Source: Litoreibacter arenae DSM 19593
GTDB lineage: Bacteria > Pseudomonadota > Alphaproteobacteria > Rhodobacterales > Rhodobacteraceae
Assembly (NCBI RefSeq): GCF_000442275.2
Contig: NZ_KE557312.1
Coordinates: forward strand, 62,001 to 126,000
DNA: 64,000 nt
Direction: 5' to 3'
The notes beneath the pieces were generated by a model that ran no database searches, had not been told where the DNA came from, and was given only the letters and a program-made list of their open reading frames with translations. This document shows, piece after piece, positions 1-64,000 of the stretch. Within the stretch, counting starts at the first letter, position 1. Every line of letters begins with the position of its first letter. The position numbers and the translations under genes are program-made.

Positions 1-422
1 TTCAACCACGCATGTGGGTCGATATCGCCATGCGCGTCGTGGCCATGATCGTCGTCATGGTCATGCGCCTCGAACCCGTCCGCGTCCCGAAACTCCAGCG
101 TCTGCGTCTCTGGCAGGTGCAGCAACTCCACCTGCACCGCGTCGGCCGACAAGCGGTCCAGCGTCGGCTCTAGCCAAGGCGTCAGGCTTTCGCCTACCCA
201 GAACACCGCCTGCGCCTGCTCCAACGCACCGGCTTGCGAAGGTCGCAGCGCAAAGCTGTGGGGCGAAGCGCTGGCGGTGACCAAAACCTCCGGCTCCCCC
301 AACTCGCCCATCACCTGCGCAACCAGAGAATGGACGGGGGCGATGTCGGTCACAACACGCGGGACATCCGCGAAAGCAGGGGAGGCGAAGAGTATGGAGG
401 ACAGAAGGACAGTGCGCAGCAT
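1..422 (-). CDS. znuA: Zinc ABC transporter substrate-binding protein ZnuA (N-terminal part, cut by window edge)
   Basis: Periplasmic zinc-binding protein that delivers Zn(II) to ZnuB/ZnuC. Read on the minus strand from an ATG at 420-422, the frame stays open to the left edge, so the C-terminal part is missing. It begins with a signal peptide ending near AFA-DVPRVV. A PHSFALRPS segment carries the first metal-ligand His of the family, and a His/Asp-rich loop (AHDHDDDHGHDAHGD) is typical of ZnuA. The last residues before the edge, DPHAWL, match the conserved second-ligand region. It is divergent from zur-znuC-znuB and shares a short intergenic region with a Zur-box-like palindrome, so zinc-dependent repression is likely. 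The His-rich loop favours zinc over manganese. Confidence 0.93.
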   Translation of the reverse strand, partial: MLRTVLLSSILFASPAFADVPRVVTDIAPVHSLVAQVMGELGEPEVLVTASASPHSFALRPSQAGALEQAQAVFWVGESLTPWLEPTLDRLSADAVQVELLHLPETQTLEFRDADGFEAHDHDDDHGHDAHGDIDPHAWL

Positions 423-465
423 GGTTTACCTATGTGATTGTATAACATATTGCCCTCTGTTAGTT

Positions 466-478
466 GTTATATCATAAC
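466..478. promoter_or_regulatory. Putative Zur operator between znuA and zur
   Basis: GTTATATCATAAC is a palindrome with 5-bp arms (GTTAT/ATAAC) around a 3-bp centre. It lies in the 86-bp gap between the divergent znuA and zur start codons and resembles alphaproteobacterial Zur/Fur-type boxes. A weaker related sequence (TGTATAACAT) lies about 25 bp closer to znuA. Zur binding is inferred from position and symmetry. Confidence 0.6.
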
Positions 479-508
479 GTATCAACCCCAAAGTTTCAGG
501 AGCCTTCC

Positions 509-988
509 ATGGACCCGCTCGGATTCAAACGCCACGATCATTCTAGCTGCATCACCGAGGGCGTGGCCGCTGTGGCGCAGACCTGCGCCGAGGAAGGGCT
601 GCAATTCACCCCCGTGCGCAAGCGTGTGCTGGAAATTCTGCTGGAAGGTCACCGCGCCATCGGGGCCTATGAAATCCTCGACACCTTGCGGCAGGAGGGA
701 CTCGGCTCGCAGCCACCGGTCGCCTACCGCGCGCTGGATTTTCTGGTCAAGCACGGCTTTGCTCACAAGATCGAGCGTCTCAACGCCTTCATCGCCTGCG
801 CCCATCCCGGCGATGCCCATGCGCCCGCGTTCCTGATCTGCCGAAGCTGCGACGCAGTGGCGGAAACAGTGACTGCGCAGGAAGGCGGGCGGTTGGGGAA
901 AGCGGCGGAAGCGACCGGTTTCACGATCGAGCGCACGGTGCTTGAGGCTGAAGGTGTCTGCCCGAACTGCCAAGGCGCCGCTGGATGA
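509..988 (+). CDS. zur: Fur-family zinc uptake regulator Zur
   Basis: Zinc-responsive repressor of the Fur superfamily, 159 residues. The chosen ATG at 509 has AGGAG just upstream. The winged-helix half contains TPVRKRVLEILLEGHRAIGAYEILD and PPVAYRALDFLVKHGFAHKIE, as in Zur rather than Fur. The metal half has CRSCDAV and a C-terminal CPNC, together the structural zinc Cys4 set. It is the first gene of zur-znuC-znuB and overlaps znuC by 4 nt (ATGA). The divergent znuA and the palindrome at 466-478 suggest that it controls both directions and itself. Confidence 0.9.
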   Translation: MDPLGFKRHDHSSCITEGVAAVAQTCAEEGLQFTPVRKRVLEILLEGHRAIGAYEILDTLRQEGLGSQPPVAYRALDFLVKHGFAHKIERLNAFIACAHPGDAHAPAFLICRSCDAVAETVTAQEGGRLGKAAEATGFTIERTVLEAEGVCPNCQGAAG

Positions 989-1737
989 GCCCGCTCGTCA
1001 CTTTTGAAAACGTCAGCGTTCGTTACGGCGCGCAAAGAGTGCTGGATGCGGTCAATCTCAGCATCCAGCCGGGCGAGATCGTGACAATAGTCGGGCCGAA
1101 CGGGTCCGGCAAATCCTCCCTGCTGCGGGCGCTGATCGGGGCGCTCACGCCGTCGTCAGGCCAGATCACCCGAGCGCCGGACCTGCGTATCGGCTATGTG
1201 CCGCAAAAGCTGCATATCGAGCCGACCCTGCCGATGACGGTCACCCGTTTCCTGAGCTTGCCGGTCAAGGTCGCAACCCACGCGGCCGCCGAGGCGCTGG
1301 CGCAAGCAGGCGTTCCCGAGCTTGGTCCGCGCCAGATGTCCAACCTGTCCGGCGGCCAGTTCCAGCGCGTGTTGCTGGCCCGCGCGTTGCTGCACAAGCC
1401 GCAACTCTTGTTGCTGGACGAGGCGACGCAAGGTCTCGACCAACTGGGCTCCGCCGCGTTTTACCGCCATATAGAGCAGGTCCGCGAGAAGCTTGGCTGC
1501 GCGGTCCTGATGATAAGCCACGAGTTGCACGTGGTGATGAGTGCGTCCGACCGTGTGATCTGCCTGAACGGTCATGTGTGTTGCGAGGGCAAGCCCGACG
1601 TCGTCGCCTCCGCCCCAGAATACCGTGCCTTGTTTGGCACCGGCACGGGCGGGGCTTTGGCGCTCTATCGCCACGATCATGACCATGTGCATGGCGACGG
1701 GTGCAATCACGACCACCCCCATGAGGCCGCAGAATAA
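985..1737 (+). CDS. znuC: Zinc ABC transporter ATP-binding protein ZnuC
   Basis: Cytoplasmic ATPase of the zinc importer, 250 residues. Walker A is GPNGSGKSS, the signature is LSGGQFQRVLLARALL and Walker B is LLLLDEAT, followed by the H-loop MISHELHVV. The C-terminus is a His/Asp-rich tail (RHDHDHVHGDGCNHDHPHE), which may bind zinc and is common in ZnuC. It starts inside the zur stop (4-nt overlap) and its stop shares one base with the znuB start (TAATG), so the three genes are translationally coupled. Confidence 0.95.
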   Translation: MSPLVTFENVSVRYGAQRVLDAVNLSIQPGEIVTIVGPNGSGKSSLLRALIGALTPSSGQITRAPDLRIGYVPQKLHIEPTLPMTVTRFLSLPVKVATHAAAEALAQAGVPELGPRQMSNLSGGQFQRVLLARALLHKPQLLLLDEATQGLDQLGSAAFYRHIEQVREKLGCAVLMISHELHVVMSASDRVICLNGHVCCEGKPDVVASAPEYRALFGTGTGGALALYRHDHDHVHGDGCNHDHPHEAAE

Positions 1738-2525
1738 TGCTCGACAGTTTCCTTGTTCGCGCCGCCCTTGCCGGGCTTGGTGTCGCCGTGGCCGCCGCCC
1801 CCTTGGGCTGCTTCGTCGTCTGGCGGCGCATGGCGTATTTCGGCGACGCCACGGCGCACGCGTCCATTCTTGGCGTCGCGCTGGCGCTCAGCTTCAACAT
1901 GTCCGTTTTCGCGGGCGTCCTTGTAGTCGCCTTGGTGATGGCGACTACGGTATCCACCCTGTCAGGTAGAGGCTATGCAATGGACACGTTACTGGGCGTC
2001 ATGGCCCATTCCGCCATTGCCTTCGGGCTTGTCGCGGTGTCCTTCCTGGACGGTGTACGGATTGACCTGATGGCCTACCTGTTCGGTGACATTCTGGCCG
2101 TGGGCCGTGTCGATCTGGCGGTGATCTGGGGCGGAGCGTTGCTGGTTCTGGCGCTTGTCGGATGGCGCTGGCAACAGCTGTTGCTGTCCACTGTCAGCCC
2201 TGATCTGGCGCAGGCCAGCGGCATTGACCCGAAGCGGGAGCAACTGATCCTGACCATCGCGCTTGCCGTGGTGGTCGCCGTGGCAATCAAGGTGGTCGGT
2301 GTCCTGCTGATCGCAGCACTTCTTATCATCCCCGCCGCCGCCGCCCGACCCTTGGCGCACACGCCTGAGCGCATGGCCGCCATCGCCGCCGCCATCGGCG
2401 CGGTGTCGGCTTTGGGCGGCTTGCAACTGGCCTACCGGTTTGACACACCCGCCGGCCCTACGATGGTCTGCGTTGCCGCCGGATTGTTCGGGTTGAGCAG
2501 CTTGGTCAGTCTGTCCCGCGTGTAG
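1737..2525 (+). CDS. znuB: Zinc ABC transporter permease ZnuB
   Basis: Membrane permease of the ABC-3 family, 262 residues with about eight hydrophobic segments. It pairs with ZnuC to move zinc inward across the inner membrane. Family landmarks are the early GCFVVWRRMAYFGDATAHASILGVAL segment (ABC-3 start) and the late KVVGVLLIAALLIIPAAAARPLA block. The start codon shares a base with the znuC stop. Its last 20 bp overlap the end of the convergent SRPBCC gene, so the operon ends here. No clear intrinsic terminator is visible. Confidence 0.94.
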   Translation: MLDSFLVRAALAGLGVAVAAAPLGCFVVWRRMAYFGDATAHASILGVALALSFNMSVFAGVLVVALVMATTVSTLSGRGYAMDTLLGVMAHSAIAFGLVAVSFLDGVRIDLMAYLFGDILAVGRVDLAVIWGGALLVLALVGWRWQQLLLSTVSPDLAQASGIDPKREQLILTIALAVVVAVAIKVVGVLLIAALLIIPAAAARPLAHTPERMAAIAAAIGAVSALGGLQLAYRFDTPAGPTMVCVAAGLFGLSSLVSLSRV

Positions 2526-3051
2526 CCTCCAAGCGGTCACGAAACGCTTCAAGCTGCTCCTGCAAGGGCGAGCGTTTCGCCCGCGACATGAACCACCCCG
2601 ATATGCGCGACCAGCCGCCAAGGCTCATCTGTGTCGTGACCCGCAACAGGGTGCCGTCGCCATCGGGCGTGAAGCTCGTTTCCTGCACACCCTCGGCTGG
2701 CAGCTTGCCGAAGAGCGGGCTGTAATCGTCGCGCATGTCATAGGCCAGCGCGGGCATTACGCCCGGCGTCACTTCATGCGAGGCCAGTGGCAGAACACGG
2801 GTGATTTGCAGATGGCTGGCGATGCGGTGGGGGCGGTCGACCTCGACTACGGTTTCGATCATCTCTGTCTTCAGCTCGGGGTAGATAAACATCCAGACCG
2901 CCTGCGTGCCGGGGCCATCCTCGACCACATTTGTAAAGGACACTTCGGTGCGACCCGAACTATGCTCCGCAGTCAGGCGTGCATCGGTATAGAGGTCGTA
3001 GACCTCCGCCAGAGGTCGCGCGATGTAAACCTCGCCACTCATCACTGTCAT
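2506..3051 (-). CDS. SRPBCC-superfamily protein coupled to the reductive dehalogenase
   Basis: A 181-residue cytoplasmic protein with the START/SRPBCC helix-grip pattern. It opens with the family-style MSGEVYIARPLAEVYDLYTDARLTAEHS and continues with alternating strands and a C-terminal helix (QLEAFRDRLEA). SRPBCC proteins bind hydrophobic ligands, and some act as oxygenase or lyase subunits; no catalytic residues can be assigned here. Its ATG overlaps the TGA of the rdhA gene (ATGA), with GGAG 8 nt upstream, so it is translated with the dehalogenase. Roles in binding an aromatic substrate, chaperoning or cofactor handling are all inference. It is convergent with znuB and overlaps it by 20 bp. 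Confidence 0.75.
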   Translation of the reverse strand: MTVMSGEVYIARPLAEVYDLYTDARLTAEHSSGRTEVSFTNVVEDGPGTQAVWMFIYPELKTEMIETVVEVDRPHRIASHLQITRVLPLASHEVTPGVMPALAYDMRDDYSPLFGKLPAEGVQETSFTPDGDGTLLRVTTQMSLGGWSRISGWFMSRAKRSPLQEQLEAFRDRLEATRGTD

Positions 3052-6000
3052 AGATCAATCTCCAAGATACCATCCTTGTGTGCTGCGCGGGACTGGCACA
3101 GGATCATCGCCCCCGCGCGATCCGCGTTGGACAGCACGAAGTCCCGATGCTCCACATCGCCCGTGACCACGCCACATTTGCACACCCCGCACAGCCCGTC
3201 AGAGCATTTCACATCCACATGTACCCCCGCCCGCAGCAGAGCGTCGGTCGCGGCTTCGTCAGCCTTTACCGCGATGTCCTTCCCTGTGCGGGACAGGCGC
3301 AAGGTGAAGTTGTGATTGACGTAATCGGGTTGCTCGGGGACCGAGAAGAACTCCAGATGTCGCGTGTCCTCGGGGAAGCCGTTCGCTTGCGCCGCGTCCA
3401 TGACGGCGGCCATGTAGACCTCCGGTCCGCAGGTGTAGACATGGGCGCCGTCGCGGTGGTTCAGCGTGTTGGCAAGGTCACAGCGCGAGCCTTCGTCGGA
3501 GAAATGCAGGTGTACCTTGTCCGCCCATGGCACCTTTGCGAGATCGTCCAAGAACCCCGCCCCGCCGCGCGTCGAGCAGGAGTAGTGCAGCGCGAATTCC
3601 GCGCCGATAACGTGTAGTCTATGCGCCATGGCGATCATCGGAGTGACACCGATGCCGCCGCCCATGAGGTAGGTGAAACTGGCGTCCTCGTGCAGCGGGA
3701 AATGGTTGATGGGCTTGGAGATATGCACCCTTCGCCCTTCCTCGAAAATGCGGTGCATCAGGCGCGAACCGCCCCGCCCGTGATCCTCGCGCAGCACCGC
3801 GATCTGGTAGCGGGAGCGGTCGGCGGGGTCACCGGACAGGGAATATTGGCGCAGGAATTCAGGAGCAACTACCACGTCGATATGCGCGCCTGCCTCCACG
3901 GGGGGCATGTCAGAGCCGTCGGGCATGGCGAACTCGTACTTCGTCACTGTGTCGGTCATATGCTCGACCTTCGAGATCACCGCGCCCATGACGGGGCTGT
4001 CTTGCTGGTCGGCGGTGTAGATATGCTCCGGCGTTAACCCCTTGGCGCGACGGGCTTTATGCTCGGAGGCGGGGATCATCGCCTTGTAGGCCGCGATCCC
4101 TGCCTCGCGGTCCATCGGGTAGGGGTAGGCATAGGGCGGCGGGGCCAAAGGGGCGGGGTAGACGGCAAGTGTCTGGTCCTCGTAGCGCAGGTCCAACCCC
4201 TTTTGCAGCCCGCGTGCGTTCACCGGATGGGCGGAGGGGCGGTAGGCCCCGTCATCGACCATTTCCAGATCCCACCACCACTTCTTGACGGGGTTGATTT
4301 CGCCCTGTCCCGCCAGATCATCCAGCTTTGCCAAGGCCTTGGCGGCTTGCGGCAGGGTCATGGCCAGCTTGCGAAAGGGGGCTTCGGCGAACAGACCTTC
4401 GAGGTTCCACGGGCAGGTTTTCATGCAGCGCCCGCACATCGCGCCGTTCTTCTGGGCGACGCGGTAGGTGGTGCATTTCTGGCTGTCGGACTTCCAAATC
4501 TCGTAGCCGTTGAACATCAGTTTCGGGCCTGCGGTGATCGCACCTGATGGGCATTCGCGGGCGCATTTATTGCAGGCTTCGCAGAACTTTTGAAGGCCAA
4601 AATCTATTGGTTTATCGTGGGTTAGCGGCATGTTGGTGGTCACCACGCCGGACTTCAGACGGGGGCCGAGGAAGGGGTTTAGGATGACCTCGCCGATGCG
4701 GGAGACCTCGCCCAGACCGGATAGCAGCAGCAGCGGCGGGTGCAGCACCTCGTCATCCATTACGGAATGGACGCGGGCGGTGTAGCCGAGGCGGCGGAGG
4801 TGCTCGGCCAGCACGCCGCCCAAGAGCGAGAACCGCAGGTAGGCGCGCATGCTTTGCGCACAGGCGATCCAGTCGTCGCCGGAGGCGCCTTCCATGGTCT
4901 CGTGGCCTTGGTCGATGATCATGGAGATCGCGTTGGAATGGTAGGGCGTGATCGGCTGGCCCGCCGCGTCGTGGCTGTAATAAACCCAGTTAGGACAAGC
5001 GCTTAGGCCCACCGCATCGACACCAAGCCAGTAGAGCGCGGCCTTGATGTTGGAGGCGTTGCGGTCGGGGTCGTGGGTGGACTCGTGGACCTGCGCCGCC
5101 TCTCCGTCTTGCAGCAGAACGAACGCGCCTAGGGACGGCCGGAAGGCGAAAGCTGCCGCCGATTTGCGGACATAGTTGCCGTTTTTCGTGGCCTCCTGCA
5201 CCGTCTTTCCCATGTCGCCGAACAGGCCGCGGGCGAACAGGTTGGCGCGTTTGGGGACGCGGGCGACGTTGGGTTTGTCGATATAGGTGGTCGGATTTTC
5301 GACCCGTTTGAGGGTCTCGAACGGGTGCGGGCCGTCGCGGAATTTGCGTGTCTGAAAAGCGTCGGCTTTGCGTCGGCTTTTTGTATGGCCGGAAAGCCCG
5401 ATGGCCCAAGACAGGCCGGGCTTGGCATTTGGGGCCAAGGGGCCGTCCGCCGCCATCGCCAGCGTCGTCGTAACCACGGCCAATCCGTAGCGGTCGCCCA
5501 GAAACGGGTTTGTCCCGTCCGCATGATTCAGCCCCGCCGCCACCGCCAGCTTGCCCAGATGCACCTCGCTCGCGGCCATCGAATGCGCCCGCGCCTCGAA
5601 ACCCAAACTGCGGATGTAGGAGGCGAGGGTCACCGCCGTCTCCATCCCGCGCAGGCAGGTGCGGTGGTCTTGGGCGTCGGTGATCCAGTCGCAGCCAGAC
5701 TCGGCCGCGTCGGGGTCGCGGGGCATGTCGTAGAGGAACACCAGCGCGTGGGTATGGTGGTCGCAGGCCTGCGGCGGGGCGCGCATGCTTTCGCGCAGGC
5801 CTGCCATGATGACGTCGATCCCTGCCGCCAGCGTTTTGGGCTGCAACGTGCGCAGCTTGTCCGCAAGACGATCCACATCGGGGTTGACCAGTGGCGCGTC
5901 CAACGAAGCCTCGGGCGGTATCTTACAGGTGCCGACCATGGAGGCGTCGCAATAGTAGCCGAAGGCCTTGAGGTGATTGGCCCGCTCCGTCAGGTCGTCC

Positions 6001-6230
6001 GGTATATCGGCCACTTCCTTTTTCACCAGCCCCTCGCGCGTGGCGTCGAGCATCGCCTGATACTCCTGCATCGCGTTCACGATGCTGAGCGGGTCGCCCG
6101 CGCGGCGGAAGCTGACCGGTTGCATATCCGGCACGCGGTCCAGTGGCACGGCATCGGCCCGCGACAACTTTTCCAACGGGTAGGGGCCCAGATGCACGGG
6201 GCGGTTGCGGTAGGAAAAGAGCTTGGTCAT
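3048..6230 (-). CDS. rdhA: Self-sufficient catabolic reductive dehalogenase (cobalamin/2x[4Fe-4S]) fused to FMN/[2Fe-2S] reductase
   Basis: Predicted to remove halogen reductively from an organohalide, using cobalamin and electrons from NAD(P)H. It has 1060 residues. There is no Tat signal at the N-terminus, so it should be soluble and cytoplasmic, unlike respiratory RdhA. Residues ~150-260 and ~430-540 look like two related halves of the B12 region, each with LGF/YxARxHS and NPFLGxR...VVTT. Two ferredoxin motifs follow: C550/C553/C556/C560-P and C586/C599/C602/C606-P. From ~745 there is a phthalate-dioxygenase-reductase-like module: RQYSLSG at 794-800 (flavin), GGGIGVTPM at 857-865 and CGPE at 934 (nucleotide), and a plant-type [2Fe-2S] site with C1009, C1014, C1017 and C1045. 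This architecture matches catabolic, oxygen-tolerant RdhA proteins such as BhbA and the self-sufficient enzyme of Jhaorihella. The substrate is unknown. No membrane anchor (RdhB) is present. Confidence 0.9.
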   Translation of the reverse strand: MTKLFSYRNRPVHLGPYPLEKLSRADAVPLDRVPDMQPVSFRRAGDPLSIVNAMQEYQAMLDATREGLVKKEVADIPDDLTERANHLKAFGYYCDASMVGTCKIPPEASLDAPLVNPDVDRLADKLRTLQPKTLAAGIDVIMAGLRESMRAPPQACDHHTHALVFLYDMPRDPDAAESGCDWITDAQDHRTCLRGMETAVTLASYIRSLGFEARAHSMAASEVHLGKLAVAAGLNHADGTNPFLGDRYGLAVVTTTLAMAADGPLAPNAKPGLSWAIGLSGHTKSRRKADAFQTRKFRDGPHPFETLKRVENPTTYIDKPNVARVPKRANLFARGLFGDMGKTVQEATKNGNYVRKSAAAFAFRPSLGAFVLLQDGEAAQVHESTHDPDRNASNIKAALYWLGVDAVGLSACPNWVYYSHDAAGQPITPYHSNAISMIIDQGHETMEGASGDDWIACAQSMRAYLRFSLLGGVLAEHLRRLGYTARVHSVMDDEVLHPPLLLLSGLGEVSRIGEVILNPFLGPRLKSGVVTTNMPLTHDKPIDFGLQKFCEACNKCARECPSGAITAGPKLMFNGYEIWKSDSQKCTTYRVAQKNGAMCGRCMKTCPWNLEGLFAEAPFRKLAMTLPQAAKALAKLDDLAGQGEINPVKKWWWDLEMVDDGAYRPSAHPVNARGLQKGLDLRYEDQTLAVYPAPLAPPPYAYPYPMDREAGIAAYKAMIPASEHKARRAKGLTPEHIYTADQQDSPVMGAVISKVEHMTDTVTKYEFAMPDGSDMPPVEAGAHIDVVVAPEFLRQYSLSGDPADRSRYQIAVLREDHGRGGSRLMHRIFEEGRRVHISKPINHFPLHEDASFTYLMGGGIGVTPMIAMAHRLHVIGAEFALHYSCSTRGGAGFLDDLAKVPWADKVHLHFSDEGSRCDLANTLNHRDGAHVYTCGPEVYMAAVMDAAQANGFPEDTRHLEFFSVPEQPDYVNHNFTLRLSRTGKDIAVKADEAATDALLRAGVHVDVKCSDGLCGVCKCGVVTGDVEHRDFVLSNADRAGAMILCQSRAAHKDGILEIDL

Positions 6231-6333
6231 GGGGCCTGTCAGAACTTGGCGCGGCGCAGTGCTTGTCCTTGCCGTTGATCCTTGCCACTGTCACGGAGCA
6301 GGGCCGGACGGTCAAGGCAACATGAGGCAGGAC

Positions 6334-7035
6334 ATGACTGGGCAGATCAAAGGGCTGCTGTTCGACAAGGACGGCACCTTGCTGGATTTTGACGCGACAT
6401 GGGGACAGTGGGCCTCGGGCTTTCTGACGGAACTGGCGGAAGGCGACGCGGCGCTGGGCACCTGCATGGGGGACGCGATCGGCTACGATATGGCGGGCGG
6501 GGTGTTCCACCCGACAAGCCCCGTCATTGCAGGGACATCGGACGTGGCCATCGACCTGCTGTTGCCGTTCCTGCCCAAGTGGGAGCGCGACGCGCTGCTG
6601 GCCCATGGCAACGCTGCCGCCGCCCGCGCGCCGCTGGTGGCGCCGTGCCCGCTGCCGGAACTGTTCGACCGCTTTGATGCGATGGGGCTGGCCTTGGGGG
6701 TGGCGACCAATGACGCCGAAAGCTCTGCCATCGCGCATGTGAGTGCGTTGGGGCTGGAGGGTAGGTTCGCGCGCATTCTGGGGTTCGATTCCGGCTATGG
6801 CGGCAAGCCCGCGCCGGAGATGCTGTGGGCGTTCACTGACCATTGCGGGCTGGAGCCTGCGCAGGTGGCCATGATCGGCGACAGCACCCACGACCTGCAT
6901 GCGGGCCGCGCGGCGGGGATGGTCTGCGTCGGTGTGCTGACGGGGCCTGCCACGCGGCGCGATCTGGAGCCACATGCGGATGTGGTGCTGGGCAGTGTGG
7001 CGGATTTGCCGGACTGGTTGGGGTCGATGGGCTGA
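6334..7035 (+). CDS. HAD-superfamily hydrolase, phosphoglycolate-phosphatase-like
   Basis: A 233-residue HAD phosphatase. Motif I is FDKDGTLLDF with the DxD nucleophile pair, motif II lies around GVATND, motif III has GGKPAPEM and motif IV is MIGDSTHDLHAG. A helical cap sits between motifs I and II, as in Gph-type enzymes. The likely substrate is a small phosphoester such as 2-phosphoglycolate. Start chosen at the second of two close ATGs (6322, 6334), where GAGG spacing is better. It is divergent from rdhA with about 100 bp between them. The family includes L-2-haloacid dehalogenases, but the DKDGT motif and cap fit phosphatases better, so a dehalogenation role is not supported. Confidence 0.8.
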   Translation: MTGQIKGLLFDKDGTLLDFDATWGQWASGFLTELAEGDAALGTCMGDAIGYDMAGGVFHPTSPVIAGTSDVAIDLLLPFLPKWERDALLAHGNAAAARAPLVAPCPLPELFDRFDAMGLALGVATNDAESSAIAHVSALGLEGRFARILGFDSGYGGKPAPEMLWAFTDHCGLEPAQVAMIGDSTHDLHAGRAAGMVCVGVLTGPATRRDLEPHADVVLGSVADLPDWLGSMG

Positions 7036-7133
7036 GGGTGCAAGCCGGGCGGGGAAGGTCGGCTTGGAGCCTATAGCTACCACTCTGAAATCTAGCTAAA
7101 GTCTAGCGGAGCCCCCAATTGGAGTGAAAGATT

Positions 7134-7850
7134 TTGCTAGATTCTTTGCGATTCCGTTTGTTGATTTGTGTAATGCTGTCGGTCACGTTTGTGTCGACGG
7201 CACATGCACAGACCCCACTTAATTTCGATCATTGTAGAGATGATCTCGAAAAAAGTTTTGAGACACTCGCATTAGAAGCAAGGGCTATTTCCGGATTTAG
7301 TCTTTGCCCTCAAGCAAATTTTTCATGGAATATAGTTGTTCAGCTTACGCCCTCGCCAGAAAAGAGCCACCGCTTAGTGCAGTTGTTCGGCGTAAGAACT
7401 CCAGGATACCGCAGCTTGCAAACGGACGGACGTGCTTCCTTTGAAATCCGACCTTTTTCCAAAGACATATGGAGCGTGGACATATTTGATGACCACGGAA
7501 ATCGCGATACTGGGACGAGTTTCATTTGGGCGCGTGACATGTCGGAAAATGCACGGCCCTTTGTCACCGGCGCGTTGGACTGGCATCCAGTGAAGTATTT
7601 TGATTGCTATCGGGCAACGGCGCGTGCGGGTGATCGGGAAGGTTTGAACTGTCGAACACGGTACCATATTACGACATGTTCGCGTTTTTTGGATGAGCAC
7701 ATGAGTGAAGCATGGTTTGATCCTGAATTTACGATACGAGTTCACTCTTACAATGACGCATCCACGAACCACCTGTTCGAGCACTTCGAAGAAGTTCATT
7801 CTTATGTTGAGGAAGTTCTGAACCGGCTGCTGGAATTCAGTTGCTCGTGA
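7134..7850 (+). CDS. Exported protein of unknown function in an AT-richer patch
   Basis: A 238-residue protein that I do not recognise. A TTG start at 7134, preceded by GGAG at good distance, gives a clear signal peptide (RFRLLICVMLSVTFVSTAHA-QTP), so it is probably periplasmic. The mature part has several Cys (CRDDLEK, LCPQ, FDCYRA, NCRTRYHITTCSRF), compatible with disulfides, and ends in a helical His/Glu-rich stretch. No family motif is evident. The codon use and base composition are visibly more AT-rich than those of the flanking genes, which suggests recent acquisition. It stands alone between the HAD gene and the methyltransferase gene. Confidence 0.6.
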   Translation: MLDSLRFRLLICVMLSVTFVSTAHAQTPLNFDHCRDDLEKSFETLALEARAISGFSLCPQANFSWNIVVQLTPSPEKSHRLVQLFGVRTPGYRSLQTDGRASFEIRPFSKDIWSVDIFDDHGNRDTGTSFIWARDMSENARPFVTGALDWHPVKYFDCYRATARAGDREGLNCRTRYHITTCSRFLDEHMSEAWFDPEFTIRVHSYNDASTNHLFEHFEEVHSYVEEVLNRLLEFSCS

Positions 7851-8017
7851 GATCTGCAAACGGCAGAACAGGCCGCACGTCAGTCAATCTATCAAACTCC
7901 AATGCCTCTGCCCCCTTCCAAGTTTGCCACAAAAGCGACGTCGGGCGTCGGTAAACGCCAAACCTGACACCGTGGTGCAGTGCAGTCTGGTTGGGCAGGT
8001 GGCACGGGGAGGCGCAG

Positions 8018-9574
8018 ATGGTGATCGAGACCTTGAAACGCAAGCGGGGCGGCGGGCGGGCGGGCAACGCGCGGCGCACGACCTCGAAGCTGCCGGAGCA
8101 GATGCCGTGGCGCATTCCGGTTAATGTGGACAAGCCGACCGAGCCGCTGGACGAGGACGGCGTTCAGGCCATTCACAAGGGGTGTATGCGTATCCTGTCG
8201 GAGATCGGGATCGAGTTTCTGAACCCCGAAGCGTGCGACATTCTCAAGAAGGCGGGCTGCAAGGTCGACGGCACCAATGTCAGGATGGACGAGGATTTCG
8301 TGATGGAGATGCTTGGCCACGCGCCCGCCGAGTTCACCATTACGCCGCGCAACCCCGACCGCGCCATTCCGATTGGGGGCAGGCATCTCGTGTTCGGCAA
8401 CGTCTCCTCGCCGCCGAATATGTGGGATCTGAAGCGCGGCAAACGCACCGGCGATTTTGAGGGCTACAAGGAGTTCATCAAGCTCACCCAGTTCTTCAAC
8501 TGCATCCATTTCGCGGGCGGCTACCCGGTGGAGCCCATCGACATTCACCCCCGCGAACGCCACCTGGATTGCCTGTTCGAGAAGCTGACCCTGACCGACA
8601 AGGTCGTCCACGCCTATTCACTGGGTAAGGAGCGGGTGGAGGACGTGATGGAGATGGTGCGCATCGCGGGCGGCATGACGCGCGAGGAGTTCGACGCCAA
8701 GCCGCATATGTATACCAACATCAACTCGGTCTCGCCCTTGAAGCATGACTTCCCGATGCTGGAAGGCGCGATGATCCATGCACGGCGCAACCAGCCGGTG
8801 ATCGTCACACCGTTTACCTTGGCGGGGGCCATGGCACCCGTGACCATGTCGGGGGCGGTCACGCTGTCGCTGGCCGAGGGGCTGGCGGCGATTGTTTTGC
8901 TGCAAGTCATCAACCCCGGCGCGCCTTGTGCGATCGGGACGTTCACCTCCAATGTGGACATGAAAACCGGCGCGCCTGCGTTTGGAACGCCGGAATATAT
9001 GCGCGCGACGCAGATGACGGGGCAGATGGGGCGGTTCTACGGGCTGCCGATCCGCTCGTCCGGTGTGTGTGCCGCGAACGTGCCGGACGGGCAGGCGATG
9101 TGGGAGACGTCGAATTCCCTGTGGGCCGCCGTGCAGTCGGGCACCAACGTGGTCTACCACGCGGCGGGCTGGCTGGAGGGCGGGCTGATCGCGTCCCCTG
9201 AGAAGTTCATCATGGATTGCGACGTGCTCCAGCAAATCCAGCGCTATATGGAACCTGCGACCTATGCGACCACGCCGGAGGATATCGCCGTGGACGCGAT
9301 CCGGGAGGTTGGCCCGAACGGGCATTACTTCGGCTGCCAGCACACGCAGGACCGCTACGAGGACGCGTTCTATTCGCCGTTGATTTCCGACTGGTCCAAC
9401 TACGAGGCGTGGGATCTGAAAGGCGGCGTCTGGACCGCCGAGCGGGCGCACGAGATGTACAAGGGCATCATCGAGGAGTTCGAGGCCCCGCCGATAGACA
9501 GCGCCATCCGCGGCGAGTTGGCGGATTTCGTGGCGCGGCGGAAGGCCGAGGGCGGGGTGCCGACGGATTTTTAG
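8018..9574 (+). CDS. mttB: MttB-superfamily (trimethylamine/quaternary amine) corrinoid methyltransferase, non-pyrrolysine
   Basis: A 518-residue TIM-barrel methyltransferase of the MttB family (COG5598 type). Family members move a methyl group from a quaternary amine such as glycine betaine, or from trimethylamine, to a cob(I)alamin-bearing corrinoid protein. The frame is uninterrupted, with no in-frame amber codon, so this is the pyrrolysine-free type. Matching family features are the start around CMRILSEIGIEFLNPEACDILKKAG, a central VSPLKHDFPMLEGA, PVIVTPFTLAGAMAPVTMSGA and PEKFIMDCDVLQQIQRYMEP. Start chosen at ATG 8018, with GGAGG upstream. No corrinoid protein (MttC) or activase is adjacent, so a carrier elsewhere in the genome would be needed. 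The substrate cannot be told from the sequence. Confidence 0.87.
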   Translation: MVIETLKRKRGGGRAGNARRTTSKLPEQMPWRIPVNVDKPTEPLDEDGVQAIHKGCMRILSEIGIEFLNPEACDILKKAGCKVDGTNVRMDEDFVMEMLGHAPAEFTITPRNPDRAIPIGGRHLVFGNVSSPPNMWDLKRGKRTGDFEGYKEFIKLTQFFNCIHFAGGYPVEPIDIHPRERHLDCLFEKLTLTDKVVHAYSLGKERVEDVMEMVRIAGGMTREEFDAKPHMYTNINSVSPLKHDFPMLEGAMIHARRNQPVIVTPFTLAGAMAPVTMSGAVTLSLAEGLAAIVLLQVINPGAPCAIGTFTSNVDMKTGAPAFGTPEYMRATQMTGQMGRFYGLPIRSSGVCAANVPDGQAMWETSNSLWAAVQSGTNVVYHAAGWLEGGLIASPEKFIMDCDVLQQIQRYMEPATYATTPEDIAVDAIREVGPNGHYFGCQHTQDRYEDAFYSPLISDWSNYEAWDLKGGVWTAERAHEMYKGIIEEFEAPPIDSAIRGELADFVARRKAEGGVPTDF

Positions 9575-9675
9575 CTGTTAGCGGCTGTGATACGACATGA
9601 AGCGGGCTCTCGCTGCGGTCGCACCTATTGCTGCTTATGCGCATTTCGCAATCAAGCGACGCTCGCTTGGCCGGG

Positions 9676-9740
9676 TTTCTTATAGGCGCGACCTTAACTA
9701 TATAAGACGTTAGCTTCAGGCTGGATCATTGGTTGGAGAG
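9676..9740 (+). repeat. 65-bp leader repeat, copy 1
   Basis: This 65-bp block and 10153-10217 are imperfect direct repeats with 53 of 65 positions identical by eye. The best conserved part is ACGTTAGCTTCAGGCT, and both copies end in TTGGAGAG, a Shine-Dalgarno-like sequence. This copy lies immediately upstream of the two small overlapping ORFs. The position suggests a duplicated promoter/5' leader rather than a transposon end. Confidence 0.75.
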
Positions 9741-9758
9741 ATGCATACGTAGAATGTG

Positions 9759-9908
9759 ATGGATGAAAACAAAAAGAGTAAACTAGACCGCTTTAAAGAA
9801 GCCGTCCTCCAGCCAGAGACGGACGACGACGAGGAGCGGTTCTATGAAAAGCTGAGGAAGCCGGCGAAACGGAAGCCGAACGACAAGAAGGACGAAGCTG
9901 GCAAATGA
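9759..9908 (+). CDS. Small charged protein, 49 residues
   Basis: ATG at 9759 to TGA at 9906-9908, encoding a highly charged, Lys/Asp/Glu-rich 49-residue peptide with no membrane segment (begins MDENKKSKLDRFKEAV, ends in a KRKPNDKKDEAGK tail). It overlaps the next ORF by 4 nt (ATGA), which supports real coupled translation. The only good ribosome-binding sequence, GGAGAG at 9735-9740, is farther away than usual. An in-frame TAG at 9750 separates this start from the nearer ATG at 9741. Alphaproteobacteria have many short DUF-type charged proteins of this kind, such as those with (E/D)RFxEKLRK near the C-terminus. No function is assigned. Confidence 0.55.
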   Translation: MDENKKSKLDRFKEAVLQPETDDDEERFYEKLRKPAKRKPNDKKDEAGK

Positions 9909-10123
9909 CGGACCATTTTTATGTTACACTTGAGGGCTTCCCTGCGGACAGCGGCGACGTGATCAGCACAGACGGCGAAGTCATCGGCGCTTACACCTGT
10001 GATGACAATGATTACTGTGAGTTCACGCCAAATGGTGCAGATGAACCGGTTGTTTCAGGTTATAACATCGGCCCGTTTTGCAGTGAAGTTGCCGAGTGGC
10101 ACAAGGGCCAACAGAGCGCCTAA
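9905..10123 (+). CDS. Small acidic protein, 72 residues
   Basis: A 72-residue acidic protein (begins MTDHFYVTLEG) that starts within the stop codon of the 49-residue ORF (ATGA). It has no signal peptide or membrane segment. Three Cys (CDDNDYC and FC) and two glycine turns (DGEVIGAY, NGADEPVVSGYNIG) suggest a small beta-rich fold. I do not recognise the family. The second copy of the 65-bp leader repeat follows directly downstream, before the MFS gene. Confidence 0.55.
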   Translation: MTDHFYVTLEGFPADSGDVISTDGEVIGAYTCDDNDYCEFTPNGADEPVVSGYNIGPFCSEVAEWHKGQQSA

Positions 10124-10152
10124 GTCGCGGGTTTGTCAAGGATACAATCGCC

Positions 10153-10217
10153 TTTCTTATAACTGCCGCCTTAACTACGTAAAACGTTAGCTTCAGGCTT
10201 AACCATTGATTGGAGAG
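10153..10217 (+). repeat. 65-bp leader repeat, copy 2
   Basis: Second copy of the block at 9676-9740, the same length, differing at about 12 positions. It ends in TTGGAGAG just ahead of the MFS transporter gene. GGAG (10212-10215) lies 7 nt before an ATT codon at 10223 that is in frame with the transporter. Confidence 0.75.
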
Positions 10218-10261
10218 AAGCCATTTCGGGTCAAGTTGATGCGCAAAGTCTGCGCGGGGTA

Positions 10262-11548
10262 TTGGCGCCGATAAGAACCCTGTTTGGGGCCACGGCGGCT
10301 TTCATAGCTGGCAACAGCCTGCTTGGCGTCGTGTTGCCGCTACGCATGGAAGCGGCGGACTACCCTGTCGCGCTTATCGGCGCGATCATGGCGGCCTACT
10401 TCATGGGTCTTGCCTTTGGAGGCTACAAGGCCAAGCATGTCATCCTTCGAATTGGACATATCCGCGCCTTCGCGGCTTTCGCTGCGCTGACCGCCGCAAC
10501 CTGTCTTGCCTATGAGTTTTTCTTCAATCCGGTAGCGTGGGTGGCCCTTCGTATTATCAACGGGTTCTGTATTGCGGGGATGACAACGTCTATTGAAAGC
10601 TGGCTGAACGGTCGCAGCAGCAATGAGACCCGCGGACGTGTTCTGGGCGTTTACATGCTGATTTTATACCTCGCGATTGCAACCGGCCAGACATTGGTAA
10701 ACGTGGCCCCTGTGGGAGGCAGTGACCTTTTGATGATTGCTGCCGCACTGATCGGTCTGTCTCTGGTTCCCGTTGCCCTGACAAATCTGGGCGAGCCGAA
10801 TCTTCGGGAATTACGTGTTTTGGGTCTGAGAGAGCTATACGCGGCGTCAAAAGTCGGTGTGATCGGCGCGGGCGTTGCGGGAATGCTTGTCGGCTCTTTC
10901 CTCGCGATGGGCGTCGTCTTTGCCCGCCAGATCGGTCTGAGCGTGACGGAAGCCGCCCTTTTCATGAGCACCATCGTGATCGGTGGCCTCACCTTTCAGG
11001 TGCCCATCGGCATGTTGGCGGACAAGTTTGACCGTCGCATTGTCATGTCCTGCATCCTGCTGACGGTTGGAATGTCGTGGATATTGCTGTCAAACTCGAT
11101 TGCCAGAGGGGTGCCACTGGGCGTCTTGATGGCCATGGCGCTGACATTCGGCGGGGCCAACAACAGCGTCTATCCGCTGTGTGTCGCGCAGACTTTCGAC
11201 CGGTTGGACCGGAAATACTACGTTGCGGCATCCGGCCGTCTGCTCATGGTCTACTCTATCGGCGCAACAATCGGCCCCCTGATCGCGTCGACGCTTATGT
11301 CGATCTACGGTCCCAAATCGTTTTTCCTTTTCGAATCCGCGATCGCAATCGCCTATGCGATCTTCGTGCTGTTCAGCATTAGGACGGTGCCGGCATTGCC
11401 TGCCGAAGCCCGGGAAAAGTTTGTGCAGCTTCCGGACATCTCGCCGGTCGCCATGGGGCTGGATCCGCGCACCGAACCAGATGCAGTATGCAGCGCTCGG
11501 AAGCAGGACACATTGCTGGAACGTCGGACAAATGATCTGGACGGTTGA
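10262..11548 (+). CDS. MFS transporter, YcaD-like
   Basis: A 12-helix major facilitator superfamily permease, 428 residues from the TTG at 10262. Visible landmarks are the first segment LFGATAAFIAGNSLLGVVLPL, the loop motif GRSSNETRGRVLGVYM between helices 4 and 5, and GMLADKFDRRIVM after helix 8, as in YcaD-type putative drug or solute exporters. The substrate is unknown. The start is uncertain. TTG 10262 has no ribosome-binding site, whereas an in-frame ATT at 10223 sits 7 nt after GGAG and would add SGQVDAQSLRGV in front. No in-frame ATG or GTG lies between. The conservative start is given. Confidence 0.83.
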   Translation: MAPIRTLFGATAAFIAGNSLLGVVLPLRMEAADYPVALIGAIMAAYFMGLAFGGYKAKHVILRIGHIRAFAAFAALTAATCLAYEFFFNPVAWVALRIINGFCIAGMTTSIESWLNGRSSNETRGRVLGVYMLILYLAIATGQTLVNVAPVGGSDLLMIAAALIGLSLVPVALTNLGEPNLRELRVLGLRELYAASKVGVIGAGVAGMLVGSFLAMGVVFARQIGLSVTEAALFMSTIVIGGLTFQVPIGMLADKFDRRIVMSCILLTVGMSWILLSNSIARGVPLGVLMAMALTFGGANNSVYPLCVAQTFDRLDRKYYVAASGRLLMVYSIGATIGPLIASTLMSIYGPKSFFLFESAIAIAYAIFVLFSIRTVPALPAEAREKFVQLPDISPVAMGLDPRTEPDAVCSARKQDTLLERRTNDLDG

Positions 11549-11711
11549 GGCTACCTTCGGTTGAGGCAACAGCATTGAGCGGAATGGCCTCGAACCCGAC
11601 CTTCCGGTAGCTACAGCCAGTTTCAACTTTAAAGACCCCGCAACCCTTCCTTGGCAGTTTCTTAATCGTTTTGCGGCAGGTGTGGTCTCAGGTTTGAGAA
11701 GAGGCACTATC

Positions 11712-12314
11712 ATGTACGGTATGATTCATCGCGCATTGCAGTGTTTTTCGCAGGACACGTATGGCGACGGGCTTTGGCAAAAGGCTGTAGCGGATGCAGG
11801 GGTGCCGTCGCCTGAATTCGAAGCGATGCTGACATATCCGGACCAACAACTTGACGATGTGCTGAATGCCTTGGCCGCGCGGCTCGACAAAACACCGGCG
11901 CAGCTTTGCGAGGATTTGGGCGCGTATCTGGTGACCCACGCAAGGATGGAGCCGGTGCGCAGGCTGCTGCGCTTTGGTGGCGCGACGTTCGAAGATTTCG
12001 TGCTGTCTCTTGATGACCTGCATGATCGGGTGAAGCTGGCGCTGCCTGATCTTCACCTGCCGCGACTTGAGGTCGATGTGCATTCGCAAAGCGCTTTCAG
12101 CATACTGGTGAATAGCGAGCGGGAGGGATTCGGCGCGGTCCTGCTGGGGATATTGCGGGCTTTGGCCGATGATTACGGGGCGCTGGCGGTGCTGGAGCAT
12201 GGGCGAGCTGCGAAAGATGGCCTTATGCGTGAGAAAATTACGGCGGAGGTGTTCGAGGCAGACTTTACCTCCGGGCGCGGCTTCGGACTGGTTACGACGG
12301 ATATCGTGCGGTGA
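11712..12314 (+). CDS. H-NOX (haem NO/O2-binding) sensor protein
   Basis: A 200-residue stand-alone H-NOX (HNOB) domain, a cytoplasmic haem gas sensor, usually for nitric oxide. It starts MYGMIHRALQCFSQDTYG and carries the family YPD block (YPDQQLDDVL). H104 in SLDDLHDRV is the likely proximal haem ligand. The usual YxSxR haem-carboxylate motif reads VNSER at 133-137: Ser and Arg are kept but the Tyr is Val. ATG 11712 is chosen, with GAGG about 8 nt upstream. The stop overlaps the GTG start of the HNOBA-GGDEF gene (GTGA), the classical sensor-output pairing. Confidence 0.87.
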   Translation: MYGMIHRALQCFSQDTYGDGLWQKAVADAGVPSPEFEAMLTYPDQQLDDVLNALAARLDKTPAQLCEDLGAYLVTHARMEPVRRLLRFGGATFEDFVLSLDDLHDRVKLALPDLHLPRLEVDVHSQSAFSILVNSEREGFGAVLLGILRALADDYGALAVLEHGRAAKDGLMREKITAEVFEADFTSGRGFGLVTTDIVR

Positions 12315-13423
12315 ACGCGCCCCCGACACCGGCGACACCGCGATGCTACCTGCCGATGGAGGCGGCGGCGCTTGGGGCGTTGATGCCGATGCATCTGCAT
12401 GTGTCCGCAACCGGTCATATCCTGTCTGTGGGACCGACACTGGCGAAATTGCGCCCTGATGAACAGCTGTCTGGCAGGCGTCTGTTGGAACTGTTCGAGA
12501 TCAAGCGCCCCCAGAATATCCGCAGCTATGCGGATTTGGTATCTCATGGCAGCTGCCTTGTGCGGGCCAGATTTCGCCACGGCGACCAGCTGGGGCTAAA
12601 GGGTCTGTTTGTCCCTTTGCCCGCCGCGCAGGACCCGTTGCAGCCTGACAGGCGGGAGGCGGATGACGCCCCTCCGGTGCTGCGCCCGCTGCCGACACCG
12701 CCCGGCGATGCCGCCTGTGGGGGGCTGTTGAACCTGTCGCTGGGCGTCAACGTGGTCGAGGCGGTGCAGCGCTATAACCTGAACAGCGCCGATTTCGCCC
12801 CCGCCGACCCGACCGTGGACATGCTCTACCTGATCGAGGCCAAGTCTGTCGCTTTGGAGGAATCGAAGCGACTGAACGCACGGCTGGAAGGGGCGCGTTC
12901 CGCCGCCGAAGTGCAGGCGCTGACCGACACGCTGACGGGCCTGCAAAACCGTCGGGGCATGGACCTGGTGTTGCAGCAATTGGCAAGCTCTGGCCAGGCG
13001 TTCGGGCTGATGCATCTGGATCTGGACCATTTCAAGCAGGTCAACGATACGTTCGGCCATGGCGCGGGCGATCATGTTCTCAGGCATGTGGCGGGCATCT
13101 TGCAGGACGAGACCCGCGCAAGCGATATGGTCGCCCGTGTCGGCGGGGACGAGTTTGTGCTGATCTTCCAAGGCTGTGTCGATCTACCGGTGCTGGAGGG
13201 CATCGCCTGGCGCATTATCGCGCGGCTGGAAGAACCTGTCGCCTATGACGGCCACCTATGCCGTATCTCTGCCAGTATTGGCACGACCCTTTCCAGCTTT
13301 TATACGAAACCGGTCGCCGACCGTATGCTCAACGACGCCGACGAGGCACTATATGCGTCCAAAAACCAAGGGCGGGCCTGCCACACGGTATTCAAACCGC
13401 AGCAGGCGAGCCGGATCGGCTGA
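12311..13423 (+). CDS. HNOBA-GGDEF diguanylate cyclase, partner of H-NOX
   Basis: Predicted to make cyclic di-GMP from two GTP under control of the upstream H-NOX. It has 370 residues. Residues ~12-180 resemble the HNOBA domain (HLHVSATGHILSVGPTLAKL, LFEIKRPQNI, LNLSLGVNVVEAV). A coiled linker ~176-205 (EESKRLNARLEGARSAAE) follows. The GGDEF domain begins at DTLTGLQNRRG, and the active-site loop is an intact GGDEF at 278-282. An RxxD inhibitory site (R269-D272) lies five residues before it, so product inhibition is likely. The GTG start overlaps the H-NOX stop. No EAL domain and no transmembrane segment are visible. Confidence 0.92.
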   Translation: MNAPPTPATPRCYLPMEAAALGALMPMHLHVSATGHILSVGPTLAKLRPDEQLSGRRLLELFEIKRPQNIRSYADLVSHGSCLVRARFRHGDQLGLKGLFVPLPAAQDPLQPDRREADDAPPVLRPLPTPPGDAACGGLLNLSLGVNVVEAVQRYNLNSADFAPADPTVDMLYLIEAKSVALEESKRLNARLEGARSAAEVQALTDTLTGLQNRRGMDLVLQQLASSGQAFGLMHLDLDHFKQVNDTFGHGAGDHVLRHVAGILQDETRASDMVARVGGDEFVLIFQGCVDLPVLEGIAWRIIARLEEPVAYDGHLCRISASIGTTLSSFYTKPVADRMLNDADEALYASKNQGRACHTVFKPQQASRIG

Positions 13424-13482
13424 CAGATGACGCACAAGCTGATGCGCGAAGGATGTTGTCCAATTTCGGGGGGAAACGAAAG

Positions 13483-13557
13483 TGGTACTCCCTAGGGGAA
13501 TCGAACCCCTCTTTCCAGGTTGAAAACCTGGCGTCCTAACCGATAGACGAAGGGAGC
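13483..13557 (-). tRNA. tRNA-Glu (UUC)
   Basis: Minus-strand cloverleaf of 75 nt with an encoded CCA end (TGG at 13483-13485 on the plus strand). The anticodon stem CCAGG/CCTGG encloses loop TTTTCAA with anticodon TTC, so it reads Glu codons. The T arm AGGGG-TTCGATT-CCCCT and the D-arm GGTTAGGAC are typical. The acceptor stem GCTCCCT pairs with AGGGAGT, with a G-U at the first pair. Confidence 0.95.
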
Positions 13558-13673
13558 ACCGGGATCGTGAGGGGCTATTTAGGCAAGGTGCGCCGCGCTG
13601 GCAAGCAGAAAGTTGCAGGAGGGGCCGGAAAAAGCCAAGCAATTCGGCAAACCTGCCGGTGTTACCCCGAGGC

Positions 13674-15416
13674 TTACGCCAAGGCCGCATCTTCAAGCCG
13701 CAGTTGAGCCGACCGACGCCCCTGCCAGCTGTTTATTTCCACCCGTCCGGCAAGGTGAAAGTGGCGTCCGGCATGGGCCTCCAGCGTCGGCCCCAAGTCG
13801 GAATTGAACGCGCCGAAGGCGATGGCGTCCAGTTTGACAGGGCCGCCATCGCCAAAGCTGATTTTCAGATGGCCGTCGCCCACGGGCTTGGTGAACAAGA
13901 TGCGTTGGTCGGGGAAGACGAATCGCGGCCCTGCGGCTCCCGCGCCGAAGGGCCCGGCCTGCTCGATCAGCTCGATCAGTTCCACCGTCGCGGCGGCGGG
14001 CATCATCACCGCGTCAAGGCGGAGATCGGACGGCCCCAGCAGGCCCGCGCCCTGCTTTTCCATCATCTCGGTCAGTCGCGCCATGGCGGGTTCCAACTGG
14101 TCGCGGGCGACGGTCAGACCGGCGGCCATCTTGTGTCCGCCGCCTTTGATTAACAGCCCCTCGGCGGCCAGTTTCTGGATTTGCGCCCCGAGGTCGATGC
14201 CGGAGACGGAGCGGGCGGAGCCTTTGCCTTCGTCGCCCTCCAGCCCGATCACCACGGCGGGGCGGTTGCTGGCCTCTTTCAAGCGCGCCGCGACGATACC
14301 GACCACGCCCGGATGCCAGCCTTCGCCTGCGGCCCAGACCAGCGGCGCGTCCAGCCCTCGGTCTTCGGCTTGCGCCAGTGCGGCTTCGCGTACGGCGGTT
14401 TCGATCTCGCGGCGCTCGGTGTTGAGCGTGTCGAGCCGTTCCGCCAATGCCTGCGCTTCGTGCTCCTGATCCGTGGACAGCAGACGCGCGCCCAAATCCG
14501 CCGCGCCGATGCGTCCGCCCGCGTTGATCCGTGGTCCGAGCAGAAATCCAAGGTGGTAGGAGGTGGGTGCCGTGTCCATTCGCGCCACGTCGGACAGCAC
14601 CCGCAGCCCGACCCGGCCTCGCGCGGCCATGACCTTGAGACCCTGACGCACCAAGGCGCGGTTCACGCCGACCAGCGGCGCGACGTCGGCCACCGTGGCC
14701 AGTGCGACCAGATCGAGCATTGCCATCAGGTCTGGCACCTCCCGCTCGCTGCGCATCGCGCGGTTCACGGCGACGAGCAGCAGGAACACCACGCCAGCGG
14801 CGCAGAGATGCGCGAGCGTGCCGTCCTCGTCCTGCCGGTTGGGGTTCACCACGGCCAACGCGGGGGGCAGGGTTTCGCCGCCCAAGTGATGGTCCAGCAC
14901 GATGACGTCCGCCGCAGTTGCTGCCGCCAGCGCGTCATGGGACAGCGTCCCGCAATCGACGCAAAGGATCAGGTCGTGATCCGCCGCCAGCCCCGCCATG
15001 GCGGGGGCGTTCGGGCCGTAGCCCTCGTCGATCCGGTCGGGGATGTAGAGCGTCGCGGGCAGCCCCATATCGCGCAGCCAGCAGATCAGCAGCGCGGCAG
15101 AAGAGCCGCCGTCCACGTCATAATCTGCGAAAATGGCGATCTGTTCCCGCTTGCGCACCGCATCCGCCACGCGGGCAGCCGCCGCGTCCATGTCTTTCAG
15201 AACGGACGGGTTGGGGAGCAGATCACGCAGGGCAGGGGTCAGGTATTGCTCGGCCTTGTCCAACGGCACGCCAAGGCGCGCCAGCGTGGCACAAAGCGGG
15301 CGTGGCAGATCCGTTTGCTGGGCCATCGCCTCTGCCTGACGGTCCTGCTCAACCGACAGGCCGACCCAGCGGCGGCCTGTCAACGAGCGCTCTACGCCAA
15401 GAAAGGCATCGGTCAT
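13674..15416 (-). CDS. recJ: Single-stranded-DNA-specific exonuclease RecJ
   Basis: 5'-3' ssDNA exonuclease of RecF-type recombination and mismatch repair, 580 residues, the normal length. The DHH phosphoesterase core shows IAIFADYDVDGGSSAALL (motif I), LILCVDCG, VIVLDHHLGG (DHH motif) and a middle GPRINAGGRIGAADLGARLL. The DHHA1/OB part has LIKGGGHKMAAGLTV. The start codon shares one base with the glpX stop (TAATG), so it is translated behind glpX in a hom-glpX-recJ transcript. The end faces the tRNA-Glu gene. Confidence 0.96.
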   Translation of the reverse strand: MTDAFLGVERSLTGRRWVGLSVEQDRQAEAMAQQTDLPRPLCATLARLGVPLDKAEQYLTPALRDLLPNPSVLKDMDAAAARVADAVRKREQIAIFADYDVDGGSSAALLICWLRDMGLPATLYIPDRIDEGYGPNAPAMAGLAADHDLILCVDCGTLSHDALAAATAADVIVLDHHLGGETLPPALAVVNPNRQDEDGTLAHLCAAGVVFLLLVAVNRAMRSEREVPDLMAMLDLVALATVADVAPLVGVNRALVRQGLKVMAARGRVGLRVLSDVARMDTAPTSYHLGFLLGPRINAGGRIGAADLGARLLSTDQEHEAQALAERLDTLNTERREIETAVREAALAQAEDRGLDAPLVWAAGEGWHPGVVGIVAARLKEASNRPAVVIGLEGDEGKGSARSVSGIDLGAQIQKLAAEGLLIKGGGHKMAAGLTVARDQLEPAMARLTEMMEKQGAGLLGPSDLRLDAVMMPAAATVELIELIEQAGPFGAGAAGPRFVFPDQRILFTKPVGDGHLKISFGDGGPVKLDAIAFGAFNSDLGPTLEAHAGRHFHLAGRVEINSWQGRRSAQLRLEDAALA

Positions 15417-16384
15417 TAGCTGACCGGATTGCGGTAAATCATGCGGCGGACCGAGCCGGTTTTGGACCGCATCAGGATCGTCTCGGTCGTCAGGTAGCCG
15501 ACTTCACGGCGGATGCCCTTCAGGATCGAGCCATCGGTGACGCCTGTGGCGGCGAAGATCACGTCTTTCGTCACCATCTCGTCGCGGGTGTAGACCTTGT
15601 CCAGATCGGTGATGCCTGCCTTGGCGGCGCGTCCGCGCTCGTCGTCGTTGCGGAACACGAGGCGGCCATACATCTGCCCGCCCATGCATTTCAGCGCCGC
15701 CGCCGCCAGCACCCCTTCGGGCGCGCCGCCTTCGCCCATATACATGTCGATGCCAGTCGTCGCGGCCTCGGCGCAGTGCATGACGCCTGCGACGTCGCCG
15801 TCGGTGATCAGGCGGATTGCAGCACCCGTGGAGCGGATATCCGCGATGATCTGCTCATGACGCGGGCGCTCCAGCACGCAGACGGTGATGTCGTCCGCCT
15901 TGCAGCCCTTGGCCTTGGCCAGTGCAGCCACACGCTCTTTCACCGACATTTCCATGGTCACGGTGTCGGGCGCATAGCCCGGGCCGATCGCCAGCTTGTC
16001 CATATAGACGTCCGGCGCGTGCAGCATGGAGCCGCGCGGCCCCATGGCGATCACGGTCAGCGCGTTGGGCATGTCCTTGGCGGTCAGCGTGGTGCCTTCC
16101 AGCGGGTCCAGTGCGATATCCACGCCGGGGCCGTTGCCGGTGCCGACCTCCTCGCCGATGAAGAGCATCGGGGCCTCGTCCCGCTCGCCCTCACCAATGA
16201 CCACGACGCCCGCGATGTCGAGCAGGTTGAGCTGCTGGCGCATGGCGTTCACGGCGGCCTGGTCGGCGGCCTTCTCGTCGCCGCGCCCGATCAGCTTGGC
16301 GGAGGCCAATGCGGCGGCCTCGGAGACGCGGGCGAGCCCGAGGGACAACATGCGGTCCTGAAACTGGTCGGTGGAGACGGTCAT
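15416..16384 (-). CDS. glpX: Class II fructose-1,6-bisphosphatase GlpX
   Basis: Gluconeogenic and Calvin-type fructose/sedoheptulose-bisphosphatase of the GlpX family, 322 residues from ATG 16384, which has AAGGA about 8 nt upstream. An earlier in-frame ATG at 16411 lacks a site. Visible family motifs are GRGDEKAADQAAVNAMRQ, VVIGEGERDEAPML (metal-binding acidic cluster), DIALDPLEGTT and YMGEGGAPEGVLAAAALKC. Its stop overlaps the recJ start by 1 nt, and hom lies about 75 bp upstream on the same strand. The order hom-glpX-recJ is common in Rhodobacterales. Confidence 0.95.
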   Translation of the reverse strand: MTVSTDQFQDRMLSLGLARVSEAAALASAKLIGRGDEKAADQAAVNAMRQQLNLLDIAGVVVIGEGERDEAPMLFIGEEVGTGNGPGVDIALDPLEGTTLTAKDMPNALTVIAMGPRGSMLHAPDVYMDKLAIGPGYAPDTVTMEMSVKERVAALAKAKGCKADDITVCVLERPRHEQIIADIRSTGAAIRLITDGDVAGVMHCAEAATTGIDMYMGEGGAPEGVLAAAALKCMGGQMYGRLVFRNDDERGRAAKAGITDLDKVYTRDEMVTKDVIFAATGVTDGSILKGIRREVGYLTTETILMRSKTGSVRRMIYRNPVS

Positions 16385-16459
16385 GGGGAAATCCTTAAAT
16401 GGCAGTTGCATCCCGTTTAGCGGGGGCGGGTTCGGGGATCAAGGATGGCAGGCGGTGCC

Positions 16460-17743
16460 TCAGACCTCTTCGATGCGCAGGGCGACGGGGTCGGAGGCCA
16501 GCACGCCGGTTTTCGGCAGCTTCGCCAGCGCCGCATCCAGCGCGTCGCGCGAGGTGGTGTGGGTCACGATGAGCACCGGCGCTTTGTCGTCGAGATGGTC
16601 GTACTGGCGCATCCGGTGGATCGACACGCCAGCGTCACCGAGGCAAGTCGCGATCTTCGCCAGTGCACCCGGTTTGTCATGCAGCGTCATGCGCAGGTAG
16701 TACGGCGCAGGCGTGCCGGAATTGGCGGATGGCGCGGTTTTCAGCGTGTCGGCGGGCTGGCCGAAGGTTGGCAGCCGCAATCCGCGTGCAATGTCTATGA
16801 TGTCGGACAGCACGGCGCTTGCGGTGGGGCCTTCGCCAGCCCCCGCGCCGCGCAGCACGATCTGGCCCACATGGTCGCCTTCGAGCACGACCATGTTGGT
16901 ACCGCCTTCAAGTTGCCCAAGGGGCGAGGTAGACGGCACAAGACAGGGCGTCATGGATTGCACAAGCCCGCGTCCTGTCATCTGGGCTGTGCCCAGCAGC
17001 TTGATCTTGTAGCCCATATCGGCGGCTTGGTGGATGTCCTCGATGCTGACGCAGCCGATGCCTTCGAGCTGCACGCCGTCGAACTTGACCTGCGTGCCGA
17101 ACGAGATCGACGCCAGCAATGCCAGCTTGTGCGCGGCGTCAATGCCTCCCACGTCCAGTTCCGGGTCGGCTTCCAAATAGCCCAGCCCGTCGGCCTCGTC
17201 GAAGGCCTCCTGATAGGTGAGATTGGCGTTTTCCATGCGGGTCAGGATGTAGTTGCACGAGCCGTTCATTACGCCCATGACGCGGGTGATGTCGTTGCCG
17301 GCCAGCCCCTCGGTCAGCGCCTTGATGACGGGGATGCCGCCTGCGACCGCCGCCTCAAAGCGCAGAACGCGGCCCTTGCCTTCGGCCAGCAGCGCCAGTT
17401 CCTGGCCGTGCTCCGCCAGCATGGCCTTGTTGGCGGTCACCACATCCTTGCCCGCCTTCAACGCGGCCTCGGTCGCGTCCTTGGCTGGGCCGTCGGCGCC
17501 GCCCATGAGTTCCACGAACACGTCCACGTCGTCGCGCGTCGCCAGTTTTACCGGATCGTCTTCCCATGCGTAGTCGTCCAGCGGCACGCCGCGATCCTTT
17601 TGCGAGCGGGCGGACACGGCGGAGATCACGATCTTGCGGCCTGTCCGCGCCTCCAGCAGGGCTGCCTTCTGGCGGATAATGCGCACGACGCCCACGCCCA
17701 CGGTGCCCAGTCCTGCGATGCCAAGGCGAAGGGGGTCAGACAT
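16460..17743 (-). CDS. hom: Homoserine dehydrogenase
   Basis: NAD(P)-dependent reduction of aspartate semialdehyde to homoserine for Thr, Met and Ile synthesis. It has 427 residues. The Rossmann motif is GLGTVGVGVV, the substrate domain has VMNGSCNYILTRM and the catalytic-region DPELDVGGIDAAHKLALLASI is clear. The C-terminal ~80 residues form an ACT domain (YYLRMTLHDKPGALAKIATCL), implying allosteric control, usually by threonine. It is the first gene of the hom-glpX-recJ group. About 75 bp upstream lies the end of the lipoprotein gene. Confidence 0.96.
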   Translation of the reverse strand: MSDPLRLGIAGLGTVGVGVVRIIRQKAALLEARTGRKIVISAVSARSQKDRGVPLDDYAWEDDPVKLATRDDVDVFVELMGGADGPAKDATEAALKAGKDVVTANKAMLAEHGQELALLAEGKGRVLRFEAAVAGGIPVIKALTEGLAGNDITRVMGVMNGSCNYILTRMENANLTYQEAFDEADGLGYLEADPELDVGGIDAAHKLALLASISFGTQVKFDGVQLEGIGCVSIEDIHQAADMGYKIKLLGTAQMTGRGLVQSMTPCLVPSTSPLGQLEGGTNMVVLEGDHVGQIVLRGAGAGEGPTASAVLSDIIDIARGLRLPTFGQPADTLKTAPSANSGTPAPYYLRMTLHDKPGALAKIATCLGDAGVSIHRMRQYDHLDDKAPVLIVTHTTSRDALDAALAKLPKTGVLASDPVALRIEEV

Positions 17744-17817
17744 GGGGAATCTCCGTCAAAATAAGGTGTTGGCCGCTCGTTAGCGCGTATCGTGTGGGGG
17801 TGCAATGCAAGCAGGGC

Positions 17818-18117
17818 TCAGGCCGGGCGATCCTTCACCGCGTTGATCAGCCTCAGCCGGGTCGCGCCGTCGATGATGCTGCGGCCTTGCAATGCCCGTG
17901 CGCGGGCTTTCAGCCGCGCCACACGGGCGGCGAGACGTTTGGTTTCTACCTCAATTGTGCTGTCTGTTTGCGAGCGTGCGATCAGGTCCGGCAAAGGCAC
18001 CAGCGCGGGGTAGTCCGCCGCGCGGGCTTCCGGGCTGATGGTTGCATCAACTGACGGCAGGTTGTCGGTGCAGGCGGACAGCAACGCAAGAAGTAGAAAG
18101 ACTGAGGTGCAGCGCAT
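17818..18117 (-). CDS. Small predicted lipoprotein
   Basis: A 99-residue exported lipoprotein candidate. From ATG 18117 it reads MRCTSVFLLLALLSAC, a short signal sequence with a lipobox (LLSAC). The remainder has a helical Arg/Ala-rich part (ETKRLAARVARLKARARALQG). It is a conserved-hypothetical type in Rhodobacterales, with no known function. The open frame extends further upstream, but that part (Pro-rich) lacks a ribosome site and would bury the signal. It is divergent from the TetR gene by about 110 bp and may share its promoter region. Confidence 0.7.
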   Translation of the reverse strand: MRCTSVFLLLALLSACTDNLPSVDATISPEARAADYPALVPLPDLIARSQTDSTIEVETKRLAARVARLKARARALQGRSIIDGATRLRLINAVKDRPA

Positions 18118-18227
18118 AGGCTCCGGTCCGGTGTGAGGTCTGGGGCGCACAATAGGCGGCGGCGGCAGGGGCGTCCAGCGCGACATATAGGGTTGATTTG
18201 AACGCCCGTTTAGTTAGCATCACCTGT

Positions 18228-18866
18228 ATGGCACGCAAAACAGGTTCACATTCGGACATCACCGGTCCCCGCGTTCGTGCGGCGGCGCTGAAGCTGTTCG
18301 CAGCCCACGGCTTTGCCGCCGTCTCAATGCGCCAGATCGCGGCGGAGGTCGGTGTTCAGGCGGGCGCGCTCTACCTCTACACACCTGATAAACAGTCGCT
18401 TTTGTTCGATCTGTTGCGCGACCATATGCAGGAAGTTCTGGACGCGTGGGAGGCCGAGGAGAAACCTGAAGGCCCCGTCAAACAGCTTGAAACCTTCTCT
18501 CGTTTCCACATCCGTTTTCATCTGGAGCGGCCCGAGCAGGTGTTCATCTCCTACATGGAATTGCGCAATCTGGAGCCGGACAACTTCAAGGCGCTGGAAA
18601 ACATGCGCCGCCAGTACGAGAACTCGCTGGAAGGCATTCTGAAACAGGGTCAGGACGAGGGCGTGTTCGATGTCGACGACACGAAATTGACGACACTGGC
18701 CCTGATCGCGATGCTTAACGGGGTGACAAGCTGGTACAAGCCCGACGGTCGCCTGTCGCTGGCGCGGGTCGAGGCGATTTATTCCGACATGGCCGGCAAG
18801 GCCGTCCGCATGCCCCGCTGGAAGGCACGCCAGCGCAAGGCGGAGGCGCAGCAGGCGGCGGAGTAG
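18228..18866 (+). CDS. TetR/AcrR-family transcriptional regulator
   Basis: A 212-residue one-component regulator. The N-terminal helix-turn-helix is a clear TetR type: RAAALKLFAAHGFAAVSMRQIAAEVGVQAGALYLYTPDKQSLL. The ligand domain follows (FHIRFHLERPEQVFISYMELRNLEP, NGVTSWYKPDG). Members with this kind of C-domain often sense acyl-CoA or other lipophilic ligands, but the ligand cannot be read here. ATG 18228 is preferred over an upstream start because the HTH begins soon after it. It is convergent with the MarR gene, which ends 3 bp away. Confidence 0.88.
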   Translation: MARKTGSHSDITGPRVRAAALKLFAAHGFAAVSMRQIAAEVGVQAGALYLYTPDKQSLLFDLLRDHMQEVLDAWEAEEKPEGPVKQLETFSRFHIRFHLERPEQVFISYMELRNLEPDNFKALENMRRQYENSLEGILKQGQDEGVFDVDDTKLTTLALIAMLNGVTSWYKPDGRLSLARVEAIYSDMAGKAVRMPRWKARQRKAEAQQAAE

Positions 18867-18869
18867 GCG

Positions 18870-19331
18870 TCAGGCATTGCCGCTTGGCGCGTCGCGGTCG
18901 GCATCCTTTTGCTTTGACAGTATAATTTTCTGCACCAGGCCAATGAATGCCTCGCGCTCGGGCGTCGTCAGTCCGGCGAGCATGTCGTCGTTCTCCTTCA
19001 TGGCCTCACTCAGGGCGGGGTCGCGCAAGCTGCGGGCGCGGTCGGTCAGAAACACCCGCTGCGCCCGACCGTCGGACGGATGTTTCTTGCGCACGACCAA
19101 CCCGTCCCGTTCCATCCGCGCCAAGGTGTTGGCCATCGTCGCCTGTTCGATATCCAGCCGGTCGACCAGTTCTTTTTGGGTCAGCCCGTCCGTCTCCCAC
19201 AACTCCAGAAGGGCGGGAAAGGTGCCGGTTGTCAGGCCGATGGGCTTGATCCGTGTCGACAGCCCACGGGCGAACAGTCGGGCCAGATGATTGACCAGAT
19301 AACCTGCGGATTCTTGCTTGGCGAATTTCAT
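18870..19331 (-). CDS. MarR-family transcriptional regulator
   Basis: A 153-residue winged-helix regulator. The DNA-binding core reads LWETDGLTQKELVDRLDIEQATMANTLARMERDGLVVRKKHPSDGRAQRVFLT, a textbook MarR helix-turn-helix plus wing (DGRAQRV). ATG 19331 (MKFAKQESAGYLVNHLARLF) is chosen. A longer start at 19373 would lie inside the palindrome at 19351-19382. It is divergent from a small membrane-protein gene, and the palindrome between them suggests that it represses itself and that gene. Confidence 0.9.
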   Translation of the reverse strand: MKFAKQESAGYLVNHLARLFARGLSTRIKPIGLTTGTFPALLELWETDGLTQKELVDRLDIEQATMANTLARMERDGLVVRKKHPSDGRAQRVFLTDRARSLRDPALSEAMKENDDMLAGLTTPEREAFIGLVQKIILSKQKDADRDAPSGNA

Positions 19332-19350
19332 ATCCTGCGCACCACTTGAA

Positions 19351-19382
19351 TAGCCTGCTATGTTAATATACATACTATGCTA
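19351..19382. promoter_or_regulatory. Composite palindrome, likely MarR operator
   Basis: Outer arms TAGC (19351-19354) and GCTA (19379-19382) and inner arms TATGT (19359-19363) and ACATA (19370-19374) are all centred on 19366.5. It lies between the divergent MarR and membrane-protein genes in an AT-rich stretch where promoters are expected. Binding by the adjacent MarR protein is inferred. Confidence 0.6.
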
Positions 19383-19410
19383 TATTTAATTGAACAGCAG
19401 GAGCAATTCA

Positions 19411-19872
19411 ATGACCAGGACCATTCACCCGATCGCTGGCGGTGTCGCTCTGCTCATGATCGTCACGTTCTGGCTGTCGACAGCGGTGGCGGAAGTTTTC
19501 GCCGACATAGACACGGTAGTGACCGTCAAGACCTTGATACCATGGGGCTTTGTCATCCTGATCCCGGCGCTTGCCACCGTTGGCGGGTCGGGGTTCAAGT
19601 TGGGCAAAAAGTACCGCGGCCCGCTGGTGGAGACCAAGAAAAAGCGTATGCCGTTCATCGCGGCGAACGGCATCCTGATCCTGATCCCCTCGGCGCTGTT
19701 CCTGTCGTTCAAGGCGCAGGCGGGCGCGTTCGATCAATGGTTCTACATCGTGCAGGGTCTGGAGTTGATCGCGGGTGCCGTGAATATATCACTGCTGGGC
19801 CTCAATATGCGGGATGGATTGCGGCTGAAAGGCAAGCTGCGCAAGGCAGTTGCGCCGGCGAACAGGCCCTGA
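19411..19872 (+). CDS. Four-helix membrane protein of unknown function
   Basis: A 153-residue protein with four predicted transmembrane segments: PIAGGVALLMIVTFWLSTAVAEV, LIPWGFVILIPALATVGGSG, FIAANGILILIPSALFLSF, and WFYIVQGLELIAGAVNISLLGL. Basic loops (KKYRG, TKKKRMP) would face the cytoplasm. ATG 19411 has CAGGAG upstream. The function is not known. Its place opposite a MarR regulator, with a shared palindrome, suggests inducible expression under the MarR protein. Confidence 0.75.
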   Translation: MTRTIHPIAGGVALLMIVTFWLSTAVAEVFADIDTVVTVKTLIPWGFVILIPALATVGGSGFKLGKKYRGPLVETKKKRMPFIAANGILILIPSALFLSFKAQAGAFDQWFYIVQGLELIAGAVNISLLGLNMRDGLRLKGKLRKAVAPANRP

Positions 19873-19996
19873 TGCGGCAAGCGCGACAAAGTAGCCCTCG
19901 CAACAGCAGCAATACCGCTTGGAGGAGATGTCCATGGGACCTACCATGAAGAAAAGCAATCCACATACGGATTTCTGCCTGAAAGGAGAGCAAGTC

Positions 19997-20431
19997 ATGT
20001 TCACTAAAATTCTGGTTGCCGTCGACGGGTCCGATCATTCCAAAAACGCGGTACGCTACGCCAGCGATCTGGCGACGAAATATGACGCCGCCCTGCATGT
20101 CGTTCATGCCCCTCAGATCGAGGTCGAAAGCCTTTCGTTCGGCAGCAGCATGGTTGGCGCACTGCCCACCCCTGACGCGGTTAACGCTCAGGGCAAGGCG
20201 GTCGTAGACAAGGCAAAGGCCTGGGCTGAGGAGGCCGGGCACAAGCCGGATGCGGTCGAGATACTGATCGGCGACACCTCGCAGGCGATCCTCAAATACG
20301 TCAGCGACAAAGGCATTGATCTGGTTGTATCAGGAAGTCGCGGTCTTGGTGGTCTGCGCGGCCTGTTACAGGGGAGTGTTTCGCAGAAACTGACGTCGCA
20401 CGCGGCGTGTCCTGTTCTGACTGTCCGTTGA
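19997..20431 (+). CDS. Universal stress protein UspA family
   Basis: A 144-residue single-domain Usp. It starts MFTKILVAVDGSDHSKNAVRYASDLATKY and ends with the ATP-binding pattern VVSGSRGLGGLRGLLQGSVSQKLTSHAACPVLTVR (G-2x-G-9x-G-S/T type), so it probably binds ATP. ATG 19997 has an excellent AAAGGAGAG site; the longer upstream frame is not needed. It is followed by a strong bidirectional terminator shared with glyA. Usp proteins assist survival under stress. The trigger here is unknown. Confidence 0.93.
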   Translation: MFTKILVAVDGSDHSKNAVRYASDLATKYDAALHVVHAPQIEVESLSFGSSMVGALPTPDAVNAQGKAVVDKAKAWAEEAGHKPDAVEILIGDTSQAILKYVSDKGIDLVVSGSRGLGGLRGLLQGSVSQKLTSHAACPVLTVR

Positions 20432-20467
20432 CGGAGCCAGTCTGACCGAAGCGGCTATGCAGTCAAA

Positions 20468-20493
20468 AAAGCCCCCGTGAATTCGGGGGCTTT
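20468..20493. terminator. Bidirectional intrinsic terminator between usp and glyA
   Basis: A perfect 10-bp stem AAAGCCCCCG / CGGGGGCTTT with loop TGAATT. It is followed on the plus strand by a T run and flanked on the other side by an A run, so it can serve both the plus-strand usp gene and the minus-strand glyA gene. Confidence 0.9.
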
Positions 20494-20510
20494 CGTTTTT
20501 TTGATGGCCC

Positions 20511-21806
20511 TCAAAGCTCCGGATAAATCGGGAACTTGCCGCATAATTCCAGCGCCTTGGCCTTCACCGCATCTTCCACCGCTGCGTTGCCGTCTTCGCC
20601 ATTGGCGGCCAGACCGTCCACGACTTCCACGATCATATCCGCGATTTGGCGGAACTCGGCCTCCATGAACCCGCGCGTGGTGCCTGCGGGTGAGCCAAGC
20701 CGGATGCCCGAGGTGATCGTCGGTTTCTCGTCATCGAACGGAATGCCGTTCTTGTTGCAGGTGATGTAGGCGCGGCCCAGGGCTTTCTCGGTGGTGTTGC
20801 CCTTGACCCCTTTGGGGCGCAGGTCGACCAGCAGCACATGGGTATCCGTGCCGCCGGTGACGATGTCCAAGCCCCCCTTGATCAGCTGGTCGGCCATCGC
20901 CTGCGCGTTGGCGATCACCTGCTTCTGGTATTCTTTGAACTCTGGGCGCAGCGCCTCGCCGAAGGCCACGGCCTTGCCTGCGATCACATGCATCAGCGGC
21001 CCGCCCTGGATGCCGGGGAAAATGGCGGAGTTGAACTTCTTCGCCAGCGCCTCGTCATTGGTCAGGATCATGCCGCCACGCGGCCCGCGCAGGGTCTTGT
21101 GCGTCGTGGTCGTCGCCACATGCGCATGCGGGAAGGGCGACGGGTGCTGCCCGCCTGCCACGAGACCCGCGAAATGCGCCATGTCCACCAGCAGGAACGC
21201 GCCCACTTTATCGGCAATCTCACGCATCCTGACAAAGTCGATCTGGCGCGGAATGGCGGAGCCGCCGGCGATAATCATCTGTGGCTTGTGCTCCAGCGCC
21301 AGCGTCTCGACCTGTTCGTAGTCCAGCAGCAGCGTGTCCGGCTTCACGCCGTATTGTACCGCGTTGAACCACTTACCGGACTGGTTCGGTGCGGCCCCGT
21401 GGGTCAGGTGGCCGCCTGCGTCCAGCGACATGCCCAGAATGGTGTCGCCCGGTTTGAGCAGCGCCTGAAACACGCCTTGGTTTGCTTGCGAGCCGGAGTT
21501 CGGTTGCACATTGGCGAAGTCGCAGCCAAACAGCTCCTTCGCGCGGTCGATCGCCAGATTTTCCGCGATATCAACATATTGGCACCCGCCATAATAGCGC
21601 CGCCCCGGATAGCCTTCGGCGTATTTGTTGGTCAGCACGGAGCCTTGCGCCTCCATCACGGCGCGGCTCACGATGTTTTCGGACGCGATCAGTTCGATCT
21701 CGTCGCGCTGGCGGCCCAGCTCCTTTGTGATGGCGCCAAACAATTCGGCGTCGCGGGTCTCAAGGCGTTCGGTGAAAAATCCGTCGTCGCGGTGTGTGGC
21801 GTTCAT
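20511..21806 (-). CDS. glyA: Serine hydroxymethyltransferase
   Basis: PLP enzyme interconverting serine and glycine with tetrahydrofolate, supplying one-carbon units. It has 431 residues from ATG 21806, preceded by an AGGGAAGGACC site. Motifs are [37 protein letters not shown], the PLP-lysine segment [19 protein letters not shown] and [16 protein letters not shown]. It is a stand-alone gene ending at the shared terminator with usp. Confidence 0.97.
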
Positions 21807-21989
21807 GGGGGGTCCTTCCCTAAGAGGCAGCGCAAGATTCTTGCGCCTTTTAAGGCCAATTCCGCGCAACCGGAAGCGGTCAAAGCGACACGGCACCATT
21901 CAGTTGCGCCGCCTTGTTGCCGATGATGGACTTGTGTTTCCGCCCCACCCACGCGAAGGTCTTGGAAAGACTTGGAAACCTGAGCCCTT

Positions 21990-22757
21990 ATGCACGACGT
22001 CGACAAAATCGCTTTTCTCGCCTCGGAGACTGACGTCGCCCGCGAGGCCCGTGCGGCGCTGGTCGACAGCTACGGCGACGCCCCGCTGGACGAGGCGCAG
22101 GTGATCGTGGCGTTGGGCGGGGACGGCTTCATGCTGCAAACCCTGCATGGCACGCAGCATCTGGACACGCCGGTATACGGCATGAATTGCGGCACGGTCG
22201 GTTTCCTGATGAACGAGTATCACGAGCCGCATTTGCGCGATCGGCTGCGCGATGCGGTGGAGGAAGACATAAACCCCCTGCGCATGAAGGCCATTCGCGA
22301 GGATGGCACCGTCCACGAAGCGCTCGCCATAAACGAGGTCGCACTCCTGCGGGCGGGGTCGCAGGCCGCCAAGCTGCGCATCTTTGTCGATGGTCGCGAG
22401 CGGTTGGAAGAGCTTGTTTGTGACGGGGCGTTGGTGTCCACACCTGCGGGTTCCACCGCGTATAACTACTCCGCCCACGGGCCGATCCTGCCCATCGGGT
22501 CGGAGGTTTTGGCCCTCACCGCCATGTCTGCTTTCCGCCCCCGCCGCTGGCGCGGCGCACTGTTACCAAAGGCCGCCAAGGTCCGATTCGAGGTGCTGCA
22601 ACCACGCAAGCGTCCTGTGATGGCGGACGCCGACGGCCGCACCGCCGGAAGTGTCGTGTCGGTCGAAATCACGTCCGAGCCGAACGTCACCCACCGCATC
22701 CTGTTCGATCCCGGTCACGGGCTGGAGGAACGCCTGATCCGCGAGCAATTCGCCTGA
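21990..22757 (+). CDS. nadK: NAD kinase
   Basis: Phosphorylates NAD to NADP with ATP or polyphosphate. It has 255 residues, the short alphaproteobacterial form. The GGDG motif is in IVALGGDGFMLQTLH, the conserved YGMNCGTVGFLMNEY follows, and LVSTPAGSTAYNYSAHGPILP is the second NAD-binding segment. It is divergent from glyA with about 180 bp between them, in which I see no further gene. The DUF3072-like ORF lies 66 bp downstream. Confidence 0.95.
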   Translation: MHDVDKIAFLASETDVAREARAALVDSYGDAPLDEAQVIVALGGDGFMLQTLHGTQHLDTPVYGMNCGTVGFLMNEYHEPHLRDRLRDAVEEDINPLRMKAIREDGTVHEALAINEVALLRAGSQAAKLRIFVDGRERLEELVCDGALVSTPAGSTAYNYSAHGPILPIGSEVLALTAMSAFRPRRWRGALLPKAAKVRFEVLQPRKRPVMADADGRTAGSVVSVEITSEPNVTHRILFDPGHGLEERLIREQFA

Positions 22758-22823
22758 TCTACGGAACCTCGCGCCTTCCAGACCGTTAACTTCCTGACAG
22801 CAACCCGAACAGGAGGTTTCCAC

Positions 22824-23015
22824 GTGACACAGAACAAGACATCCGACCCCGCCCTTATGAACGATGCGCAGCGCTACGAGTTGCGTGAACTTGCGATCTT
22901 GCACGAGATGCCTTTCAGCGACGACCTGACCATGGCTGAGGCCGAAGCGCGTCTGAAGGAGCTGCGCAAACGCGACCTTCCCACCCAGGACACGGACAAT
23001 ACGCCGATCCGTTAA
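22824..23015 (+). CDS. Small DUF3072-like protein
   Basis: A 63-residue cytoplasmic protein with an AACAGGAGG ribosome site in front of a GTG start. It reads MNDAQRYELRELAILHEMPFSDDLTMAEAEARLKEL in its core, like the short DUF3072 family (a helix, an acidic turn, then a SAP-like A/SKRIxEL helix). The helix-turn-helix shape resembles a minimal SAP-type nucleic-acid-binding fold, but no function is established. Family assignment is by pattern only. Confidence 0.7.
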   Translation: MTQNKTSDPALMNDAQRYELRELAILHEMPFSDDLTMAEAEARLKELRKRDLPTQDTDNTPIR

Positions 23016-23120
23016 GCGGACCGGCACCATCCTCCCAACATCCGCTGGCGGCAAGCAACGCGATATGCGATGCTTGCTTTCAGTCGTTTTTCCAAGCGAC
23101 ATCGAAATACGATTGAAATA

Positions 23121-23138
23121 TAGTTTAGCATTAAACTA
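23121..23138. promoter_or_regulatory. Operator-like inverted repeat upstream of maeB
   Basis: TAGTTTA at 23121-23127 and TAAACTA at 23132-23138 are perfect 7-bp arms around GCAT. The site is 21 bp before the maeB start in an AT-rich promoter-like stretch (TTGAAATATAG just upstream). It is probably a binding site for a dimeric repressor. The regulator is not identified. Confidence 0.5.
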
Positions 23139-23159
23139 GTTTGTTCTGGGAGGAACAGG

Positions 23160-25454
23160 ATGGCCGAGGATCGCACGGAAGAAGACCGCCAGAAGAGCAC
23201 CCGTCAGGCGGCTTTGGATTATCACCGTTTCCCGAAACCCGGCAAGCTGGAGATCCGCGCGACCAAGCCGCTGGCCAACGGACGCGATCTGTCCCGTGCC
23301 TATTCCCCCGGCGTAGCGGAAGCCTGTCTGGAGATCAAAGCCGAGCCGGACACCGCCCGCGACTACACCTCCCGCGGCAATCTTGTGGGCGTGGTGACCA
23401 ACGGCACCGCTGTTCTGGGCCTTGGCAATATCGGCGCGCTGGCCTCCAAGCCGGTGATGGAGGGCAAGGCGGTCCTGTTCAAGAAATTCGCCAATATTGA
23501 CTGTTTCGACATTGAACTGAACGAGAATGACCCGGAAAAACTGGCCGAAATTGTCTGTGCCCTTGGCCCGACTTTCGGCGCGATCAACCTTGAAGACATC
23601 AAGGCCCCCGATTGTTTTATCGTGGAGGAGATTTGCCGCGAACGGATGGACATTCCTGTATTCCACGACGACCAGCACGGCACCGCCATCGTTGTCGGGG
23701 CCGCTGCCACGAACGCGTTGCGCGTTGCCGAAAAGACGTTCGAGGACATCAAGATCGTCTCCACCGGTGGCGGCGCGGCGGGCATTGCATGTCTTAACAT
23801 GCTGCTGAAATTGGGCGTGAAGCGCGAAAATGTCTGGCTTTGCGACATCGCGGGTCTGGTCTACGAGGGCCGCACCGAAGAAATGACCCCGCAGAAAGCC
23901 GCGTTCGCGCAGAAGTCCGACCTGCGCAGCCTTGATGACGTGATCGAAGGTGCGGACCTGTTCCTTGGGCTGTCAGGGCCCGGCGTCCTGACGCCTGACA
24001 TGGTCGGTAAAATGGCCTCGCGCCCGATTATCTTCGCGCTGGCCAACCCGACGCCCGAAATCATGCCCGACGCGGCCCGCGAAGTTGCCCCCGATGCGAT
24101 CATCGCCACGGGCCGCAGCGACTACCCCAATCAAGTGAACAACGTTCTGTGCTTCCCGTTCATCTTCCGCGGAGCGCTGGATGTGGGGGCCACCACGATC
24201 AATGACGAGATGAAAATCGGCTGCGTCGAAGGCATCGCCGCATTGGCCCGGGCCACCACCTCCGCCGAGGCGGCCGCCGCCTATCAGGGTGAGCAACTTA
24301 CCTTCGGGCCGGACTACCTGATCCCCAAACCTTTCGATCCGCGCCTGATGGGCGTGGTCGCCACCGCGGTCGCCAAGGCGGCGATGGAAAGCGGTGTCGC
24401 CAAGCGGCCGCTGGAGGATCTGGAAAGCTACAAGGCGCATCTGGACGGCTCCGTGTTCAAATCCGCGATGATCATGCGCCCGGTCTTCGAGGCAGCCCGC
24501 ACCGCGACCCGCAAAATCGTCTTCACCGAGGGCGAAAGCGAGCGCGTCCTGCGCGCCGCCAACGCGATGCTGGAGGACACCACGGACAAGCCGATTTTGA
24601 TTGGTCGCCCCGACGTAATCGAACGCCGCGCCGAGCGGGCAGGTCTGTCGATCAAGCCGGGCCGCGATTTCGAGCTGGTCGACCCCAATGACGACCCCCG
24701 CTACCGTGATTACTGGCAAACCTATCACCACATCATGCAGCGCCGTGGTGTGACCCCTGATCTGGCCCGCGCGATCATGCGCACCAACACTACCGCCATC
24801 GGTGCGGTCATGGTTCATCGCGGCGAGGCCGACAGCCTGATCTGCGGCACGTTCGGTCAATTCCTGTGGCATCTGAACTACGTGTCGCAGGTATTGGGAA
24901 GCGAAGAGCTGCATCCCGTGGGCGCCCTGTCGTTGATGATCATGGAAGATGGCCCGCTTTTCGTGGCCGATACCCACGTGCATTCAGAACCCACGGCGGA
25001 GCAGATAGCAGAGACCGTTATCGCCGCCGCCCGCCATGTGCGCCGTTTTGGGTTGGCGCCGAAAATAGCGCTGTGTTCCAATTCGCAATTCGGCAATCTG
25101 GACAGCATCACGGGCCGGCGGGTGCGGGGGGCCTTGGACATTCTGGATGCGCAGCCGCGCGACTTTGCCTATGAGGGCGAAATGCACGCGGATGCCGCGC
25201 TCGACCCCGAATTGCGCGCGCGGCTATTGCCCAACAGCCGGTTTGACGGGGCCGCCAACGTGCTGGTTTTCGCTAATACCGATGCGGCATCCGGGGTGCG
25301 TAACATCCTGAAGATGAAGGCCGGCGGGCTTGAGGTCGGGCCGATCCTGATGGGGATGGGTAATAAAGCCCATATCGTGACGCCGTCCATCACGGCGCGC
25401 GGGCTGCTGAACATGTCGGCTATCGCAGGCACACCCGTGGCGCATTACGGGTAG
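23160..25454 (+). CDS. maeB: NADP-dependent malic enzyme with phosphotransacetylase-like domain
   Basis: Oxidative decarboxylation of malate to pyruvate with NADP, feeding gluconeogenesis and NADPH supply. It has 764 residues, the MaeB fusion length. The N-terminal malic-enzyme domain shows AYSPGVAEACLEI, GNLVGVVTNGTAVLGLGNIGALASKPVMEGKAVLFKKFA, FHDDQHGTAIVVGAA and the nucleotide motif VSTGGGAAGIACL. The C-terminal ~320 residues resemble phosphate acetyltransferase (KIVFTEGESERVLRAA, ARAIMRTNTTAIGAVMVHRG), usually catalytically silent and regulatory in MaeB. A GGGAGGAAC site precedes ATG 23160. An 18-bp inverted repeat lies just upstream. Confidence 0.95.
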   Translation: MAEDRTEEDRQKSTRQAALDYHRFPKPGKLEIRATKPLANGRDLSRAYSPGVAEACLEIKAEPDTARDYTSRGNLVGVVTNGTAVLGLGNIGALASKPVMEGKAVLFKKFANIDCFDIELNENDPEKLAEIVCALGPTFGAINLEDIKAPDCFIVEEICRERMDIPVFHDDQHGTAIVVGAAATNALRVAEKTFEDIKIVSTGGGAAGIACLNMLLKLGVKRENVWLCDIAGLVYEGRTEEMTPQKAAFAQKSDLRSLDDVIEGADLFLGLSGPGVLTPDMVGKMASRPIIFALANPTPEIMPDAAREVAPDAIIATGRSDYPNQVNNVLCFPFIFRGALDVGATTINDEMKIGCVEGIAALARATTSAEAAAAYQGEQLTFGPDYLIPKPFDPRLMGVVATAVAKAAMESGVAKRPLEDLESYKAHLDGSVFKSAMIMRPVFEAARTATRKIVFTEGESERVLRAANAMLEDTTDKPILIGRPDVIERRAERAGLSIKPGRDFELVDPNDDPRYRDYWQTYHHIMQRRGVTPDLARAIMRTNTTAIGAVMVHRGEADSLICGTFGQFLWHLNYVSQVLGSEELHPVGALSLMIMEDGPLFVADTHVHSEPTAEQIAETVIAAARHVRRFGLAPKIALCSNSQFGNLDSITGRRVRGALDILDAQPRDFAYEGEMHADAALDPELRARLLPNSRFDGAANVLVFANTDAASGVRNILKMKAGGLEVGPILMGMGNKAHIVTPSITARGLLNMSAIAGTPVAHYG

Positions 25455-25492
25455 GATGATCTAAATGTGCCTTCGGCCCACGATTGTTTTGT

Positions 25493-25511
25493 TTGGGGGC
25501 TCCGCCCCCAA
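25493..25511. terminator. Hairpin between convergent maeB and tyrS
   Basis: TTGGGGGC-TCC-GCCCCCAA forms an 8-bp GC-rich stem between the two convergent stop codons. A TTTTGTTT run lies on one side and the dispersed AT-rich repeat on the other. It is compatible with bidirectional termination, although the U-tract is imperfect. Confidence 0.6.
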
Positions 25512-25517
25512 GCCCCC

Positions 25518-25542
25518 GAGGTATTTTCGGAAAAAAGAAGTC
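25518..25542. repeat. Dispersed 25-bp repeat, copy 1 (tyrS 3' end)
   Basis: A 25-bp sequence identical to 42312-42336, beginning GAGGTATTTTCGG and ending AAAAAAGAAGTC. It abuts the tyrS stop codon, just beside the hairpin 25493-25511. Both copies lie directly behind a gene end, next to a GC-rich inverted repeat. Confidence 0.85.
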
Positions 25543-26792
25543 TAGGAAAGCGTGACCAGCGCGTGGCGCTTTTTGCCAGCGGAGAGTTTGATCGGCTGGG
25601 CCAGTTGATCGGCGGTGAGGAACAGGCCCGCATCGGTCAGCGGCTCGTCGTTCAGCTTCGCGCCGTTTTCCGCGATCAGGCGTTTCGCCTCCTTGCCGGA
25701 GCCCGCAAGGCCCGAGCGCACGATCAGTTGCACGATGGAGATGCCGTCGCCGAGCTCCTCCGCGCTGAGTGCCAGTGTAGGCAGGTCTTCGCCGGTGCCG
25801 CCTTTCTCGAAAACTTCATGCGCCGTGGCTTGTGCCGTTCGCGCCGCATCTTCGCCATGCAGCAGCGCTGTGACCTCATTGGCGAGGATGATCTTGGCCT
25901 CGTTGATCTCCTGACCTTCCAGCGCGCCCAGACGATCGCATTCGTCCACGGGCAGCTCGGTGAAGATCTTCAGGAACTTGGCCGTGTCGGCATCCGTCGT
26001 GTTACGCCAGAATTGCCAGAACTCGTAGGGTGACAGCATGTCGCCGTTCAGCCAGATGGCGCCGCCTTGCGACTTTCCCATCTTGCGCCCGTCGGATGTG
26101 GTCAGAAGCGGCGTGGTCAGGCCGTAGATCTCGTGATCCAGTACCCGCCGCGTCAGGTCGATGCCGTTGACGATATTGCCCCATTGGTCGGAGCCGCCCA
26201 TCTGCAACAGGCAGCCGTAGCGGCGGTTCAACTCAAGAAAATCATAGGCTTGCAGGATCATGTAGTTGAATTCGAGGAAGCTGAGGCTCTGCTCGCGGTC
26301 CAGCCGCGACTTGACGCTCTCGAAACTCAGCATCCGGTTGACCGAGAAATGCCGCCCGATATCGCGAAGGAATTCGAGGTAGTTCAGCCCGTCCAGCCAT
26401 TCGGCATTGTTGAGCATAAGCGCATCGGTTTCGCCTTCGCCATAGGTCAGGTATTTGGCGAAAACCTGCTGCATTCCGTCGATATTGGCGGCGATGGCCG
26501 CCTCGTCCAGAAGCGGCCGCTCGTCGGCGCGGAAGCTGGGATCGCCGACCTTTGTGGTGCCGCCGCCCATCAGGGTAATCGGCTTGCCGCCGGTTTTCTG
26601 GAACCAGCGCAGCACCATGATGTTCATCAGGTGACCCACATGCAGCGACTTCGCCGTCGCATCATAGCCGATATAGGCGGGCACCACGCCTGCGACCAAT
26701 GCATCGTCCAGCCCTTGATAGTCGGTGCAATCGGCTAGAAAGCCACGCTCGATCATCACGGTCAGAAATTCGGATTTGGCATGGTAGGTCAT
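25542..26792 (-). CDS. tyrS: Tyrosyl-tRNA synthetase
   Basis: Class I aminoacyl-tRNA synthetase that charges tRNA-Tyr. It has 416 residues from ATG 26792. The long upstream open frame reads through non-coding sequence and anmK antisense. The HIGH-like motif is HVGHL (after [11 protein letters not shown]) and the KMSKS-like loop is [21 protein letters not shown] lies in the tyrosine/AMP site. The C-terminal S4-like RNA-binding domain contains [25 protein letters not shown]. It is divergent from anmK across 67 bp. Confidence 0.97.
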
Positions 26793-26859
26793 TGGGGTAT
26801 CGTCCCTGCGAAACTGTGTTTCGCGCCTTATAGGCGCGAGGGCCGCGGAGGGGAACCCA

Positions 26860-27972
26860 TTGAAGATCACAGGACCTGTTTGGGCGCTTGGCGCGATGTC
26901 GGGAACCTCGCTTGACGGGGTGGACGCAGCCCTGCTGCGCACCGATGGCCATACCATCACCGCGTTCGGTGAAAGCGCTTATCGCGCCTACACGGCGCAG
27001 GAGCGGGCCAGCATCGCAGCCGCACTCGGGCAGTGGCCGGACGGGCCACAGGTCGCCGCCGCCGCCGAAACGGTCGAGACCGTTCACGCGACGCTTCTCA
27101 GCCGCATGATGACCGCCGATCCGGACCAGACACCCACACTTGTTGGCTTTCACGGCCAGACCCTGGCGCATGACCCCGCCAACCATCGCACGCATCAGAC
27201 CGGCGACGGGGCGCTGCTGGCCGAGTTTCTGCAATGCCCTGTGGTCTGCGATTTTCGCAGCGCGGATATGCAGTTGGGCGGGCAGGGCGCACCGCTGGCG
27301 CCGTTTTTTCATTTTGCCTGTGCGAAATACCTCTCTTTTTCGCAGCCCGTGGTTTTCCTGAACCTCGGCGGCGTGGGCAACGTCACCTATGTAGACCCTA
27401 GCCATGACAAGCCCGCTGCAAAAGGGGCTGTTCTTGCCTTCGATACGGGGCCGGCCAATGCCCCGATCAATGACCTGATGCAGACCCGCCGGAGCAAACC
27501 TTACGACCGCGACGGGGCGCTTGCCGCGAAAGGCAAAGCAGACGTGCAAATCGTGGAGAAATTCCTAACCCAAACCTACTTCCATAAAATGCCGCCTAAA
27601 TCGCTGGATCGGGACACGTTTGCGCAGCTGTCGGACGCGGTCGCGAACCTCTCCGACGCGGATGCAGCCGCCACGTTGAGCGAGTGCTGCGCCGCCTCCG
27701 TCGCCCGCGCGATGGAACATATGCCCAAACCACCTGCGCGTATCCTCGTGTGCGGGGGCGGGCGACGTAACCGCCATATCATGGCGCGGCTTCGCGCGCT
27801 GACTGGGCTTGAGGTTGACGATATCGACGATCACGGCCTCGACGGCGACATGCTGGAGGCGCAGGCCTTCGCCTACCTCGCCGTGCGGGTTGCTCGGGGT
27901 TTGCCGACCAGTTGCCCCGGCACCACCGGCGTCGCGGCGAATGTCGGCGGCGGGACGGTCAGCCACCCCTAG
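26860..27972 (+). CDS. anmK: 1,6-anhydro-N-acetylmuramic acid kinase
   Basis: Recycles cell-wall anhydroMurNAc by hydrolysis and phosphorylation to MurNAc-6-P. It has 370 residues from a TTG start at 26860, preceded by GGAGGGG; no ATG or GTG fits. Motifs are [19 protein letters not shown] (ATP/phosphate loop), [59 protein letters not shown] and [11 protein letters not shown]. The 3' end overlaps the convergent cupin gene by 14 bp. Confidence 0.95.
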
Positions 27973-28384
27973 GGATGTCGAACTCCGGCGGGGCCAGCTC
28001 GAACCCGTCAAAGGTGAACCCGGGCGAGACCGTGCAGCCCACCAATGCCCAGCCATTCGGGGCAGAGGTGGCTTGCCACTGGTCCTTTGCCACGATGATC
28101 TGCGGGGATTGTCCGGCGCTGAAATTGGGGCCAAGCAGGTGATCCGTCGCCGGTCCTGCCGCGTCATCAGCCAGTGACACGACAAGCGGGGAGCCTATGT
28201 AGAAATGCCATATCTCCGCCGCGTCGACGCGGTGCCAGTGTGACCGCTCGCCGTGTTTCAGCAGGAAATAGATGCAGGTTCCGGACGGCCGCCCGTCCCC
28301 CTCGGCCACCCATGTCTGGCGATACCAGCCGCCTTCGGGGTGTGGCTTCAGTTTCAGCCGGTCGATCAGGTCATCGGGGTCCAT
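27959..28384 (-). CDS. Cupin_5 (DUF985) family protein
   Basis: A 141-residue cupin. It shows the DUF985 opening [20 protein letters not shown], then [29 protein letters not shown] with the cupin His/Glu cluster, and [21 protein letters not shown] near the C-terminus. It is a single beta-barrel enzyme or binding protein of unknown reaction. An in-frame ATG two codons upstream (28390) is an equal start candidate. It is convergent with anmK, overlapping its end, and divergent from the TUDOR-like gene by about 80 bp. Confidence 0.87.
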
Positions 28385-28465
28385 GACCACACCCTACTGC
28401 GCCGCTCGCGGAACCCGCAAGACGCCTTTGGAGTTTGCTATGTGAACAATCCAAGGACACACAAC

Positions 28466-28681
28466 ATGGCAAACTATACCGAAGGCGACAGCGTTGAATG
28501 GGATTGGGGCGACGGCGCTGCGCAAGGCACGGTGCAGAAAACCTACACCCGCAAAATCACCCGCACGCTGCAAGGCACCGAGGTGACGCGCGACGGCTCC
28601 GACGACGACCCGGCGGTCTACATTGAACAAGACGACGGCACCGGCGTGCTCAAGCTCGCGTCCGAGATCAGGAAGGCCTGA
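28466..28681 (+). CDS. Small TUDOR-like protein (DUF2945 type)
   Basis: A 71-residue protein, MANYTEGDSVEWDWGDGAAQGTV followed by QKTYTRKITRTLQGTEVTRDGSDDDPAVYIEQDDGTGVLKLASEIRK. It matches the hypervirulence-associated TUDOR/DUF2945 pattern: GDxVxWxWGxGxAxGxV, KIT RTLKGxEVTRxxSxxxPAYxIEQxDG. It is an SH3-like barrel that may bind nucleic acid or protein. Only 5 nt separate its stop from the topoisomerase IB start, so the pair is co-transcribed and a DNA-linked role is plausible but unproven. Confidence 0.87.
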   Translation: MANYTEGDSVEWDWGDGAAQGTVQKTYTRKITRTLQGTEVTRDGSDDDPAVYIEQDDGTGVLKLASEIRKA

Positions 28682-28686
28682 CGCGG

Positions 28687-29643
28687 ATGGGCGCAAATCT
28701 GCTCTATTACGGCGACGACAACCCCGGCATTTCCCGCATCCGTTGGGGCACGGGGTTCAGCTACCGCGCACCCGACGGCACCACGATCGACGACCCGACC
28801 GAGCGCACGCGGTTGGAAGCCATGGCCATCCCGCCCGCCTATGAAAACGTCTGGATGTCGCCTCACACCAACGGCCATTTGCAAGCGACGGGACTCGATG
28901 CCCGCGACCGCAAGCAGTACCGCTACCACGACCTTTGGGCAGAGCAGCAGGCCCGCGCCAAGTTCGACGCATTGCCGGAGTTTGGGGAGAGCCTGCCCCG
29001 CCTGCGTCGCCGTATCCGCCGCGATCTGAAGGAAGAGGAAGGCACCCGTCGCTTCGCCCTCGCCGCCGCTGCCGCGATGATCGACCGAATGGCGATCCGA
29101 GTCGGCAATCCCGAATACGCCCGCGACAATGGCAGCTACGGGGTGCTGACCCTGCGCCGCAAGCACCTGAAATTGAAGGACGGGAAGATCAGCCTCGACT
29201 ACCGTGCCAAGGGCGGCAAGCGGGTGCGCCGGTCACTGTCGGACCGCACGCTGGCCCGCGTGCTGCATGCCGCCGCCGATTTGCCGGGAGCGACGCTGCT
29301 GACTTGGATCGAGGATGGCGAGACCTTTACCCTCGGCTCCGGCGCGCTCAACGACTACCTGCGCGAGGCCTCGGGCCATGACGGATCCACCGCCAAGACG
29401 TTCCGCACATGGGCCGGCACGGTGTCGGCCTTCGAGGTGGCGGAGCAGGGCGGCGCCACGATCAAGTCCATGTCCGAGGCCGCCGCCGAGCGGTTGAAGA
29501 ATACGCCCGCTATCGCGCGAAGCAGCTATATCCATCCCGATGTGATCGCCTTGGCGGGAACCGATCCGAACCTGCCCGACGCCCCCGATATCCGCGAGCT
29601 TCGCGCCGCCGAGGCGCGGCTGCTGGCATTCCTAGGGCGCTGA
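28687..29643 (+). CDS. DNA topoisomerase IB (poxvirus/bacterial type)
   Basis: Relaxes DNA supercoils through a 3'-phosphotyrosyl intermediate. It has 318 residues, typical of bacterial TopIB. The N-terminal YYGDDNPGISRIRWGTGFSYRAPDG and PPAYENVWMSPHTNGHLQATGLDARDRKQYRYH match the DNA-clamp domain. In the catalytic part, R138 (MAIRVGNPEYA), K175 (YRAKGGKR), R240 (AKTFRTWAGT) and Y281 (ARSSYIHPDVI) are the expected residues. It sits directly behind the TUDOR-like gene. Its last 12 bp overlap the convergent gene. Confidence 0.93.
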   Translation: MGANLLYYGDDNPGISRIRWGTGFSYRAPDGTTIDDPTERTRLEAMAIPPAYENVWMSPHTNGHLQATGLDARDRKQYRYHDLWAEQQARAKFDALPEFGESLPRLRRRIRRDLKEEEGTRRFALAAAAAMIDRMAIRVGNPEYARDNGSYGVLTLRRKHLKLKDGKISLDYRAKGGKRVRRSLSDRTLARVLHAAADLPGATLLTWIEDGETFTLGSGALNDYLREASGHDGSTAKTFRTWAGTVSAFEVAEQGGATIKSMSEAAAERLKNTPAIARSSYIHPDVIALAGTDPNLPDAPDIRELRAAEARLLAFLGR

Positions 29644-30639
29644 AATGACGAACACGTCTTTGTCCTGCCCGCGCCCGTTATGCTTGAGAACAACAAAATC
29701 CAGATCGCCCCGCCCTTCAAGCGTCAGGTAAACGCGCCCGCCCCCTGACAGGATCTGGGCGTCGTTCAGGATCGAAAATCGCAAATCGTCATCGCCCGCC
29801 TTTAACGTGTAATAGCCGGTCCCGCGCCACTGCTCCGGCGTACCTTGCCCCGTGGGGCTGCCCATAATCGCACCGCGACGCCGGATGTACTCTTGCTGAT
29901 CGAAATGGGTCAGGCTCACGCTGTATTTGCCATCTGCAAAGCGCCTCTGATCTTCCGCCGTGGGCGTCGCGGTGACGTAATACTGCGTATCCAGCCGCGC
30001 AAAATCCGCGCCTTTCCACTCGTGATATGCGGTATTCGTCACCACTTTCTTCCAAACGCCTTCATGCCTGAACACATGGGTGTCCAATTCGGCGGCATAT
30101 TCGGCGCGGTCCTGACCGGCATCGCGCCACCGAAAACTGCGGTAGTGGGTGCTGGCGTCGATATAGGCTTTCAACTCGGCAGGCGGAATCGGCCCTTCGA
30201 TGAGCTCATGGGGCACGGGGCCGCTGACATCGGTTGCGCTCACCTCGTAATACGCGTCCAGATCGACGAAATAGCCGTTCATCGGGAAGGCACGTGCGTT
30301 TTGTTTGATGGTCCCGAATACGCTGCCCGTCCTGTCGACGAGCACGGTATTCGTCATACCGCCACCGGCAAAGAGAATGAAATAGGTCACTTGCAGATCG
30401 GGCAGGTAGTAGTGCTCGAAATAGTCGCCGTAATCGCTCAGGTCGACGACCTTGATCGACCCTGTGCTGGCAAGCTGCGAGATATCGGGGAACTGTGCGG
30501 CGTCGAACCCCTCCGGCGCAGGCGTTTTGCGCGGGGCAGGCCCAAAGCTCGGCGCACCCGACATCAGCCAGGAGCCATAAGCCAGAACGATCACCGCGAC
30601 CGTCACGATGACGCCTAGGATGATGGCAAATGTTTTCAT
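29632..30639 (-). CDS. Membrane-anchored protein of unknown function
   Basis: A 335-residue protein with one N-terminal transmembrane anchor (FAIILGVIVTVAVIVLAYGSWLMSG) and a large, presumably periplasmic, domain rich in Tyr, Asp and Gly (FEHYYLPDLQVTYFILFAGGG, MNGYFVDLDAYYEVSATDVSG, RRGAIMGSPTGQGTPEQWRGTGYYTLKAGDDDLRFSI). I do not recognise the family. Two similar-looking beta-rich stretches ('YxxVSATD' and 'YYVTATPT') hint at repeated beta units. It is convergent with topoisomerase IB (12-bp overlap) and lies about 50 bp downstream of eno on the same strand. Confidence 0.75.
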   Translation of the reverse strand: MKTFAIILGVIVTVAVIVLAYGSWLMSGAPSFGPAPRKTPAPEGFDAAQFPDISQLASTGSIKVVDLSDYGDYFEHYYLPDLQVTYFILFAGGGMTNTVLVDRTGSVFGTIKQNARAFPMNGYFVDLDAYYEVSATDVSGPVPHELIEGPIPPAELKAYIDASTHYRSFRWRDAGQDRAEYAAELDTHVFRHEGVWKKVVTNTAYHEWKGADFARLDTQYYVTATPTAEDQRRFADGKYSVSLTHFDQQEYIRRRGAIMGSPTGQGTPEQWRGTGYYTLKAGDDDLRFSILNDAQILSGGGRVYLTLEGRGDLDFVVLKHNGRGQDKDVFVISAP

Positions 30640-30691
30640 GTCGGCCCTCGGGGCGGTCTGCGCGCGGACAGTGCCGCGCGCACCACCAATC

Positions 30692-32080
<1,389 letters not shown>

Positions 32081-32131
32081 TTACAAAACTGCGTATATCG
32101 CGTGCTTGACGTACGTTATCGGCGGCGAATG

Positions 32132-32539
32132 TCAGCCTTCCTTGACCCCGTATAGCTCCAGCCGATGACCTTTCAGCTTGTACCCGAGCCGCTTCGCGAT
32201 CCGCTTCTGTAGCTCTTCGATTTCAGGGTCCACAAACTCGATCACTTCGCCGGTTTGCATGTCGATCAGGTGGTCGTGATGGTCCCGCTCCGCATCCTCA
32301 TACCGCGCGCGCCCGTCGCCAAACTCCAGCCGTTCCAGCAATCCGGCTTCCTCGAACAGCTTCACAGTGCGGTAGACCGTTGCAATTGAAATCCCCGCAT
32401 CCAGCGCAGACGCCCTAGCGTGCAGTTCTTCCACGTCGGGGTGGTCGTCGGCGTCCTCCAACACCTTGGCGATCACGCGGCGTTGCCCCGTCATGCGCAG
32501 CCCTCGCTCCGCAGAGCGGCTGATGATAGATTTTCCCAT
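32132..32539 (-). CDS. fur: Fur-family metal regulator (Fur/Mur type)
   Basis: A 135-residue Fur-superfamily repressor. The DNA-binding half is RGLRMTGQRRVIAKVLEDADDHPDVEELHARA...ISIATVYRTVKLFEEAGLLERLEFGDGRARYE. The regulatory half has DHHDHLIDMQTGEVIEF and RLGYKLKGHRLELYGV. It lacks the CxxC pairs of Zur at 509. This pattern is that of the alphaproteobacterial protein that usually acts as the manganese regulator Mur, sometimes as an iron regulator. ATG 32539 is preferred, with AGGAG 10 nt upstream; an ATG at 32548 abuts that site too closely. Confidence 0.88.
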   Translation of the reverse strand: MGKSIISRSAERGLRMTGQRRVIAKVLEDADDHPDVEELHARASALDAGISIATVYRTVKLFEEAGLLERLEFGDGRARYEDAERDHHDHLIDMQTGEVIEFVDPEIEELQKRIAKRLGYKLKGHRLELYGVKEG

Positions 32540-32836
32540 GCGGCGCATTCTCCTCGTCGTTCCAAGGTATTTTAGGCACGCCTCGGCAAAGCCTCCACCC
32601 CAAATAGCGACCAAGCCTTGACTTATGCCGCCGCAAGGCGCATCTGCCCTTCAAGCCTGCGCACTTATGGTGCCGCGTGAGCTTTGCGTTCGACGCAAGG
32701 CACTGCACCGCCGCAGCACACACGTTCCCGATATTCACGCGAATGGGTCCGGTGGAGGAAACGCCTCCACGACCATTTTAACGCGACCTCAACGCCGTTT
32801 CAGGTGTGGGGCCCACATGTCACGAGAGGACATGAC

Positions 32837-34159
32837 TTGAACAAATTTGAATCTTTGGGGATCTCCCCGAAAATTGCCGAGAAACTTACAGAAAACGGCA
32901 TTACAGACCCGACCCCCATCCAAGAAGAAGCGATCCCGATCATCCTGACCGGCCGCGACGTCATGGGTCTGGCGCAGACCGGCACCGGAAAAACCGCAGC
33001 GTTCGGGCTGCCGATGATCCACAACCTGATCAAAATTGGCACCAAGCCTGCACCGCGCACCGTGCGCGGTCTGATCCTTGCGCCGACCCGCGAGTTGGCA
33101 AAACAGATTTGCGACAACCTGAAAATGTTTCAGGGTGGAGGCCACCTGAAGATCAACATGGTGGTCGGCGGTGTGTCGATTAACCCGCAAAAGAAGGCGC
33201 TTGAGCGCGGCACAGATATTCTGGTCGCGACGCCAGGTCGCCTGATTGATCTGCTGCAGCAAAAGGCCGTGGTGCTGGGGGATGCGAAGTATCTCGTGCT
33301 CGACGAGGCTGACCAAATGCTCGACATGGGCTTCATCCATGCCCTGCGCCAGATTGCACCGCTGCTTCCCAAAGAGCGCCAGACGCTGTGTTTCTCGGCC
33401 ACCATGCCGAAGCTGATGGAAGAACTGGCCGCGACCTATCTCGACCACCCGCGCCGCGTGCAAGTCGCCGCGCCGGGCAAGACTGCTGACAAGATAACCC
33501 AGTCGGTTCACTACATCGCCAAAGCCGCGAAGAACGACCTGCTGATCGAGTTGATGGATAAGCACCGTGACGACCTCGCATTGGTCTTCTGCCGCACCAA
33601 GCATGGCGCCGAAAAGCTGATGAAGCTGCTTGATAGCAAGGGCTTCGCCGCAGGCTCCATTCACGGCAACAAGTCGCAAAACCATCGTGATCGCTCGCTT
33701 GCGCAGTTCAAGTCCGGTCAGCTGCGCGTCTTGGTGGCCACCGACGTGGCGGCTCGGGGCATCGATATTCCGGGCGTGGGGTTCGTCTATAACTACGATC
33801 TGCCCAACGTGCCTGAAAGCTATGTCCACCGTATCGGCCGGACAGCCCGTGCGGGTCGCGAAGGGGAGGCGATAGCTTTCTGCGCGCCCGACGAGATGGG
33901 CGAGTTGAAGGACATCGAGAAGATGTTGAAGATCACCATTCCGGTAGCGGGGGGGCGGCGTTGGTCACCGTCCGAAGAAGAAAAGAAGCCGGCACGCGGT
34001 GGCGGCGGCAATCGTGGTGGTGGCCGTCCGAACGGCGGTGGCCGTCGTGGTCAAGGCAAACCGAAAGCGGCAGGGGGCGAGGCCCCATCGGGTGGTGCAC
34101 CGAAGCGCAAGCGCAACCGGCGTCGTCGGGGTCAAGGCCCGGCATCTGCCGCAGCTTAA
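32837..34159 (+). CDS. DEAD-box ATP-dependent RNA helicase (RhlE-like)
   Basis: A 440-residue RNA helicase of ribosome assembly or cold-shock type. The Q-motif is FESLGISPKIAEKL...TDPTPIQEEAIP, then AQTGTGKTAAFGLP (motif I), LAPTRELAKQI, TPGRLIDLL, LVLDEADQMLDMGF (DEAD), FSATMP, RTKHGAEKL, VATDVAARGIDIP and HRIGRTARAGREG. The C-terminal tail is Gly/Arg-rich with an Arg/Lys-rich end (PKRKRNRRRRGQG), suited to RNA binding. TTG 32837, with AGAGGA 6 nt upstream, is the best start. The frame further upstream crosses a ~300-bp stretch after the Fur gene in which I see no gene. Confidence 0.93.
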   Translation: MNKFESLGISPKIAEKLTENGITDPTPIQEEAIPIILTGRDVMGLAQTGTGKTAAFGLPMIHNLIKIGTKPAPRTVRGLILAPTRELAKQICDNLKMFQGGGHLKINMVVGGVSINPQKKALERGTDILVATPGRLIDLLQQKAVVLGDAKYLVLDEADQMLDMGFIHALRQIAPLLPKERQTLCFSATMPKLMEELAATYLDHPRRVQVAAPGKTADKITQSVHYIAKAAKNDLLIELMDKHRDDLALVFCRTKHGAEKLMKLLDSKGFAAGSIHGNKSQNHRDRSLAQFKSGQLRVLVATDVAARGIDIPGVGFVYNYDLPNVPESYVHRIGRTARAGREGEAIAFCAPDEMGELKDIEKMLKITIPVAGGRRWSPSEEEKKPARGGGGNRGGGRPNGGGRRGQGKPKAAGGEAPSGGAPKRKRNRRRRGQGPASAAA

Positions 34160-34177
34160 GGACACGATTAGCGTCAA

Positions 34178-34205
34178 AAAAGGTCCCTCGGTTGAGGGGC
34201 CTTTT
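34178..34205. terminator. Bidirectional terminator between helicase and ssb
   Basis: AAAAGGTCCCTC (34178-34189) and GAGGGGCCTTTT (34194-34205) form a 12-bp stem with one G-U pair and loop GGTT. The A/T flanks act as U-tracts in both directions. It lies between the convergent helicase and ssb stop codons. Confidence 0.88.
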
Positions 34206-34208
34206 GCT

Positions 34209-34712
34209 TTAGAATGGGATTTCGTCGTCAATGTCGCTTGACGGGCGGGACTGCCCGCCACCGCTGGAGCCACCGCCATATCCACCACCAGACTGGCCGC
34301 CGTCATAGCCACCGCCCATTGGGTCATTGCCGTAGTTGCCACCGCCACCACCGCTGCCGCTTGGGCCGTCAAGCATAGTCAGGTTGCCGCCATAGCCCTG
34401 CAACACCACTTCCGTGGAATAGCGGTCGGCGCCGGACTGGTCTTGCCATTTGCGGGTCTGCAACTGGCCTTCGATGTACACCTTGGAGCCTTTTTTCAAG
34501 TATTGCTCGGCAACACGGACCAGCCCTTCCTGAAAAATCGCGACCGAGTGCCATTCGGTCTTCTCGCGGCGCTCGCCGGTGTTTTTGTCCTTCCAGGTCT
34601 CGGACGTGGCGATGCGCAGGTTGCACACCTTGCCCCCGTTCTGGAACGTGCGCACTTCGGGGTCACGCCCGAGATTGCCGATGAGAATGACTTTGTTGAC
34701 TGAACCGGCCAT
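34209..34712 (-). CDS. ssb: Single-stranded DNA-binding protein
   Basis: Essential ssDNA-binding protein of replication and repair, 167 residues. The OB-fold core starts [29 protein letters not shown] and includes [50 protein letters not shown] Gly-rich linker ([24 protein letters not shown]) leads to the acidic SSB tail DIDDEIPF, the partner-binding tip. ATG 34712 is chosen. The long upstream frame is antisense to the lytic transglycosylase leader. Confidence 0.97.
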
Positions 34713-34881
34713 GTGCGTGGTCTCCCGAATCTTGCTTTGGTGCTCTTTTATGTTCGGTATTTGGTTAATGGCAGACTTACAACCTTGCAGTGGCGCGGGC
34801 GCAAATCGGCGCAGGGGGTAGCGAAACCTTTCAAACTGGCTATATTGCCCGCAGTTCGAGACAAAGAGTGGGACAGTGTTC

Positions 34882-35493
34882 ATGCGTAAGCTATTGGTAG
34901 CATTGATGGCATTTGCGTTTATCCAGCCATCATTTTCGCAACCGGTCGCCGCAGAAGGGTTGGTCTCTTCCGGATCGACCAGCAACCGTGCCAAGATTTT
35001 CAGCTCGCAAGCCCGACTACTCGACGGACGCTTGTCGTCGCAATACAAAGCCTCCACCAAGCTCCAGCCGGGCAGCAAACGCGCGTCTTTTGGTGTTTCA
35101 ACAGCGATTCCGCGTTACTCCGGCTCGTATAAGGGCGTCTATCTTGAGGATGCGAAATCAGCAGCCCGCAAGCATGGCATCCCGACCGATCTGTTCCTGC
35201 GCCTTGTGCAACAGGAAAGCGGCTGGAAACCTCACGCGGTCTCTCACAAGGGGGCGATCGGACTGGCGCAGTTGATGCCTGGCACCGCCAGCAAGTTGCG
35301 GGTGAACCCGCGCGATCCGCGACAGAACCTTGAAGGCGGCGCAAGGTATCTCAAGCAGATGTACCGCAAGTTCGGCTCGTGGCGGCTGGCGCTGGCGGCG
35401 TATAATGCAGGCCCCGGCGCGGTCGAGAAGCATGGTGGCGTGCCGCCTTATCGCGAGACCCGCAACTATGTCCGCGTAATTCTGGGAAGCTGA
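34882..35493 (+). CDS. Lytic transglycosylase (SLT domain), exported
   Basis: Peptidoglycan-cleaving enzyme, 203 residues. The signal peptide is [26 protein letters not shown], so it acts in the periplasm. The SLT/lysozyme-like domain (~85-195) shows [43 protein letters not shown], where the Glu of QQESGW is the catalytic acid. GLAQLMP and [29 protein letters not shown] are diagnostic. It is divergent from ssb across about 170 bp and convergent with aroB (6 bp apart). Confidence 0.92.
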
Positions 35494-35499
35494 GACAGA

Positions 35500-36615
35500 T
35501 CAGGCAAGCGCGTCCTGTAAGACGTTGCGCACCGTGTCTGGATCGACCTCGGAGGTCACGAAGGCTTCGCCTATGCCGCGGGCCATGATGTAGTTCAATG
35601 TCCCTTGCTGGACCTTCTTGTCCTGCCCCATCAACGCCATGAGGCCGTCCGCATCGGGCAGATCGCCGTCGATGTCGCGCAGGTCGGTTTTCATGCCCAT
35701 GGCTTTCAGGTGCGCACGAACGCGGCTGGGGTCCTCTTGCGAGCACAGCCCGAGGCGGGACGACACTTCGAACGCCAGTGCGCAGCCGATAGCGACGCCT
35801 TCACCGTGGAGAAGCCGGTCGGAATATCCCGTCGCTGCCTCCAAAGCATGACCGAAAGTATGTCCGAGGTTGAGCAACGCACGGTCGCCTTGCTCGGTCT
35901 CGTCGCGGGCGACGATGTCGGCCTTCATCTGGCAAGACCAGCGCACAGCCTCGATCCGTTTGGCGACGTCGCCTTCGTCCAGATCAGGGGCGTTGACCTC
36001 CAGCCAGTCGAAGAAGGAGGCGTCGCCCAGCAGGCCGTATTTGACGACCTCGCCGTAGCCGGCAAGGAAGTCGCGCTTGGTCAGGGTGCCCAGCACGGCC
36101 ACATCCGCCAGCACCAGCGAGGGTTGATGGAACGCGCCGATCAAGTTCTTGCCATGGGGCGAATTAATCGCCGTCTTGCCGCCGACAGAGCTGTCAACCT
36201 GCGCCAGAAGCGAGGTCGGGATTTGCACAAATCGAACACCGCGCCGCAGGATCGCGGCGGCAAAGCCCACCAAATCTCCAATTACGCCACCTCCGAAAGC
36301 CACGACGATATCGCCTCGCTCGATCTTCTTGGCCAGCAGCCATTCGACCGTTTCGCTGAGGTAACGCCAGCATTTTGTGGCCTCGCCTGCGGGCAGGGTC
36401 AGGTGGTCCATTTCTACTCCCGCAGCCGCCAAGCCGTCACGCAAGGTGTCGAGGTGGAGTTCGGCAACGGTTTCGTCGGTCACGACGGCCACGCGCGGTC
36501 GGCTGAGCAGCGGGGAGATGCGTGCGCCTGCCGCGCCAAGAAGCCCGTGCCCGATTTCGATATCGTAGCTGCGGTCGCCCAAGGCAACTTGGACGGTTTC
36601 ATGCGGGTAGGTCAT
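35500..36615 (-). CDS. aroB: 3-dehydroquinate synthase
   Basis: Second step of the shikimate pathway (DAHP to 3-dehydroquinate), using NAD and a divalent metal. It has 371 residues. Motifs are VTDETVAELHL, GGGVIGDLVGFAAAILRRGVRFVQIPTSLLAQVDSSVGGKTAIN, GLLGDASFFDWLE, MKADIVARDETEQGDRALLNLGHTFGHALEAATGY (metal-ligand His) and LLHGEGVAIGCALA. Its start overlaps the aroK stop by 4 nt, so aroK-aroB is an operon, the common order in proteobacteria. Confidence 0.97.
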   Translation of the reverse strand: MTYPHETVQVALGDRSYDIEIGHGLLGAAGARISPLLSRPRVAVVTDETVAELHLDTLRDGLAAAGVEMDHLTLPAGEATKCWRYLSETVEWLLAKKIERGDIVVAFGGGVIGDLVGFAAAILRRGVRFVQIPTSLLAQVDSSVGGKTAINSPHGKNLIGAFHQPSLVLADVAVLGTLTKRDFLAGYGEVVKYGLLGDASFFDWLEVNAPDLDEGDVAKRIEAVRWSCQMKADIVARDETEQGDRALLNLGHTFGHALEAATGYSDRLLHGEGVAIGCALAFEVSSRLGLCSQEDPSRVRAHLKAMGMKTDLRDIDGDLPDADGLMALMGQDKKVQQGTLNYIMARGIGEAFVTSEVDPDTVRNVLQDALA

Positions 36616-37169
36616 GGTGTCTTCTCTTTAAGTAGCTGGGCGTCGTGCAGGGTGGCGATGACCTTATCGGCCATATCGTCGATGGAATACTCCGGTCGCG
36701 CCTCGACGCTGAGTTGCGCTTTGGCGTAGATCGGGGTTCGGGCGTTATAAATTTCGGTCAGGGTTGCACGGGGGTTGTCAGTACGCAAAAGGGGACGCGT
36801 GGTCTTGTGGCGCACTCGCGACCACAGCAGCGGCAGGTCGGCTTTCAGCAAAAGCGATACCGCCTTGTCATGGATCATCGCGCGGTTGGTCTCACTCAGG
36901 AACGCGCCGCCGCCGGTCGACAGGACGGCGGGTTCTCCGTCCAGCAAACGGGCGATCACTTCAGTTTCTCGAGCGCGAAAAAATTCCTCTCCGTCGCGTT
37001 CGAAAATTTCGGCGATGGAGCGATCGGCCGCTCGCACCAGCTCTTCGTCGCTGTCGAGAAACCCCACCCCAAGTTTGCGCGCCACCGCCCCGCCAATCGC
37101 GGTTTTTCCGGCCCCCATCATGCCGACAAGGACCAAGGGGCGGGTCAGGGTCATTGCTTTGGGTGGCAT
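36612..37169 (-). CDS. aroK: Shikimate kinase
   Basis: Phosphorylates shikimate with ATP, 185 residues from ATG 37169. A TTG at 37181 and an ATG at 37154 are alternatives, with no decisive ribosome site. The P-loop is LVGMMGAGKTAIGGAVARKLG, followed by FLDSDEELV, the substrate segment FERDGEEFFRARETEV and LSTGGGAFL, then the lid region HKTTRPLLRTDN. It is immediately upstream of aroB (4-nt overlap) and divergent from the small membrane-protein gene. Confidence 0.95.
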   Translation of the reverse strand: MPPKAMTLTRPLVLVGMMGAGKTAIGGAVARKLGVGFLDSDEELVRAADRSIAEIFERDGEEFFRARETEVIARLLDGEPAVLSTGGGAFLSETNRAMIHDKAVSLLLKADLPLLWSRVRHKTTRPLLRTDNPRATLTEIYNARTPIYAKAQLSVEARPEYSIDDMADKVIATLHDAQLLKEKTP

Positions 37170-37294
37170 TCTCTCGCTCAATTTACTAATTTCTCGCTTG
37201 AATGGCGTGAACTTGCCGGGAAAGCCATATATGAATCACCTACAGGCGCAAAGGGCGACATCATGATCGCTCCGGACATAAAGGCAGATGCAGA

Positions 37295-37429
37295 GTGATA
37301 CGGCTTTTAAAAGCTTTGGTTTTCCTCATCGTTGTGGGAATCGTGGCCATCATCGGCTATGCCTATCTTGGCGACCTGACACCAAACCGGGTCGAGGTGA
37401 ATCAACCGGTTACTTTGGATGCGAACTAG
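37295..37429 (+). CDS. Small single-pass membrane protein, 44 residues
   Basis: A GTG start at 37295 to TAG at 37427-37429. It reads IRLLKALVFLIVVGIVAIIGYAYLGDL followed by TPNRVEVNQPVTLDAN: one transmembrane helix with a short external tail. This type of ~45-residue protein is often seen next to aroK/xerD in Rhodobacterales. It overlaps the 523-residue gene by 11 nt, indicating coupled translation. A mini-ORF of 11 codons (37263-37298) overlaps its start and could be a coupling leader. Confidence 0.75.
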   Translation: MIRLLKALVFLIVVGIVAIIGYAYLGDLTPNRVEVNQPVTLDAN

Positions 37430-38990
37430 AGACTTAGCCTTAACCATTGCCATCCTGAGTTCTGTTGCGTTGTCTCCGGCCTACGCGGACGAGCCGCTTT
37501 CCGCCATCGGCTGGCTTTCGGATGTCGTGGAAACCCCGAAAATTGTAGCACCCCCGACTTTGCCACAGGCGAAGTCGGTGGATGACGTCGCGCGGTCCGC
37601 CACCCCGGCATCCGTGGTCACCAGCACGTTAGGTTCGCCGAGCCGCGACGCTGTGGGACTGGTTCCCAGTTCGGTAAATGGTATTCCGGCGCAGTTCTGG
37701 GGAACGACGAGTTCGCTGACACTCGCTTCGGCGATGGGCGATTTGCGCCCCGACCTGCCGCCGCCACTCGCGGAGTTGATGCGGCGTTTGCTGCTGGCCG
37801 AACTGGCCCCGCCTATCGACAGCAACGAGGAAGACGTTTTGTTCCGCGCGCGGGTGGACGAGTTGTTGGCTTTGGGGGCGCTGGAGCAGGCCAAAGCCTT
37901 GCTCGATCGTGCCGACCCGGGCACCGCCCCTTTGTTTCAGCGCTGGTTCGACGTCAGCCTTTTGACCGGTGAAGAAGACTTGGCCTGCGCGCGTATGCTC
38001 CGCCAGCCCGACCTGTCGCCGACTTATCCCGCGCGTATCTTTTGCATGGCAAGGGCCGGGGACTGGGATGGCGCGGCTTTGACGCTGAACAGCGCCGAGG
38101 CACTGAACGTCATGACGCCTGCCGAGGACGCCTTGATGGCGCGCTTCCTCGATCCCGAATTGTTCGAGGGGGAGGCTCCGTTGCCGGTGCCCACCCGTGT
38201 CACGCCGCTGGGCTTCCGTATGCACGAGGCGATTGGCGAGCCGCTGTCGATCTCCACCCTGCCCAATGCGTTTGCCTTCGCGGCCCTGTCCGAGAACGGC
38301 GGCTGGAAGCCGCGCATCACCGCTGCGGAGCGTTTGGCCCGCACAGGTGCCATCGCATCGTCGCGGTTGCTGGCGATCTATACCGAGCGTCAGCCCGCCG
38401 CGTCCGGCGGTGTCTGGGACCGCGCCCGCGCCGTTCAGGACTTCGAGACGGCTCTGAAAGCAGGCAACATTGACAAGGTGTCGTCTACTTTACCCGAGGC
38501 CGTCCGCGCGATGCGCCGCGCAGGGCTGGAGCCGGCGCTTGCCAATATGTTTGGCGAGGCGTTGTTGGATTTGGCACTGCCGGAGTCCGTGCGTGAAGAC
38601 GCCTCGCGGCTGGCGCTTTTGTCGCCCGCCTACGAGGCCGCCGCAAATTCCGATGTGATCGCCGCGGATACACCCGTGCTGTGGCGCTCGGTGGCGCGGG
38701 GGGACGTGGCGGCGATTTCGGAGGTGGCGGCGACGGGCAACCTTGATGCGCTGGAAAGCGCTGTTGCCGCTGCCTTCACGACGCCCGGCCCGGCAGAAGA
38801 CCTTGCCCCGCTGATCGAAAGCGGCAGTCTGGGCCTGGCAACGCTCAAAGCAGTGAAGCTGATGGAGGACGGCGCGGGCGCCGACCCCTTGGCACTGGAG
38901 AACGGCCTGCGCAGCTTGCGCTACCTCGGTTTTGCGGACATTGCGCGGCGCATGGCGTTATACACGCTGATCACGCGGCCCCGGAGTTGA
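37419..38990 (+). CDS. Exported helical protein of unknown function
   Basis: A 523-residue protein. The signal peptide is RTRDLALTIAILSSVALSPAYA-DEP, so it is periplasmic or outer-membrane linked. The mature chain is predicted mostly helical, with repeated Ala/Leu-rich units resembling alpha-solenoid or TPR-like packing (LLALGALEQAKALLDRADPGTAPLFQRWFDVSLLTGEEDLA, ARAGDWDGAALTLNSAEALNVM, ARAVQDFETALKAGNIDKVSSTLPEA). I do not recognise a named family. It overlaps the 44-residue gene upstream by 11 nt and xerD downstream by 4 nt, forming a three-gene operon. Confidence 0.8.
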   Translation: MRTRDLALTIAILSSVALSPAYADEPLSAIGWLSDVVETPKIVAPPTLPQAKSVDDVARSATPASVVTSTLGSPSRDAVGLVPSSVNGIPAQFWGTTSSLTLASAMGDLRPDLPPPLAELMRRLLLAELAPPIDSNEEDVLFRARVDELLALGALEQAKALLDRADPGTAPLFQRWFDVSLLTGEEDLACARMLRQPDLSPTYPARIFCMARAGDWDGAALTLNSAEALNVMTPAEDALMARFLDPELFEGEAPLPVPTRVTPLGFRMHEAIGEPLSISTLPNAFAFAALSENGGWKPRITAAERLARTGAIASSRLLAIYTERQPAASGGVWDRARAVQDFETALKAGNIDKVSSTLPEAVRAMRRAGLEPALANMFGEALLDLALPESVREDASRLALLSPAYEAAANSDVIAADTPVLWRSVARGDVAAISEVAATGNLDALESAVAAAFTTPGPAEDLAPLIESGSLGLATLKAVKLMEDGAGADPLALENGLRSLRYLGFADIARRMALYTLITRPRS

Positions 38991-39925
38991 GCCTGCCCGC
39001 CGATATGGCCCGCTGGGTCGAGACGTTTCTGGACGCGCAGGCTGCTGAACTCGACGCCTCGGAAAACACGTTGCTGGCTTATGGGCGCGATCTGATCGAC
39101 TTCGCTGGCTGGCTGACTGATCGCGGGCGCAGCTTTGACTCCGCTGCGCGGTCTGATGTGGAGGACTATCTGATCCATTGCGACGAGCAGGGGCTGGCGG
39201 CATCGACCCGCGCGCGCCGTTTGTCGGCCATCAAGCAACTGTATCGGTTCGCCTATGAGGAAGGATGGCGCGAGGATAACCCGGCCATCCAGATCAAGGG
39301 GCCGGGGCGCAAGAAGTCGCTGCCGCAAACCCTAAGCGTCGAGGAAGTCGACCGCCTGCTGGGAGCTGCGCAGACATCGGCCCGCAGTCAGGAAGATCGC
39401 CTGCGCAACACCTGCCTGATGGAACTGCTCTACGCCACCGGCATGCGTGTCACCGAACTGGTGACCCTGCCGGTTGCCGCCGCGCGAGGTGATCCGCGCA
39501 TGCTGCTGGTGCGCGGCAAGGGGGGGAAGGAACGCATGGTGCCGCTGGCGGCGTCGGCGCGGGATGCGGTTGCGGTTTGGATCGAGACCCGCGACGAGAT
39601 GGACGCGAAGGCTCAGGCCAAGGGCAAGCCCGCGTCGAAATACCTGTTCCCGTCGCATGGCAGAACCGGGCATCTGACGCGGCACCGATTCTACGTGTTG
39701 ATCAAGGAGCTTGCGGTTGCAGGCGGCGTGGACCCGTCCAAAGTGACGCCCCACACGCTTCGCCATGCCTTTGCGACGCATCTTCTGGCCAACGGCGCTG
39801 ACTTGCGGGCGATCCAGACGTTGCTGGGCCATGCCGACATTTCGACCACCGAAATTTACACCCACGTTCTTGACGAACGCTTGAAGGAACTGGTGCTGGA
39901 GCATCATCCGCTGACGAAGGGCTGA
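38987..39925 (+). CDS. xerD: Tyrosine recombinase XerD
   Basis: Chromosome dimer resolution recombinase acting at dif with XerC, 312 residues. The SAM-like core-binding domain is followed by the catalytic set R154 (ATGMRVTEL), K178 (VRGKGGKERMVPL), H256-x-x-R259 (TPHTLRHAFATHLL), H282 (LLGHADISTTEIYTHV) and the nucleophile Y291. A TTG start overlaps the upstream stop (TTGA); ATG 39005 would remove only six residues. A stand-alone integrase is less likely given the operon context and lack of attachment repeats. The ~125 bp after it hold no gene that I can support. Confidence 0.93.
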   Translation: MSLPADMARWVETFLDAQAAELDASENTLLAYGRDLIDFAGWLTDRGRSFDSAARSDVEDYLIHCDEQGLAASTRARRLSAIKQLYRFAYEEGWREDNPAIQIKGPGRKKSLPQTLSVEEVDRLLGAAQTSARSQEDRLRNTCLMELLYATGMRVTELVTLPVAAARGDPRMLLVRGKGGKERMVPLAASARDAVAVWIETRDEMDAKAQAKGKPASKYLFPSHGRTGHLTRHRFYVLIKELAVAGGVDPSKVTPHTLRHAFATHLLANGADLRAIQTLLGHADISTTEIYTHVLDERLKELVLEHHPLTKG

Positions 39926-40049
39926 GATGTTACCTCGCGGGGCCATGGACAGGTTGCAGCGATCGGTCACATAGCGGTTTCCCTTGAAGGTACGTGCGCG
40001 TGGCCCCATAACTCTCACTCAGTTTTATTTGACAGGACCAACCCCCCGA

Positions 40050-41357
40050 ATGGACGACGCATCAACGATTTTTGACACTGCTTTCTGGATGACGTCAGGC
40101 GGCATTGTGGTGCTGCTGTTGCTGTCAGCGTTCTTCTCCGGCTCCGAGACCGCGCTGACCGCCGCCTCGCGCGGCAAGCTGCGCAGTCAGGCCGACAAAG
40201 GCTCCCCCGGCGCGGTGCGGGCGCTGAAAATCACCGAGGATAACGAGCGGCTCATCGGCTCTGTTCTGCTGGGAAATAACCTTGTGAACATCTTGGCCGC
40301 ATCGCTGGCCACCGCTCTATTCACCAAGATTTTCGGCGAAAGCGGTGTGGCGTGGGCCACTTTGGTCATGACGCTGCTGGTGCTTATTTTCGCTGAGGTT
40401 CTGCCGAAAACCTACGCCATCACCAACTCAGAAACCGCGGCGGCGATGGTGTCCGGGCCGATTGCCATCGTGGTGCTGGTCTTTGCGCCGGTGGTCACCG
40501 CCGTGCGCGCGCTGGTGCGGGGTATGCTGAAGCTGTTCGGCGTGGAGACCGATCCTGACAGTCACATCCTGTCGGTCAACGAGGAAATCGCCGGAGCCTT
40601 GGCTCTGGGGCATGAGGAAGGGGTCGTGCACAAAGAGCAGCGTGACCGCCTGCTGGGCGCGCTGGATCTGAGCGAGCGGGACGTGGAGGAGATCATGCTC
40701 CACCGCTCGGAGATCGAGATGATCAACGCCGACGACGCACCGGAGGCCATCATCAGCCAGTGCCTGCGTAGCCCGCATACCCGCTTGCCCGTGTATCGCG
40801 ACGAACCGGAAAATATCGTAGGCGTAATGCACGCCAAGGACCTGCTGCGGGCCGTTGACAAGACCCTGCGTGGCAAGGACCGTGCGTCGCGCGACTTGAG
40901 TGGCTTTGACATCATGGATGTGGTGCGTCGCCCCTATTTCGTGCCGGAAACCACGGCGCTCGATGACCAGATGCGGCAGTTCTTGCGGCTGCATACCCAC
41001 TTCGCCTTGGTGGTGGATGAATACGGCGCGTTGCAGGGGTTGATCACGCTGGAAGACATTCTGGAAGAGATCGTGGGTGAGATCACCGACGAGTTTGACG
41101 TCGCCGAAATCCACGCGTTGAAGCCCGAAAGCGACGGCAGCTACGCCGTGGACGGGGCGATGACCATCCGGGACCTTAATCGCATGGCCGACTGGTCGCT
41201 GCCTGATGATGAGGCCAACACTGTCGCCGGTCTGGTGATCCATGAGGCCCAGTCTATTCCGACCGTGGGGCAGGTGTTCTCGTTCCATGGTTTCCGTTTC
41301 GAGGTGGTGGAGCGCCATCAGAACCGCCTGACCAAACTGAAAGTGAGACCGCTATGA
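40050..41357 (+). CDS. CNNM/CorC-type (HlyC/CorC) transmembrane CBS protein
   Basis: A 435-residue inner-membrane protein, from ATG 40050. The N-terminal DUF21/CNNM domain has four helices and the typical FFSGSETALTAASRGKLRSQAD...LLGNNLVNILAASLATALF. Two CBS modules lie around HRSEIEMINADDAPEAIISQCLRSPHTRLPVYRDEPENIVGVMHAKDLL and VPETTALDDQMRQFLRLHTHFALVVDEYGALQGLITLEDILEEIVGEI. A C-terminal CorC_HlyC transporter-associated domain ends the chain. The family is linked to Mg/Co export. It overlaps the nucleoside hydrolase gene by 4 nt (ATGA). Confidence 0.9.
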   Translation: MDDASTIFDTAFWMTSGGIVVLLLLSAFFSGSETALTAASRGKLRSQADKGSPGAVRALKITEDNERLIGSVLLGNNLVNILAASLATALFTKIFGESGVAWATLVMTLLVLIFAEVLPKTYAITNSETAAAMVSGPIAIVVLVFAPVVTAVRALVRGMLKLFGVETDPDSHILSVNEEIAGALALGHEEGVVHKEQRDRLLGALDLSERDVEEIMLHRSEIEMINADDAPEAIISQCLRSPHTRLPVYRDEPENIVGVMHAKDLLRAVDKTLRGKDRASRDLSGFDIMDVVRRPYFVPETTALDDQMRQFLRLHTHFALVVDEYGALQGLITLEDILEEIVGEITDEFDVAEIHALKPESDGSYAVDGAMTIRDLNRMADWSLPDDEANTVAGLVIHEAQSIPTVGQVFSFHGFRFEVVERHQNRLTKLKVRPL

Positions 41358-42295
41358 GCCCGCGTAATATCATCATCGACACCGATCCGGGGCAGGACGA
41401 CGCGGTGGCGATCCTGCTGGCGCTGGCCTCGCCGGAGGAACTGGAGGTGTTGGGCGTGACGGCGGTAGCAGGCAACGTGCCGCTGGCGCTGACGGAAAAA
41501 AACGCGCGGATCGTGTGCGAATTGGCCGGGCGGCCAGATGTGAAGGTCTTTGCAGGCTGCGATGCGCCTATGAACCGCAAGCTGGTGACGGCAGAGCATG
41601 TGCATGGCAAGACCGGCCTAGACGGGCCGGTGATGCCGGAGCCGACGATGCCCTTGCAACAGGGCCACGCGGTCGATTTCATTATCGAAACCCTGCGGGC
41701 AGAGCCTGCGGGGACGGTGACGCTCTGCCCGCTGGGGCCGCTGACCAACATCGCGACCGCGTTCGAGCGCGCACCCGATATCGTCGAGCGGGTGCAGGAA
41801 ATCGTGCTGATGGGCGGGGCCTATTTCGAGGTCGGCAATATCACCCCCGCGGCGGAGTTCAACATCTACGTGGACCCCGAAGCGGCGAAGATCGTCTTTG
41901 CCTCCGGCGTGCCGATTGTGGTTATGCCGCTGGATGTGACGCACAAGGCGCTGACCAATCGCGTGCGGGTCGAAGCGTTTCGCGATCTTGGCAGCGAGGC
42001 CGGGCGCATGGTGGCGGAGTGGACCGACTTTTTCGAGCGGTTCGACAAGGAAAAATACGGCTCCGAAGGGGCACCTTTGCATGACCCTTGCGTGATTGCC
42101 TACCTTCTGAAGCCGGAGTTGTTTTCGGGGCGACATGTGAATGTCGAGGTCGAGACCGGCTCGGAGCTGACCCTTGGTATGACTGTCGCGGACTGGTGGG
42201 GCGTGACGGACCGTGCGCCCAACGCGACGTTTATGGATGATGTGGATGCGGACGGGTTCTTTGCGCTGCTGACCCAGAGGATTGGACGGCTTTGA
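41354..42295 (+). CDS. Inosine/uridine-preferring nucleoside hydrolase
   Basis: Cleaves the N-glycosidic bond of ribonucleosides to base and ribose, 313 residues. The calcium-binding motif is IIIDTDPGQDDAVAILLAL, followed by LGVTAVAGNVPLA, LCPLGPLTNIATAFERAPDIVERVQEIVLMGGAYFEVGNITPAAEFNIYVDPEAAKIVF (metal and substrate site) and HDPCVIAYLLKPELF. Length and motifs are normal. It is coupled to the CNNM gene (ATGA overlap), an unusual pairing, and ends 16 bp before the second dispersed repeat. It functionally resembles the salvage operon at 48989-53430. Confidence 0.93.
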   Translation: MSPRNIIIDTDPGQDDAVAILLALASPEELEVLGVTAVAGNVPLALTEKNARIVCELAGRPDVKVFAGCDAPMNRKLVTAEHVHGKTGLDGPVMPEPTMPLQQGHAVDFIIETLRAEPAGTVTLCPLGPLTNIATAFERAPDIVERVQEIVLMGGAYFEVGNITPAAEFNIYVDPEAAKIVFASGVPIVVMPLDVTHKALTNRVRVEAFRDLGSEAGRMVAEWTDFFERFDKEKYGSEGAPLHDPCVIAYLLKPELFSGRHVNVEVETGSELTLGMTVADWWGVTDRAPNATFMDDVDADGFFALLTQRIGRL

Positions 42296-42311
42296 ACCCG
42301 ACCCTCCGGGG

Positions 42312-42336
42312 GAGGTATTTTCGGAAAAAAGAAGTC
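42312..42336. repeat. Dispersed 25-bp repeat, copy 2
   Basis: Identical to 25518-25542 over 25 bp. It sits 16 bp after the nucleoside hydrolase stop and partly overlaps a small inverted repeat CCTCC-GGG-GGAGG at 42303-42315. As at tyrS, it follows a gene end. Confidence 0.85.
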
Positions 42337-42386
42337 GGGGCGTTTGAGAGTGGCGCGGCGGGTTAACCTTAATGGAAGGTAAAGAG

Positions 42387-43802
42387 ATGGGATCGCCAGA
42401 GTTCGACAACTCCTATGCGCGGCTGCCGGAGCGGTTTTATACGAAGATGAACCCCACTCCGGTGGCGGCGCCCGCGTTGATCGCATTGAACGACGCATTG
42501 GCGGGGGACATGGGCTTGGATGCCGCGTGGCTGCGTAGCTCAGACGGGCTGGCGATGCTGGCGGGCAACAGGATGCCAGACGGGGCCGAGCCGTTGGCGC
42601 AGGCCTATGCGGGCCATCAGTTCGGCGGCTGGTCGCCTCAGCTTGGTGACGGGCGGGCCAATGTGCTGGGCGAGGTCGTGGGACCGGACGGAGCGCGGTG
42701 GGACATCCAGTTGAAAGGCTCCGGCCCGACGCCGTATTCGCGGATGGGCGATGGGCGCGCGGGCTTGGGGCCGGTGATGCGCGAATACATTTTTAGCGAG
42801 GCGATGCATGCGCTCAGTGTCCCGACGACGCGGGCGCTCGCGGCGGTATTGACCGGCGAGAAAGTCGCGCGGGAGGTAATGCAGCCCGGGGCGATCCTGA
42901 CGCGGGTGGCGGGGTCGCATATCAGGGTCGGCACGTTTCAGTACTTTGCAGCGCGACAGGACCGCGAGGCGCTGGCGTTGCTGCTGGATCACGCGATAGG
43001 GCGGCACTACCCGCATTTGGAGCAGGGCGACGGGTTGGGTTTCTTGCAAGCCGTGACCGGGGCGCAAGCCAGCTTGGTGGCGGAGTGGATGGGGCTTGGT
43101 TTCATCCACGGCGTGATGAACACCGACAACACCCATGTGGGCGGGTTGACGATTGACTACGGCCCTTGCGCGTTCATGGACGCGTATCATCCGGCGACGG
43201 TGTTTTCCTCCATCGACCAAGGCGGGCGCTATGTCTATCAGGGCCAGCCTGAGGTGCTGGTGTGGAACCTGGCGCAACTGGCCTCATGTTTGTTGCCATT
43301 CATCGACGCGGATCACGACAAGGCCGTGACGGCGGCGCGGGAGGCCTTGGGAGCGTTCGGGGATCACTACACGAAATCCTGGAAACGGGTGTTCTTTGCC
43401 AAGATCGGTCGTGCCATGGGTGGCGACGATCAGGTGGTCCTGGTGCAGGATTTGCTGACGCGGATGGCGGATAATCAGGCTGATTTCACCCGCACCTTCC
43501 GCGCGATGGCGCGTGGTGAAGGTGCGCGGGACGAGTTTGTCGATCCGACAAGTTTTGACGCTTGGGAGGCCGAATGGGGCGGCGGGGACGAGAGCATCAT
43601 GCGGGCGGCGAACCCTGCGGTGATCCCCCGCAACCACCGCGTGGAGGAGGCCATTCAAGCCGGAATGCAGGGCGACTACGCGCCGTTTCACCGGCTGAAT
43701 GAGGCTTTGGTGCGGCCCTATGATGACCGCGAGGAGTTTGCAGACCTCGAAGCCGCGCCGACCGAGCAGCAATTGGTGCGTCAGACGTTTTGCGGCACCT
43801 GA
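42387..43802 (+). CDS. selO: SelO/YdiU protein adenylyltransferase (pseudokinase-fold AMPylase)
   Basis: Transfers AMP from ATP to protein Ser/Thr/Tyr as part of redox control. It has 471 residues from ATG 42387 (AAGG upstream), 5 codons inside the longer frame. Characteristic sequences are [77 protein letters not shown], and [28 protein letters not shown] with the metal-binding Asn and Asp. The C-terminal redox Cys-x-x-U/C of some members reads TFCGT here, with only one Cys. The 3' end overlaps the convergent EamA gene by 22 bp. Confidence 0.92.
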
Positions 43803-44686
43803 GCCCGCGGAGACCGGTTGATCAAAACGATACCGACGGCCACCAGCGTCAGCGCACCGAGGATCGAGGCGCCGACATGCTCATCGAGCAAGAGCCACCC
43901 CAGCAGCACGGACAATACCGGCGAGAGGAACGAGAAGCTGGCCACGCCCGAGGCGGGGTAAAGCGACATCAGCCACAGCCAGAAGATGAAACCGAAAGTC
44001 ACCACCACGACGATCTGGAACGCAAGTCCCACGTAGTGAATGGGCTGCGGATCGCGGATCAGCGGGCCAAACAGCGGCGCTACTGCAAGTAGAACGACAC
44101 CGGAGATCAGCACCTGATAGAACAGTTGCACCTCGGGACGCACCGTCTTGAGCGGAGTCGCCTTGACCAGCAGCCCTGTGGCCGCCCATCCTATTGCGGC
44201 ACCCAGAGCGCAAAGATCACCCAGCAGCGAGGCCTCGCCGCCGTCGCCGCGGTCGATGATGGCCCATGCCACGCCAATGAAGGCGAGCGAGAGACCGAGC
44301 GATTTGCGCGGCGTTAGTCGGTCTCCGGGAATAAAAATATGTGCGCCAAGCGCCATCCACAGTGGCATGGAATAGAAGATCACGGATGCGCGCGACACCG
44401 TGGTCAGGTCGAGCGCGATGAACAGCATGATAAACTCGGCTGAGAAGACCAGACCGATGATCAACGCCGAGGGGATGACGTTGCGCGGCAAGATTAGCCG
44501 CAAGCGGCGCCACTTCATCCACAGCAAGATGCACACCACCGCACCGGCGGACCGTGCGCCTGCGAAGAACACCGGCTGGAACGCCTCGTTGGTGACCTTG
44601 ATGACCACTTGATTGAATGCCAACAGCAGGGCCAGTCCTACGAGCGATACCGCTCCGAACGCGTCGATGTGATCCTTGGTCGGCAT
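43781..44686 (-). CDS. DMT-superfamily EamA transporter
   Basis: A 301-residue permease with ten predicted helices in two EamA halves ([35 protein letters not shown] and [22 protein letters not shown]...). Late helices [38 protein letters not shown] and [10 protein letters not shown] are typical of drug/metabolite exporters. The substrate is unknown. It is convergent with selO (22-bp overlap) and divergent from the CPA1 antiporter gene. A different EamA protein lies at 58953. Confidence 0.88.
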
Positions 44687-44834
44687 AGTGGCCTCGGGTT
44701 TGCTGCGGTCGTTTGGGCTTGGCCTGTTGCTTCGCCCATGTCAATTGCCGCTGGCCTGAGCGTTGGAATAGGATAGGTTGCCGCAAACGTGCTCCGCCTA
44801 GAGGGTGCGAGACCGGACAGTGACGGAGCCTCCC

Positions 44835-46097
44835 ATGGACCTATTGCAAATCGCGTCGCTTTTGCTGGTGCTGGCGGCGGTGTTCGGGACCGTGAATTAT
44901 CTGGTGCTCAAGCTGCCCTCCGCAATTGGTATTCTTATTGTGGCCTTGTTCGCGTCGCTCGGCGTTATGGGGTTGGACCTGTTGGTTCCGCAGCTGGGGA
45001 TGGCCGATCAGGTGCGCTCCACGGTGCAATCCATAGATTTCTCCGAGACGCTGCTGGAGGGTATGCTGGGCCTGCTTCTGTTCGCCGGTGCGCTGCATGT
45101 GAAGATTGCCGACCTGCGCGGCGAATGGCGCGTGGTGGCGTTGATGGCGACGCTGGGCGTCGGGCTGTCCACGGTGATTGCGGGGTTCGGCTTCTCGTGG
45201 TTGACGGGGATGCCGATCATGATTGCGCTGGTATTCGGCGCCTTGATTTCGCCCACTGATCCTGTGGCCGTTCTGGGCGTGCTGCGCGAGGCGAATCTGA
45301 AGAAAAGCATGGAGACGCAGATTGCCGGTGAAAGCCTTTTCAACGATGGCGTGGGCTATGTGGTGTTTCTGGTTCTGGCGGGGTTGGCGTTTCCGGCGCT
45401 TGACGCCCATGGCGAGGCGCATGGTGGCGGAGGTCTGGCCGCCGCTGCACAGCTGTTCTTGCAGGAAGCGTTGGGTGGCGCGGTGCTTGGGGTCGTTCTT
45501 GGCTGGCTGACGTTTCGCGTCATGCGTTTGATCGACGACTATTCGCTAGAGGTGCTTATCACCCTTGCGCTCGCTGTCGGTGGCTATGCGCTGGCGGTGC
45601 ATTTGCATCTGTCCGGCCCGGTGATGGCGGTTTGTGCAGGCCTGCTTATTGGCGATGTGGGCGCGAAATACGGCATGTCGGAGACAACCCGCCGCTATGT
45701 AGACGGGTTCTGGAAACTGATCGACGAGATCCTGAATGCCGTGCTGTTCCTGCTGATCGGGGTCGAGGTTTTTGCAGTAGCCTTCTCGATGGACGGGTTG
45801 ATCGTCGGTCTGTGTGCTATCGTGCTGTCGTTGTTCGCGCGGCTGATCGCCGTCTCCATCCCCGTCTTGTTGCTGCGCCCGTTTCGCGGCTTCGAGAAAG
45901 GGGTCATTCCGATCATGACCTGGGGTGGATTGAAAGGCGGCATCTCGGTCGCTTTGGCACTGTCCTTGCCCGAAGGCGAATGGAAGCCGGTGATCCTGTC
46001 CGCGACCTATATGGTAGTGATTTTTTCGATCATTGTTCAGGGCCTGACTGTGGCGCCACTGGCGACCCGTCTGGGGCGCGAGCCGGAACTGGTCTGA
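44835..46097 (+). CDS. CPA1-family Na+/H+ (cation:proton) antiporter
   Basis: A 420-residue inner-membrane antiporter from ATG 44835 with a GGAG site. About twelve helices are visible. Family segments are SIDFSETLLEGMLGLLLFAGALHV, VFGALISPTDPVAVLGVLREA (the conserved TDPVAV stretch), ESLFNDGVGYVVFLVLAGLAF (with the ND pair of CPA1 exchangers) and IMTWGGLKGGISVALALSLP. The exchanged cation (Na, K or Li) cannot be told. It has no long cytoplasmic tail, unlike regulated NhaP types. It is a monocistronic gene. Confidence 0.92.
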   Translation: MDLLQIASLLLVLAAVFGTVNYLVLKLPSAIGILIVALFASLGVMGLDLLVPQLGMADQVRSTVQSIDFSETLLEGMLGLLLFAGALHVKIADLRGEWRVVALMATLGVGLSTVIAGFGFSWLTGMPIMIALVFGALISPTDPVAVLGVLREANLKKSMETQIAGESLFNDGVGYVVFLVLAGLAFPALDAHGEAHGGGGLAAAAQLFLQEALGGAVLGVVLGWLTFRVMRLIDDYSLEVLITLALAVGGYALAVHLHLSGPVMAVCAGLLIGDVGAKYGMSETTRRYVDGFWKLIDEILNAVLFLLIGVEVFAVAFSMDGLIVGLCAIVLSLFARLIAVSIPVLLLRPFRGFEKGVIPIMTWGGLKGGISVALALSLPEGEWKPVILSATYMVVIFSIIVQGLTVAPLATRLGREPELV

Positions 46098-46191
46098 CTT
46101 TCCCCCTAGACGTATCGGGTCGGCGTCCCCATTCTCTATAGGGAAAGGCCCCCGTCGCGGTGGTCTGCTGTCTGACAGGGAGAATACACAT

Positions 46192-46890
46192 ATGTCGCTG
46201 ATGAACATGCTCACGAAGGTTGCCGTCGGTTTTGCCGTGGCCAAAGGGTTTCAGAAGGTCCAGCAGGCGGGCGGGATCGGTAAGGTCATGGACGGTCTGA
46301 AAAGCAAGGCAGGCAGTTCCGGCGGCTTGGGCGATATGCTGAGCGGAATGGCTGGTGGTGCCGGTGGTTCCGGCGGGCAGGGCGGCGGAATTGACGGGCT
46401 GCCCCATGGGCGCTCTGCCGCGCGCGATGGTGGCATCGGCGGATTGCTCGGCGGGCTGGCTGGTGCGCGCGGCGGCTCTGGTCAATCGCTCGAAGAGCTG
46501 TTGAGCCAGGATAGTCCCGCAGAGCCACCCGCGACCGAGGACAGCGCCGGTTTGATGATCCGTGCGATGATCATGGCCGCGCGTTGCGATGGCCAGATTG
46601 ACCCTACGGAGAAAGAGGCCCTGATGGCCACTATCGGCGAGGATGCGACCGAGGCCGACATGGCTTTCGTGCGCGAAGCCATGCAGGAACCGGTGGATGC
46701 CGCCGCTTTGGCCCGTGACACTCCGGATGGAATGGAAACGCAAGTTTACTCGATGTCCGTGATGGCAATCGAGCCGGACCACCCTGCCGAAGCAAAATAC
46801 CTGCACGAATTGGCCACCGCGCTGGGCATCGGTCAGGCCACTGCCAACGAGATCCACGACAGCTTCGGCGTGCAGCGACTTTACAGCTGA
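46192..46890 (+). CDS. DUF533 (TerB-like, YebE-type) protein
   Basis: A 232-residue protein: an N-terminal amphipathic or weakly hydrophobic helix (MNMLTKVAVGFAVAKGFQKVQ), then a Gly/Ser-rich low-complexity stretch (~35-105). A C-terminal TerB-like helical domain follows (GLMIRAMIMAARCDGQIDPTEKEALMATIGEDATEADMAFVREAMQEPVDAAALARD...YLHELATALGI). The acidic DGxIDPxE loop resembles the TerB metal-binding region. The family function is unknown. A CAGGGAGAA site precedes ATG 46192. No operon partner is close. Confidence 0.85.
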   Translation: MSLMNMLTKVAVGFAVAKGFQKVQQAGGIGKVMDGLKSKAGSSGGLGDMLSGMAGGAGGSGGQGGGIDGLPHGRSAARDGGIGGLLGGLAGARGGSGQSLEELLSQDSPAEPPATEDSAGLMIRAMIMAARCDGQIDPTEKEALMATIGEDATEADMAFVREAMQEPVDAAALARDTPDGMETQVYSMSVMAIEPDHPAEAKYLHELATALGIGQATANEIHDSFGVQRLYS

Positions 46891-46972
46891 TAGCGCAAAC
46901 TGTGGCATAGTGTGTCTTGCGTCCTCCTTGATCTGGCGGTTTAAGTCGCGCCAAGGACGAGGAGGGACCCAT

Positions 46973-48865
46973 ATGACATACGCCGATATCTACAAACGCT
47001 CGCTGGACGACCCCGAAGGTTTCTGGATGGAGCAGGCGGAGGCGATAGACTGGGACCGCAAGCCCTCCAAGGCGCTGTTCTCCGACAGGGCGCCGCTTTA
47101 CGAGTGGTTCAAGGACGGCCTAGTCAACACCTGCTACAACGCCGTGGACCGTCACGTCGAGGCTGGCAATGGCGACCGCGTGGCGATCATCTATGACAGC
47201 CCCGTCACCCACACCAAGCACGAGATCACCTATGCCGAGTTGCAGACCCGCGTAGCCTCGCTTGCGGGTGCGTTGCGTGCCAAGGGTATCGAAGCGGGCG
47301 ACCGCGTGATTATCTACATGCCGATGGTGCCGGAAGCTTTGGAGGCGATGCTGGCCTGCGCCCGCATCGGAGCCATTCATTCGGTCGTTTTCGGCGGATT
47401 TGCTGCCAACGAGCTTGCCGTGCGCATCGACGACGCGACGCCCAAGGCGATCATTGCGGGCTCCTGCGGGATAGAGCCGGGGCGGGTGGTCCACTACAAG
47501 CCGCTGCTGGACGGTGCCATCGAATTAGCTAAGCACAAGCCTGACTTCTGCGTGATCTTCCAGCGCGAGCAGGAAGTCGCCAAGCTGATCGAAGGGCGCG
47601 ACTACGACTGGCACGCGTTTCAGTACGGCGTCGAGCCAGCCGAATGTGTGCCGGTATCGGGCGACCATCCGGCCTATATCCTCTACACCTCGGGCACCAC
47701 GGGCCAGCCCAAGGGCGTGATCCGCGCGACGGGCGGGCATCTGGTGGCGTTGAACTGGACGATGAAGAACATCTACGACGTGGAGCCGGGCGACGTGTTC
47801 TGGGCGGCCTCTGACGTTGGCTGGGTGGTGGGCCACAGCTACATTTGCTACGCGCCGCTGATCCACGGCAATACCACCGTGGTATTCGAAGGCAAGCCGG
47901 TCGGCACGCCCGACGCAGGCACCTTCTGGCGGGTGATTTCCGAGCACAAGGTCAAGAGCTTCTTCACCGCCCCCACGGCCTTCCGAGCGGTGAAGCGCGT
48001 GGACCCGGATGGCGAATTCATCAAGAAATACGACCTGTCCTGCTTAAAAACAGTTTATCTGGCGGGCGAGCGCGCAGACCCCGACACGATCGAATGGATG
48101 CAGGAGCATCTGCAAAAGCCGATCATCGACCACTGGTGGCAGACCGAGACCGGCTACACCATCGCGGGGAACCCGATGGGGATCGAGCCTATGCGGGTCA
48201 AGATCGGCTCCCCCACCGTGGCGATGCCCGGCTATGACGTGCAGATCCTCGACGAGGGCGGGCATCCCGTGAAAGCGGGCGAGCTGGGCGCCATCGCGAT
48301 CAAACTGCCCCTACCGCCTGGCACATTGCCAAACCTGTGGAACGCTGAGGAGCGTTTCATCAAGAGCTACCTCACCCACTTCCCCGGCTACTATGAGACC
48401 GGCGATGCGGGCATGATCGACGAGGACGGATACCTCTACGTCATGGCCCGCACCGACGATGTAATCAACGTGGCAGGCCACCGGTTGTCCACGGGCGGCA
48501 TGGAAGAGGTGCTGGCGAGCCACCCCGACGTGGCCGAGTGTGCTGTCATCGGGGTCAGCGACGAGTTGAAAGGTCAGCTGCCGATGGGCTTTCTGTGCCT
48601 GAGCAACGGCGTGACCCGTCCCCATGACGAGATCGTCAAAGAAGTCGTCCAGAAGGTGCGCGACCAGATCGGCCCGGTTGCCGCGTTCAAGCTGGCCTGT
48701 GTGGTGGACCGGTTGCCGAAAACGCGGTCCGGCAAGATTTTGCGCGCCACGATGGTGTCGATTGCGGATGGCAAGGACTTCAAAATGCCCGCAACGATTG
48801 ACGATCCTGCGATCCTTGATGAAATCAAGGAGGCTGTGGCGGGGTTGGGCTACCCTCAGGGCTGA
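46973..48865 (+). CDS. prpE: Propionyl-CoA synthetase (PrpE-type acyl-CoA ligase)
   Basis: Activates propionate (and less well acetate) to the CoA thioester through an acyl-AMP. It has 630 residues from ATG 46973 with a strong AGGAGGG site. The chain opens YADIYKRSLDDPEGFWMEQAEAIDW as in PrpE/Acs. AMP-binding motifs are YILYTSGTTGQPKGVIR, WWQTETGYTI and YETGDAGMIDEDGYLYVMARTDDVINVAGHRLSTGGMEEVL. The acetylatable Lys motif PKTRSGKILRATM lies near the C-terminus. The short substrate loop (ASDVGWVVGHSYICYAPL) and the overall pattern favour PrpE over Acs. It stands alone; no methylcitrate genes are nearby. Confidence 0.92.
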   Translation: MTYADIYKRSLDDPEGFWMEQAEAIDWDRKPSKALFSDRAPLYEWFKDGLVNTCYNAVDRHVEAGNGDRVAIIYDSPVTHTKHEITYAELQTRVASLAGALRAKGIEAGDRVIIYMPMVPEALEAMLACARIGAIHSVVFGGFAANELAVRIDDATPKAIIAGSCGIEPGRVVHYKPLLDGAIELAKHKPDFCVIFQREQEVAKLIEGRDYDWHAFQYGVEPAECVPVSGDHPAYILYTSGTTGQPKGVIRATGGHLVALNWTMKNIYDVEPGDVFWAASDVGWVVGHSYICYAPLIHGNTTVVFEGKPVGTPDAGTFWRVISEHKVKSFFTAPTAFRAVKRVDPDGEFIKKYDLSCLKTVYLAGERADPDTIEWMQEHLQKPIIDHWWQTETGYTIAGNPMGIEPMRVKIGSPTVAMPGYDVQILDEGGHPVKAGELGAIAIKLPLPPGTLPNLWNAEERFIKSYLTHFPGYYETGDAGMIDEDGYLYVMARTDDVINVAGHRLSTGGMEEVLASHPDVAECAVIGVSDELKGQLPMGFLCLSNGVTRPHDEIVKEVVQKVRDQIGPVAAFKLACVVDRLPKTRSGKILRATMVSIADGKDFKMPATIDDPAILDEIKEAVAGLGYPQG

Positions 48866-48988
48866 GATTTTCCCACGTCGATACCTATCTGCGAAAGTTT
48901 GATCAGCTTGGCATGTTTCGCCGAAGCTTGGCATTGAAACTCCGCGCCGTGCGCTTCACTATCGCGGCAAACGTCTTGGGGGACATTG

Positions 48989-49378
48989 ATGTCTGATCTG
49001 CTGCCACATGCGCTGTCCGTTCGCGAGAACGCTCACGCGCCGTATTCCAAGTTTCAGGTGGGGGCCGCCGTTCGGACCAAGTCGGGCTCGGTCTTTGTCG
49101 GCTGTAACGTCGAGAACGTGGCCTATCCCGAAGGCACCTGCGCGGAGGCGGGGGCCATTGCCGCCATGGTCGCGGCGGGCGAGCGCGAGATTGCGGAAGT
49201 CTGCGTCGTGGCCGGATCACCGACTCCCGTGCCGCCCTGTGGCGGGTGCCGCCAGAAACTGGCGGAATTCGCGGCGGGTGACGTGCCGGTGACGCTGGCG
49301 ACGGTCGAGGGAACCTTGGAACGCACCACCGTCGCCGCTTTATTGCCCGGTGCTTTCGACGCGGGGCATATGGCTTAG
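48989..49378 (+). CDS. cdd: Cytidine deaminase
   Basis: Zinc enzyme converting cytidine/deoxycytidine to uridine/deoxyuridine, 129 residues. Motifs are AHAPYSKFQVGAAVRTKSG, GCNVENVAYPEGTCAEAGAI (zinc Cys and the proton-shuttling Glu in TCAEAG) and PPCGGCRQKLAEF (zinc Cys pair). ATG 48989 is chosen over the TTG at 48986, with GGGGGAC upstream. It is the first gene of the salvage operon; deoA follows after only 2 bp. Confidence 0.96.
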   Translation: MSDLLPHALSVRENAHAPYSKFQVGAAVRTKSGSVFVGCNVENVAYPEGTCAEAGAIAAMVAAGEREIAEVCVVAGSPTPVPPCGGCRQKLAEFAAGDVPVTLATVEGTLERTTVAALLPGAFDAGHMA

Positions 49379-49380
49379 GC

Positions 49381-50694
49381 ATGGACGCCGCGCAGATCAT
49401 AGGGAAAATCCGTACCCGCGAAACCGTCACCGCCGCTGAATGCCGCTGGTTCGGAAAGGCCTTGGCCGAAGAACACGGAATAAGCGACGCGCAAGCGGGC
49501 GCGTTCGCCATGGCGGTTGCCATAGAAGGCTTGGGCGCAGACGGGCGCGTGGGGCTCACCGAAGGCATGCGCGACAGCGGCGATGTGCTGCGTTGGAAAC
49601 TGCCGGGGCCGGTGCTGGACAAGCACTCGACCGGCGGGGTGGGCGATCCGGTGTCGCTGGTGCTGGCCCCCGCTTTGGCTGTGTGCGGGGCGTATGTGCC
49701 GATGGTCTCCGGGCGCGGGTTGGGACACACCGGCGGCACGCTCGACAAGCTGGAGGCCATTCCGGGCTATGTGTGCAACGTGACGACCTCGAAGCTGCAA
49801 CATGTCGTGCGCGAAGCGGGATGCGCCATTGTCGGCGCGTCTGGCGAGGTAGCCCCGGCGGACAAGCGCCTCTATGCGATCCGCGATGTGACGGCGACGG
49901 TGGACAGCATCGACCTGATTACCGCGTCAATCCTTGCCAAGAAGCTGGCGGCGGGGCTGGAAGGCTTGGTGTTGGACGTGAAAACCGGCAACGGCGCGAT
50001 TTTGCGGGACGCAGCACAAGCCAAACGCCTGGCTTATTCCCTCGTCGAGGTCGCGAAAGGCGCGGGCTGCCCCACAACCGCGCTGATAACCGATATGTCG
50101 CAGCCACTTGCCACGGCGGCAGGCAACGCTGTGGAAATCCGCGCGGTGATGGAGGCGCTGAGCGGCAGCGGCCAGAAGCGGTTGCGTGAGGTCGCGCTGG
50201 CTCTTGGGGCGGAGTTGCTGGGGAACAACAAGCAGATGAACCTCGATACGGAAGCCGCGTGGGGCGCACTCAACGACGCGATCACCTCTGGTGCGGCGAT
50301 GGAGCGGTTCTGCCGCATGGTGGCCTATCTGGGCGGGCCGACCGACTTTGACGAAACTTGGCGGTTCTGCCTCCCCGAGGCCAACATCGTGCGCGAGGTG
50401 TTGCCGCTGGCGACGGGCTATGTGCGGGCCATCGACACGCGGGCCTTGGGGCTGGCGGTAGTCGAGCTTGGCGGCGGACGCAGGCGGGAGACGGACAAGA
50501 TAGACCCGTCAGTGGGTTTGTCCGGCTTCAAGCGCATCGGTGAGAAGGTCGACAAAACTACCCCACTGGCGATGGTTCACGCGGCGACGGAAGAGGCCGC
50601 GGCCAAGGCGGAACGCGCCGTGCGCAAGGCGTTCCAGATCGGCTCGGCCAAGGTCAACGCGCCGGAGCTGTTCGTCGATCGGGTGGCAGTATGA
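49381..50694 (+). CDS. deoA: Thymidine phosphorylase
   Basis: Phosphorolysis of thymidine and deoxyuridine to base and deoxyribose-1-P, 437 residues. It shows the family start IIGKIRTRETVTAAE, the phosphate-site VLDKHSTGGVGDPVSL, SGRGLGHTGGTLDKLEAIPGY (base and sugar site) and DVKTGNGAILRD. It overlaps deoB by 4 nt (ATGA). Its product feeds phosphopentomutase, encoded next. Confidence 0.96.
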   Translation: MDAAQIIGKIRTRETVTAAECRWFGKALAEEHGISDAQAGAFAMAVAIEGLGADGRVGLTEGMRDSGDVLRWKLPGPVLDKHSTGGVGDPVSLVLAPALAVCGAYVPMVSGRGLGHTGGTLDKLEAIPGYVCNVTTSKLQHVVREAGCAIVGASGEVAPADKRLYAIRDVTATVDSIDLITASILAKKLAAGLEGLVLDVKTGNGAILRDAAQAKRLAYSLVEVAKGAGCPTTALITDMSQPLATAAGNAVEIRAVMEALSGSGQKRLREVALALGAELLGNNKQMNLDTEAAWGALNDAITSGAAMERFCRMVAYLGGPTDFDETWRFCLPEANIVREVLPLATGYVRAIDTRALGLAVVELGGGRRRETDKIDPSVGLSGFKRIGEKVDKTTPLAMVHAATEEAAAKAERAVRKAFQIGSAKVNAPELFVDRVAV

Positions 50695-51830
50695 GCCGCG
50701 CGTTTCTGGTAGTGCTCGACTCAGTAGGCTGCGGCGGTGCGCCCGATGCCGCGCGGTTTGGCGATGACGGGGCCAACACGCTGGGCCATATCCACCAGAC
50801 TGTCGGTCTTCGTATGCCCAATCTGATGCGGCTGGGGCTGGCACAAGCGGCTGGACTGTCGGACATCGCGGGCGAGGGCCTGTTCGGCGTCGCGCGGGAA
50901 GTGTCGATGGGCAAGGACACGCCTTCGGGTCATTGGGAACTGGCAGGCGTGCCGGTCCCTTGGGACTGGCATTATTTCCCCGACACGCATCCCGCGTTCC
51001 CGCCGGAGATCACAGCAGAGGTGGCAAAGTTCTGCGGCACAGATGGCGTCCTGGGGGACTGCCACGCATCCGGCACGCAGATCATCGAGCGGTTAGGCGA
51101 GGAGCATATGCGGACCGGCAAGCCGATCTGCTACACCTCCGCCGATAGCGTGTTCCAGATCGCCGCGCATGAGGAAAGCTTCGGGCTTGAGCGGCTGCAA
51201 GATATCTGCCGCCATATGGCCCCGATGCTGCACGCGATGAAAGTGGGCCGCGTGATTTCGCGGCCTTTCCTGGGGCAAAACGCAGCGGATTTCAAACGCA
51301 CCAGCAACCGGCATGACTACGCGATGGAGATACCCTCGCCCACATTGCTGGACTGGGCGAAGGCGGACGGGCGGGCGACTTACGGGGTCGGCAAGATCGG
51401 CGATATATTCTCGGGGCGCGGCGTCGATGAAAACCGCAAGGGCTTTGACGACGCGTTGATGGGGCATCTGTCGGATCTGGTGGACGAGGCACCGGACGGC
51501 GCTCTGGTCTTCGCCAATTTCGTCGAATTCGACAGCCTTTATGGCCACCGCCGCGAACCGGAAGGATATGCGACACATCTGGAATGGTTCGACGAAGCCA
51601 TCGGCCCTGTGCTGGAGAAGCTGCGCAAAGGTGACCTGATGCTGTTCACCGCCGACCATGGCAACGACCCCACATGGCACGGCACCGAACACACCCGCGA
51701 GCAGGTGCCTGTCGTGGCCGCTGGCGTGGGTCGCAAGGACATCGGGCAGGTCATGTTTGTGGACGTCGCGGCCTCGGTCGCGGATCATTTGGGGCTGAGC
51801 GAGCGCGGCCCGGGACGGAGCTTTCTATGA
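50691..51830 (+). CDS. deoB: Phosphopentomutase
   Basis: Interconverts (deoxy)ribose-1-P and -5-P, 379 residues. It belongs to the alkaline-phosphatase superfamily with two Mn ions: FLVVLDSVGCGGAPDAARFGDDGANTLGH (nucleophile region), GKDTPSGHWE (activating Thr) and LMLFTADHGNDPTWHGTEHTREQVPVVA (metal ligands). It overlaps deoA upstream and the deaminase gene downstream, each by 4 nt, so expression is tightly coupled. Confidence 0.96.
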   Translation: MSRAFLVVLDSVGCGGAPDAARFGDDGANTLGHIHQTVGLRMPNLMRLGLAQAAGLSDIAGEGLFGVAREVSMGKDTPSGHWELAGVPVPWDWHYFPDTHPAFPPEITAEVAKFCGTDGVLGDCHASGTQIIERLGEEHMRTGKPICYTSADSVFQIAAHEESFGLERLQDICRHMAPMLHAMKVGRVISRPFLGQNAADFKRTSNRHDYAMEIPSPTLLDWAKADGRATYGVGKIGDIFSGRGVDENRKGFDDALMGHLSDLVDEAPDGALVFANFVEFDSLYGHRREPEGYATHLEWFDEAIGPVLEKLRKGDLMLFTADHGNDPTWHGTEHTREQVPVVAAGVGRKDIGQVMFVDVAASVADHLGLSERGPGRSFL

Positions 51831-52795
51831 TCCCCAAGGTTGAATTGCATCTGCACATCGAAGGCGCGGCGCCGCCCGCCTTCATTCGCGGTCTGGCGCA
51901 GGAGAAAGGCGTCAATCTGGACGGCGTGTTCAGCGAAGACGGCTCTTACCGTTTCGAGGGGTTCACCCAGTTCCTGCGCGTCTACGAAGCCGCTTGCACG
52001 GTTCTGACCGGCCCCGAAGAGTTCGCCCGCCTGACGACAGCAGTGCTGGAACGGTCGATGGAGCAGGGCGTCATCTACACCGAAGCCTTCCTGTCACCCG
52101 ACTTTTGCGGCGGCGGCGACGTGGGCGCGTGGCGCGAATACATGCACGCCATGCGGGAGGCTGCGTCGCGACAGCCTGATATCGAGATGCGGGGCATCGT
52201 CACCTGCATCCGCCATTTCGGGCCGGAACAGGCAAAGACCGCTGCGCTTTGCGCGGCCGAAACGGCCGGCGATTTCATCACCGGTTTCGGGATGGGAGGC
52301 GACGAGACGCAAGGCACGCAAGGCGACTTCGCCTACAGCTTTGACATGGCCCGCGAGGCGGGGCTGCGGCTGACCACTCATGCGGGCGAATGGGGCGGCG
52401 CCGAAAGCGTCTGGCAGGCCGTGCGCGACCTGGGCGTGGAGCGCGTGGGACATGGCGTGCAAGCAATCGACGACCCCGCGCTGGTCGATCATCTGGCGGA
52501 GCGCGGGATCGTGCTGGAGGTCTGCCCCGGCTCCAACGTGGCGCTCGGGGTGTATCCCGACTGGCGCTCGCACCCGATTGAAAAACTGCGGGAGCGGGGG
52601 GTGAAAGTCACTGTGTCCACCGACGACCCACCGTTCTTTCACACCACTCTTGGCGCGGAATATGACCTGTTGGGGCATCATTTCGGCTGGGAAGACGAGA
52701 TCATCCGCGAGGTGAATATCACCGCCGCGAACGCCGCGTTCTGCGACGACGCCACGCGTGAAACCTTACTGAAGAAACTGGAGCCTGCCTCATGA
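51827..52795 (+). CDS. add: Adenosine (or adenine) deaminase
   Basis: Zinc amidohydrolase deaminating adenosine to inosine, 322 residues from ATG 51827 (overlap ATGA with deoB). Motifs are [16 protein letters not shown] (zinc His pair), [10 protein letters not shown] (zinc His), [26 protein letters not shown] and [13 protein letters not shown] (zinc Asp). The N-terminal HLHIEG is also seen in adenine deaminases of this superfamily, so adenine cannot be excluded as substrate. The nucleoside operon context supports adenosine/deoxyadenosine. It overlaps upp by 4 nt. Confidence 0.9.
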
Positions 52796-53430
52796 GCGAT
52801 ATCCCCCACCTGACCATCGTGGACCACCCTTTGGTGCAGCACAAGCTAACGTTGATGCGCGAGAAGGAGACGCCCACAGCGGTGTTCCGGCAGCTTCTGC
52901 GCGAGATCAGCCAGTTTCTGGCCTATGAGGTCACCCGCGATCTGGAGTTGGAAACCAAGCGCATCGAGACCCCGATGGAAGCGATGGATGCGCCGACGTT
53001 GGCCGGGCGCAAGCTGGCGCTGATCTCGATCCTGCGGGCGGGCAACGGGCTGCTGGACGGAATGCTGGAACTGATCCCGAGCGCCCGGGTGGGTTTTGTC
53101 GGGCTCTATCGCGACGAGAAAACCCTGCAACCCGTGCAATACTACTTCAAGGTACCAGAGTTCATGGATGAGCGGATGGTGATCGCCGTGGACCCGATGC
53201 TGGCAACGGGGAATTCGTCTGTCGCGGCAATTGATTTGTTGAAGAAAGCCGGGGCCACAAACATCCGATTCTTGTGTCTTTTGGCATCCCCAGAGGGGAT
53301 CGCGCGGATGAAAGAAGCCCACCCTGATGTACCGATCGTGACAGCTTCGGTAGATAGCCACTTGAATGACAATGGATATATTGTCCCAGGGCTAGGGGAT
53401 GCGGGAGACCGCATGTACGGCACAAAATAA
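52792..53430 (+). CDS. upp: Uracil phosphoribosyltransferase
   Basis: Converts uracil and PRPP to UMP, the last step of the salvage route in this operon. It has 212 residues, the normal length. Sequence marks are [73 protein letters not shown], the PRPP loop [25 protein letters not shown] and the C-terminal uracil site [25 protein letters not shown]. Last gene of cdd-deoA-deoB-add-upp; no terminator hairpin with a T-run is obvious. Confidence 0.97.
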
Positions 53431-53474
53431 GGTAGTTTCCGGCTTTACTTGGTAGTGTCTCTGTTGCAGAGTAA

Positions 53475-53490
53475 CCACTATATTTAGTGG
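53475..53490 (+). promoter_or_regulatory. Hairpin overlapping the ribosome site of the 53499 gene
   Basis: CCACTA-TATT-TAGTGG is a perfect 6-bp stem whose downstream arm runs into the GGGGA Shine-Dalgarno-like sequence 9 bp before the ATG at 53499. In RNA it could mask the ribosome site; as DNA it could be an operator. No evidence separates the two. Confidence 0.45.
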
Positions 53491-53498
53491 GGACTGAT

Positions 53499-54293
53499 AT
53501 GCGACTTCTGCGATTGCTGTCTGTGTCAATATTGGCGCTGAGCATGGGGCTGATTGGTGCCGATGCACAAAGCCTGCGCCGCGATAACGGACCGGCGGAA
53601 ACTCCGCCTGCGTCCTTTAAGGGCAATCAATACGTAGACAGTCAAGGCTGCGTTTATATCCGGGCTGGCTATGCAGGACAGGTCAACTGGGTGCCGCGTG
53701 TAAGCCGCTCGCGGAAAGTCCTGTGTGGCCAGCGTCCAAGCCTCGCGCCGCAGACCGCGTCCAAGTCCGCTACTGCGACGCGCACTGCCGCAAGCGCGAA
53801 GGTGGTGAAGCGTAAAGCCAATGTCGCCCCAGCCGAGCCAAAGGCGCAAACCCGCGTCGTGCGCAAGGTTGTGCGCCAGAAACCGCAGGCCCAACCCGTC
53901 GCACCGGCGCGCGCACAGGTCGACCCCAAGCGTGGCACGGCGCAACCGCGCGTTCTCTACCGCTGCGGTGCCAGCGAGTTCAGCTCCCGGTTTATCAATG
54001 AGGGCGCACGTTGCGGACCTCAGCAGGGAACCCCGCGAAGCATCATCCGTGAGGAGGTTTCCCCGCAAAGCAACAATCAGCTGCTTGGTCCAAAAGGTGC
54101 CAACCGCCGGATTGCAGAGGCACGTCTGCCCGTTGCCAAAGGGTACAAGCGTGTCTGGGAAGACGGGCGTCTAAATCCGCTTCGCGGGGTCGGAACGACA
54201 TCAGGTAAAGCGCAAATGCAGTTGGTCTGGTCCAACACGGTTCCGAGATATCTGATTGATCCGGCGACCGGTAAACGCGCAACTGCCAAGTAG
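53499..54293 (+). CDS. Exported basic protein of unknown function
   Basis: A 264-residue protein. The signal peptide is RLLRLLSVSILALSMGLIGADA-QSL, so it is periplasmic. An N-terminal module FKGNQYVDSQGCVYIRAGYAGQVNWVPRVSRSRKVLCGQ, with paired Cys, resembles a module that in Rhodobacterales often precedes SPOR domains, but no SPOR domain follows here. The middle is a low-complexity Lys/Arg/Ala/Pro stretch (~90-150). A second Cys pair lies in LYRCGASEFSSRFINEGARCGPQ. The C-terminus is YKRVWEDGRLNPLRG...NTVPRYLID. It may bind peptidoglycan; this is inference. Confidence 0.78.
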   Translation: MRLLRLLSVSILALSMGLIGADAQSLRRDNGPAETPPASFKGNQYVDSQGCVYIRAGYAGQVNWVPRVSRSRKVLCGQRPSLAPQTASKSATATRTAASAKVVKRKANVAPAEPKAQTRVVRKVVRQKPQAQPVAPARAQVDPKRGTAQPRVLYRCGASEFSSRFINEGARCGPQQGTPRSIIREEVSPQSNNQLLGPKGANRRIAEARLPVAKGYKRVWEDGRLNPLRGVGTTSGKAQMQLVWSNTVPRYLIDPATGKRATAK

Positions 54294-54322
54294 AAGCGCG
54301 TTCTGAGCAGTTTCAAAAACTG

Positions 54323-55336
54323 CTACTCGGCACAAATTTCCTGAAGGCTGATCCAGTCCCCATCGGATAACAGGCGGGGTGCTTCGACGCCTCGGTAGGG
54401 GTCCGCCTCAATCAATTCCAGCGTGCTTTCTCCGGTTACATCCACGGCATAAGCGTACGGGCTGGCCGCGACTTTTGCGGTCGCAAACCGGTCGAGCAGC
54501 AAGTCGGCGGCGGGGGCTGCCTGGGGTGTGGCCAACAACGTCTCTGCGTAGTCGCGCAGCACGTCGTCGCTGACTTGGCCCGAGGTCAGCAGGCGCAATG
54601 TTGCGGCACCTCCGGCATCAGATAGTAGACGCGCCAACGGGTCGACATCGCGGTTCCTCTCGGACGCGGCGAGCATATAGCCTGCGGCTACATCAGCGGA
54701 ATCGTGATCCTCTACCACCGTGCGGTTGAGCAAAAGCAGCCCGCCGGGAAGGTAAAGCGCTTCTGGCCCGGACGGCACCACATAGGCCTTTCGAACCCTG
54801 TCGCCCAAAACGCGGGCCTTCAGTCGCGCAAGCGCTGCCGCGCCAAGGTTTGATCGGCAGGTATCACCTGTCAGCCGGGTCAGATGCCCCAAAAGCGCAG
54901 TTCCAATAGCCAGCCGCTTGCTGTCGGGAACGACGGTTATCGTGTGGCGCACCAACGCGCCTGGAAGCCAGAAATAGCCTAGTGCTGCAATTGCAGCGAT
55001 CAGACTGGCGAAGATGTAGAGTCGTAAGCGCCCACGTTGAGGGCGTCGGCGAGCAACGGTCCGGCGCACCTTCTCAATCGCGTCTATAAGGGTAGCATCA
55101 TCCAGCTCCAACTCCTCGCCCGCTTCGGGTCCGGGGCGAAATAACGCGGGGCGGGCACCCGGGTTCAAGCGCTCGATTGCCGGTAGGGACCAGTGTGCCA
55201 GCGCGGTGTCGGCCTTGTCCCGGATGATCAGAGTGGCGTTCCCGAATGACACGATCACGTCACGCCTCTGGGCATCGGGGCTTTCGCGCCAGATGCCTGT
55301 AGACTCCAGACGATCATACTCTTTCAACGCCGTCAT
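54323..55336 (-). CDS. Degenerate M48-like membrane protein
   Basis: A 337-residue protein with a cytoplasmic N-terminal part (~1-103), one transmembrane helix (~104-125, RLYIFASLIAAIAALGYFWL) and a periplasmic domain. The latter carries an M48-metalloprotease-like pattern, KAYVVPSGPEALYLPGGLLLLNRTVVEDHDSADVAAGYMLAASE. Where active proteases have the zinc HExxH, this reads YMLAASE, so the zinc site is lost. The C-terminal helices include YAETLLATPQAAPAADLLLDRF. It is probably a non-catalytic relative acting as a scaffold or chaperone-like protein. Convergent with the 53499 gene. Confidence 0.7.
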   Translation of the reverse strand: MTALKEYDRLESTGIWRESPDAQRRDVIVSFGNATLIIRDKADTALAHWSLPAIERLNPGARPALFRPGPEAGEELELDDATLIDAIEKVRRTVARRRPQRGRLRLYIFASLIAAIAALGYFWLPGALVRHTITVVPDSKRLAIGTALLGHLTRLTGDTCRSNLGAAALARLKARVLGDRVRKAYVVPSGPEALYLPGGLLLLNRTVVEDHDSADVAAGYMLAASERNRDVDPLARLLSDAGGAATLRLLTSGQVSDDVLRDYAETLLATPQAAPAADLLLDRFATAKVAASPYAYAVDVTGESTLELIEADPYRGVEAPRLLSDGDWISLQEICAE

Positions 55337-55499
55337 TGCCTGCGGCTGCCTGCTCTTTTTGTTGTGTCAAAGGAGGATAGCTTGAAAGTGATTCTGGCTC
55401 AATGTGTTTGCTCAGGGTAGTCGGGCTTTTCGCGCAAGAAGTACGAGGCATGGCATTTTGGGAGTATAATAGCGCCAGCGGCCGCTAAGTGAGGGCAAC

Positions 55500-56354
55500 A
55501 TGGACTATATGAGGATATTTTTCGATATTGGCATTATTCTGCTCGCCATCGGTTTGCTTTGCTTGCTGATCTGGCGGCATGTTGATCATAGGGCTGACAG
55601 GCTGGAGATGAAGCGCCTCTTGCAGCAGCAACCGACCAATCCACCGATATTCTCGATGGACGTTGTGGCAGACCTGCCAGAGCCCGCGCGCCGCTTTTTT
55701 GCGTTCGCGATCTCAGAAGGGACGCCATTGTACACGGTGGCGGAAATCGAGATGTCAGGGAAGTTCAGTCTCGGCTCGAAGGAGGCACCCAATTACACAG
55801 ACATAAGTTCAAAGCAGGTTCTCGCCGCACCGGAAGGCTTCGTTTGGAAGATGTCGGGCGGTTTGGGGCTGATGCGACTGTCCGGATCGGACAGTGGGTA
55901 CTGGACGCGCTTTTGGCTCGGAGGATTTGTTCCCGTTGCGCGGCTAGGTGGCAATCCCGACCATCGCAAGGCCGCCTTTGGCCGGTATGTGGCAGAAGCG
56001 GTGTTCTGGACACCTGCGGCCCTTTTGCCGCGTGAAGGCATTGAGTGGCAGCACGTTGATGAGACGACAGCGCGCGTCGTGGTGCGGCATAAGGGACTTG
56101 AGCAAGCGGTCGATATCCATGTCGATGAGGATGGCCGCCCGACGCAGGTGGTATTTCCTCGCTGGAGCGACGCGAACCCTGAAAAGACCTACCGCATCCA
56201 GCCGTTTGGCGGATATCTGTCAGATTTCCGTGAGGTTCAAGGCTTTCGGTTACCCATGCATGTGGAGGCGGGCAACCAGTTTGGCACTGATGAGTATTTT
56301 CCTTTTTATTTGATCAATGTCACGAAGCTCAGGTTTCCGCCCGTGTCGCGATGA
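55500..56354 (+). CDS. DUF6544-type membrane-anchored protein
   Basis: A 284-residue protein with an N-terminal transmembrane anchor (IFFDIGIILLAIGLLCLLIWRHVDH) and a beta-rich domain. Recognisable pattern: LPEPARRFFAFAISEGTPLYTVAEIEMSGKFSLG, WKMSGGLGLMRLSGSDSGYWTRFWLGGFVPVAR, AFGRYVAEAVFWTPAALLP, FGGYLSDFREVQGFRLPMHVEAGNQFGTDEYFPFYLINVT. This matches the DUF6544 kind of family (function unknown, possibly lipid or hydrophobic-ligand binding). Its 3' end overlaps the convergent CPBP gene by 26 bp. Confidence 0.72.
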   Translation: MDYMRIFFDIGIILLAIGLLCLLIWRHVDHRADRLEMKRLLQQQPTNPPIFSMDVVADLPEPARRFFAFAISEGTPLYTVAEIEMSGKFSLGSKEAPNYTDISSKQVLAAPEGFVWKMSGGLGLMRLSGSDSGYWTRFWLGGFVPVARLGGNPDHRKAAFGRYVAEAVFWTPAALLPREGIEWQHVDETTARVVVRHKGLEQAVDIHVDEDGRPTQVVFPRWSDANPEKTYRIQPFGGYLSDFREVQGFRLPMHVEAGNQFGTDEYFPFYLINVTKLRFPPVSR

Positions 56355-57153
56355 CTGCGGTATGGCCCGAATTCCGGTCGAACATTGCATCGCGGTTGAC
56401 CCATACGACAATTGCGGCGGCCAACACGAAAAAGATCGTGTCATAGGGCTGGGCGTCCGGCCAAAGCGGGTTGTTGAGTTGGAAGTGGAAAAGGGCAGCC
56501 AGAAGGATGCTGCCGCCTGATGCATTGAACAGCGGTGTAAGAATGACGCTGACCGCGATTGAGCCGATGATAAACGGCGATATGCCCCACGCGCTTTGTG
56601 GCGTGCCGCTGAGAAAAAATGCAGGCAGGTGCCAAGCGCCCCATATGATTCCGAGCAGCAGGCCGGCCCAAATCGGAGCCATTTTGCGCTGCAACAACGG
56701 CAGTGCCAGACCGCGCCAGCCGAATTCCTCCATTGGCCCTAGAACCAACATGAATCCCATAGCGGCAATCGCGGCGCCCGGAGACGGAAAGGGAGCCTCG
56801 ATTGTTGCCCCTTTCACAAAAGCTCCCGCATAGTAGATTGCAGGAATCGTAAATACGACGAACGCGGCCCATCCCCAAGAGCAGCGCCACAGCAGTAGCC
56901 GTGACAGGAAGCCCGTCAAACCTGCCCGTCCCGCATATCGCAACACGAGGCTGACGGCCGCGATTGCTGGGGAGTACACCGCAAGAATGAATAACGGATT
57001 GCTTGCACTAACCTCGCCGAATAGTCGGGCAACCGTATCGCTAAAATAGATCAGGACCGCGAGTGAGCTCCACGCCAGTCCGAACGCTATAGCAAAGAAC
57101 GGCAGTAGCGCGGAGGTCGGAACTCTATAGGGCGCAAGGGCGCGACGTGCCAT
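56329..57153 (-). CDS. CPBP-family intramembrane metalloprotease (CAAX/Abi)
   Basis: A 274-residue protein with about eight helices. The glutamyl protease motifs are present: MEEFGWRGLALPLL (EExxxR-type EEFGWR) and GIIWGAWHLPAFFL (HLP His). The family cleaves membrane proteins or acts in bacteriocin immunity; the substrate is unknown. It is convergent with the DUF6544-type gene and lies upstream of the acyl-CoA synthetase on the same strand, separated by about 80 bp. Confidence 0.88.
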   Translation of the reverse strand: MARRALAPYRVPTSALLPFFAIAFGLAWSSLAVLIYFSDTVARLFGEVSASNPLFILAVYSPAIAAVSLVLRYAGRAGLTGFLSRLLLWRCSWGWAAFVVFTIPAIYYAGAFVKGATIEAPFPSPGAAIAAMGFMLVLGPMEEFGWRGLALPLLQRKMAPIWAGLLLGIIWGAWHLPAFFLSGTPQSAWGISPFIIGSIAVSVILTPLFNASGGSILLAALFHFQLNNPLWPDAQPYDTIFFVLAAAIVVWVNRDAMFDRNSGHTAVIATRAET

Positions 57154-57233
57154 TTTACATCCTTCTGAATACCGGAGAAGGTTAGCAACTTTTGAGAGAT
57201 CTCGCGTTGCGGCGGATCAATACCGGACAACCC

Positions 57234-58859
57234 TTAGAGCATTTTCGCCAGTTCCCGCAGCTCGAACTTCTGGATCTTGCCGGTGGACGTCTTGGGAAGC
57301 TCTTGGAAGACCACCAGTTTGGGCGTTTTGAATCCAGCCAATTGTGCGCGGGCGTGGTCGATAAGGTCGGCCTCGGTCGCTTGTGCCCCCGATTTCAGTT
57401 CGACGAATGCGCACGGCACCTCGCCCCATTTGGCGTCGGGCTTGGCCACCACTGCACAGAGCGAGACGGCAGGGTGGGACATCAGCACGCCCTCGACCTC
57501 CACGCTGGATACGTTTTCGCCGCCGGAGATGATAATGTCCTTGGCGCGATCGGCGATCTGGATATGTGTGTCAGGGTGTTGCACCGCAATGTCGCCTGAA
57601 TGGAAATGGCCGCCTGCGAAGGCTTCCTCGGTGGCTTGCGGGTTCTTGAAATATCCCTTCATCACGGAATTTCCACGCATGACGATTTCGCCTTGGGTGG
57701 TCTTGTCCATAGGGACTTGGCGGTTGTGCTCATCGACGACCGTAACATATTCCATCATCGGCATCGCGATGCCCTGACGCGCTTTCATGGCGGCCTTGTC
57801 GGGATCATCATGCGCGTCCCAATCGGGGTTCCACAGGCATTCGGTGACATGGCCATAGGTCTCGGTCAGGCCATAGACATGCGTGACGTTGAACCCGAGT
57901 GCCTCTATCGCCGCCAGTGTCGCAGGGGCAGGGGGGGCGCCTGCGGTAAAGACCTCGACGGTGTGGTCGAAGGTCTTGCGCGCCTCGGGCTGCGCGTTCA
58001 CCAGCATGTTCAGCACAATGGGTGCGCCGCCGAAATGGGTCACGCCTTCGTCCGCAATGGCGGTGTAGATCGCCTCGGCGGTGATATCGCGGCAGCAATG
58101 CACCGCCCCGCCCAGAACCGGCATCATCCAAGTATGGTTCCAGCCGTTGCAGTGGAACAGCGGCACGATCGCAAGGAACTTCGGGTAGAGTTGCATCCGC
58201 CATGACACCACCGTCCCCATGGTCATCAGATAGGCCCCGCGATGGTGGTAGACGACGCCTTTTGGCCGTCCCGTGGTGCCGGAGGTGTAGTTGAGGGCGA
58301 GGCTTTCCCACTCGTCTTCGGGCATGTGCCAAGGCGCATCCGGGTCGCCTTCGGACAGCAAATCCTCATAGGTTACATGGCGGCCAGTGGCGGGATAGCC
58401 CGCTTGGTCGTCGGGTATTTCGATAATCTCGGGGCCTTCGCCCTCGCAAGCCGCCTTGGCGGCTTCGGCAAGTGGCAGAAACTGGGTGTCGCACAGGACG
58501 ATTTTCGCTTCGCCATGCTCGAAGATGTAGGCGACGGTTCCGGTGTCCAGACGTGTGTTGATGGTATTCAGCACAGCCCCGCAGGCAGGCACGCCGAAAT
58601 GCGCCTCCGCCTGCGCGGGCAGGTTGGGGATGAGGGTTGCGACTACGTCGCCGGGAGCGATGCCACGTTTGGCAAGGGCGGAGGCGAGGCGGGACACGCG
58701 GGCGTGGTATTCCGTATAGGTCAATCGGCGGGTGCCATATACCAACGCCTCCCGCGTCGGGAACGCTGTGCGGGCGCGTTGCAGGTGCGACAATGGCGTG
58801 AGCGGAACGTAGTTCGCAGTGCGCTTGTCCAGCCCTGTTTCATCCGACATCCAGCCCAT
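57234..58859 (-). CDS. Acyl-CoA synthetase (AMP-binding, medium-chain type)
   Basis: Forms an acyl-CoA from a free acid, ATP and CoA. It has 541 residues from ATG 58859 with GGAGGAA upstream. Motifs are LALNYTSGTTGRPKGVVYHHRG (P-loop), LFHCNGWNHTW, VYGLTETYGHVTE, HSGDIAVQHPDTHIQIADRAKDIIISGGENVSSVEVEGVL and the catalytic Lys region ELPKTSTGKIQKFELR. The family includes medium-chain fatty acid ligases and the methylmercaptopropionate-CoA ligase DmdB; sequence alone does not decide. It is divergent from the EamA-sulfotransferase pair. Confidence 0.9.
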   Translation of the reverse strand: MGWMSDETGLDKRTANYVPLTPLSHLQRARTAFPTREALVYGTRRLTYTEYHARVSRLASALAKRGIAPGDVVATLIPNLPAQAEAHFGVPACGAVLNTINTRLDTGTVAYIFEHGEAKIVLCDTQFLPLAEAAKAACEGEGPEIIEIPDDQAGYPATGRHVTYEDLLSEGDPDAPWHMPEDEWESLALNYTSGTTGRPKGVVYHHRGAYLMTMGTVVSWRMQLYPKFLAIVPLFHCNGWNHTWMMPVLGGAVHCCRDITAEAIYTAIADEGVTHFGGAPIVLNMLVNAQPEARKTFDHTVEVFTAGAPPAPATLAAIEALGFNVTHVYGLTETYGHVTECLWNPDWDAHDDPDKAAMKARQGIAMPMMEYVTVVDEHNRQVPMDKTTQGEIVMRGNSVMKGYFKNPQATEEAFAGGHFHSGDIAVQHPDTHIQIADRAKDIIISGGENVSSVEVEGVLMSHPAVSLCAVVAKPDAKWGEVPCAFVELKSGAQATEADLIDHARAQLAGFKTPKLVVFQELPKTSTGKIQKFELRELAKML

Positions 58860-58952
58860 TGTCTTTTCCTCCGTTGCAGGCAACTCTGCCACCGAACCTT
58901 GCCGAAGCAAGATGCGCTTGGGAAGAAAAAATCCGTGACGAGGGGAAATGGC

Positions 58953-59879
58953 ATGACAACCGACACGGGGCACCCTTTGCCAACACGCTACGATCCCCGC
59001 CAAGCCGCCATGCTGGCCGTGTTCGGAATGAGCTGCCTTGCCTTCATCGACAACTTCGTGCCGGTGATCGCGCGTGACATAGGGCTGTGGCAGTTCCATG
59101 CAGCCCGTTCGGCGATGATTCTTGCGGGGTTGCTGCCACTGGCAGTGCTGATGGGCTGGCGCCTGCGGCCGCGTAGCTGGCGTGCGGTGGCGTGGCGGTC
59201 CTTTTGCATCGCGTCTGCGATGATGCTCTATTTCGGCGCGACAGCAACGATGCCCGTGTCGCAGGTGGCGGCGGGGTTGTTGAGCTCACCCATTTTCGTA
59301 GTGCTCATCTCTTGGGGCTTTTACGGTGCCGAAATCGGGAAGTGGAGGTGGCTGGCGGTCACACTCGGCTTTGCCGGGGTGCTGCTTGTGCTTCGTCCGT
59401 CTGGCGACACGCTCAGCGTGTTGAATGTCGTCCCGCTCTTTGCGGGGCTACTTTACGCCTTGGGGGCAGTCGCCACGCGGCGCTACTGTGCCGACGAAAA
59501 TGAGGCCGTGCTGGTCGCGGGGTTTTTCGGAACGTCCGGATTGTTCGGCGTAGTCGGTCTGCTCGTGCTGGCGGGCACGGTCACAGACCCTGCGATTGAC
59601 GGCTTTTTCGGCACCGGCTTGCAAACATGGACAAGCGACGCGCTGTTCTGGACCTTCTGGCAGGCAGTGGTCTCGGTGATTGGGATCGGGTCATTATTTC
59701 GCGCCTACCTTTTGGCCGAGGCGAGCCACGTTGCGGTGTTTGAATACGCGTTTATCGTCGCGGCAGCATTCTGGGGCTACATGCTTTGGGGGCAGGTGCC
59801 GGACGCCTTTGCGCTTTTGGGCATGGCGTTCATTATTGCTGCCGGAGTGGTCATCATCAAGCGCAGCGGGGCTGCATGA
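58953..59879 (+). CDS. DMT-superfamily EamA transporter
   Basis: A 308-residue, ten-helix permease from ATG 58953 with AGGGGA upstream. Segments are AAMLAVFGMSCLAFIDNFVPVIARDIGLWQFHAARSAMILAGLLPL, WRSFCIASAMMLYFGATATMPVSQVAAGLLSSPIFVVLISW, WRWLAVTLGFAGVLLVLRPSGD and VFEYAFIVAAAFWGYMLWGQVPD. The substrate is unknown. It overlaps the sulfotransferase gene by 4 nt (ATGA), so the two are co-translated. Confidence 0.9.
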   Translation: MTTDTGHPLPTRYDPRQAAMLAVFGMSCLAFIDNFVPVIARDIGLWQFHAARSAMILAGLLPLAVLMGWRLRPRSWRAVAWRSFCIASAMMLYFGATATMPVSQVAAGLLSSPIFVVLISWGFYGAEIGKWRWLAVTLGFAGVLLVLRPSGDTLSVLNVVPLFAGLLYALGAVATRRYCADENEAVLVAGFFGTSGLFGVVGLLVLAGTVTDPAIDGFFGTGLQTWTSDALFWTFWQAVVSVIGIGSLFRAYLLAEASHVAVFEYAFIVAAAFWGYMLWGQVPDAFALLGMAFIIAAGVVIIKRSGAA

Positions 59880-60520
59880 TTATCTCGCCGGGCCGGAATT
59901 ACATCTTTGTGCATATCCCGAAGACCGGCGGCACCTCCATGGCGCTGGCGCTTGAGGGGAAGGCGAAGGCCGACGACATCATGCTGGGTGACACGCCAAA
60001 GGCGCTGAAGCGCCGGAGACGGGTGCGTGATGTGCGGGCGGCGGGACGGTTGTGGAAACACTCCACGTTGCGCGACATTGTCGGGCTGGTGTCGGAGACC
60101 CAGATCGAGGCTGCGAACGTCTTCACCATGGTCCGCAACCCATGGGATCGCGTGGTGAGCTACTATCATTGGTTGCGCGTCCAGTCGTTCGAGCATCCGG
60201 CGGTGGAACTGGCGCAACAACTCGATTTCAGTGATTTCCTGAACCATCCTCAGACGGTGGCGTCCCTTCGGGCGTCGCCTTACGGCTCCTACGTCACCCC
60301 TGCGAGCGGTCATGAACACTGCGCATTGTTCGTAAGACTGGAGCATCTGGACGAAGATCTGCCCAAACTGGAGACGCTGATCGGCTGCAAGCTGGGTGCG
60401 TTCCCCCATAGCAACCGCTCTGAGCGCGGCGATTACCGCGGCGAATACAGCTCCGCCGACCGCGATCTTGTCACCGAGATTTGTGCATCTGATATTGCGC
60501 GTTTCAACTATCGGTTTTGA
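59876..60520 (+). CDS. Sulfotransferase family protein (PAPS-dependent type)
   Basis: A 214-residue small sulfotransferase. The N-terminal NYIFVHIPKTGGTSMALAL is the 5'-phosphosulfate loop of the family-2 type, and FTMVRNPWDRVVSYYHW is the 3'-phosphate motif. No signal peptide or membrane segment is present, unlike eukaryotic Golgi members. The acceptor is unknown; bacterial relatives modify glycans or lipids. Coupling to the EamA transporter suggests modification and export of one small molecule or glycan unit, which is inference. Confidence 0.85.
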   Translation: MIISPGRNYIFVHIPKTGGTSMALALEGKAKADDIMLGDTPKALKRRRRVRDVRAAGRLWKHSTLRDIVGLVSETQIEAANVFTMVRNPWDRVVSYYHWLRVQSFEHPAVELAQQLDFSDFLNHPQTVASLRASPYGSYVTPASGHEHCALFVRLEHLDEDLPKLETLIGCKLGAFPHSNRSERGDYRGEYSSADRDLVTEICASDIARFNYRF

Positions 60521-60633
60521 TTGTTCTCAATTCGAACACAATTCGCCAAAAAATGACCTTTTTGCGGTCCAATCCCTGACGCGGGCTGATCGCAACGTCA
60601 CCTGAATTAGAAACAAACCGACAGGTGATGGAC

Positions 60634-61248
60634 ATGTTTTTCAAATCCAGCCGCAAAACCACCAACATCGAACCACTGGTTCTCTCGATCGCTCCGAGCG
60701 CGGGTATTTTCGCAGGCACAAAAATTGCCACGCGTCACCGTTGGACGCCGGTAGAGCAATTGTCGGTTGGCGACAAAGTCCTGACCGCTGAAAATGGTGA
60801 ACAAGTCATTACGCAGCTTGAGGTGTCGACGCTGTCTCTGACCTCGGCCCGGGCGAATGCAGGTCAGTGGCCTCTGTTGGTGCCTGAAGGTGCCATCGGA
60901 AACGAACATGCGATGCTGGTGTCCCCCGATACGCGTCTGGTGATTGAGCACGACGCCGCCGGCGTCTTGTTCGGCGAGGCTTGTGTGACCGTGCGGGCCG
61001 AAACGCTGATCGGCTATCGCGGCATCGCCCGCGCTCGCGTAAAAGGTGAGCTGACCCACGTGACAATCCGTTTTGAGGACGCGCAAACGCTGGTCGTCGA
61101 AGGCGGCGTTTTCATCGACATTCCTGCGCCAAACGGGTTGCAACGTTTCACGCCCTTGAATGACCGCCAGTCGCGTCTGCTTGTGCGCAACATGGGTGAG
61201 GCCGATCGGAAGAGCCGCGCTCGTCCAGTGGCGGCGGGTTGGATTTAA
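60634..61248 (+). CDS. Hint-domain (Hedgehog/intein-like) protein without the catalytic Cys
   Basis: A 204-residue protein. The Hint_2-like pattern begins APSAGIFAGTKIATRHRWTPVEQLSVGDKVLTAENGEQVITQLEV and runs through VSPDTRLVIEH...FGEACVTVRAETLIGYRGIARARVKGELTHVTIRFEDAQTLVVEGGVFIDI. In Hedgehog/intein domains a Cys or Ser at the first residue is the nucleophile; here that spot (SAGIFAG) has none, although a Ser lies near. There is no N-terminal extein and no repeat. ATG 60634 has AGGTG about 6 nt upstream. The role is unknown; self-splicing is unlikely. Confidence 0.75.
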   Translation: MFFKSSRKTTNIEPLVLSIAPSAGIFAGTKIATRHRWTPVEQLSVGDKVLTAENGEQVITQLEVSTLSLTSARANAGQWPLLVPEGAIGNEHAMLVSPDTRLVIEHDAAGVLFGEACVTVRAETLIGYRGIARARVKGELTHVTIRFEDAQTLVVEGGVFIDIPAPNGLQRFTPLNDRQSRLLVRNMGEADRKSRARPVAAGWI

Positions 61249-61317
61249 GGCGGCACCAAGTTTCTTAGAAACTTGGGATTGAACTTCTCAGCGAGAAATT
61301 GGGCCCATTCAACAAAA

Positions 61318-61342
61318 AAAGCCCGGCGGTGTGCCGGGCTTT
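61318..61342. terminator. Bidirectional intrinsic terminator between Hint gene and fadJ
   Basis: AAAGCCCGGC / GCCGGGCTTT is a 10-bp stem with loop GGTGT, flanked by an A-run on the left and a T-rich stretch on the right. It lies between convergent stop codons. Confidence 0.88.
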
Positions 61343-61354
61343 CTCGTGTTCCTA

Positions 61355-63544
61355 TCAGGCTGCTTTTGCGGGATCGAACCGGCCGTAGAAGCTTTGGTTC
61401 TTCTTTGCCATATCCTCCAACAGGTCGGGTGCCTTGAACCGTTCGCCGTATTTGTCGGCCAACGCATTCGTGGTTTCCGCCGCCCAAGGCGTGCCGACCA
61501 TGTCGAGCCATGACAGCGGCCCGCCGGACCAAGGCGCAAAGCCCCAGCCCAGAATGGCGCCGACGTCACCTTCGCGGATGTCCATCAGCACATCTTCCTC
61601 AATGGCACGCACAGCCTCCAGCACCTGCGCGAACAACAGGCGGTTTTGCACCTCGATTAGGTCGGGTTGGTCGTCGGCCACGGGGTATTTGGCGGCGAGG
61701 CCATCCCACAGCAACTGGCGTTTGCCCTTGTCGTCATACTCGTAGAAGCCCGCGTTGGTCTTACGGCCCAAGCGACCCTCGTCGGCCATCCAGAACAACA
61801 GCTCGTCCACCGCGTCGTCATACGCGTCGCCCATGGCGGCCTTGGTGGCCTTGGCGATCTTTACACCCAAGTCGATAGAGGTCTCGTCCACCAGTTGCAG
61901 CGGCCCCAAAGGCATACCAACCAGTTTCGCCGCGTTCTCGATCAAAGCAGGCTTCACGCCTTCTTTGACCATGCGGATGCCCTCGTTGATGTAGGGGATG
62001 ATGCAGCGGTTGGCGTAGAAGAACCGCGCGTCGTTGACCACAATCGGCGTTTTGCGAATCTGGCGCGTGAAGTCCAACGCCTTGGCCACCGCGCGGTCGC
62101 CCGTGCTTTTGCCCTTGATGATCTCGACCAGCATCATCTTCTCGACGGGCGAGAAGAAGTGGATGCCGATGAAATTCTCGGCGCTCTCGGAGGCTTTCGC
62201 CAGCTCGGTGATCGGCAGGGTCGAGGTGTTGGTGGCAAAGATGCAGTCTGGGCCGACCACGGCTTGCACCTTCTTGGTCACCTCGGCTTTGACGCCGACG
62301 TCCTCAAAAACGGCTTCCACGATCAAATCGCAGCCTTTCAGCGCGGCGTAATCGGTTGTCGCGGTGATCAGGGCCAGCGCGGCCTCTTTCTTCTCCGGCG
62401 TCGCTTTCTTGCGCGCGATGCCCTTGTCCATGTAGTCAGCGGTGTAGGCTTTGCCCTTGTCTGCCGACTCCTGCTTCGCGTCGATCAATATCACTTCGAT
62501 GCCTGCCATGGCAGATACCAGCGCGATGCCAGCCCCCATCATGCCCGCGCCGATGATGCCGACCTTCTTGACCTTCTCGTCCGGCACGTCGGGGCGCACA
62601 GCACCTTTTTCCAGCGCTTCCTTGTTGATGAAAAGCGTTCGGATCATGTTGGCGGAGCTTGGGTTCAACAACACGTGGGTGAACCAGCGCGCCTCGATCT
62701 TCAGGGCGGTGTCGAACGGTACCATTGCACCTTCATAGACCGCAGACAGCAACGCTTTGGCGGCAGGGTAGACCCCTTTGGTATTGCCGTTGACCATAGC
62801 GGATGCGCCAACAAAGGTCATGAAGCCTGCGGGGTGATACGGCGCGCCGCCTGGCATTTTGTAGCCCTTCTCGTCCCATGGTTTCACAATCTTCGGCTCG
62901 GACAGAACCCATTCTTTCGCGGCAGACAACAGCTCGTCGGCAGGCACAACCTCGTGGACCAAACCAGCGGCCTTGGCCTTCTGCGGATTGGACAGCTTGC
63001 CTTCCAGCAGGAACGGCGAGGCGCCCATCGCGCCCAGCATACGGGTCACGCGGGTGGTGCCGCCCATGCCGGGGAAAATGCCGACCATGATTTCGGGAAG
63101 GCCGATCTTGGCCTTCGGATTGTCGGCCACGAAGATGCGGTGACACGCCAGCGGGATCTCGAAGCCAATGCCAAGGCCGGTGCCTTGCATGGCGCAGGCA
63201 ATCGGCTTGCCGCCCTTGTTCTTGTCGTCCATGCCTCCGCGCTCGATCTTGCGCAGGACAGCATGGGTCGCCATCAGCCCGTCCATTAGGCCCTGCGCCG
63301 GGTTGTCGCCCGCGCTTTCCTTCATCTTCGCGATGATGTTGAGGTCCATCCCGCCCGCAAAGCTGTCCGGCTTGCCGGATGTGATGATGATGCCCTTGAC
63401 GGCATCATCCGCCAGCGCCTGATCAACCAGCGCATCAAGGTCGTAAAACCCTTGCTGGTTCATCACGTTCATGGACTTTCCAACGGTGTCCCAAGTGATT
63501 GTCGCGACGCCGTCAGCGTCTGTTTTCATAGTGAAGTCAGTCAT
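61355..63544 (-). CDS. fadJ: Multifunctional enoyl-CoA hydratase / 3-hydroxyacyl-CoA dehydrogenase (FadJ/FadB-like)
   Basis: Alpha subunit of fatty-acid beta-oxidation, 729 residues from ATG 63544. The N-terminal crotonase part has IITSGKPDSFAGGMDLN (oxyanion site) and IACAMQGTGLGIGFEIPLACHRIFVADNPKAKIGLPEIMVGIFPGMGGTTRVTRM with the catalytic acidic residues. The dehydrogenase part has VGIIGAGMMGAGIALVSAMAG (NAD site), ATNTSTLPITELAKAS, NFIGIHFFSPVEKMMLVEIIKG (catalytic His), and a C-terminal dimer domain ending FGEAR-like GWGFAPWSGGPLSWLD. The thiolase gene is 11 bp upstream, so they form an operon. Confidence 0.93.
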   Translation of the reverse strand: MTDFTMKTDADGVATITWDTVGKSMNVMNQQGFYDLDALVDQALADDAVKGIIITSGKPDSFAGGMDLNIIAKMKESAGDNPAQGLMDGLMATHAVLRKIERGGMDDKNKGGKPIACAMQGTGLGIGFEIPLACHRIFVADNPKAKIGLPEIMVGIFPGMGGTTRVTRMLGAMGASPFLLEGKLSNPQKAKAAGLVHEVVPADELLSAAKEWVLSEPKIVKPWDEKGYKMPGGAPYHPAGFMTFVGASAMVNGNTKGVYPAAKALLSAVYEGAMVPFDTALKIEARWFTHVLLNPSSANMIRTLFINKEALEKGAVRPDVPDEKVKKVGIIGAGMMGAGIALVSAMAGIEVILIDAKQESADKGKAYTADYMDKGIARKKATPEKKEAALALITATTDYAALKGCDLIVEAVFEDVGVKAEVTKKVQAVVGPDCIFATNTSTLPITELAKASESAENFIGIHFFSPVEKMMLVEIIKGKSTGDRAVAKALDFTRQIRKTPIVVNDARFFYANRCIIPYINEGIRMVKEGVKPALIENAAKLVGMPLGPLQLVDETSIDLGVKIAKATKAAMGDAYDDAVDELLFWMADEGRLGRKTNAGFYEYDDKGKRQLLWDGLAAKYPVADDQPDLIEVQNRLLFAQVLEAVRAIEEDVLMDIREGDVGAILGWGFAPWSGGPLSWLDMVGTPWAAETTNALADKYGERFKAPDLLEDMAKKNQSFYGRFDPAKAA

Positions 63545-63555
63545 ATCCCTAATCC

Positions 63556-64000
63556 TCAAACGCGTTCGATGATGGTGGCGGCACCCATGCCGGAGGCGAC
63601 GCAGAGCGTGGCGAGGCCCACCTCTTTGTCCGCACGCTCCAGCTCGTCCAGCAGCGTGCCGATTATGATCGCGCCGGTGGCTCCCAGCGGGTGACCCATC
63701 GCAATTGAACCACCGTTCACATTGACCTTGCTGTCATCCACATCAAAGGCCTGCATGAAACGCAGCACAACGGAGGCGAACGCCTCATTGACCTCGAACA
63801 GGTCAATGTCGGAAATGCTCATGCCCGATTGCTTCATGATATGCTCGGTTACCGGAACCGGACCTGTCAGCATGATGGTCGGGTCCGTGCCGATCTTGGC
63901 CGTCGCACGGATGCGCGCGCGGGGCTTCAGCCCGTGTGCTTCACCGAACTCCTTGGAGCCGATCAGCACAGCAGCAGAGCCGTCCACGATGCCCGACGAG
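63556..64000 (-). CDS. fadA: Acetyl-CoA C-acyltransferase (thiolase), C-terminal part, cut by window edge
   Basis: 3-ketoacyl-CoA thiolase of beta-oxidation; only about 147 C-terminal residues lie inside the window. The visible part has [50 protein letters not shown] (catalytic His in GHPLGATG) and [17 protein letters not shown] (second catalytic Cys). It is upstream of and coupled to the multifunctional fadJ-like gene. The start and the first catalytic Cys lie beyond 64000. Confidence 0.95.

Follow-up and report, generated by a model that had tools for sequence, protein, structure and literature searches.

Why should two unrelated transcription units be preceded by the same short stretch of DNA? 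In the 64-kb window (the whole stretch of DNA analysed here), an earlier note had described a duplicated 65-bp leader, matching at about 53 of 65 positions and sharing GGAGAG, with one copy in front of two tiny ORFs (orf50 and orf72) and the other in front of an MFS gene. The repeat is real, with agreement at exactly 53 of the 65 positions, and the two copies occupy the positions described. Most probably, a short piece of DNA native to the region upstream of the MFS gene has been directly duplicated, and its two copies now bracket what is left of the right-hand part of an IS1595-family transposon. The locus is composed of the following features:

9676 to 9744, forward strand: leader copy 1, the probable duplicate of the MFS upstream region, opening with the 8-bp target TTTCTTAT and identical to copy 2 at 56 of 69 positions
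9745 to 9758, forward strand: joint linking leader copy 1 to transposon DNA; the likeness to copy 2 ends at 9744, and the sequence is transposon-like from about 9759
9759 to 9908, forward strand: orf50, a conserved IS1595-type passenger, 54–70% identical at the amino acid level to an ORF that 13 of 14 intact elements carry
9905 to 10123, forward strand: orf72, a second passenger ORF, whose start overlaps the orf50 stop (ATGA)
10129 to 10152, forward strand: right terminal inverted repeat (TIR), with the TTTGTCAARNATACAATCGCC pattern, recognised by comparison with the termini of intact elements and with their target duplications
10153 to 10221, forward strand: leader copy 2, the native MFS upstream region, starting at the transposon/target junction and agreeing with genome G150 at 36 of 69 positions
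10262 to 11548, forward strand: MFS transporter gene with a TTG start (an ATT at 10223 is possible), matching PF07690 MFS_1 (E 9.7e-30)

The ungapped agreement of 56/69 between the copies stands well apart from the runner-up for copy 1 on either strand of the 64-kb window (33/69), and both copies contain ACGTTAGCTTCAGGCT and GGAGAG. Their likeness breaks off sharply at either end; the downstream extension is at chance level, and a repeat reaching to the start codons was rejected. The 13 mismatches (9 transitions and 4 transversions) are not clustered. The longest perfect run, of 16 bases, is unremarkable, since runs of at least 16 arose in 30% of simulations with 13 random differences. There is thus no sign of a specially protected leader core, and the best conserved core highlighted previously is not significant.

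If the leader were a mobile or reused regulatory cassette, carrying a promoter or 5'UTR from gene to gene, it would be expected before other genes as well. This idea draws on the presence, before each of the two transcription units, of a copy with a ribosome-binding-like GGAGAG. Searching the genome for more copies, as had been recommended, yielded only the two at the MFS locus, with nothing beyond chance-level matches and no convincing third copy; none was convincing in 61 relatives or 394 family genomes either. Weak matches of 15–26 bases occur in relatives, and the closest of these (L003–L006), on inspection, were chance-like. The leader is confined to two copies at one locus rather than lying in multiple copies before unrelated genes. 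Folded as RNA, as also recommended, the 69-base copies do no better than shuffled sequence (z 0.7 and −0.3), and in Rfam the only sequence of the window to reach the gathering score is a tRNA (13486–13557), the leader itself having no match; the RNA-leader idea was rejected on both counts. A promoter scan found no sigma-70-like site. The lack of convincing further copies, the ordinary RNA fold and the unclustered conserved positions make a mobile cassette very improbable, and this part of the earlier note is not supported. What is mobile at the locus is instead the DNA between the leaders, which derives from the right-hand part of an IS1595-family element.

Several features of this DNA identify it. 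Directly left of copy 2 lies GGGTTTGTCAAGGATACAATCGCC (10129–10152), which recurs downstream of orf50 relatives in unrelated surroundings. Of 394 family genomes, 39 contain the TTTGTCAARNATACAATCGCC pattern, often as two inverted copies separated by 1.8–2.9 kb, while a control pattern gave 0; its chance expectation in the window is 0, and here it adjoins copy 2. The right TIR spans 10132–10152 and reads GGCGATTGTATCC.. inward, consistent with the GG start of IS1595 TIRs. Relatives of orf50 occur on Rhodobacterales plasmids, an IS1595 transposase gene being found close to two of these relatives, and orf72 shares 48% identity with an ORF on a Tritonibacter mobilis plasmid; searches of orf72 for domains gave none in Pfam or PHROGs and only a sub-cutoff NCBIfam match.

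Intact relatives provide the reference for these features. Fourteen elements with both ends were identified, 1.9–3.0 kb long, with AT-rich target duplications of 8 bp (exact in 10 of the 14, 7 of 8 positions in two, and absent in two). The transposase contains the Zn_ribbon_IS1595 and DDE_Tnp_IS1595 domains and matches PF12762 (E 5e-33) and the NCBIfam IS1595 model NF033547 (E 7e-56), and 13 of the 14 elements carry an orf50 relative. This orf50-carrying group is marked by an orf50 homologue between the transposase gene and a TIR; in the window orf50 is present, and 220 bases separate its stop codon from the TIR. With the passenger orf50, the second small ORF orf72 and the right TIR, the window thus retains the right-hand end of a transposon of this type. 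The left half is missing: no left TIR was detected in the window at up to 3 mismatches, the fragment has no transposase with the two IS1595 domains, and the genome contains no close one, the best related transposase being 41% identical and located elsewhere. Judged by its sequence, the segment between the leaders is an IS1595-family remnant and does not count as an element in its own right.

These relatives also bear on two other origins of the repeats. That the repeat begins exactly at the right TIR end would suit an unusually long target-site duplication of 69 bp produced by the insertion of the transposon, but the related elements make 8-bp duplications, and copy 1 carries no left TIR where its inner end lies. 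Long flanking repeats were found around none of the 14 other elements (local scores of 8–11 against 43 here), so that long target duplications as a general property of the element group were rejected; as a singular event at this locus, we consider it highly unlikely. Still harder to credit are attachment sites, either attL/attR of an element integrated by site-specific recombination or attC-like sites of a gene cassette. A small gene pair flanked by direct repeats recalls such an arrangement, but the segment between them ends on its right in the TIR of a DDE transposon, and a recombinase ORF is absent between the repeats. The leader as part of the transposon was likewise rejected, as it matches none of the elements.

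The domains and 8-bp duplications of the intact relatives are those of the IS1595 family (PMC8101967). Mobilizable elements based on its transposase are known (tISCpe8 and MTnSag1; PMC5704250), and IS1595-family transposons with passenger genes were reported by Siguier et al. 2009, as cited in PMC12561309. The relatives share with these transposons the zinc ribbon/DDE_Tnp_IS1595 transposase, TIRs starting with GG, 8-bp duplications and extra genes inside, whereas the window copy is a fragment with one TIR and passengers, without transposase, and its flanks are a 69-bp duplication of host DNA rather than an 8-bp one. It resembles IS "scars", partial elements without tnp and/or an inverted repeat (PMC12561309), in being a partial element that remains after rearrangement; it differs from them in that its passenger ORFs are still open and are preceded by a copy of the upstream region of a neighbouring gene.

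To which gene did the leader originally belong? Orthologues of the MFS gene are 68–81% identical in other genomes, with a 68% one located elsewhere in the congener G001 and identities of up to 81% in other genera. In congeners, the H-NOX and GGDEF genes come immediately after mttB at 14 loci, with no MFS gene between mttB and H-NOX; the ~2 kb from mttB to the H-NOX upstream region is an addition in this genome. Copy 2 agrees with the region before the MFS orthologue of G150 at 36/69 positions, compared with 26.6 ± 1.5 for the best offset after shuffling (0 of 1000 shuffles reach it), and the match is in register, the distance to the coding region being equal within 1 base. At the same offset, copy 1 agrees at 31/69, a value reached by 1.8% of shuffles. 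This in-register homology of copy 2 comes from G150, a genome of another genus, the remaining orthologues being too diverged; conservation of the leader before all MFS orthologues was rejected, since only the G150 match is significant. The in-register match thus marks copy 2 as the upstream DNA that belongs to the MFS gene, and copy 1 as its duplicate. Copy 2 starts exactly at the transposon end, we infer, because the insertion severed it from the DNA further upstream. Left of copy 1, the sequence at 9575–9675 has no convincing match in the G150 upstream region or in the intergenic DNA of the congeners (p 0.11 in the test for ancestral MFS upstream DNA). Taken together, the analysis establishes the right TIR, the orf50 passenger, the absent left half and the fact that copy 2 is native to the MFS gene, and the earlier suggestion of a remnant of a duplicated gene start comes close to the best-supported reading.

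The order of events can be proposed as follows. The MFS gene and its upstream DNA would first have entered the interval that separates mttB from the H-NOX gene. A transposon would then have inserted at the leader's upstream edge, into TTTCTTAT, the 8 bases with which both copies open; this target is seen at the right junction and again where copy 1 begins, and the left junction is lost. Normal insertion leaves an 8-bp repeat only, so the extra 61 bases, the lost left end and the joint at 9745–9758 are most readily accounted for by a subsequent illegitimate duplication/deletion, which would have removed the transposase and left repeat and joined a second leader to the passenger genes. It may have been an unequal exchange in which an empty-site copy took part, or a deletion that followed an earlier tandem duplication; no independent trace of the rearrangement that copied the leader was found at the locus. 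The copies would subsequently have diverged to 81% identity. A variant of this explanation places a tandem duplication of the leader and MFS gene first, followed by transposon insertion into the second leader and a single deletion of the first MFS gene with the left half of the transposon. Its events are ordinary and give identical anatomy, and copy 1 ends just short of the possible MFS start, but no MFS coding sequence remains after copy 1; we hold this order to be the less probable one, though a serious contender.

On the duplication with partial transposon loss that we favour, the locus is mostly an ordinary rearrangement scar, with a flank duplication that is modestly unusual. What appeared to be a shared regulatory element becomes readable as the outcome of transposon insertion and partial loss, which left a second leader before the passengers. 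The GGAGAG of copy 1, before the open orf50–orf72 pair, may be a ribosome-binding site, and copy 1 would likely supply transcription and a site for ribosome binding to this pair, as would copy 2 to the MFS gene. An adaptive promoter capture, in which orf50–orf72 would be co-regulated under the MFS regulatory region, together with a conserved ATT/ATC start of the MFS gene, is doubtful. At 10133–10163, TTGTCA from the TIR and TATAAC from copy 2 lie 19 bases apart, a possible suboptimal hybrid promoter into the MFS gene.

In the window (10205–10265), as in G150 and G079 (1440–1510 of L167 and L170), the usual MFS start (ATG GCN CAG AAC) does not lie in frame. A GGAG-type motif occurs at an equal in-frame distance in all three, followed by ATT (10223 in the window, and G079) or ATC (G150), which is possibly a non-canonical start codon of the MFS gene. 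No further MFS orthologues with which to check this start were found in those genera. By eye, the MFS gene of G150 and G001 lies directly downstream of an apparent Dps/ferritin-like gene and a terminator (L167 830–1560; L025 800–1560).

The comparison also exposed a Rhodobacterales group of IS1595-type elements with a nearly constant passenger of ~50 amino acids and changing cargo, which may merit a study of its own. In L061, L062, L100–L108, L110 and L111, the near-constant passenger (orf50) sits beside variable cargo (PIN, DUF3800, DUF1828), and a cargo protein in L108 matches the PADLOC candidate defence family PDC-M24B. L104 and L105, from different genomes, share the target TAACCTTA followed by ACGCG, perhaps a preferred site.
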